Virus record (IMG/VR): IMGVR_UViG_3300028569_000140 | Location: 1-27,733 of that record | Reading direction: 5' to 3' (one strand) | DNA from: a virus | Length of the DNA stretch: 27,733 nucleotides | In this document: positions 1 through 27,733 of the stretch, piece by piece | Position numbering within the stretch: position 1 is the stretch's first letter | How the letters are laid out: every line of letters begins with the position of its first letter | The notes under the pieces: generated by a model | The model's input: the letters and a program-made list of their open reading frames with translations, nothing else | Told to the model about the DNA's origin: nothing | Database searches by the model: none | Translations under genes and position numbers: made by a program

Positions 1-19
1 TTTAAACAACATGTTTAAA
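1..19. repeat. AT-rich inverted repeat at left edge
   Basis: An 8-base arm TTTAAACA is followed by ACA and its exact reverse complement TGTTTAAA. It lies about 35 bases past the stop codon of the fibre gene on the minus strand, and a second small inverted repeat (TTAAG/CTTAA, 44-58) overlaps that stop codon. There is no GC-rich stem or T tract, so it is not a typical intrinsic terminator. It may be a weak RNA hairpin or a protein site, or it may be chance in AT-rich DNA. Confidence 0.3.
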
Positions 20-54
20 AGTGCGTGGATGCTAAAAGCAACGTTAAGGAACGC

Positions 55-705
55 TTAAACTAACGCCCACCCGCCAGCGAAAGCAACATATAATCCACTT
101 GGTGTTCCAGTGTTGTCAGTTTTATAACGTAGAGAACCAGAAGGTCCAGTCCCCGTTAAGGAACCGTTAAAAATATCAGAACAAGATATGCCTGTAGCAG
201 TGATTGTTCCAGAGGACAACAATGAGCCAAGAGAACCGGATGCCAGTATTGAACCACGAGAACCGGAAGCTAAGATAGCTCCTAAAGCCCCGGATGCCAA
301 AACAGCTCCAAAGGCTCCAGACGCTACAAGAGCGGAGTTAGCGACTATAGCACCAGAAGCAATTGTAACAGTCGCACTTCCTGCGTTATCAGCAAAAGCA
401 GCACCGATTTTCTGCCAAGATGTGCCGTTCCAAACTTTTAAATAGTAAACAGCAGTATTGGAGTCTGTCCAAAGTTCGCCTCGTGAATTACCCGCTAAAC
501 CCACGGGGGTCGCATTAGGTGGGTTATTTCCATAAGAGGAAGGACCAATCTTAATTACGCCCCCAGCAGAATCCTCAAAATAAACTCCTGGATCTGCAGC
601 GCCAAAATTAATAGCGAGTTCTCCGTTAACAAAAATGTTGCCGCTGGGTCTATCTGAAGCATTACCAGATCTTAGTAAAAGAGAGGTAACTGGAATTGAC
701 GTCAT
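55..705 (-). CDS. Tail-fibre-like structural protein with 9-residue repeats
   Basis: 216 residues. The first 55 or so follow the N-terminal pattern of cyanophage tail-fibre proteins: LLLRSGNASDRPSGN, then GELAINFGAADPGVYFEDSAG and IKIGP. This segment usually anchors a fibre to the virion. Residues 73-101 contain the RGELWTDSNTA...VWNGTSWQKIG pattern, also common in such proteins. Residues 128-163 are four 9-residue repeats of the form ASGxxGxxL, followed by a short C-terminal domain (SLRYKTDNTGTPSGLYVAFAGGW). The start is the ATG at 705, with GGAGGAA about ten bases upstream. It is short for a fibre, so it may be an adaptor or short fibre, or one part of a multi-gene fibre. It is the last gene seen in the minus-strand virion block. 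Role by family pattern: fairly sure. Receptor: unknown. Confidence 0.7.
   Translation of the reverse strand: MTSIPVTSLLLRSGNASDRPSGNIFVNGELAINFGAADPGVYFEDSAGGVIKIGPSSYGNNPPNATPVGLAGNSRGELWTDSNTAVYYLKVWNGTSWQKIGAAFADNAGSATVTIASGAIVANSALVASGAFGAVLASGALGAILASGSRGSILASGSLGSLLSSGTITATGISCSDIFNGSLTGTGPSGSLRYKTDNTGTPSGLYVAFAGGWALV
217..324 (-). repeat. Four tandem 9-residue coding repeats in the fibre gene
   Basis: Residues 128-163 of the fibre-like protein read ASGAFGAVL, ASGALGAIL, ASGSRGSIL, ASGSLGSLL, a 27-base period. Glycine recurs at positions 3 and 6 and a large aliphatic residue at position 9. The DNA copies are diverged, so this is a protein-level repeat rather than a recent DNA expansion. 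It probably forms a repetitive trimeric shaft, but the fold cannot be told from sequence alone. Confidence 0.75.
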
Positions 706-706
706 A

Positions 707-2248
707 CTAGTAAGTTCCTCCGTTTATAAAAGTGGGTGGACCGCTTGGCGGTAAAAGAGTACCGTTAGTATACTGGCCGCCGTCTAAAGTGTTCGACGAA
801 CTAGAGGTACGGACTCCATTAGCGTAACTCCCGCCGTCATAAATTTCTTGCGGGAAGCTACCAGGATTCAAGGGATTAAACTTATCTATAGTAAAAAGTT
901 GAAAATTTGTATCTTGAAGCTCAGTCAGGTCATTTAGCTGACCAAAATTTAGTGTTTTAGCGACCATATTATATTTATCAGAGTACAAGAGATGCTTTGG
1001 TAGGCCACCAAGAGAAGGACTATACCGTGACCACCAAACTAGATCTTCTTCTCGTTTTAAGAAAGAAGTTTGTTTTCTCAGATCAACTTCAAATTTTTCG
1101 CGATAGTATTCATCCATAGGTTCATCATTGGGTTGATGCAAGTGAAACGAAGTTACGTTAAATAAATTAAACCTACGTTGCATATCCCAATATGCAGCGT
1201 ATATATGTTTACACCATCTAGGTTGAAAATAGAATAAAGAAGGATCAGAGTAGTTAGCTGTGTTGTCGTATTCAGGAGGAACTGTATAGACTTTATTTAA
1301 GTAAACAAAACCAAAGGTTCTAGCATAGCCAGGGTAGTCTATTGAAGGATTAACTCGTGCAGGAGCGTCAGAACCGGCGTCAAAAAAACCAGGATCAATG
1401 TTTAGTACATTTGTATAAGGATATCGCTGCTTTAAAGAGAGGTTATAGAAATTAAAGCTTTCTCGGCTTAGAAAATCTTGGCAAGAACACTGAACTCTAA
1501 TTTCTGTTGTTAAGAACTCTCCTACTAGAGGAGGCCCTGTAGCCGGTATAACAAACGTAGTCGGATTAACTACAGACCAACTCTTGTCATCAGCAACTGA
1601 TAAAAATAAAGTATTAAAATCCGGGCTAATGCTTGGGGTTGTAATTACACCGTTTAAACCCACAGCAGTAACGGTGTAGTTGTTGTACCCGTACAGTTTT
1701 TCCGTACCATCAGCTCTAAATCTATCGGATAGTACTTCTCCAGTAAAATACGAAATAGGTGAGCCAAATCGTTGACTTAAGACGACTGCAAACGTAGTTG
1801 GATCGTATTGAGTAACAGACTGAACTGAAATACCAAAATCCAAAAAGTTAAATGTATCCCGTGGGCGAATACCCACCATCTGCATTCGTGTGTCACTACG
1901 AAGCGTTGGGTATACAAAAAATAAGCCAGGGATATAACCACCTACACCAGCGGTACCCGATACATAATATTTAAAAGAAGAATAGACTAAACCACCATAC
2001 GCACCTTGTGCATACATACTGAGCTCATAACCACGGCGCCAACGTGACCACAATGATGCGTAATTATAGTCACTGACGACACTATAATTCTTTGTACCTA
2101 TGGCAGGTCTAAACCTTCGCTTAAACGTTAATGGATTAAGAAGTTGATACTTTTTATCCGCACCAGTAAGGTTTGAAATAGATGCAAACGAACCAATCCC
2201 CTTAGGGTCTTTCGGAGCGAAATTATCTGAGCCTTTTTTACGGGCCAT
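707..2248 (-). CDS. Probable virion (tail/neck) protein with split SWIM-like CxC...CxH motif
   Basis: 513 residues, not assignable to a named family by eye. It is rich in Tyr, Phe and Asn, as phage tail or baseplate proteins often are. Residues 254-259 read CSCQDF and residues 346-351 read CKHIYA. Together these match the two halves of a SWIM zinc finger (CxCx(n)CxH), but with about 89 residues between them, far more than the usual 6-25. The C-terminus carries three copies of a short motif (DGGSYANG, DGGQYTNG, INGGTY). The start is an ATG with only a weak GGTGG upstream. The gene lies one base from the fibre gene and three bases from its upstream neighbour, so it is co-transcribed with virion genes. 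Structural role is inferred from position; zinc binding is inferred from the motif. Confidence 0.6.
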   Translation of the reverse strand: MARKKGSDNFAPKDPKGIGSFASISNLTGADKKYQLLNPLTFKRRFRPAIGTKNYSVVSDYNYASLWSRWRRGYELSMYAQGAYGGLVYSSFKYYVSGTAGVGGYIPGLFFVYPTLRSDTRMQMVGIRPRDTFNFLDFGISVQSVTQYDPTTFAVVLSQRFGSPISYFTGEVLSDRFRADGTEKLYGYNNYTVTAVGLNGVITTPSISPDFNTLFLSVADDKSWSVVNPTTFVIPATGPPLVGEFLTTEIRVQCSCQDFLSRESFNFYNLSLKQRYPYTNVLNIDPGFFDAGSDAPARVNPSIDYPGYARTFGFVYLNKVYTVPPEYDNTANYSDPSLFYFQPRWCKHIYAAYWDMQRRFNLFNVTSFHLHQPNDEPMDEYYREKFEVDLRKQTSFLKREEDLVWWSRYSPSLGGLPKHLLYSDKYNMVAKTLNFGQLNDLTELQDTNFQLFTIDKFNPLNPGSFPQEIYDGGSYANGVRTSSSSNTLDGGQYTNGTLLPPSGPPTFINGGTY

Positions 2249-2251
2249 TAA

Positions 2252-2809
2252 CTAATAAAAACCACCTTGGGCAAATATACAAAGACCGGACGGACTTAAG
2301 CCACCAGAGACTGAAGCAGGTCCATTACCTAAATAACCAATTGCTAAGATATAACCCTTTTCAAGATATAAGGCTTCAGATTTACCTATCTCAATTGGGC
2401 GCACTAAGTTAAAGTCTCCAGTTTGCGGAGTAGGAGCAACAGTAGCAGGCAGCTCAACCCGTTGAATAAGACCTTCTGTATCTCCCGACAAACCAACTTC
2501 AAACTTACTTATAAGTAGTGAAGCTGAGGTAGAAGGTGCTGCTTGGTTGGGTGCATAGATGTAAACGCCAAAAGCAGCAGAGCGAACGCCACCATTATTG
2601 GGGTAGCCCTCGTTAGCCACGACAAAAATATCCTCAACAAGAGCTCCATCTTCTGACGGGATATCACCAACTCTGACTAGCTGGATCAGGTCCCCAAAAT
2701 CAGGATTACTAGAGTTGCCAACAACAGTCGTACCATTATTAATTCGAGCGCCTCTTAAAAAAGGTCTATCAACCATTAAAGGTTGTTTGTTGGTGCTAGT
2801 AGAGGCCAT
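2252..2809 (-). CDS. Unknown probable virion protein, beta-rich
   Basis: 185 residues, not recognised. It has no membrane segment or signal peptide. Alternating polar and hydrophobic residues with many Gly, Val, Ser and Pro (for example FGVYIYAPNQAAP, ALYLEKGYILAIGYLG) suggest a beta-sandwich such as those found in phage head or tail accessory proteins. The start is the ATG at 2809; I see no strong ribosome binding site (upstream GGTTTTAATCCC). It is three bases from the next gene downstream and 12 from the one upstream, inside the minus-strand virion block. A tail or decoration role is likely from context only. Confidence 0.55.
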   Translation of the reverse strand: MASTSTNKQPLMVDRPFLRGARINNGTTVVGNSSNPDFGDLIQLVRVGDIPSEDGALVEDIFVVANEGYPNNGGVRSAAFGVYIYAPNQAAPSTSASLLISKFEVGLSGDTEGLIQRVELPATVAPTPQTGDFNLVRPIEIGKSEALYLEKGYILAIGYLGNGPASVSGGLSPSGLCIFAQGGFY

Positions 2810-2821
2810 GGGATTAAAACC

Positions 2822-3391
2822 TTAAGGACGGAAGGGTTCAACAGTAATTGCTTGAGGCCCGGAGCTGCCAAGAGCCGCATTGATGCGGTTAGGATCAATT
2901 GTAGTAGAAGAGTTTCCAGAAAAAAGTCTTTTTAAAGCATTCGGAGAAAAAAGAAGTTCTTTAAGAATATCAGTGTTAATAGCCGGATCAGGAGTACTGA
3001 TTGCAGCGGCCATAGCTTCAGCGCCAACTCTACCAGTGCCCGCTCGTTGTTCTCGCGCACGTGCGTCTCGTCTCCGAGCTAATCCTCTCCCAAGCTCATC
3101 GCCCGCATAGCGAGTTCTAGAATACTTAGTGGGTAGACCTCTTGCAGTGCGGTAGGCGTCAGCAGCCTTCTCGGATAAATCTGCGACCCCAGTTACAATA
3201 TCTATAAGACTAGGTTCTCGAGCAACAACACCAAATTCCCCACCCACGGGGTCACTAAACCCTCCAGCTTGTGTGTAGCCATTGCCATATTCTGGTGGAG
3301 CGTAAAACGCCCCGTTGTACCCAATATCTGGAGAATAGGCATTTACAGACCGTACGCGATCTCCAAAATCTCTACCGTAGATACTAGTCAT
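2822..3391 (-). CDS. Unknown virion-block protein with basic central helix
   Basis: 189 residues, not recognised. The first 55 are Tyr/Gly-rich and probably extended. Residues 56-130 are helical and strongly basic (GRGLARRRDARAREQRAG), and the C-terminus is Pro/Ser/Asn-rich. The start is the ATG at 3391 with a good GAGGT eight bases upstream. The basic stretch could contact DNA or another virion protein. Position between the 641-residue protein and the beta-rich protein suggests a minor virion component. Nothing in it points to an enzyme. Confidence 0.5.
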   Translation of the reverse strand: MTSIYGRDFGDRVRSVNAYSPDIGYNGAFYAPPEYGNGYTQAGGFSDPVGGEFGVVAREPSLIDIVTGVADLSEKAADAYRTARGLPTKYSRTRYAGDELGRGLARRRDARAREQRAGTGRVGAEAMAAAISTPDPAINTDILKELLFSPNALKRLFSGNSSTTIDPNRINAALGSSGPQAITVEPFRP

Positions 3392-3423
3392 AAGTTACCT
3401 CAGAGTGTTATAAGTTTAACTCT

Positions 3424-5349
3424 TTATTGATAAGGCATCTCACGGCGTGGATCACTCATCCGCCGTAAAAATTCTTCCATAAAGGCTTCCTGCGGTTGTA
3501 ACTGAGGTTGTTGCATAGGCCGAGTCGCGTCGACTAATTCAAAATTACCTTGATTCGGATCAACTGAAGCGGCAGTAGTAGCCTCCACATTACCGATAGC
3601 GTTTGTAGGTGTATCAGATCCCATAGGTGTAACCACACGGGTCGTCATAACAGACTGTCCACTCTGTTGATTTGCTTCTGGGTTGGCCAGATTCTGCTGT
3701 TGGAGTTGGTAAGCCAGCATTGGGTATGACTGCGCCCAAGTGCGAAGAGCTGCGGCTTCGGTTGGATCAGAAGAAGTACCCTCAACGTATTTCATCAAAG
3801 CTTGACGAACAGGCGCTTGTTGTGTATACGCTTCTCTAGCAGCATAATAATCTTCTGCACTTCTGTAGTTCTCAGGGCTACGAGGCTCCAATGCTCTATT
3901 TACTGCGGCAGCTCGACGTGAATATTGCTCTAGTTGACCACGTCGATCACTATCCGCTCCCATTGACCCTGTAGTTGTTACGCGAGCGGGCGCAGTGGGA
4001 TCAGGAAGTCTTGGGGCTGGTGGTGGTAATCCTGGTTGTAACTGCGAAGTCGTTGCAGAATCTAAAGAACCCAACATTGTTCCGTCATTCTCACGGACTA
4101 ATACATTTGGGGTTGGATTTAAGCTAGTTGGTGTCACAAGAGGTTCACCAGGAGGAGGGCTTGTAGTTGAGGGTTGCTGTCCCAAAGGTGCCGATCCTTC
4201 ATTGTTAGAGAAAGTGTTATACACCCCCACGCCTGCACCAACTGCACCTGCTCCGATTATTCCGGCACGAAAAACTGGGTCTCTAAGCATACGGCTCAAG
4301 TCAGTCATTTGAACACCGCCGGCTGCATTACGCAATTCAGCAGCTAATATCTGATCTATTTCTCTAACGGGTACAGAGGGTCCTTGCAAATTAGGTAAGA
4401 AAGCTCTTGGATTTGCAGCAGCTAAAGGTGCTACTTCGTCAACTGCATTACCAGCCGCGTCTAAAACAACTCGATTTGTAGGGACAATACGACCAGCCGC
4501 AGCACGCATTTCAGCAGCACGTAGTGCAGCCACTTTGTTGGGTATTACTAGTAAATTAGGTAGTCCATCGGCTTCTGTGAGGAACTCGTTAGGTGGATTG
4601 TCAGCCGCCCTAACGATATTGAGCTCTGGCCTTGGTGGCTTTACTTCAATGCGACCAGCAAGAGGAGAAGGTTCAGTAAAAATAGGTTGTCCGCGAATCT
4701 CACTTGGACGAGAAATAGGAATACCCTGTTCAAACTCCATTTGTCTAGCAAGCCTCTCCTGTGCCCTCATCTCATCAAGATTTAATCTATTTGGAGGAGG
4801 TACAGGACCTTGGCGTACACCAGCTTCAGCTGCCGTCCCATACGTTTTATTACCCAGTCTTGTACCTCCAACGCCTGGAGTTCCAGGTGCGTATCGTAAA
4901 CGAGCTTGACCTCCTGCTACCTCACCAGGACCAGGTCTAAGAAACGTACCTTGGAGAGTATTCTCAGCTGATGTAGGAATTGGGCGTGCTGGTGGAGCCG
5001 TGCCACGCAATCTGTCAAAGAGTTCACTGGCTTCCTGCCGACGGAACTCGGGAAGATTCCGTACTCTGTTTGCTAAATTTACGTCTACAGGTGAAATAGG
5101 GGCACGAGGACTAGTTAAGTCAGGTAAAAAACGACGAGGATCGACAGCTTGAGGAGCACGTTCTGAAGCTTCCCGTAGTGTATTGCCTAAAGCTCTATCT
5201 GCAGGTGAAATAGGGGCACGAGGGCCAGCTAAATTAGGTAAAAGACTACGAGGATTTGGACGAGCAGAAGGTAAACGCTGTAGCAATCTTTTTGCCGCAG
5301 CTGAACCTATTGTCTGTAAGGCTTCATTTAGAATATTTCTAAGGCTCAT
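3424..5349 (-). CDS. Large Pro/Ala-rich virion-block protein with three 28-residue repeats
   Basis: 641 residues, not recognised as a known family. The N-terminal 20 residues form a short helix. Copies of one 28-residue unit (pattern NPRxFLPNLxGPRAPISPxDxxLxxxLR) lie at residues 33-60, 69-96 and 313-340. Residues 361-376 (RAGIIGAGAVGAGVGV) are a small-residue, membrane-like segment. The remainder is Pro/Thr/Gln-rich and low in complexity, ending in a short charged helix (EAFMEEFLRRMSDPRRE). The start is the ATG at 5349. Long, disordered, membrane-segment proteins in a virion block are often ejected or internal virion proteins, or tail-length and tail-tip components. I cannot choose between these. 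Upstream, 31 bases separate it from the next gene. Confidence 0.5.
   Translation of the reverse strand: MSLRNILNEALQTIGSAAAKRLLQRLPSARPNPRSLLPNLAGPRAPISPADRALGNTLREASERAPQAVDPRRFLPDLTSPRAPISPVDVNLANRVRNLPEFRRQEASELFDRLRGTAPPARPIPTSAENTLQGTFLRPGPGEVAGGQARLRYAPGTPGVGGTRLGNKTYGTAAEAGVRQGPVPPPNRLNLDEMRAQERLARQMEFEQGIPISRPSEIRGQPIFTEPSPLAGRIEVKPPRPELNIVRAADNPPNEFLTEADGLPNLLVIPNKVAALRAAEMRAAAGRIVPTNRVVLDAAGNAVDEVAPLAAANPRAFLPNLQGPSVPVREIDQILAAELRNAAGGVQMTDLSRMLRDPVFRAGIIGAGAVGAGVGVYNTFSNNEGSAPLGQQPSTTSPPPGEPLVTPTSLNPTPNVLVRENDGTMLGSLDSATTSQLQPGLPPPAPRLPDPTAPARVTTTGSMGADSDRRGQLEQYSRRAAAVNRALEPRSPENYRSAEDYYAAREAYTQQAPVRQALMKYVEGTSSDPTEAAALRTWAQSYPMLAYQLQQQNLANPEANQQSGQSVMTTRVVTPMGSDTPTNAIGNVEATTAASVDPNQGNFELVDATRPMQQPQLQPQEAFMEEFLRRMSDPRREMPYQ
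4330..5253 (-). repeat. Three dispersed copies of a 28-residue coding repeat
   Basis: The copies occupy 5170-5253, 5062-5145 and 4330-4413. The first two are separated by only eight residues and share a 20-base identical stretch (aggtgaaataggggcacgag, plus-strand sense) covering PRAPISP, which suggests a fairly recent duplication. The third is diverged (GPSVPVREID) and lies 216 residues further along. The conserved core is FLPNL-x-GPRAPISP-x-D-x-x-L, which looks like a short linear binding motif followed by a helix. Confidence 0.8.
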
Positions 5350-5380
5350 GAGCTACAAACCAGTGACTAGTAAAGTAAGT

Positions 5381-6001
5381 CTACCGCCAATTGGCGTAAA
5401 AATAGAGTCTATCGGAACGTGATACATCAGGTGGACCAGGAATAGCTTGAATAAATTCTCCGCCAGAACGTTCAAATCTGTACCTAGATGCCACGGGGTC
5501 GCGGTAGTTCGGCACATAAAGCATTTGAGCTAATCGATCGCACTCATACAAATAATTCTCACGCCAAATTCGAGATGTCTCGCGTTTATCTTGAATATTG
5601 ATCGAACGGGATACGTCACCTAAAATTGTTTCTTGTCTACTTGTTGCTCGACCTGTAGCAAGTTCAGTGAGACGCTCAGCTTCCTCACATCGTTCAATTT
5701 GTTGAATAATTTTATCGTAATAAAACTCACTTGGAACGCTATTACATGCTTCTAGTAAACGAGCGTAATCACCGGCAGGTACCGTAGCAATGTTGTACGC
5801 AAGGTGATACGCAGTGCGACTAAAGTTAAAGTCGTCTAGAGCGTAACCAAAAACCTGAGCGGGGTTTCTAGTTAGTTGATTTACAGCAGCGTAAATCGTC
5901 TCACGTTTAGTGGCGTCTGTAGTTGTAGGTTGAAATACAACTCCCTGCTGAGCAAGATAACTCTGCAGTTGTTCTAGTTCTTGTACAGTAAATTGGGCCA
6001 C
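5381..6001 (-). CDS. Unknown helical protein in the virion block (possible neck/connector component)
   Basis: 206 residues, mostly helical, charged, with no membrane segment. It opens with AQFTVQELEQLQSYLAQQG and ends with an aromatic-rich tail (RSDRLYFYANWR). No family is recognised. The start is a GTG at 6001 with no good ribosome binding site visible. A helical protein of about 200 residues downstream of the capsid genes would suit a head-tail connector or head-completion protein, but this is position-based inference only. It is followed by 31 bases and then the 641-residue gene. Confidence 0.5.
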   Translation of the reverse strand: MAQFTVQELEQLQSYLAQQGVVFQPTTTDATKRETIYAAVNQLTRNPAQVFGYALDDFNFSRTAYHLAYNIATVPAGDYARLLEACNSVPSEFYYDKIIQQIERCEEAERLTELATGRATSRQETILGDVSRSINIQDKRETSRIWRENYLYECDRLAQMLYVPNYRDPVASRYRFERSGGEFIQAIPGPPDVSRSDRLYFYANWR

Positions 6002-6071
6002 AAAGATGAAACCGCTGCGTTACAGTCTACTGCGTTTTGATAAACTAAAAAATAAGTCTGTCAGCTAAATA

Positions 6072-6563
6072 TTACTCAACATACACTGAGCCAGTTGCAA
6101 ATACTTCATCCCAATCAACTCGTTTGATCGAATTAAGTTGATCTAATTTGATAAATCGCTCACCTGGTAAGGATTGACGCAACTCAACAATTTCTTTAGC
6201 GGTTTTAAGGCCCACACCAGGTAAACATTGTGTAAGACCTTCAGGAGTGAGTGTATTTAGGTTTATACGGGTGTCCGCAGGTGGTAAAGGCTTAATAATT
6301 GGGGGTTTTTCGGGCTCATCCTTTAAAACCCGGCGATTTCGTCGTGTAGCCACATGATTTGACGCTGGTTTAGGGCTGTCATCCTCTAAAAGCTCACCAA
6401 CTTGCTCTTTGTGAGCAAAAAACACTTTACCTGTTGTGTTTGACCTAACCATCAAGTAGTCGCCTTCGTCGTATTCCGATAAAATCTCAATCTTGACACC
6501 ACTGGGCTTGTATACACTGGCTGTCATGGGCTGAGTCACTATGTGTTCAGTAGTGTAAGGCAA
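6072..6563 (-). CDS. Helix-hairpin-helix (ComEA-like) domain protein
   Basis: 163 residues. Residues 99-155 form a helix-hairpin-helix domain of the ComEA/PF12836 type: INLNTLTPEGL, then the hairpin LPGVGLKTAKEIVELR, then a second half (FIKLDQLNSIKRVDWDEVF). Such domains bind the DNA backbone non-specifically. The first 60 residues look like a small beta-barrel (GVKIEILSEYDEGDYLMVRS), joined by a basic, Pro-rich linker (RRNRRVLKDEPEKPP). The open frame begins at a TTG (6563) directly after an in-frame TAG. The first ATG is at 6527, and neither start has a clear ribosome binding site. A DNA-binding protein among virion genes could act at the packaged DNA end, or could be a stray metabolic gene. 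Confidence 0.7.
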   Translation of the reverse strand: MPYTTEHIVTQPMTASVYKPSGVKIEILSEYDEGDYLMVRSNTTGKVFFAHKEQVGELLEDDSPKPASNHVATRRNRRVLKDEPEKPPIIKPLPPADTRINLNTLTPEGLTQCLPGVGLKTAKEIVELRQSLPGERFIKLDQLNSIKRVDWDEVFATGSVYVE

Positions 6564-6585
6564 ACTCTAGTAAAAACAAAGCTAT

Positions 6586-6903
6586 TTACTCAGAAACTTT
6601 TGATTCCAAATCAAATTTACGAATAAACTCAGCTCGTTTTTCCCAGGTGTCACCTCCAGTGCGTCCCTTGGCTGTATTTATGCATTCTGCCGCTTTTATC
6701 TGGTTACAGACCAATCCGGCAAGATCTAATTCGCTTCCTCGCTTACCCGTACGCCAGTGGTGAACATTATTTAGCCACGTGGCGCCACAAATGGAACATT
6801 CTTTTCGGCAAAGTTTTAGATCAGACAACTCACGCTCGTCCACAAGAGTCACCGTGTATAGATCCCTTATACTTTGCCAGTTTGTAGAAAAAACCCAACA
6901 CAA
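6586..6903 (-). CDS. Small HNH/endonuclease VII-like zinc protein (tentative)
   Basis: At most 105 residues. It contains CSIC (residues 36-39), HHW (48-50) and GLVCN (63-67). This order resembles HNH/recombination-endonuclease-VII folds (CxxC, DH or HH, then a second cysteine group), but the second pair is incomplete: C66 is followed by C74 rather than a CxxC. The longest frame begins at a TTG at 6903, just beyond the terminator. A GTG at codon 18 (VTLVDE), with AAGGG upstream, is an equally good start. Phages often carry stand-alone HNH genes next to terminase or capsid genes. The family call is uncertain; it could be degenerate. Confidence 0.45.
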   Translation of the reverse strand: MCWVFSTNWQSIRDLYTVTLVDERELSDLKLCRKECSICGATWLNNVHHWRTGKRGSELDLAGLVCNQIKAAECINTAKGRTGGDTWEKRAEFIRKFDLESKVSE

Positions 6904-6922
6904 TATATTGAAAAGTCAATAT

Positions 6923-6950
6923 AAAAAAATACCCCTCTTGGTAGAGGGGC
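6923..6950 (-). terminator. Intrinsic terminator after the second capsid-block gene
   Basis: Read on the minus strand, this is GCCCCTC, a six-base loop and GAGGGG, followed by TATTTTTTT. It gives a six-pair GC-rich stem (6932-6937 with 6944-6949) and a seven-T tract (6923-6929). It lies about 27 bases after the stop codon of the 292-residue gene, so it should end the major capsid transcript. It has the classic form. Confidence 0.85.
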
Positions 6951-6976
6951 ACTAATTTTGGTGTCTTCTGACTTAA

Positions 6977-7855
6977 TCAGGAAGGAGAGGTAGAAGTAAA
7001 GATACTTGACTCAATTACACCAGCAGGTTGCAGAGCAACATCAGAACGCTCAGGGGGTTGATCAGGCAGAATCCAACAAACTTCGCAGATTGCTAGAGAC
7101 TTATTTGCACCGAAGAGCCTTCCAGTACCAGCACGGGGATCATAGACACCCGAACCTTGAGCAAGACCAGAAGCAGCAGCACCGCCAAGATTGGCTGTGG
7201 TAAACAGTTTCCAGGTCGTCGCGTTAGCAAGAGCAGCCAAACTGCTGCTGTTAAATATATTTACGGAATTAATGCTTCCGTTAGGAATCCGACTGGCCGC
7301 TCCAGTAATAGAACAACCAAACTGACCAGATACCACGGTGCCGTTGTCACGCAGTCCTTGGCCAACAGCGGGAATCAGTGTAACTTGAGGAGTTGCACTG
7401 CCACCAGCGACACCAGAGCTAACAAGGTCTCCACCATCGATACGTAAAGACGCACGATAGACATATCCAGACGCAGGAACGATAATACCATTCGTGATGT
7501 CAGCACGGACGTCCTTGTGGAAGTCAGGTGACGGAATGATAACGTTAGCGTTAAGGAAGGGTTGTTGAGCACTGTTCTGACCCGAACCATAAGGAAGGGT
7601 GTAGTACTCGAGTTGATTATTCGTTCCAAGAGCTTGATAGCTCAAGTCGACATAACCGATTGCTTGTTGAGCAATCCAACCAGGACGGAAAACAACACCA
7701 ACAGGACCGCCCACAGGCTGGTTGGTCAGGTTGGTTGAAACACCGTTCGCATCGTTGTACTGAACGGTTTTTTCTTCGTGCCAGAAACGAAGAACGTTGG
7801 TGTAGTTACCAGGATAAATCTTGGAAACTGACAGTTGATTAGTAGCGATAGCCAT
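6977..7855 (-). CDS. Probable abundant capsid-associated (decoration-like) protein
   Basis: 292 residues, not matched to a named family by eye. It is soluble and rich in Gly, Ser, Asn, Thr and aromatic residues, with no catalytic motif, as expected of a beta-rich virion protein. The start ATG at 7855 has a perfect AGGAGGT eight bases upstream that overlaps the stop codon of the major capsid gene. The gene is followed at once by a strong terminator. The capsid gene and this one therefore form a unit built for high expression, which fits a second major head protein such as a decoration or cement protein, or a major tail or neck protein. Function is inferred from position and expression signals only. 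Confidence 0.55.
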   Translation of the reverse strand: MAIATNQLSVSKIYPGNYTNVLRFWHEEKTVQYNDANGVSTNLTNQPVGGPVGVVFRPGWIAQQAIGYVDLSYQALGTNNQLEYYTLPYGSGQNSAQQPFLNANVIIPSPDFHKDVRADITNGIIVPASGYVYRASLRIDGGDLVSSGVAGGSATPQVTLIPAVGQGLRDNGTVVSGQFGCSITGAASRIPNGSINSVNIFNSSSLAALANATTWKLFTTANLGGAAASGLAQGSGVYDPRAGTGRLFGANKSLAICEVCWILPDQPPERSDVALQPAGVIESSIFTSTSPS

Positions 7856-7863
7856 GTTTAGTT

Positions 7864-7870
7864 ACCTCCT
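7864..7870 (-). promoter_or_regulatory. Perfect Shine-Dalgarno overlapping the capsid stop codon
   Basis: Minus-strand reading GCT TGA GGAGGT AAC: AGGAGGT begins on the last base of the capsid gene's TGA and sits eight bases before the ATG at 7855. Ribosomes finishing the capsid protein would be delivered directly to this site. It is the strongest ribosome binding site I found in the window. Confidence 0.8.
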
Positions 7871-8985
7871 CAAGCGTCGAAAGAGTAGGCAACAGTAACG
7901 AAATCAGCGTTCAGAAGTTCAAAACCTGCGTACAGGCTCCAAATCATCATGATAAAACGACTGAAGTCATCATTGTTGTTCAGCAACACTTGAGCGTTGT
8001 TACCGCCAATGCCAACTCCTGAGGATTGAGGTCCGAAGAAGATGCCAATTGCAGAGTTATACGCTTTAGTGACGCTTGCGATTGTCGCACTTTGTGTCTG
8101 TGTAGGCATGTTGGTGCTTTCGAAGAAGCGCACACCTTCAAACACAAATCCTGTGGGCATAATTGGTTCGCCAGCCACAAAAGTGGCTTGCCCAAAGCCC
8201 TGACCCATGTACAGCGCAGCGTTAGGCTGCATACCGGACATAAGTGGGTTGATTTGACCATTGCCAGGGTAACGAGCAACTTCACGGAAGTCACTGTTCT
8301 GACGCAGGTGCATCAAGAAGGTAGGATCGCAAACACAGCGATAGAAACCATCTTGGAAAGTAGGAGTGTTCCTCTTACGCAGGCTCTTCACCACGCGCAA
8401 TAAGTCATCCTTAATGTCGAACTTGGCTTGTTCGGCGTTGGTGTAACTAAGACCACCAACAGTCAGATCGCCAGGGAAATAGTAACCGCCGGACGAGTCA
8501 GAAGACTGACCTTTAGAAACAGCTTTCAGGAGTTCGTTAATGAACACCCGATCGCGCCAACGACGATAATCGTCGAGCAGGGTCAGGCTACCAATAGATT
8601 GGTGGAAGGTTGTGAGGTTGCCTGTGTCTAGTAAAAGACGCTGAGCAGTGATCAGGGTCTCGCGAGCAATCTTAAAAGTGCTTGGCTGAGTAGGATCACT
8701 GGGGTCAGCAGGGCCGGTGTACTCTTTAAGAGTCACCTGTACCTTGTCCTTCACAATGTTGCGACTGTTTGCAGTGCCGATTGTCTGTTCGGCAGTGCGC
8801 TCGCGAGATTCTTTGGAGCCGGGGTTACCGAAGAAGCGGTAACGGTCAAGCTGCACAGTCTGTCCTGGCTGCTTACTGAAGTCATGTACCACCACTGGTT
8901 CCGCAGCCATCTCAACGATGTATGCAGGGTGTGGACGGTACAGCTCGGCACCAAGAATCTTCGGAAAATCATTATCGATGAACAT
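7870..8985 (-). CDS. Major capsid protein (HK97-fold, N4-gp56-like)
   Basis: 371 residues, a typical length for a major capsid protein. Residues 40-53 (PGQTVQLDRYRFFG) followed by residues 82-92 (VQVTLKEYTGP) fit the N-terminal arm and E-loop layout of the N4-gp56-like capsid family: a 'GDTV' type strand, then 'v.l.ey'. The rest alternates helices (LLDDYRRWRDRVFINELLKAVSKG; FDIKDDLLRVVKSLRKRN) with a strand-rich C-terminus. The start is the ATG at 8985 with only a weak GAGAA upstream. It lies downstream of portal and scaffold-like genes and upstream of a strongly translated partner, the standard head order. The family is recalled by pattern; a profile search would settle it. Confidence 0.7.
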   Translation of the reverse strand: MFIDNDFPKILGAELYRPHPAYIVEMAAEPVVVHDFSKQPGQTVQLDRYRFFGNPGSKESRERTAEQTIGTANSRNIVKDKVQVTLKEYTGPADPSDPTQPSTFKIARETLITAQRLLLDTGNLTTFHQSIGSLTLLDDYRRWRDRVFINELLKAVSKGQSSDSSGGYYFPGDLTVGGLSYTNAEQAKFDIKDDLLRVVKSLRKRNTPTFQDGFYRCVCDPTFLMHLRQNSDFREVARYPGNGQINPLMSGMQPNAALYMGQGFGQATFVAGEPIMPTGFVFEGVRFFESTNMPTQTQSATIASVTKAYNSAIGIFFGPQSSGVGIGGNNAQVLLNNNDDFSRFIMMIWSLYAGFELLNADFVTVAYSFDA

Positions 8986-9069
8986 CGATAAATTCTCGAA
9001 GAAACTACAAGATCAATATTAACTCTATATTGTGTTAATAGGACAGAAAACGTGTCGCAGTTTTAGTGG

Positions 9070-9882
9070 TTAACCAATCTTTCTAATTGTGTTACGAACC
9101 CCTTCGCCTAATACGCCATACACCGATCCGTAATTTGGTACATATCGCGTAGATTTACCCCGATACTGAGAGCGAACAACTACACCCATCTGGCCTGGTA
9201 AATTACTTCGACTGGCTTCAGTAAAGACTTGACAATATACAGGAGGGCTATAAACCCACGCGGCACGAGAACCTGAATCGTCATTAGTGGGATTAGTAAG
9301 TGCGGGATAACGTACGCGCTGATAACTACCTGGACCACCTGTACTTCCTTCCCCTACAAACTCACCTAAATCAGCGTCGTATCTGTAAGGTTCATTGCTA
9401 CTTGGCGTATTAAAAGGAGAATAAGCTTGGTTGTCAGGAACGCCTGCCCCAAACCAGGTATAGACACCAAAGTCTCTTAAGCCAGGTTGAGGCCCAAGAG
9501 CAGTTTGAACATTTCGACCGGCAATACTGTATCGTCCTTGCGCTCGAAACCCTACGTAAGTATCAAGTAACCCTGAAGCATGTGGCAACGAGTTTTCGTA
9601 ATTTGTCCAATAGCCCGAGACAGCAGGAGGTACGGCTCGCCACTCCGTATTTAGGTACCCACTAATGTTTACAGGTCCTACAGGAATGCGACCAAAATCT
9701 GCGCCTTCAAAATTAACACCAAACCAATTTTGTTGAACTCCGTTAGGAAGGATGTAACCGCTAGAAACGAGTTTATACGTGTTAGTTAAGTTCTGGTTAT
9801 CCCCTGTGCGTTGAGGACCAGACTGTATTGGATGGTAAAGACTTTTGTCGTATCTCCAGTTTGTTAAGGGAGTGTAAGCCAC
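9070..9882 (-). CDS. Unknown probable virion protein between scaffold and capsid genes
   Basis: 270 residues, not recognised. It is very rich in Tyr, Asn, Gly and Pro with few Lys, and has no membrane segment or enzyme motif. This composition is common in phage head or tail accessory proteins. It starts at a GTG (9882) without a clear ribosome binding site. The C-terminus (SVYGVLGEGVRNTIRKIG) is an amphipathic basic helix. It is divergent from the holin-like gene across a 63-base gap and is followed by an 84-base gap before the capsid gene. The capsid promoter, if any, should lie in that gap, but I see no convincing -35/-10 pair there. Confidence 0.5.
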   Translation of the reverse strand: MAYTPLTNWRYDKSLYHPIQSGPQRTGDNQNLTNTYKLVSSGYILPNGVQQNWFGVNFEGADFGRIPVGPVNISGYLNTEWRAVPPAVSGYWTNYENSLPHASGLLDTYVGFRAQGRYSIAGRNVQTALGPQPGLRDFGVYTWFGAGVPDNQAYSPFNTPSSNEPYRYDADLGEFVGEGSTGGPGSYQRVRYPALTNPTNDDSGSRAAWVYSPPVYCQVFTEASRSNLPGQMGVVVRSQYRGKSTRYVPNYGSVYGVLGEGVRNTIRKIG

Positions 9883-9903
9883 GAGGGTTATAGCGTATAT
9901 CTT

Positions 9904-9923
9904 AATTCTACTCCTCTAGAATT
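9904..9923. promoter_or_regulatory. Seven-base inverted repeat in the divergent intergenic gap
   Basis: AATTCTA, six bases, then TAGAATT: exact arms in the 63-base gap between the GTG-started gene at 9882 (minus) and the holin-like gene at 9946 (plus). A palindrome of this kind in a divergent gap is a reasonable operator candidate, for example for the XRE-type regulator at 23873-24142. A chance match in AT-rich DNA cannot be excluded. Confidence 0.35.
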
Positions 9924-9945
9924 CCGTAAGAAGTTATCTCAAACA

Positions 9946-10308
9946 ATGGTACAAGTTGAAAAAGTTATAACAATTTTTTTTGAGGACCCGGAAGCTTCTG
10001 TAGCCTGTTTTTCGGGGTCACTAGCAGACTCTTTAGTTCATCCACAAAAGAGGTCAAAGTTGTTTGCCTACCTCGTAAAAACAACTGTCGTGGGTTTATT
10101 TCTAGCCACTTTTGTTAGTCCTGCTTTCCACGAGAGATTTAAACTGACCAAAAATGAAGCAATCGCTGCTTCATTCGTATGCGGCTACGCAGGTATTCGC
10201 ATATTAAATGCAGCCGAAAAATACTTCGAGTACATGCTTCAAAAGAAAATAGCCAAACTTCAGGTCAACTCAACTGACGTATCAAAACCAGAAGATACTT
10301 CTTCTTGA
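9946..10308 (+). CDS. Small membrane protein, holin-like
   Basis: 120 residues. The soluble N-terminus is followed by two hydrophobic stretches, residues 44-60 (VKTTVVGLFLATFVSPA) and about 72-86 (EAIAASFVCGYAGIR). A short charged tail (LQKKIAKLQVNSTDVSKPEDTSS) ends the protein. Two membrane passes, small size and a charged C-terminus fit a class II holin or a similar phage inner-membrane protein. It is the only plus-strand gene inside the 18-kb minus-strand virion block and is transcribed away from its neighbour. I see no endolysin beside it, so the lysis role is tentative. The start is the ATG at 9946, with no strong ribosome binding site. Confidence 0.55.
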   Translation: MVQVEKVITIFFEDPEASVACFSGSLADSLVHPQKRSKLFAYLVKTTVVGLFLATFVSPAFHERFKLTKNEAIAASFVCGYAGIRILNAAEKYFEYMLQKKIAKLQVNSTDVSKPEDTSS

Positions 10309-10421
10309 TTCTTATTTGGAATCAGAGTTGTAGGTTCGACTGTAGGAGCTTGAGCTACTACGACTTCCTTAACTTCTGTCTCAAAGCTGGGTTTACGGCG
10401 CAAGGTTCCGAGAGCTCTCAT
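10260..10421 (-). CDS. Small 53-residue protein, tail-to-tail with the holin-like gene
   Basis: Minus-strand frame from the ATG at 10421 to a TGA at 10260, 53 residues. It opens MRALGTLRRKPSFETEV, runs through a Val/Ala/Pro/Thr-rich middle and ends in SSGFDTSVELT. Its last 49 bases lie opposite the 3' end of the holin-like gene. Composition is protein-like, but no ribosome binding site is visible and it sits just after a terminator. It could be a real minor protein expressed by read-through, or chance. No function can be suggested. Confidence 0.4.
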   Translation of the reverse strand: MRALGTLRRKPSFETEVKEVVVAQAPTVEPTTLIPNKNQEEVSSGFDTSVELT

Positions 10422-10449
10422 AATTAATCAGCTGGTGTAGTTACATTAG

Positions 10450-10480
10450 CAAAAAAAAGCTCCCCTGTTTCCAAGGGAGG
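10450..10480 (-). terminator. Intrinsic terminator after the scaffold-like gene
   Basis: On the minus strand, CTCCC, a loop (TTGGAAACAG), GGGAG, then C and eight Ts. The stem pairs 10460-10464 with 10475-10479, with one extra U-G pair possible, and the T tract is 10451-10458. It lies about 23 bases past the stop codon of the scaffold-like gene. It should separate the portal/scaffold transcript from the capsid transcript. Confidence 0.8.
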
Positions 10481-10502
10481 CAGTTTGAGTATCTAAGTTA
10501 TC

Positions 10503-11423
10503 TTAAGCAGCGTCCATAAACAGAAGTTTGCTACGCAAAGCTTCAGGGCCCATCTGGTTGAGATAACGCCAAGCGTTCTCAGGGCTACGATTCATAACAT
10601 CACCAAACGTTTCCCACTGTTGCTGAGGAACAACTCCTTGAGCAGAACCACCAGCGTTAGCAGGGGGAGCAGGCATGTCATAGCGAGGCTGATAAGCCTG
10701 TGGAGCTATTTGACCCTGATTAGGGGAGTCAATGTCCACGGGGACTACTTCAGTGAAGAAGCGATCAGTGTAGTTAGCTAAGTGATCTGGATCAGTCAGG
10801 ATGACCTCCATAGCGTTGTGACGCAATGTGAGGTTGTCCATGCGACCGGCTTGGTCCATAAGCATATCCTCAAGAGCACATGAGTACTGATTGAGAATCC
10901 CAGGCGCCTCAATACCGAAGTGATTAACTACGGCGTGAGTTGCGGGGCTTAGACCGTGTAGGCCGTTTGACTGGCCCGTAGAAGTCGGCGAGGAACTCTG
11001 GGTTGGTGAGACGTTGGTAGGTAAGGTCTGCGCTACCTGCTGTGCCTGGTAAGCCCAAGGTTGGACCTGTGAACTCAGATTGCTCTGTTGAGTAGCCTGC
11101 TGCTGAGCCGCCAGGTAAGGCGACGGTTGAGCCTGGCTGGGGGACGACGGCGAGTTGATCTGAGTAAGCACCCGCTCCAGCGAACCCATCGCTGCTTCCC
11201 ACGGATTGTTGGGGGAAGACTGAGACGTTAACTGGTTGAACTGGCTGTTGGTAGTAAGGCCCGTAACCGGTATTCCCGGCGACGGCTGTTGGACTGTAGT
11301 TGCCGAAGCTACCGCCGGGGTAGAGGTTTGGGCTACCCACTGGGGGTAAGCGGTTGAGCCCTGGTCCGAGGCTATTGCCTGGGAGACCGGGCTCGGGGTC
11401 GAAGCTTGGATCTGCTGGCTCAT
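10503..11423 (-). CDS. Scaffold-like head assembly protein, starting inside the portal gene
   Basis: 306 residues. The first 167 are Gln/Ser/Pro/Thr-rich and disordered. The remainder is well-formed helical protein (ALEDMLMDQAGRMDNLTLRHNAMEVILTDPDHLANYTDRFF...) ending in a helix rich in Leu, Arg and Met. The start is the ATG at 11423, six codons after an in-frame TAA, so the frame begins inside the portal gene. It overlaps the last 500 bases of portal in a different frame. The position between portal and major capsid protein, the disordered N-terminus and the helical C-terminus suit a scaffolding protein. No family match is recognised. No good ribosome binding site lies before the ATG (upstream CGGGTAGCT). 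Whether residues 1-167 are made as drawn is the main doubt; an internal start (Met78) is possible. Confidence 0.6.
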   Translation of the reverse strand: MSQQIQASTPSPVSQAIASDQGSTAYPQWVAQTSTPAVASATTVQQPSPGIPVTGLTTNSQFNQLTSQSSPNNPWEAAMGSLERVLTQINSPSSPSQAQPSPYLAAQQQATQQSNLSSQVQPWAYQAQQVAQTLPTNVSPTQSSSPTSTGQSNGLHGLSPATHAVVNHFGIEAPGILNQYSCALEDMLMDQAGRMDNLTLRHNAMEVILTDPDHLANYTDRFFTEVVPVDIDSPNQGQIAPQAYQPRYDMPAPPANAGGSAQGVVPQQQWETFGDVMNRSPENAWRYLNQMGPEALRSKLLFMDAA

Positions 11424-13143
11424 AGCTACCCGAATAGGTTAGTTCTTCCGCGAGATGGTCGAAAGTTCTGTAAATTAGCGGAGTGATATTAAGTCTCGGA
11501 TCAGACGCAAGTGGCTGGTTAGGCGCAAGCGGATGAGGAGACTGCAACATCTGTTGTAATAATACCAGAAATTGTTGCATAGCAGACTGAGTTTGTTGAA
11601 CCATTCGGAAAGGAAATCCTTTCAACATTTCGGCTCGCTCAGAATCAGTCTTCTCGGGAAATAAGAACTTTAGAGCTTCTATGCTATCAACACCAAGCTC
11701 TTGTAAGTTGCGAACAACAATTGATTTTTGGTTAACATCGTATGCGGTGTCCTCATACACATCACCCTGATATCTATAAGTAACTGTACGATCACCATCT
11801 TCAGGTAACCCTATAACCCCACGTGGCACTTTATTCTCAGACAAAGCTGCACGCATCACCTGGTCTAACTTTGATTCGAACTTAAATGTTGCACCTTGAT
11901 ACTTTTCGACAGTCTCAGCTTCCTGATCGGTAGGAGGCTTAGGTTCTTTTAAACCAGAAGCCGCAATAAAAGACTCTCTAAAAATTAATTCTTGGTGATA
12001 AACCATCATTTCCAAGAGACGATTAAATCCGTAAACAAGAAATGATTTATTTTTTCTTAACGCCGTGGCCTGGGCCCGACCCATTAAACCCTTAATTTCG
12101 GTTGCGGTAGCACCAGCGGAAATTGAAATTTCATCAACACCACCAAGTGCCGTACGGATCTCTTCCCGTAGTAATAAAAGATATCTATTCATATCCCCGT
12201 TTACGGGGTCGGGCGTCATATAGCCCACACGGTCAGAAGGCTCTACGTTCGCAATAATCCGTGGTACACGGAGCCCACCACCCATCGAAGCGCCGAAAGG
12301 TTCACTTACACGGGTCGAAGGACTATCAATTCCAGCAAAACCACTTTGACTACTGATAGTCGGTCTAAATGTGGACTGACTGTCGCCAGCTTCGACAAGA
12401 TCACTACGAGGACGGGAACTAATTAACGTTGGATTACCAAAAAATTCAATATTTTTAGCAATATTCCTTGAGAGTTGGTCATGAAGCACAATTTGCTCCA
12501 TAAAAGGATCAAACTCTCCTTCACCCTCAGTTCCACTTGAGTTTGGCTTATTTAAAACTTCAACGGCAGGGATAAACCCAAGTGTGTTAGGCCGTTTTTT
12601 GCCTGGTGTTAGTATCGCACCAGGTTCCAGGTCAAAACTTAGTTCGCTATCAGTCTCAACCTCACTAATCTCGTCTGCTGTTATAGAGAGACGTACATAA
12701 CGTTTATTTTGACCGGCTGACGTGCTTGGTAGACCTAAGTTAGCATTCTTAACTTTGTAGCTATAGATAATAATTACTTCATCCACTTCACCATTCACAT
12801 TGTGGTAAACACGGTATTGATTTTTATTGAAAAAGTAAATCTGGTACTTTAACTTGGGATCAGGTCGGAAGTAAAAGAGACCGCACCCGTCAATTAAGAA
12901 ATTTCGGATTATGGACGGGAATCTAATATCAATTCTATTGAGTTTTATAACATCGTCTAAAAAACGTGAACGACTTTTATATGTATCTTGATCACAGTAG
13001 AACGTGACACCCTTCTTAATCATAAGAAGAGTCATCTGCTGTAGGTGACTCAGAACAACCATCGTGGCCGATTGATTGCTCCGATCCTGGGTGCGCGAGG
13101 CCTCCAGAATTTCGTTAAATCGCTTTCTAGTCTCAGTGGACAT
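10924..13143 (-). CDS. Portal protein
   Basis: 739 residues, in the normal range for podovirus-type portals. Portal-like features in order: a wing region (residues 86-130, DGCGLFYFRPDPKLKYQIYF...), LGFIPAVEVLNKP (188-200), a helical stretch about 212-240 (FDPFMEQIVLHDQLSRNIAK, then NIEFFGNPTLIS), and the long clip/stem helices (EISISAGATATEIKGLMGRAQ, then RKNKSFLVYGFNRLLEMMVYH). The C-terminal 165 residues (from about 574) are Pro/Gly/Ser/Gln-rich and disordered, and are exactly the part that overlaps the scaffold-like gene. Portals form the dodecameric ring at the packaging vertex through which terminase pumps DNA. The start is the ATG at 13143. The call rests on pattern and on gene order with terminase and capsid. 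Confidence 0.8.
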   Translation of the reverse strand: MSTETRKRFNEILEASRTQDRSNQSATMVVLSHLQQMTLLMIKKGVTFYCDQDTYKSRSRFLDDVIKLNRIDIRFPSIIRNFLIDGCGLFYFRPDPKLKYQIYFFNKNQYRVYHNVNGEVDEVIIIYSYKVKNANLGLPSTSAGQNKRYVRLSITADEISEVETDSELSFDLEPGAILTPGKKRPNTLGFIPAVEVLNKPNSSGTEGEGEFDPFMEQIVLHDQLSRNIAKNIEFFGNPTLISSRPRSDLVEAGDSQSTFRPTISSQSGFAGIDSPSTRVSEPFGASMGGGLRVPRIIANVEPSDRVGYMTPDPVNGDMNRYLLLLREEIRTALGGVDEISISAGATATEIKGLMGRAQATALRKNKSFLVYGFNRLLEMMVYHQELIFRESFIAASGLKEPKPPTDQEAETVEKYQGATFKFESKLDQVMRAALSENKVPRGVIGLPEDGDRTVTYRYQGDVYEDTAYDVNQKSIVVRNLQELGVDSIEALKFLFPEKTDSERAEMLKGFPFRMVQQTQSAMQQFLVLLQQMLQSPHPLAPNQPLASDPRLNITPLIYRTFDHLAEELTYSGSYEPADPSFDPEPGLPGNSLGPGLNRLPPVGSPNLYPGGSFGNYSPTAVAGNTGYGPYYQQPVQPVNVSVFPQQSVGSSDGFAGAGAYSDQLAVVPQPGSTVALPGGSAAGYSTEQSEFTGPTLGLPGTAGSADLTYQRLTNPEFLADFYGPVKRPTRSKPRNSRRS

Positions 13144-13169
13144 TCAATTTAAGAACAAAAAGTTTAAAT

Positions 13170-13328
13170 CTATTTGTTGGCGGCCGTTTGTTTTGCCTTA
13201 CGAGCTTTTGCTAGCGCCCGTTTACGGGATTCACTTTTACCACGGGGTTCTTCATTCTTTGAGTCTCCGTCTCCTTGACGTTTTTCTTGAAACTTTTTCA
13301 AGAGCTCAGCAGGCATGCGATCAGCCAT
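13170..13328 (-). CDS. Small basic 52-residue protein coupled to a glycosyltransferase gene
   Basis: The frame runs from the ATG at 13328 to a TAG at 13170, 52 residues: MADRMPAELLKKFQEKRQG, an acidic patch, then a Lys/Arg/Ala helix ending ALAKARKAKQTAANK. Its first eight bases (ATGGCTGA) contain the stop codon of the upstream glycosyltransferase gene, so translation is probably coupled. It lies 26 bases before the portal start. A small, highly basic helix-forming protein directly before portal could be a DNA- or RNA-binding factor or a minor head protein. The function is unknown. Overlap, spacing and composition make a real gene likely. Confidence 0.6.
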   Translation of the reverse strand: MADRMPAELLKKFQEKRQGDGDSKNEEPRGKSESRKRALAKARKAKQTAANK

Positions 13329-14130
13329 TTGGAAGAAGATACTTTCTTACTCTTTCCAGTGTAACCGCTTCTAGCGGTAAATCTTCCATTGGAAATGCAG
13401 TAAGCATGTGATCTTCTCGACCCAGCATATCTATACTGCCAGCCACCGCTTCAAACGTTTTACAAGTCTCAACAACAGTAGGCTTATCAGTCTCCCAATG
13501 CGCATAGGATTTAAGCTTTTTGAGTCTCCTTTCAGAGTCACCCATCCAACTTAAGTGCCACCCAGCATCACGATCTCCTATTACCTTACGTGTCGTTTGT
13601 CGCCGAACGTTAGTTATAGATCCTAATGAAGCAAGTTTTCCTGCAGTGCAAATAGTCGCACAATGCCAGTGAAAAAGTTCACCAAGAGGAGTGCAAAGCT
13701 GTAAGTCCGCTCGTCCATAGTGCATAGACATATCCAAACCTAAAATTGCGTCGGGATTTGCCTCAAGTTCAGCTTTTATCTGTTCAAATTTTGCTGGGTT
13801 AGGGAGTTCGTCACAGTCAGAACAAATAAAAACAGCACTTTTTGGTAGCTCTGAGAGATAAATCCCAAGAGCGTCACGTTGGCCACGCTCACGAACCCAG
13901 TGATCTGGTTCTTCGTCAACAGTCGGAAGTTTGACGTGGATAACTTCGATTAATTCATCGGGTAGACCTAATTCTTTAATCGTTTCGGCACAAGTAAAAG
14001 CCTTTGGCTCCCCCCGATGAGTTCGATCCGCATCGGCAATTAAAAAACCATCAACATGATCCTTTAATAAGGAAACACGTAATTCAAGTAACTCGCGTTC
14101 GTTAAAATAAGGAAAACAATCAATTAACAT
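13321..14130 (-). CDS. GT17-like glycosyltransferase, copy 1
   Basis: 269 residues. It follows the pattern of glycosyltransferase family 17 (PF04724, N-acetylglucosaminyltransferase-like): IDCFPYFNERELLELR at the start, VDGFLIADADRTHRG (residues 26-40), a metal-binding FICSDCDEL near residue 104, MSMHYGRAD, and GWHLSWMGD in the acceptor half. All key motifs are present. It overlaps the next copy upstream by 11 bases and the small basic gene downstream by eight. It would transfer a sugar from a nucleotide sugar to an unknown acceptor in the host cytoplasm. It has no signal peptide or membrane segment. Family assignment is good; sugar and target are unknown. Confidence 0.8.
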   Translation of the reverse strand: MLIDCFPYFNERELLELRVSLLKDHVDGFLIADADRTHRGEPKAFTCAETIKELGLPDELIEVIHVKLPTVDEEPDHWVRERGQRDALGIYLSELPKSAVFICSDCDELPNPAKFEQIKAELEANPDAILGLDMSMHYGRADLQLCTPLGELFHWHCATICTAGKLASLGSITNVRRQTTRKVIGDRDAGWHLSWMGDSERRLKKLKSYAHWETDKPTVVETCKTFEAVAGSIDMLGREDHMLTAFPMEDLPLEAVTLERVRKYLLPNG

Positions 14131-14935
14131 TTTCAGGAAGGAGGTAGGTTTTGACGCGCTCTAATTCGAATAGTTTTGAAGGCAGAGCGCCTAAAGGATA
14201 AGTGGTAATTAAGTGATCGTCACGCCCCAGCATGTCAAGATTTCCTTCTTGAGGTTCAAACATCTCACACCTACGCTGTACGTCCGGCGTGTCCCACATA
14301 TAGTATTCAGCAATAGAACGGAGTTTGTTCTTTCGTCGTTCGCCATCACCCATCCAACTTAAGTGCCAACCAAAATCTCGTTCACCTAAATACAAATTAT
14401 TTTGGCTTTCCCTCATCACAGAGAGTGTGCTTTGTTTCCTTAAGAGACCAACCGTAGAAACAAAAGCTCGTTGCCACTCATGCAGTACACCATCAGGAGT
14501 TATTAACTGCCGATCAGCGCGGCCATAATGCATAGACATGCTAGCCCGTACTATTTGATCTGAAGTTTCAGCTGCGGCTTTTAGTTTATCTAACGCAAGG
14601 GGATTTACCAGTTCATCACAATCTGAACAGATGAAGAGCGTATCATCTGAAAGCATATGAAGCCCAACACCTAAAGCATCACGTTGTGCTCGCTCACGTA
14701 ACCACGGGTCTGGTGCTTCCTCAATAGAAGGTAGCTCAACGTGTAAAACTTGCACTTTACTATCGTCGATCCCAAGTTCTTTAAGAGTATCGACACAGGT
14801 AAAAGGTTTTTCTTCGCCCCGATGTGTTCTGTTGGCATCTGTTATTAAAAACCCGTCGACGTAGTCTTCAAGAGTTCTAATGCGGAGCTCTAAAAGTTCT
14901 TTTTCGTTAAAGTAAGGAAAGCAATCGACAAGCAT
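14120..14935 (-). CDS. GT17-like glycosyltransferase, copy 2
   Basis: 271 residues, a paralogue of the neighbouring copy; about half the residues look identical by eye. It has the same landmarks: VDCFPYFNEKELLELR, VDGFLITDANRTHRG, FICSDCDEL, MSMHYGRAD, GWHLSWMGDGERR and a shared C-terminal YLLPE. Differences cluster in the middle (residues about 155-185), the part that would shape the acceptor or donor pocket, so the two may add different sugars or act in sequence. The ATG at 14935 has no strong ribosome binding site. It is the first gene of a coupled trio (copy 2, copy 1, small basic protein) leading into portal. Confidence 0.8.
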   Translation of the reverse strand: MLVDCFPYFNEKELLELRIRTLEDYVDGFLITDANRTHRGEEKPFTCVDTLKELGIDDSKVQVLHVELPSIEEAPDPWLRERAQRDALGVGLHMLSDDTLFICSDCDELVNPLALDKLKAAAETSDQIVRASMSMHYGRADRQLITPDGVLHEWQRAFVSTVGLLRKQSTLSVMRESQNNLYLGERDFGWHLSWMGDGERRKNKLRSIAEYYMWDTPDVQRRCEMFEPQEGNLDMLGRDDHLITTYPLGALPSKLFELERVKTYLLPENVN

Positions 14936-14966
14936 ACAAGGTTGACGCGAGTGTCACCATAGTAGC

Positions 14967-15251
14967 TTAAACCTGTTGGATATACTTGGCTGCTCTGCGT
15001 TTAGCTCTTGTTAAAATACTCACATCTGTATCCATGGCGGGGTCAAACCCATCTTGACCTCCCCCACTTGAATAATCAGTAGGTGCTACAGGAGCCGGAG
15101 GTTGTCCTTTTAGTGCAGTTTGATCCTGGGCGGACATGTCTTCAAACACCGTATCCGATGATTGATTAGCTCGTCGTTGAGCTTCAGCCGCCGCAGTCTG
15201 CATCTGATAAGCTTGAGCAAAACCATAAGCATTAGCGTTGTGAGTGTTCAT
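14967..15251 (-). CDS. Unknown small protein, Gln/Ala-rich
   Basis: 94 residues from the ATG at 15251, which shares one base with the stop codon (TGATG) of the upstream gene; this coupling decides the start over a longer frame. Residues 8-30 form an Ala/Gln helix (GFAQAYQMQTAAAEAQRR), the middle is Pro/Gly/Asp-rich, and the end is a basic helix (LTRAKRRAAKYIQQV). No family is recognised. Its neighbours, a small beta-rich protein and the glycosyltransferases, do not define its role. Confidence 0.55.
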   Translation of the reverse strand: MNTHNANAYGFAQAYQMQTAAAEAQRRANQSSDTVFEDMSAQDQTALKGQPPAPVAPTDYSSGGGQDGFDPAMDTDVSILTRAKRRAAKYIQQV

Positions 15252-15541
15252 CAGTATAGAGCGGTACAATGAGCTGAGGTACCAGACACTACAGCAGTGC
15301 AACTAAGAGGCAACAAAGTAGTACTCGTAATATGCTCAAAACGTGAAAGTTGGCCCTGAGAGTCAGTGAGCACAAGAGTTACTTTAGAAGCACCACCACC
15401 GCTAATGTGCTCGACTAAGATACCTCGGCAGGCAGGAAAATTTACTCGAGCCATATTTCCCGAAGTTACTATGTGGTAGCCACTGCCATACGGGAGCGTT
15501 GCTGACTGTCCATAAACCGAACCAAAAGCGCGAATATCCAT
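15251..15541 (-). CDS. Unknown small beta-rich protein
   Basis: 96 residues if it starts at the ATG at 15541 (MDIRAFGSVYG). A longer version from the ATG at 15571 (MRLKLKKICL) would overlap the DUF3310 stop codon. Neither has a good ribosome binding site. The sequence is compact and strand-rich (GILVEHISGGGASKVTLVLTDSQGQLSRFEHI) with many Ser, Thr and Gly, as in small virion proteins such as head spikes or decoration proteins. It has no membrane segment. Translation is coupled to the following gene through TGATG. Confidence 0.55.
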   Translation of the reverse strand: MDIRAFGSVYGQSATLPYGSGYHIVTSGNMARVNFPACRGILVEHISGGGASKVTLVLTDSQGQLSRFEHITSTTLLPLSCTAVVSGTSAHCTALY

Positions 15542-15561
15542 AAGACAGATTTTTTTTAATT

Positions 15562-15834
15562 TTAACCGCATTCCTCGGAAATTTGTATTAAACGTTTTAA
15601 ATACCACTCACACTTCTTTAAATCCTCTACTCCATTTTTGTGCTCTGTCCTCCACAAATACTTCAAACACGCCCCCCGGCAATACGATTTAAAGCCTTCA
15701 TGCCCAAGTGCAGATTTTAAAGCATCAATACATTCGACGGAACCCTGGTTATAGTGTGGCGGTTTATTAACTAAGTCAACTGTCCCGCAACCAAAATCAA
15801 CAACGTCACCCTTTAAATCCCAAAAATCTGACAC
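15562..15834 (-). CDS. DUF3310 (SaV-like) protein
   Basis: 90 residues. The family signature covers residues 21-82: VNKPPHYNQGSVECIDAL, then FKSYCRGACLKYLWRTEHKNG and EDLKKCEWYLKRLI. DUF3310 proteins are common in phages of many hosts and are sometimes annotated as nucleotide kinases, but no Walker motif is visible here and the biochemical role is not established. The start is a GTG at 15834, 14 bases after the glycosyltransferase stop codon. Family call strong; function unknown. Confidence 0.85.
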   Translation of the reverse strand: MSDFWDLKGDVVDFGCGTVDLVNKPPHYNQGSVECIDALKSALGHEGFKSYCRGACLKYLWRTEHKNGVEDLKKCEWYLKRLIQISEECG

Positions 15835-15848
15835 TGAGAACTCGCTTA

Positions 15849-16745
15849 TTAGTACTTAAACATAGTGGTTATGTCTAGGCATGTGTTTTGATTTTGCAAT
15901 AAAACGTTACTGTACTTGTTGTCTAAGTGCTCCAGTAATCCGCAAGGAGCAATACGAAGCTTATCTCCGTCACGAATTAATGGCACCACTCGGCGGTGTT
16001 CTTGATCGGTGTTAAGAGATTCAAAAGCAAGACCTAAAGAACTTCTGTCAGCTATCGGCCAACAACGAAATTTCGTTAAATCAAAACTTCTTATGGGATC
16101 ACAGCTCTCAGACACAATATACTTCTCAGCCATTTCAGGATCCAATATCATCATTCCCATATACGGATTACCGAGGGACGCAAAACAAATAAAATCATCA
16201 CAAGGGGTTATAAAAGTTTGTACGTTATAAGGACGATCTCCCCACACCGCTTTAGTGGGTCCGTTCAACTCCCAGACTCTGTAGTTATCAAAAGGAATGA
16301 GTAGCTTATCTCTGCGTTCTACTCGGCAAAAACCTGGTTCGAGATTTAAACTTTTAAGTTTATCTTTCCAAGCAAGCCAATAGTCAAAGTTTTCACGTGT
16401 AAATAACATATCGTTCTCTGTATATACGTAAAAATCGTAAGTTTTATTCTGAACAACTTGTTTTAAAAGATGTTTATGCGCCCACGTAAGGCTAAAACCT
16501 ACGTACTCAGGTTCCGCTACGATAATATTTAAATTACAGGGACCTAAATTAGGTTCTAACAAGTCCAAGACAGCTTGTTTGTCTTGTTTATGCTCAAAGT
16601 CAATAAAAATATAAAAGTCTTTAACCCCTGGAAGAGTGATGTAGCCTTTTAAAGTCTTTAAAAGAACGTCAAATCGCTCTAAAGGATTGTGCGCTGTTAC
16701 AGCGATAAAGTAGTTAGTAAGTATTGGTTCGTTATCGGAAATCAT
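15849..16745 (-). CDS. GT-A-like glycosyltransferase or sugar-processing protein
   Basis: 298 residues from the ATG at 16745, which shares one base with the terminase stop codon (TGATG). A TTG one codon earlier is less likely. The first 115 residues look like a GT-A Rossmann-type half: FIAVTAHNPLERFDVLLKTLKG, DFYIFIDFEHKQ, LNIIVAEPEYVGFSLTWAHKH and DFYVYTENDMLF. END at residues 110-112 sits in the DxD metal-site position. The second half has PCDDFICFASLGNPYMGMM and FRCWPIADRSSLG. It fits a family 2-like transferase, but the donor and acceptor are unknown. Tight coupling to terminase places glycan work in the packaging transcript. Confidence 0.65.
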   Translation of the reverse strand: MISDNEPILTNYFIAVTAHNPLERFDVLLKTLKGYITLPGVKDFYIFIDFEHKQDKQAVLDLLEPNLGPCNLNIIVAEPEYVGFSLTWAHKHLLKQVVQNKTYDFYVYTENDMLFTRENFDYWLAWKDKLKSLNLEPGFCRVERRDKLLIPFDNYRVWELNGPTKAVWGDRPYNVQTFITPCDDFICFASLGNPYMGMMILDPEMAEKYIVSESCDPIRSFDLTKFRCWPIADRSSLGLAFESLNTDQEHRRVVPLIRDGDKLRIAPCGLLEHLDNKYSNVLLQNQNTCLDITTMFKY

Positions 16746-18268
16746 CAATACTCCATTTCGAAACCACCTCGGCGTTGTAGAAAACAGATTAAATGCGTGT
16801 ATGCGTCAAGTAAGTCATCATGCGAAGTAGCTCCAATGTTGATTAATTGGTCAAACAATAGATCAAATTTACGGTACCGATTAAAAATCACCTTTTTATT
16901 TTCCAACAGACCTAGAGTTCCCCTAAACCTAGAGACTTTATCACCTCTAAACCCATTCACCTCGTGGATATGAATATTACTAAGTCCTTTATCATTCAGC
17001 AAAATTCTTCGGAGATCAGCCGCTAACGATGCTTGATACGCAACAGCTTCCACGACTAACGTGCACGTAGAATATGTCGGGAACAACTCCCCCGCTGCGT
17101 TCTCTACCAAGATCCCCCACTCAACAAGCATCTTACAGAGTAAATCAATCTTCTCAAGATTACCTATAGAGCGAACCTGATGCGCGTCAATAATATAGTA
17201 CTTATCTTTTACCCTACCGCCCAAGACCATCGCGGTATAGTCTGATGTCTCACTACGACTAGCCGATAAATCCACACCAACGGCTAACGAATCAAATTCT
17301 GTTACAACATCTCCTTTTACAAGTAGATCAGGCGAAAGAATTAAATCAGATGTCATTACCGGTTGCTGCTGATACTGGTAAGCAAAAGCAACAGGATCGA
17401 GCTCTTTTTGACCTAGTAAATAGTCAACACTCCATTGTTCGGGCCAGTAACTCTCAGGATTGCTGTCGTTGTCATACGTCAATGCTTCTTGAGTTACCTG
17501 TTTCCACCCGCGTTCTGGTACGAACATTGTTTTATGAATATCTAGTGGATGAAATCGGGTGCCTAAACAAATCGCCCGACCACCTTCAAAAATAATAGGC
17601 GCAATAACTGATGACCAATTATTATTCATTTCTTCACGAATTGTCGGGTTGCGTATATCTGCAGAACTTTTAACTGGGTCATCCACAAGGCATAAATGGG
17701 CTCGTTTAGATGTAATGGACCCTCTAAGACCAGCAGCGCGAAGAGTAAATTCTTCGTCACCAACTCGGGATATACCTGCGTAGTCAAAATCAATCGACCA
17801 ACCTACATCACTCTGCATTCCCGGCTTAAGTCGACAAGTAGGAAATATTTTTTTAAACTCGGTCGAATCAACTATCTGTTTAATAATTCTACTTTTTGGT
17901 ATAGCGGTATTAATGTTGTACGAGATATAAATAATTTGTAGGGGCATCTTAGCGGCTGTATGGCGACCTATACACCATGCAGTAAACATGTTCATTACGG
18001 TGCTCTTCGCAGAACCTCTGGGACTTAGTATATCAAGGTTTGGTCCTGCTATATCTAGTAGATACTTATTGCTATCTCCTGTTATCAAATGTTTGTACCA
18101 CTCTAACATATGTCTTGCTGGTGGCTTGTCAAGCAACGTACAGAACGTTTGGAAATCACTAGCTGCTCTTGTAAATATAGTATCTAAAACTGGAGCATCA
18201 CTGTCAAATGCTTTAGCCGCCCTCATTTGTAGAGCGCGGCGGTAAGCAAAAGTTTCACGACTAGGCAT
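16745..18268 (-). CDS. terL: Terminase large subunit (DNA packaging ATPase/nuclease)
   Basis: 507 residues. The ATPase half has a Walker A motif SPRGSAKST (residues 82-90), a Walker B-like LCLVDDPVK (192-200) and a coupling segment ICLGTRFHPLDIHK. The RNase H-fold nuclease half begins at AVGVDLSASRSETSDYTAM (329-347), giving the first catalytic Asp, and ends with the metal-binding HDDLLDAYTH near 483-492. Both active sites appear intact. It cuts concatemeric phage DNA and pumps it through the portal using ATP. The start is the ATG at 18268, divergent from the GT4 gene across 46 bases. The small subunit is not identified in the window. Confidence 0.93.
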   Translation of the reverse strand: MPSRETFAYRRALQMRAAKAFDSDAPVLDTIFTRAASDFQTFCTLLDKPPARHMLEWYKHLITGDSNKYLLDIAGPNLDILSPRGSAKSTVMNMFTAWCIGRHTAAKMPLQIIYISYNINTAIPKSRIIKQIVDSTEFKKIFPTCRLKPGMQSDVGWSIDFDYAGISRVGDEEFTLRAAGLRGSITSKRAHLCLVDDPVKSSADIRNPTIREEMNNNWSSVIAPIIFEGGRAICLGTRFHPLDIHKTMFVPERGWKQVTQEALTYDNDSNPESYWPEQWSVDYLLGQKELDPVAFAYQYQQQPVMTSDLILSPDLLVKGDVVTEFDSLAVGVDLSASRSETSDYTAMVLGGRVKDKYYIIDAHQVRSIGNLEKIDLLCKMLVEWGILVENAAGELFPTYSTCTLVVEAVAYQASLAADLRRILLNDKGLSNIHIHEVNGFRGDKVSRFRGTLGLLENKKVIFNRYRKFDLLFDQLINIGATSHDDLLDAYTHLICFLQRRGGFEMEY

Positions 18269-18314
18269 AAAAGGTAATACTGTCTGTATACTGATAGCAA
18301 GATTCTAACCCCAA

Positions 18315-19487
18315 ATGGCAAAAATTCTGTGGTACGGAGATATCCTCTCAAATACTGGGTTTGGTAGAGTTACACACAGTATCCTGGAGTATCTACAGAA
18401 GAACCATGAGATTGTAGTTGTAGGAATAAACTACACAGGTGATCCACACGATCTGCCTTTTAAAGTTTATCCAGCGGCGGCCAAAAACCCACAAGATCGA
18501 TTTGGTATTGGACGCCTACCGGAAATTGTTGACGTAGAGAAACCCGATTTTATAATCTGTCTAAACGACATCTGGATAGTAAATCAAGTTTGGGAACGCA
18601 TTCATCTGCTTAAAGATCAGCATAAATTTAAATTTATTGCTTACTTCCCACTAGATTCACAGTGGTACATTGAAAGTCATATGCGGTTTGTTAAAGACTG
18701 GGACTTTGCAATCACGTTTACAATTGAACAAGCTCAAAGAGTAATGCAGTTAGGAGTAAAGCCTAAGTTACTAGGTGTGATACCCCATGGAGTAGAGACA
18801 AGTAAATTTTTCCCCTTAGATAAAATAGAAGCTCGTAAGCAACTCCAGATACCAGAAGATAAGTATATTGTTCTGAATGCAAATAGAAATCAGCCGCGCA
18901 AGCAAATTGATCTGACGATAAAAGCATTTGCGGAATTCGCAGTAAATAAGGATGACACTATGCTCTACCTGCACATGAGTGAAAAAGATCTTGGTTGGGA
19001 TATCCGAGCCATCTTCGAGACAGAGATGAAACGTCGAGGACTTAAATCCGACCAGAGATTATTAATGACCACCACAAACATTGACTACTGCAACGCTCCT
19101 GCTGATGAAATGCTTAACCTAATATACAACTCGTCTGACGTTGGAATTAACACAGCTAACGGAGAAGGTTGGGGTCTAGTTTCTTTCGAACATGCGGCTT
19201 GTAAAAAACCTCAAGTGTTGCCCAACCACACGTCATTTGCAGAGGTATGGAAGAACAAAGCGTTACTAGCTGATGTAGCAGCTTGGATATACGATAAAGA
19301 TTTAGGAGTGGAACGAGGTATTGTCGATATTAAGGATATGGCAAACAAGATGACCAGTTTATATGAGGATAAAGAATTGACTGAAAAAGTAGCGAACGAC
19401 TGCTATGAAGTCACAACCAACCCTTCGTACCGATGGGATAAGATTGCCGAAGGTTTTGAAAAGGCTATGGAGGAGATGTCGAAATGA
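18315..19487 (+). CDS. Glycosyltransferase family 4 (GT-B fold)
   Basis: 390 residues. The N-terminal Rossmann half has LWYGDILSNTGFGRVTHSIL (residues 5-24), the glycine-rich acceptor loop, and FIICLNDIWIVN. The C-terminal half has VIPHGVETSKFFP (155-167), LNANRNQPRKQIDLTIKAFA (187-206) and the donor-binding EGWGLVSFEHAACKKP (284-299), with E284 and E292 giving the family's E-x7-E pair. All landmarks of a complete GT4 enzyme are present. It would transfer a sugar from a nucleotide sugar with retention of configuration. It is encoded opposite to terminase and overlaps the next gene by ATGA, so the two probably act in one pathway. Confidence 0.85.
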   Translation: MAKILWYGDILSNTGFGRVTHSILEYLQKNHEIVVVGINYTGDPHDLPFKVYPAAAKNPQDRFGIGRLPEIVDVEKPDFIICLNDIWIVNQVWERIHLLKDQHKFKFIAYFPLDSQWYIESHMRFVKDWDFAITFTIEQAQRVMQLGVKPKLLGVIPHGVETSKFFPLDKIEARKQLQIPEDKYIVLNANRNQPRKQIDLTIKAFAEFAVNKDDTMLYLHMSEKDLGWDIRAIFETEMKRRGLKSDQRLLMTTTNIDYCNAPADEMLNLIYNSSDVGINTANGEGWGLVSFEHAACKKPQVLPNHTSFAEVWKNKALLADVAAWIYDKDLGVERGIVDIKDMANKMTSLYEDKELTEKVANDCYEVTTNPSYRWDKIAEGFEKAMEEMSK

Positions 19488-20572
19488 GCCTACAATTCCA
19501 TCGCTATCGTACGTACCACAACCGTACAGTAAAGCCTGTTTTAATCCCTACAAAAAGTGGGTACCCATCCGTCTACCAACAAGCCAAAAGTATAGGGGGA
19601 ACGTTTACCCGAATAATCGGTGGTTTACCTGAAACAAACGTAGCAAACTTTAGTCCGTGCATTTTAAAACACAGAAATTCAACGTTAATTGCGTGGCGAT
19701 CCCAACCTGAGCCTTTTGTTTTCAGACACGATAATAAATACTTTTATTACAACAACACGCCGACAGACTTATATATCGGTGAGCTTCTTAGCGATGAATC
19801 AATTATCGCAGCACGTAACTTAAAACCTAGCAAACATAGGCTCAGCTACGAAGATCCTCGATTGTTTATCAGTCCTGACGACAATTTACAGTGTCAGTTT
19901 GTCACGAGCACATATGCCACTAAATGGGATACGACTAAACATAAACTTTTAAAAACACCAAAAATCTGTGTTGGTACAGTAAGTAAATTCGGTTCTCTAG
20001 CTGACTGTGTATTTCCTGATATAGGAGCCAACCTGCAGGAAGGAGGATCAGAAAAAAACTGGTGCTTCTACACAGACAAGGACCAACTAAAACTCCTGTA
20101 CTCGACGATTCCTTTAGTAATAAAATCACCAGGTAAAGCTGACGTAACAATTGATTCATCCTGTTTAAAAAAACTAACAGGTGACCACCCAACATTTAAC
20201 TCCGCGGCGCCTATTGCTATCGGTGATGAATGGCTCGTGTTTTTTCATTGGAAGTATATGGTGTACGAATTAGATAAAAGACCGTACCTCCTTTACTCAC
20301 TGGGCGCATACACGCTTGATGAAAAACAAACAAAAATCACGCGAGTGATAAGAGAACCTCTTTTTGTGGGATCTACTCAAGATGATTTGATTACGTGGAC
20401 CGATTGTTTGGGTAACGACGTATCAAATCAACCCGCGTGCATCCTTCCTTTTGGGTGCCTTATCGAAAACGAAGAAGAGCTAGTAATGTCTCTTGGTGTG
20501 AATGACTATTTTATGGGCATTTTTAGAACATCAGTTGTTAATGTTCTTGCTCTTCTAGAGTTAATTGAATAG
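19484..20572 (+). CDS. GH130-like five-bladed beta-propeller protein
   Basis: 362 residues. YEDPRLF (residues 122-128), EKNWCFYTD (190-198), the blade-like YLLYSLGAYTLD (268-279) and the terminal blade ACILPFGCLIENEEELVMSLG then VNDY follow the pattern of glycoside hydrolase family 130 and its relatives. These are mannoside phosphorylases or hydrolases. The catalytic Asp is uncertain from reading alone, so it may be a non-catalytic or transferase-like relative. Its first four bases overlap the GT4 gene (ATGA). It converges on the next minus-strand gene with only four bases between their ends. A glycan-cleaving or mannose-related step beside a transferase is the likely role. Confidence 0.65.
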   Translation: MSLQFHRYRTYHNRTVKPVLIPTKSGYPSVYQQAKSIGGTFTRIIGGLPETNVANFSPCILKHRNSTLIAWRSQPEPFVFRHDNKYFYYNNTPTDLYIGELLSDESIIAARNLKPSKHRLSYEDPRLFISPDDNLQCQFVTSTYATKWDTTKHKLLKTPKICVGTVSKFGSLADCVFPDIGANLQEGGSEKNWCFYTDKDQLKLLYSTIPLVIKSPGKADVTIDSSCLKKLTGDHPTFNSAAPIAIGDEWLVFFHWKYMVYELDKRPYLLYSLGAYTLDEKQTKITRVIREPLFVGSTQDDLITWTDCLGNDVSNQPACILPFGCLIENEEELVMSLGVNDYFMGIFRTSVVNVLALLELIE

Positions 20573-20576
20573 TTAT

Positions 20577-21107
20577 TTAAGTTTTTTCTTCTCGTTCAAT
20601 CGTGCTCCAGATAACAATTGAGGCATCTTCAATAAGTGCACTCATCGTAGGTTGATCTTGGAAACTATTCATTAGCTCACGCAAACAGCGATCGGCTCCA
20701 GCAAGAAGTAGTCCGCGACGGTCTACCCCGTCTGTTAGCTGCCGGACAGCTTGAATGTGACTACGTAGTTCTTTTTGGAGCACTGCAATCTTGGTGGCAG
20801 CTGTTGCATAATCTAGCATACCATTTACCGTCATCTGCCTAACATTATTTAGATCTACTTTAAGTGCATCTATTTCTATCAATAGATCTTTTCGTAAATC
20901 GCTTTTAGGGTACTTCTCTTGCACCCACGCGGTTATGTCCGATATAGATCCTGCGTAGTTTGGTTTTAAGAATCGAGCATACAGGTAAGCTTCGATATCG
21001 CTCACGCTATTTTTAGCATAGTAAGTAAACGAATCTCTCTGAGCTTTATTAAGTAGGGCTAACCACGAACCTACCGTGGTCGAATCACCGATAGCTGCTT
21101 TAATCAC
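20577..21107 (-). CDS. Unknown helical protein, last gene of the internal-protein-like cluster
   Basis: 176 residues, almost entirely helical (DLRKDLLIEIDALKVDLNNV, then AATKIAVLQKELRSHIQAVRQL), with no membrane segment. It starts at a GTG (21107) whose GTGA overlaps the upstream stop codon by four bases, so it is translationally coupled. No family is recognised. A long coiled-coil helix with flanking small domains would also fit a terminase small subunit, but its distance from terL and the lack of a clear DNA-binding motif leave this as a guess. Confidence 0.5.
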   Translation of the reverse strand: MIKAAIGDSTTVGSWLALLNKAQRDSFTYYAKNSVSDIEAYLYARFLKPNYAGSISDITAWVQEKYPKSDLRKDLLIEIDALKVDLNNVRQMTVNGMLDYATAATKIAVLQKELRSHIQAVRQLTDGVDRRGLLLAGADRCLRELMNSFQDQPTMSALIEDASIVIWSTIEREEKT

Positions 21108-21958
21108 GCAAAAAAGCGTTGGCCAGCTAATGCTTGGTTGGCTCCAAACTGCTTAATTGCTAACTGTGCCTTAGTCTGACCTCGGATATTTGCAAGATTT
21201 GAGTACGTCTGTGCCTGTATTCGTTTTATATCTCCAACAGTTCTAGCTTGATCAAGCTGTAATCCTGATTCACGAGCTTGCGACCCTAAAGCTAATCGTC
21301 CAGATGTTTCAGCCTTAGTCTTAAATACATCAGCAAGTGTATCTGCTTGTCTTTGAGCTACCCCAGCTCTAGCTTGTTCCTGTAAAACTTTTAAACCAAC
21401 GTTACCTTGAGCTAGCTGACCAGCTAATTCATTTTCACCTGCTAGTGCGCTAGCCCCAGCCTGGGCTAAAAATGTAGGAGCCGCAAGTTCAGTTGATAAT
21501 TTTGCTTGACCCAGTAGTTTTTGTTGTTCAAGACCAGCACCAGCAGTAGCTGTCGCTACCCCAGCCTGAGCTGATGTTCTTTTTTGCGCTTGATCTAAAG
21601 CTTCTTTTAGTACAGTTAATTGACTAGAAGCAATTGTGTTACCTTGTATACCTAGGGCACCACCAAGACCGCCTTGCAAAATAGCAAGACCTTGCATAGC
21701 TGCGGTAAGAGGATTATTTTCTGACGCTGCTTTAGCTCCATACAGAGCATAGTAATCTATGGGCGCCGCCATTGCAGCACCTCCGCCTCCGCCTCCGCCC
21801 CCTGCAAGTTTAGATTGCATGTCCGCCGCCAAGCCCAAGTCATACTCAGTCGGACCATACTGTTTCTGGCCACCGCCAAACAGACTGGATATTCCCTGAC
21901 CCAGACCTAAAACCTGTTGACCAATACCCAAAACACCAGCAATTCCAGCAAGAGTCAT
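21104..21958 (-). CDS. Ala/Gly/Gln-rich probable internal virion protein
   Basis: 284 residues. It opens with a Gly-rich hydrophobic segment (residues 3-30), then has a run of eight glycines (53-60). A long Ala/Gln-rich helical region continues to the end (QAQKRTSAQAGVATATAGAG...). This layout of a membrane-like N-terminus plus a long Ala/Gln helix resembles the internal or ejected virion proteins of short-tailed phages such as T7 gp14, though I cannot show homology. The glycine run is coded by three exact repeats of a six-base unit (21781-21798). It has GTGA coupling to the gene after it, and a five-base gap to the gene before it. Confidence 0.55.
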   Translation of the reverse strand: MTLAGIAGVLGIGQQVLGLGQGISSLFGGGQKQYGPTEYDLGLAADMQSKLAGGGGGGGGAAMAAPIDYYALYGAKAASENNPLTAAMQGLAILQGGLGGALGIQGNTIASSQLTVLKEALDQAQKRTSAQAGVATATAGAGLEQQKLLGQAKLSTELAAPTFLAQAGASALAGENELAGQLAQGNVGLKVLQEQARAGVAQRQADTLADVFKTKAETSGRLALGSQARESGLQLDQARTVGDIKRIQAQTYSNLANIRGQTKAQLAIKQFGANQALAGQRFFA

Positions 21959-21963
21959 TGTTT

Positions 21964-22596
21964 TTAAACGGGAGTCCCCGGTTTGAAAGCAGCAATAGCC
22001 TGTTGAGTTACAGGAGAAAGCGCAGTTAAAACATTTGGGTTTGGCATCCCTAATGTTGCGCTTAAATTCATCATGCCGTAAGCAAGTTGTGTATCCCTAT
22101 TTATGTTTGCTTCAGTTATTTTTTGCCACGCGTTAATAGTAGCTAGTTCCGTTTCACGAGAAGTCCTTTCACGCTGACGCTCAAGTGTATTTGCGCGAGC
22201 TATTGCTTCACGTCTTTCAAAATCAGCAAAATCAATTGCCGTGCGTTGTGGATAAAATTCTCTACTTTCTTTTGCCTCTCGTTGCGAGGTTTTATCTAAC
22301 AGACGTACTAGTGCCTCAAGCTGACCAAGATTCTGATTACCTGTAGGTGCCGGAGTAGGTTGAGGTGGATAAGTATTTCCACCACCGGGAGGATAAGGAT
22401 TATTAACTGGGGGTACGAAAGGAGGCGGGGCCCCGGTGTTCGGATCTACGCTGCCAGCAGGTAAAGGCAATCCAGGCGGAGTTGAGCTTGGTGATCTGCT
22501 GTTTCGATTGGCAAGTTCACTACCAAGATAACCAGCACCAGCTGTCAATCCTAGTCCACCTAAACCTTTTAATAAATTTAAAAGACCAGCATTCAT
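21964..22596 (-). CDS. Unknown protein with membrane-like N-terminus and Pro-rich linker
   Basis: 210 residues. Residues 4-25 are hydrophobic and small (GLLNLLKGLGGLGLTAGAGY), residues 35-85 are a Pro/Gly-rich linker, and 95-165 a highly charged helix (REAKESREFYPQRT..., LERQRERTSRETELAT). The ATG at 22596 shares one base with the previous stop codon (TAATG). No family is recognised. The build is like its neighbours, suggesting that this cluster encodes a set of cooperating virion or membrane-interacting proteins. Confidence 0.5.
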   Translation of the reverse strand: MNAGLLNLLKGLGGLGLTAGAGYLGSELANRNSRSPSSTPPGLPLPAGSVDPNTGAPPPFVPPVNNPYPPGGGNTYPPQPTPAPTGNQNLGQLEALVRLLDKTSQREAKESREFYPQRTAIDFADFERREAIARANTLERQRERTSRETELATINAWQKITEANINRDTQLAYGMMNLSATLGMPNPNVLTALSPVTQQAIAAFKPGTPV

Positions 22597-23144
22597 TATA
22601 CTGCCCTCGAAAGTTCTTCTAACTGCCTTTGATTGTCAAAACGTTGACCTCCAGTAGCTATACCTTGACTAATAACTTGGCTAGTACCTGTTAAACCAGT
22701 ACCAATTGCATTTGCTAAGCCACCGCCGATTGCTTTCTGAACCTCACCCTGGGCCCCAATCGCTGCAATAGCACGTTCACGTGCACCAGCCTCGTCCATT
22801 AGTTGACGATTTGTGTTGACGATATCTTGAATAATCTGCTGTGCATTTAAATAAGGCATCTGTGGTCTCCTGCTTAGTTTAGCCACTTCATTCAACGCCG
22901 CACGACGATAGTTTTCATCATCTACCTGGCGTTGAATAGCTATAACATCAGGCGCAGTCTGATTATATTTAGAGCCCTGCGCAGAAGGAATAGGAGGAGC
23001 TACTACCCCTCCGCCCGGTGCAACTACAGAGCCTACAACCTTACCTAACATGTCAGCAATAATAGCGTTTAGTAAACCCATACCTACACCTCCAGCGCCG
23101 CCGCCAGAAGCTGTTTGTCCGCCTGAACGAGGAATTCTAGCCAT
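22596..23144 (-). CDS. Unknown Gly-rich protein with two membrane-like segments
   Basis: 182 residues. A basic, Gly-rich start is followed by a hydrophobic stretch at about residues 21-43 (GMGLLNAIIADMLGKVVGSV). The centre is a charged helix, and a second Gly/Ala-rich stretch (GGGLANAIGTGLTGTSQVI) lies near residues 135-153. The ATG at 23144 shares a base with the upstream stop codon. Not recognised. It is the same general design as the two genes that follow it, which favours an internal or ejection protein, but with no direct evidence. Confidence 0.5.
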   Translation of the reverse strand: MARIPRSGGQTASGGGAGGVGMGLLNAIIADMLGKVVGSVVAPGGGVVAPPIPSAQGSKYNQTAPDVIAIQRQVDDENYRRAALNEVAKLSRRPQMPYLNAQQIIQDIVNTNRQLMDEAGARERAIAAIGAQGEVQKAIGGGLANAIGTGLTGTSQVISQGIATGGQRFDNQRQLEELSRAV

Positions 23145-23386
23145 TACGAACCTCCGGGATTGTCGTATTGAGTCCCGCTGAGCGGTTTCTTCATTGATTT
23201 TAGCGGATTTTCTGGTTTTATATTCTCTAATCCTAGAGCAAGTTGTTGAGCAGAAGGGTACGCCACAGTCTGTGGGAAATTACTTTCTATATACATGCTC
23301 ATGAACGCATTAGGATCTAATTCAGGAGCAAATTTACGAACATCGCGCTCCTTAAGTTGTCTTTGACGAAGCGTTAAATTATTCAT
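23144..23386 (-). CDS. Unknown 80-residue protein
   Basis: 80 residues, not recognised. The N-terminus is basic and helical (NNLTLRQRQLKERDVRKFAP), and the C-terminus is polar and Pro-rich. Its ATG overlaps the upstream stop codon by ATGA, and its own stop codon overlaps the next ATG, so it lies in a translationally coupled chain. A real gene is likely from this spacing; its function is unknown. Confidence 0.5.
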   Translation of the reverse strand: MNNLTLRQRQLKERDVRKFAPELDPNAFMSMYIESNFPQTVAYPSAQQLALGLENIKPENPLKSMKKPLSGTQYDNPGGS

Positions 23387-23880
23387 GAAAGTGTCTGATA
23401 TTCCTGTGAGGGCGGAATTCTGCTAGATGAAGGCGCATTAAGCATTGAATAATTAGCTCCCAAATTAGGAGTGTCGTATTCTGCAGGACGTTGACTAGAC
23501 AACATATCCATGTGCTCGTCACCTTGCTCAGCAAGCTTAGTCAGAAGATCCATAATCAAGTCATACTCCTCAGGGTCTAGCTGAGAAATAAGCTCCATTA
23601 AATAATCATCTTCATGTGGACGCTCTGGTTCAGTACGTAACCTAGAAGACAACTGAGCCTGAAGCATAGGCTGAGTATTGCTGGGGTACGCATTAAGTGA
23701 ACGAGTAGCTCCTGTGTAAATTCCTTCGCTCTCCATCCCAGGCATTGGAGGAATGCCACGTGCAAATTCACGAACTACTCGGGCAGTAATCGGAGTGGCC
23801 GCTGCCATTTCAGCAGGAGTCTGCGGTACGGGAAGACCCATAACGCGGGCAGCTAATTCGTAATCCGCTGGACTAAACAC
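23383..23880 (-). CDS. Unknown acidic protein
   Basis: 165 residues. Strongly acidic in the middle (EDDYLMELISQLDPEEYDLI, then MDLLTKLAEQGDEHMDML), with disordered Pro/Ser-rich flanks. It starts at a GTG (23880) inside the end of the XRE-type gene (eight-base overlap). No family is recognised. The acidic helix could be a protein-binding or DNA-mimic surface, but that is speculation. Confidence 0.5.
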   Translation of the reverse strand: MFSPADYELAARVMGLPVPQTPAEMAAATPITARVVREFARGIPPMPGMESEGIYTGATRSLNAYPSNTQPMLQAQLSSRLRTEPERPHEDDYLMELISQLDPEEYDLIMDLLTKLAEQGDEHMDMLSSQRPAEYDTPNLGANYSMLNAPSSSRIPPSQEYQTLS

Positions 23881-24142
23881 CTGAACACACCGTTACAGAT
23901 AAACCCAGTTTACTAGTAATACCCAACAAATCGCCAGGATTACAATAAAGTGATAGACATAATTTTTCAAGGACATCAGGTGAAGGTATGTAATTTGTGT
24001 CCAAATAAATACGACGGGTGGTAGTAGGTGATAAATCAGCTAACTTGCTGAGCGCAAAAGACGACAAATTCTTAGCATCTAGAAGAACTTTTAAGTTGTT
24101 AAAAAGACACCCGGCAGCTGGGTGTGAAGAATAAAAAGGCAT
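23873..24142 (-). CDS. XRE (Cro/C1)-type helix-turn-helix regulator
   Basis: 89 residues. Residues 17-73 match the XRE helix-turn-helix pattern: LKVLLDAKNLSSFALSKLAD, then LSPTTTRRIYLDTNYIPSPD and VLEKLCLSLYCNPGDLL. In this family the 'ALSKLADLSPTTTRRI' part holds helices 2 and 3, which contact DNA. There is no obvious dimerisation domain beyond the helix bundle. It heads the chain of overlapping small genes down to 20577 and lies 20 bases after a methyltransferase gene. It may control that chain or the phage's timing. No integrase is present to support a lysogeny switch. Confidence 0.8.
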   Translation of the reverse strand: MPFYSSHPAAGCLFNNLKVLLDAKNLSSFALSKLADLSPTTTRRIYLDTNYIPSPDVLEKLCLSLYCNPGDLLGITSKLGLSVTVCSGV

Positions 24143-24162
24143 GCTATAAAAATTGAGCTACG

Positions 24163-24840
24163 TCAATCATAAAACTTAAATCCTTCAGATATATCAACCA
24201 AACCCGTACCAGAAAAATGACCAAACGAAGTCAAATCAATCTTAGGACTCTGAATACGCCGCCAACTTAAAAGTTCAGAAGTAAAACGAATATCATCTAG
24301 GAATAACCAGCGGGGTTTCTTCGTAAGTTTCATACCGGCTAGTAATCGATAAAATTTTTCTTCAAAAACCCCATCCTTAGGTGCGTCACACATAATAAAA
24401 TCAGCTTGCTCCATTAGACCTTTATGTTTATCAAAAACAAGCGGGTCGCTCAGATCATCTAAATATTGAGTAACCTTACCGCCGCCGGTTACAAAATCAC
24501 TAGGCTTAAGGAACGTAGTTTCAAGTGACTCCCACGGGGCGAGATCAAAGGTGTGAATGTCAGCTTTTGGGGCGTAATCGCACATGACGCGGGTACCGGT
24601 CCCGTAGTGTGTACCGATGTCGACGATACATAAAGGTTTCGCGTGATGAAGAAGTCCAGCTAGTAAACGATAGTGATCGCCAGGGAAAGCATTTGCAAAC
24701 GGATTTGCGCAATCAAGTTCAATCTGTGATGCGAATAAGACTGCACCGCACACTAGAAGGTAGTCATTAAAGCACTGAGCAGCAGGATCGTCATCTACTG
24801 ACAGACAGTAAGTTTCAATGTGGTGGCGAACACTAGGCAT
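24163..24840 (-). CDS. SAM-dependent methyltransferase-like protein 1
   Basis: 225 residues from the ATG at 24840, two bases after the GT2 stop codon; an in-frame TTG at 24852 is less likely. Residues 71-82 (CIVDIGTHYGTG) are the glycine-rich SAM-binding motif I, and HTFDLAPW follows as the acidic second strand. DFIMCDAPKDGVFEEKF and RWLFLDDIRF fit later core motifs. It resembles the Methyltransf_24 style of class I enzymes often found in glycan gene clusters. Coupling to a GT2 gene suggests that it methylates a sugar or a glycan precursor. The substrate is not deducible. Confidence 0.65.
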   Translation of the reverse strand: MPSVRHHIETYCLSVDDDPAAQCFNDYLLVCGAVLFASQIELDCANPFANAFPGDHYRLLAGLLHHAKPLCIVDIGTHYGTGTRVMCDYAPKADIHTFDLAPWESLETTFLKPSDFVTGGGKVTQYLDDLSDPLVFDKHKGLMEQADFIMCDAPKDGVFEEKFYRLLAGMKLTKKPRWLFLDDIRFTSELLSWRRIQSPKIDLTSFGHFSGTGLVDISEGFKFYD

Positions 24841-24841
24841 C

Positions 24842-25612
24842 TTAGAATCCAAGGTATTTACTGCGGACGAAGTCTAGATCATACGTGACAAAATCTATAG
24901 GCAATTCGGGAATAGCAAACGGAGTTTTATGGGTCTCACCTTCAACGTGCGATTGCCACGCTTTGCCCCATTTCATGTGCAAATACAACTTGTTTAGTTC
25001 GTGCGCAGAATGAATTGCTGCTTCTAGTTGAGGTTCAGAGCGCCAAGTCTGAGATCCATCTGAGTAGTCCTTGCACTTACCGTGGTAATAACCAGCCTCT
25101 AAGGACAAGACTCTCTTAACATCGTCATGGATAAAACGCATACCGTAGTCCATATCCTCACAGTACCCAGGATATAAATTTTCATCGAACAAACCGTACT
25201 TTTGAACCATCCAATCTTTCAACAAAAAGATATCCCAACCGCCACTACTACCGTGGACTACACCGACTTCGTCCTCTTGTGCTTTCGTATTCATTTCTTC
25301 TAGAAACCCAGGCTCGTACATCACGTCGTGATTAGAAATAACCCAGTAGTTCGCTGTTATGAAGGACTTAATGATTAAATTCCATGCACCGGAACATCCG
25401 ATGTTCGAGGGCATATGTGTAACATGAACGTTTTTTACAAACGGATTGGAACAATTACGGATATTGTCGACTGCTTCTGTAATCTGACCTCGACCATTGT
25501 TATTAAATACAACAAAATTATCGACTGGGTAGTCGATACTCATGAACAATCTGTGCAGCCAGTAAGGATTGTTGACAATAGCTGTACCTAAAACAGGGAT
25601 CGATTGACGCAT
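24842..25612 (-). CDS. Glycosyltransferase family 2 (GT-A fold)
   Basis: 256 residues. It has VLGTAIVNNPYWLHRLFMSI at the start, NIGCSGAWNLIIKSF (residues 70-84), a metal-site NHDVMYEPGFLEEMN (94-108) and GLFDENLYPGYCEDMDYGMR (140-159), with the ED pair expected to be the catalytic base in inverting family 2 enzymes. YYHGK (175-179) is the usual C-terminal His. All parts of a complete enzyme are present and no membrane segment is seen. The ATG at 25612 has no clear ribosome binding site. It leads the chain GT2, methyltransferase, XRE. Confidence 0.8.
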   Translation of the reverse strand: MRQSIPVLGTAIVNNPYWLHRLFMSIDYPVDNFVVFNNNGRGQITEAVDNIRNCSNPFVKNVHVTHMPSNIGCSGAWNLIIKSFITANYWVISNHDVMYEPGFLEEMNTKAQEDEVGVVHGSSGGWDIFLLKDWMVQKYGLFDENLYPGYCEDMDYGMRFIHDDVKRVLSLEAGYYHGKCKDYSDGSQTWRSEPQLEAAIHSAHELNKLYLHMKWGKAWQSHVEGETHKTPFAIPELPIDFVTYDLDFVRSKYLGF

Positions 25613-25704
25613 AAAGAACTGTTTGTCTCAGTATGGTAACATAATAGACTCCTCGCGTCATCGAGTAGCCAAAAGTAAAAAAGTAAAAAGTAAACTAAAA
25701 TTAG

Positions 25705-25830
25705 ATGTACTTCGAACTAAGACTCATGGCTGGCATGACTAAGATGGGCGGCACTAAAGGCGGCGGGAAAGGCGCTAAAGGTGGTGGCAAAGGCGCAATG
25801 AAAGGCACCAAGGGTGGTATGAAAAAGTAA
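25705..25830 (+). CDS. Short Lys/Gly-rich peptide
   Basis: 41 residues from the ATG at 25705, or 34 from the in-frame ATG at 25726 (MAGMTKMGG). The body is a repeat of Gly-Gly-Lys/Ala-Lys units (GGTKGGGKGAKGGGKGAMKG, then TKGGMKK) with no acidic residue after position 4. Net charge is about +10 from ten lysines. Such composition suggests nucleic-acid or polyanion binding, for example DNA condensation in the virion. The frame is clean and ends in TAA, but no ribosome binding site is obvious. I do not recognise a family. Confidence 0.55.
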   Translation: MYFELRLMAGMTKMGGTKGGGKGAKGGGKGAMKGTKGGMKK

Positions 25831-25898
25831 GTTAGAACTAGTAGCTTCATTCGATTCCTAAAAATCTTGAATAAGGAGACTTCTTACTATAACTAGAA

Positions 25899-26222
25899 CT
25901 ATTGAGACGTCTGCTCTGTCGCCCACAACGTGCAAACTTTTTGGACATGAGATCTAAAACCCCACACATTGCTTCCAGCTGTAGCACTGGGGCTAGCTGT
26001 GGCTTCTTGATGCAACTCACATTTTGTATACAGCATCTGCCACTGATTGCTGCTGGCTGACTCAGATAAATAACTAGGTATTATCTTTGCTTGTATAAGC
26101 CACACGAGGCTAAAAAATCCGAACAACATCATAAAAGAAGAAATCAACTCGGGTGCTTTCCAGATCAAAGCCACTAAAGGGAGCTGGGGAGCACTGGCAA
26201 CGAAGCCAGATTTTCTGTCCAT
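25899..26222 (-). CDS. Small single-pass membrane protein (unknown)
   Basis: 107 residues from the ATG at 26222 (MDRKSGFVAS); an ATG 12 codons earlier is also in frame. A hydrophobic segment, LISSFMMLFGFFSLVWLIQA, occupies about residues 26-45 and is followed by a polar, Cys-containing tail (LYTKCELHQEATASPSATAG). Codon choice looks coding-like and there is no competing frame on the other strand. No ribosome binding site is clear. It could be a lysis accessory protein (one membrane pass with an outer domain, spanin-like) or a membrane protein of host-takeover type. Nothing proves either. Together with its flanks it is the only content of 25831-26312. Confidence 0.4.
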   Translation of the reverse strand: MDRKSGFVASAPQLPLVALIWKAPELISSFMMLFGFFSLVWLIQAKIIPSYLSESASSNQWQMLYTKCELHQEATASPSATAGSNVWGFRSHVQKVCTLWATEQTSQ

Positions 26223-26312
26223 ACAGTGCACGTGGTAACACTCAAAGCATAACAGCACGAAACTGACGTGTCAATAAATTAGTGCTAGCATGCTGGAAAT
26301 GCTAACCCTCTA

Positions 26313-27026
26313 ATGGTTACGAGTGCTAAACCTTCCTTTAAGGAACTGATGTCTCAGATGAAAGAGCAGACAACAGAGGCACCTCGGATCAAGATTGAAG
26401 GCAATAAAAAGAAGCTAGACGATCGATACACTCTGAATCAGGGTTGGTACGACGCTCTGTTAAACACAGACATGGTGCTTTCGACTAACAACGAAGCCGC
26501 AGGAATGCGAATTGATCCGACTGCACAAAGACAAGTTGTTGAAATCGGTGTATACGAAGGTGCCTCAACCGTTTTCTGGTCAGATTTTTATCTTGATCAC
26601 CCAGATTCAAGGCTAATTTCAATTGACCCTTTTACTGGTAGTGCTGAGCACCACGAAAATCCCGGCAACTACCCGGAACTTGCCAACATCGAGCTGACTG
26701 CACGTGGCAACGTTGCTCTTTCTAGTAATGCAGCAAAGGTCGAACTCGTTAAAGCTTACAGTTGGGAGTTTTTTCCTGAGCTAATCCGCCGTTTTGGGCA
26801 AGATCCTTGGATTGATCTCTTATATATAGATGGTGCCCACGATCCCATCTCTGTTGCTCGGGATACTGCACTGTATTTACCCATGGTAAAACCTGGTGGC
26901 ATCTGTATTTTTGACGACTTTGCTCATCCAGAAGTAAAACAAGGTGTCGAAGGCACCTTAGCGGCAACAAACTGCATCGAGTTTGCACTCTTTACAGGTT
27001 GGCAGCTTGCTTGCAAGATTAAGTAA
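26313..27026 (+). CDS. SAM-dependent methyltransferase-like protein 2 (Methyltransf_24 type)
   Basis: 237 residues. Motif I VVEIGVYEGASTVFW (residues 75-89), the acidic strand LISIDPFTG (101-109), IDLLYIDGAHDP (167-178) and VKPGGICIFDDF (192-203) give a complete class I methyltransferase core of the Methyltransf_24/CmcI-like type. These are common beside glycosyltransferases, where they often methylate sugars. The first 45 residues are a charged, probably helical extension. The start is the ATG at 26313. The nearest glycosyltransferase (GT2, 25612) lies on the opposite strand, so co-regulation is not direct. The substrate is unknown. Confidence 0.75.
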   Translation: MVTSAKPSFKELMSQMKEQTTEAPRIKIEGNKKKLDDRYTLNQGWYDALLNTDMVLSTNNEAAGMRIDPTAQRQVVEIGVYEGASTVFWSDFYLDHPDSRLISIDPFTGSAEHHENPGNYPELANIELTARGNVALSSNAAKVELVKAYSWEFFPELIRRFGQDPWIDLLYIDGAHDPISVARDTALYLPMVKPGGICIFDDFAHPEVKQGVEGTLAATNCIEFALFTGWQLACKIK

Positions 27027-27052
27027 TAGAAAGTCAACTAGTACAATCATCT

Positions 27053-27277
27053 ATGAGACACGAGTTTTCAGAATACCTAGAAATTGACTCCTCAGTTCCG
27101 AGTCGATTGCGGTGGACAAAACAAAACGGTCGAATCGCACCGGGCGATCCTGCAGGTACCATACATAAAAATAAAAAATACTACGTAATCCAGTACTTTG
27201 GTACTAAATATAATTGTGATGACGTTATAAAGACTATGCAAGCAGAGCAGCAAGAAAACGAAGAGTGCTTTGATTAA
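27053..27277 (+). CDS. Small protein resembling the N-terminal domain of phage HNH endonucleases
   Basis: 74 residues. SRLRWTKQNGRIAPGDPAGT followed by IHKNKKYYVIQYFGTKYNCD resembles the segment 'LxWk...rvkaGdeAGtl...GY..v.idGk.y.aHrl' that precedes the HNH nuclease core in many phage homing endonucleases and is AP2-like. Here the frame ends in an acidic tail (QAEQQENEECFD) with no HNH core after it. It could be a stand-alone DNA-binding domain or a remnant. It follows the methyltransferase gene by 26 bases and converges with the next gene, only seven bases away. Confidence 0.5.
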   Translation: MRHEFSEYLEIDSSVPSRLRWTKQNGRIAPGDPAGTIHKNKKYYVIQYFGTKYNCDDVIKTMQAEQQENEECFD

Positions 27278-27283
27278 GTCAAA

Positions 27284-27733
27284 TTAAACTAAGGCTTCAT
27301 TTTCTTGCATCATTGCTTCTCTACGAAGCATCTCACGATAAGCAATAGCCGGATTAGCTTCTACAAAACTCATAAAGTTCTCTGATGTCATACCTGCGCC
27401 ACCACCGGCTTCAAACAAACGTCGCTGTAACTCACCACCTTTAGCCATAGCTTTACCTAGTAGTCCTTGTTTTGTATACTCCATAGCAAGCTCATTAACT
27501 TCTTCAACTGGTGGAGTCGCAGTTGCAGTTGCGGGTACAGGTACAGAACGAGGTTCGCTTCTAGGGGGCACATACTGAGCAGTATCCTGCCTGCTTGTGG
27601 TAGGCGCTACAAAAGTAGTCGATGTCGGTGCGCTAGGTACTATACTTCGCTCTATAGGTGCAACAGGTCTTACAGGTACTCTCTCGAAATTAGGGCTAGA
27701 TGGCGAATACCTTTTAATTAAAGCTGCTTCGTC
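27284..27733 (-). CDS. Pro-rich then helical virion-like protein, cut by the window edge
   Basis: The minus-strand frame stays open to the last base, so only the C-terminal 149 residues are visible and the true start lies outside. A GTG at 27571 is probably internal. The visible first half is Pro/Thr/Val/Ser-rich and disordered (RVPVRPVAPIERSIVPSAP). The second half is helical (LAMEYTKQGLLGKAMAKGG, then ELQRRLFEAGG and AYREMLRREAMMQEN). The style matches the proteins at 20577-24142, suggesting a virion component. No family is recognised. Confidence 0.55.
   Translation of the reverse strand, partial: DEAALIKRYSPSSPNFERVPVRPVAPIERSIVPSAPTSTTFVAPTTSRQDTAQYVPPRSEPRSVPVPATATATPPVEEVNELAMEYTKQGLLGKAMAKGGELQRRLFEAGGGAGMTSENFMSFVEANPAIAYREMLRREAMMQENEALV

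Follow-up and report, generated by a model that had tools for sequence, protein, structure and literature searches.

The portal gene of this virus and the gene that follows it very probably form a genuine and ancient terminal overlap of two head-assembly genes, in which both reading frames of the shared DNA code for protein. The window, that is, the whole 27,733-nucleotide stretch analysed, carries two minus-strand frames that are open over the same 500 bases, the second being in the +1 frame with respect to portal. Their coordinates agree exactly with those of a first-pass annotation, and the in-frame TAA that it placed six codons before the second ATG is found at 11439-11441. In relatives, a second-frame stop also lies 5' of the second start. 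The features of the locus are the following:

10924..13143, minus strand: portal gene, 739 aa, folded over about residues 1-570 and then disordered over a C-terminal tail of about 165 residues
10503..11423, minus strand: second gene, putative scaffolding protein, 306 aa, with the N-terminal ~167 residues encoded inside portal
10924..11423, minus strand: dual-coding overlap, 500 nt, +1 frame, the interval used for substitution rates, omegas, simulation and stop-free relatives
11421..11423, minus strand: ATG start of the second gene, used for start conservation
11439..11441, minus strand: second-frame TAA, six codons 5' of the ATG
11157..11207, minus strand: second-frame motif NPWEAAMGSLERVLTQI, second-protein residues 73-89, a predicted helix conserved in groups A-D
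11122..11136, minus strand: portal-frame motif PGSTV, portal residues 670-674, within the overlap
11023..11037, minus strand: portal-frame motif GSADL, portal residues 703-707, within the overlap
10515..10628, minus strand: C-terminal three-helix segment of the second protein (from the model), residues 266-303, non-overlapping
10460..10479, minus strand: intrinsic-terminator-like hairpin followed by T8, 3' of the second gene (consensus match)
11424..11600, minus strand: portal stretch 5' of the second start with strongly reduced synonymous change in groups A and B, containing TGGTATTAT (11559-11567)

The overlap is rich in GC (59.6%) as compared with the portal core (42.4%), the second gene alone (50.1%) and the window (44.0%), and the hand counts of the first-pass annotation (40, 37, 29 and 16 per 60 bases) are all exact on recount. 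The GC island that it described is real and family-wide, and goes with products rich in Pro, Gly, Ala and Gln; in itself, however, it is no proof of dual coding.

The only match in the phage collection, and the only cultured relative, is Synechococcus phage S-EIV1. The genes of TerL, portal, the second protein and the capsid protein are homologous to and collinear with those of S-EIV1, which places the window in an S-EIV1-like lineage of cyanophages, with identities of 52% for TerL (partial), 43% for portal and 68% for the major capsid protein (MCP). This family is widespread and is seen in hundreds of environmental contigs (S-EIV1-like, uncultured). The relatives, taken from viral and genome contigs, were sorted into five groups: A (window-like), B (S-EIV1-like), C (L168-like), D (L313-L316) and E, the last consisting of L172, a contig binned as Desmonostoc, and L236, its virus copy, with portal identities of 34-35%. 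Among 278 scanned loci, which include repeated contigs and a copy of the window (L162) read at the wrong place, the +1 frame runs without a stop for 353-644 nt (median 521) up to the end of portal, about 277 of these loci counting as readable relatives, and the +2 control frame is open for a median of 25 nt at the portal end. The firm figure comes from a set made non-redundant at 97% identity (71 A, 48 B and 42 C, 161 sequences): stops across the overlap, which by the first-pass annotation would have told against dual coding, were looked for in both frames and occur in 0 of the 161. When the deep relatives are included, 167 second proteins translate without a stop. The overlap is thus kept in every readable relative, including those whose portals are only 34-35% identical; a search for one lacking it came up empty, even with L172 as the query. 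Judged by this distribution the overlap is ancient, and the earlier suggestion of a recent overprinted extension finds no support. L172 (JAHHHB010000023.1, a Desmonostoc MAG) and L236 represent a divergent relative whose 74-kb contig carries TerL, portal, the overlap gene and MCP. This contig, which was binned with a filamentous cyanobacterium, is possibly a prophage or a co-binned phage.

The upstream gene is identified as portal by its fold and by its head-gene neighbourhood, TerL and the major head protein being encoded in the same run of genes. It matches PHROG 20475 (E=2e-163) and the portal family PHROG 64 (E=3e-6), and its AF2 model matches the PDB portals of T7, 80alpha, SPP1 and cyanophages, with E down to 8e-12. 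The model is confident over most of residues 1-566, and pLDDT is below 50 over residues 567-739; the second start falls at portal residue 574, just past the end of the folded core. Two adjacent glycosyltransferase family 17 genes (window 13321-14130 and 14120-14935) lie between terminase and portal and are probably a tandem duplication; in the group A relatives L011 and L017, both queries match at one place. Further carbohydrate enzymes at 18315-20572 and 24842-25612 (glycosyltransferase group 1, a weak GH130-like match and a galactosyltransferase-like match, PHROG 29879) suggest glycan modification by the phage.

The second protein is predicted to have a disordered N-terminal half with a single helix (residues 74-89), a long helical region (160-223) and a three-helix segment (266-303) that is modeled with the best confidence (block pLDDT 71-94); the alignment behind this model left out the S-EIV1 row. 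The models thus predict mostly disorder in both overlap-encoded segments, as had been noticed in the first-pass annotation. Homologues of the second gene are present in all groups. Between portal and the major capsid gene, it alone was found in every group, the capsid gene being seen on the 3' side in A, B, C and E, while D and some of the C loci examined end before it. What else lies between portal and capsid varies from group to group, so that the second gene is the only family-wide scaffold candidate. In the window, a holin-like gene (9946-10308, PHROG 2359, E=5e-4) comes after the second gene and before the capsid gene, and is encoded on the opposite, plus strand.

The scaffold of phage P22 has about 300 aa, an extended or disordered N-terminal part and a small helical C-terminal domain, and its gene lies near those of portal and coat. 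The second protein resembles it in size, in the architecture of its two ends and in gene position; no similarity of sequence or fold between the two was detected, and no overlap of the P22 scaffold gene with portal is known. In phage lambda, the scaffold Nu3 also starts inside a neighbouring head gene, C, in the same frame as C; here, in contrast, the frames differ, so that the shared DNA gives unrelated sequences. No sequence match to the second protein was found in PHROG, Pfam or PDB, nor any fold match to a known scaffold; a weak match to apolipoprotein E (E=0.048) was taken as chance. Phage scaffolds are very diverse, and the missing homology lowers the claim that this is a known scaffold while leaving unlowered the claim that it works like one. 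The first-pass label “scaffold-like” is therefore plausible by position and architecture but not by homology, and the second protein probably functions as a scaffold. It is also quite possible, if somewhat short of an even chance, that the dual coding is right and that the protein is another head-internal or neck protein: this would agree with the lack of detected homology to known scaffolds and with a Pro/Gln-rich disorder that suits several virion proteins, but less well with a P22-like build and with the place of the gene, alone in being found between portal and capsid in all groups.

The start of the second gene is conserved. Its region reads AAGGAGATGAGTTATG in group B and AAGGAG(T/C)TAAGTTACAGTG in group C, and AAGGAG precedes the ATG or GTG start in 48 of 48 and 42 of 42 sequences, respectively, although both of its codons are minority choices in the portal cores of these groups (AAG, 34-46% of Lys; GAG, 33-38% of Glu). 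In group D, AGAGG is found ahead of the ATG. In group A, including the window, no clear Shine-Dalgarno (SD) sequence was found before the ATG; portal itself has none either, nor do about half of the other genes of the window that were checked. The context of the group A ATG is nevertheless fixed, with AGC TAT in 71 of 71 sequences and GAG in 68 of 71; Tyr is always written TAT (71/71) and never TAC, though TAT makes up only 53% of the Tyr codons of the core. These conserved start and upstream codons bear out the proposal that the second frame begins at 11423, and the AAGGAG with ATG or GTG in groups B and C does the same for initiation inside the portal message. In all likelihood, then, the second protein is made by independent initiation inside portal, which is well supported in B and C and which we infer for A. 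Another way of reaching the second frame would be programmed ribosomal frameshifting, yielding a fusion of portal and the second protein. The two frames are indeed on the same strand and in a +1 relation, and tail genes in many phages employ frameshifts, but a conserved start codon, an SD with standard spacing in groups B-D, and a synonymous conservation that is strongest at the start region make this very unlikely.

In groups A and B, although not in C, synonymous change in portal falls to 0.1-0.5 of expectation from 55-85 codons 5' of the second start (window 11424-11620, portal codons ~508-573). This stretch, with the extended -10-like TGGTATTAT conserved in 55 of 71 group A sequences, is possibly an internal promoter or a leader. 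RNA structure 5' of the second start was sought with RNAalifold in groups A and B, and the energies (-12.3 in A and -42.3 in B) do not improve on those of codon-column shuffles (-10.1, sd 2.6, and -39.3, sd 4.9, respectively). Scans of portal for sigma-70 promoters and terminators gave chance levels, with 3 terminator-like sites as against 3.5 expected in shuffles. A third overlapping ORF 5' of the second start was considered and rejected, every other frame being broken in most sequences.

The weight of the argument for dual coding is carried by substitution patterns. Changes were counted by parsimony on portal-core trees, separately for groups A, B and C, with approximate numbers of sites. 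From core to overlap, changes at the third codon position of portal fall from 17.9 to 6.4 per site in A, from 10.8 to 2.7 in B and from 11.8 to 5.7 in C (decreases of 64, 75 and 51%). Meanwhile first- and second-position changes go up, those at the first position rising from 3.6 to 5.9, from 2.3 to 4.8 and from 3.6 to 7.1, and the ratio of third- to first-position changes drops from 4.95 to 1.09, from 4.75 to 0.58 and from 3.25 to 0.80. A regional slow-down would make all three positions drop. The shift is the one expected of dual coding, in which portal position 3 doubles as position 2 of the second frame and portal position 1 as its wobble position. On the 3' side of the portal stop, the second gene regains a normal third-position excess. 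As to amino acids, the dNN/dNS of the second frame in the overlap is 0.45 in A (0.37-0.56), 0.36 in B (0.28-0.47) and 0.50 in C (0.44-0.57), as against 0.95, 0.91 and 1.10 for a phantom second frame in the portal core, which serves as a control. For the portal frame in the overlap, dNN/dSN is 0.41 in A, 0.69 in B and 0.70 in C, with upper confidence limits below 1, and the portal tail is therefore also selected. The comparison of dN/dS across relatives called for in the first-pass annotation thus gives omegas below 1 in both frames and in three groups: as overprinting requires, both frames are open in the homologues, and by substitution rates both are shown to be under purifying selection as protein.

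In B and C, the portal tail is more weakly constrained than the second frame. Taken together with the loss of confidence of the portal model at residue 567, this could mean that only the second gene codes across the overlap, portal ending earlier and its tail not being made. Such a reading is highly improbable in view of the dNN/dSN values of portal, of a portal frame that is stop-free in the non-redundant sets (which were filtered), and of the blocks in which portal dominates and the motifs GSADL and PGST, which are kept across groups. Motifs of both frames are in fact kept between groups, NPW being that of the second frame. Along blocks of 12 codons, the dominant frame alternates beyond what codon shuffles give (p<0.0005 in A and B, p=0.0015 in C). 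The block encoding NPWEAA, NPWESAF or NPWQEAF is dominated by the second frame in A, B and C; the GSADL block is dominated by portal in B, and in A it is split over two neighbouring blocks, one balanced and the other portal-dominated. A similar partition of constraint along shared DNA is known from the overlapping genes of HIV-1, with functional segregation between frames (PMC9119678); here, however, the host of the overlap is a phage, the segments are mostly disordered, and the division is deduced from substitution rates only.

Judged from one sequence, openness of the second frame is only moderately unlikely by chance, and the weight rests on the comparative data. When the portal tail of the window is recoded with synonymous codons at the usage of the portal core, an open +1 frame turns up in 0.025% of draws; at the tail's own codon usage, it does so in 2.8%. 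With tail-like usage, chance openness ranges from 1 to 53% according to the sequence, and the single-sequence test is unconvincing for some relatives because L313 (49%) and L172 (33%) are often open by chance. When portal constraint alone is simulated, 98-100% of tips acquire stops (6-8 per tip), as against the 0 of 161 observed. The second frame of S-EIV1 can be read without a stop from record position 59287, giving 325 aa and a 554-nt overlap with portal, whereas the GenBank protein AHV82225.1 begins only at 59863, 3' of the point where portal stops (59840). S-EIV1 therefore keeps the overlap, which its annotation missed. The best BFVD match to the second-protein model of the window is an entry of 133 aa, the length of the truncated S-EIV1 protein, which we infer it to be. 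That portal alone codes, with the second frame open by chance in a GC-, Pro- and Gly-rich tail and the second gene starting 3' of the portal stop, would fit the GenBank start and the 1-53% chance openness, but it deserves next to no credence against the strong suppression of portal synonymous sites, second-frame omegas of 0.36-0.50, the simulated stops, an internal SD invariant in B and C, the NPW motif kept between groups, and a downstream Met chosen by GenBank that is not conserved in group C. The S-EIV1 MCP, 68% identical to that of the window, is also mis-annotated: it corresponds to a 385-codon open frame, probably with a GTG start (L081 9323-10474; KJ410740 60859-62010), and in the record its N-terminal half is covered by an ORF on the other strand (AHV82227), while the CDS AHV82228 is truncated.

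With both frames coding, portal would be translated to its stop at 10924, gaining a disordered tail of about 165 residues, while ribosomes would also start independently at the internal start (ATG 11423; in the sister groups, an ATG or GTG preceded by an SD) in the +1 frame. The second protein would thus take its disordered N-terminal half and conserved helix from the shared DNA, and its helical C-terminal half from DNA of its own. As to the origin of the overlap, portal may first have ended near its folded core, then lost its stop and read through into the N-terminal coding region of its neighbour. We lean toward the portal tail as the overprinted part, portal first ending just 5' of the second start, because the second gene starts where the portal fold ends, the usual place for the stop of an upstream gene. 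This order also fits a portal tail that is less constrained in B and C; codon-usage correlations, all near zero, slightly favour portal in these two groups and, if anything, lean against it.

Long dual coding is regarded as a habit of tiny genomes. In phiX174, the 3' end of gene A overlaps gene K, and the C-terminal region of A is a de novo overlapping extension (PMC8227390). Such terminal overlaps resemble the present one in lying on the same strand in different frames, and in having the origin proposed here for the portal tail. However, microviruses have small ssDNA genomes, while here the overlap occupies 500-640 nt of head genes in a tailed dsDNA phage (79 kb in S-EIV1). Ordinary viral +1 overlaps share the strand and the frame, with a median of 14 nt (IQR 8-26), the median for DNA-virus overlaps being 15.6 nt (PMC8903798); that of portal and the second gene is about 35 times longer and is conserved across a family. 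Terminal overprinting is therefore known as a kind, and it is the length, the age and the genes that are unusual. No description of an out-of-frame portal-scaffold overlap was found in the open-access literature, where the present one appears to be undescribed so far.

The overlap could itself be functional, the portal tail and the scaffold N-terminus meeting in the procapsid (the NPW helix binding portal, for example) while an internal promoter and start set their ratio. This is unlikely, but if it were so, portal incorporation and scaffolding would be unable to evolve apart. Standard gene calling truncates genes of this type, as in the S-EIV1 isolate, which bears the truncated version, and to mutate or annotate one of these portals would be to change a second protein without knowing it. 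Dual coding over 500-640 nt, family-wide and between two head-assembly genes of tailed phages, means that two virion-assembly proteins are genetically locked together over that length, and it offers hundreds of natural sequences in which to measure how two disordered proteins share DNA and partition its constraint.
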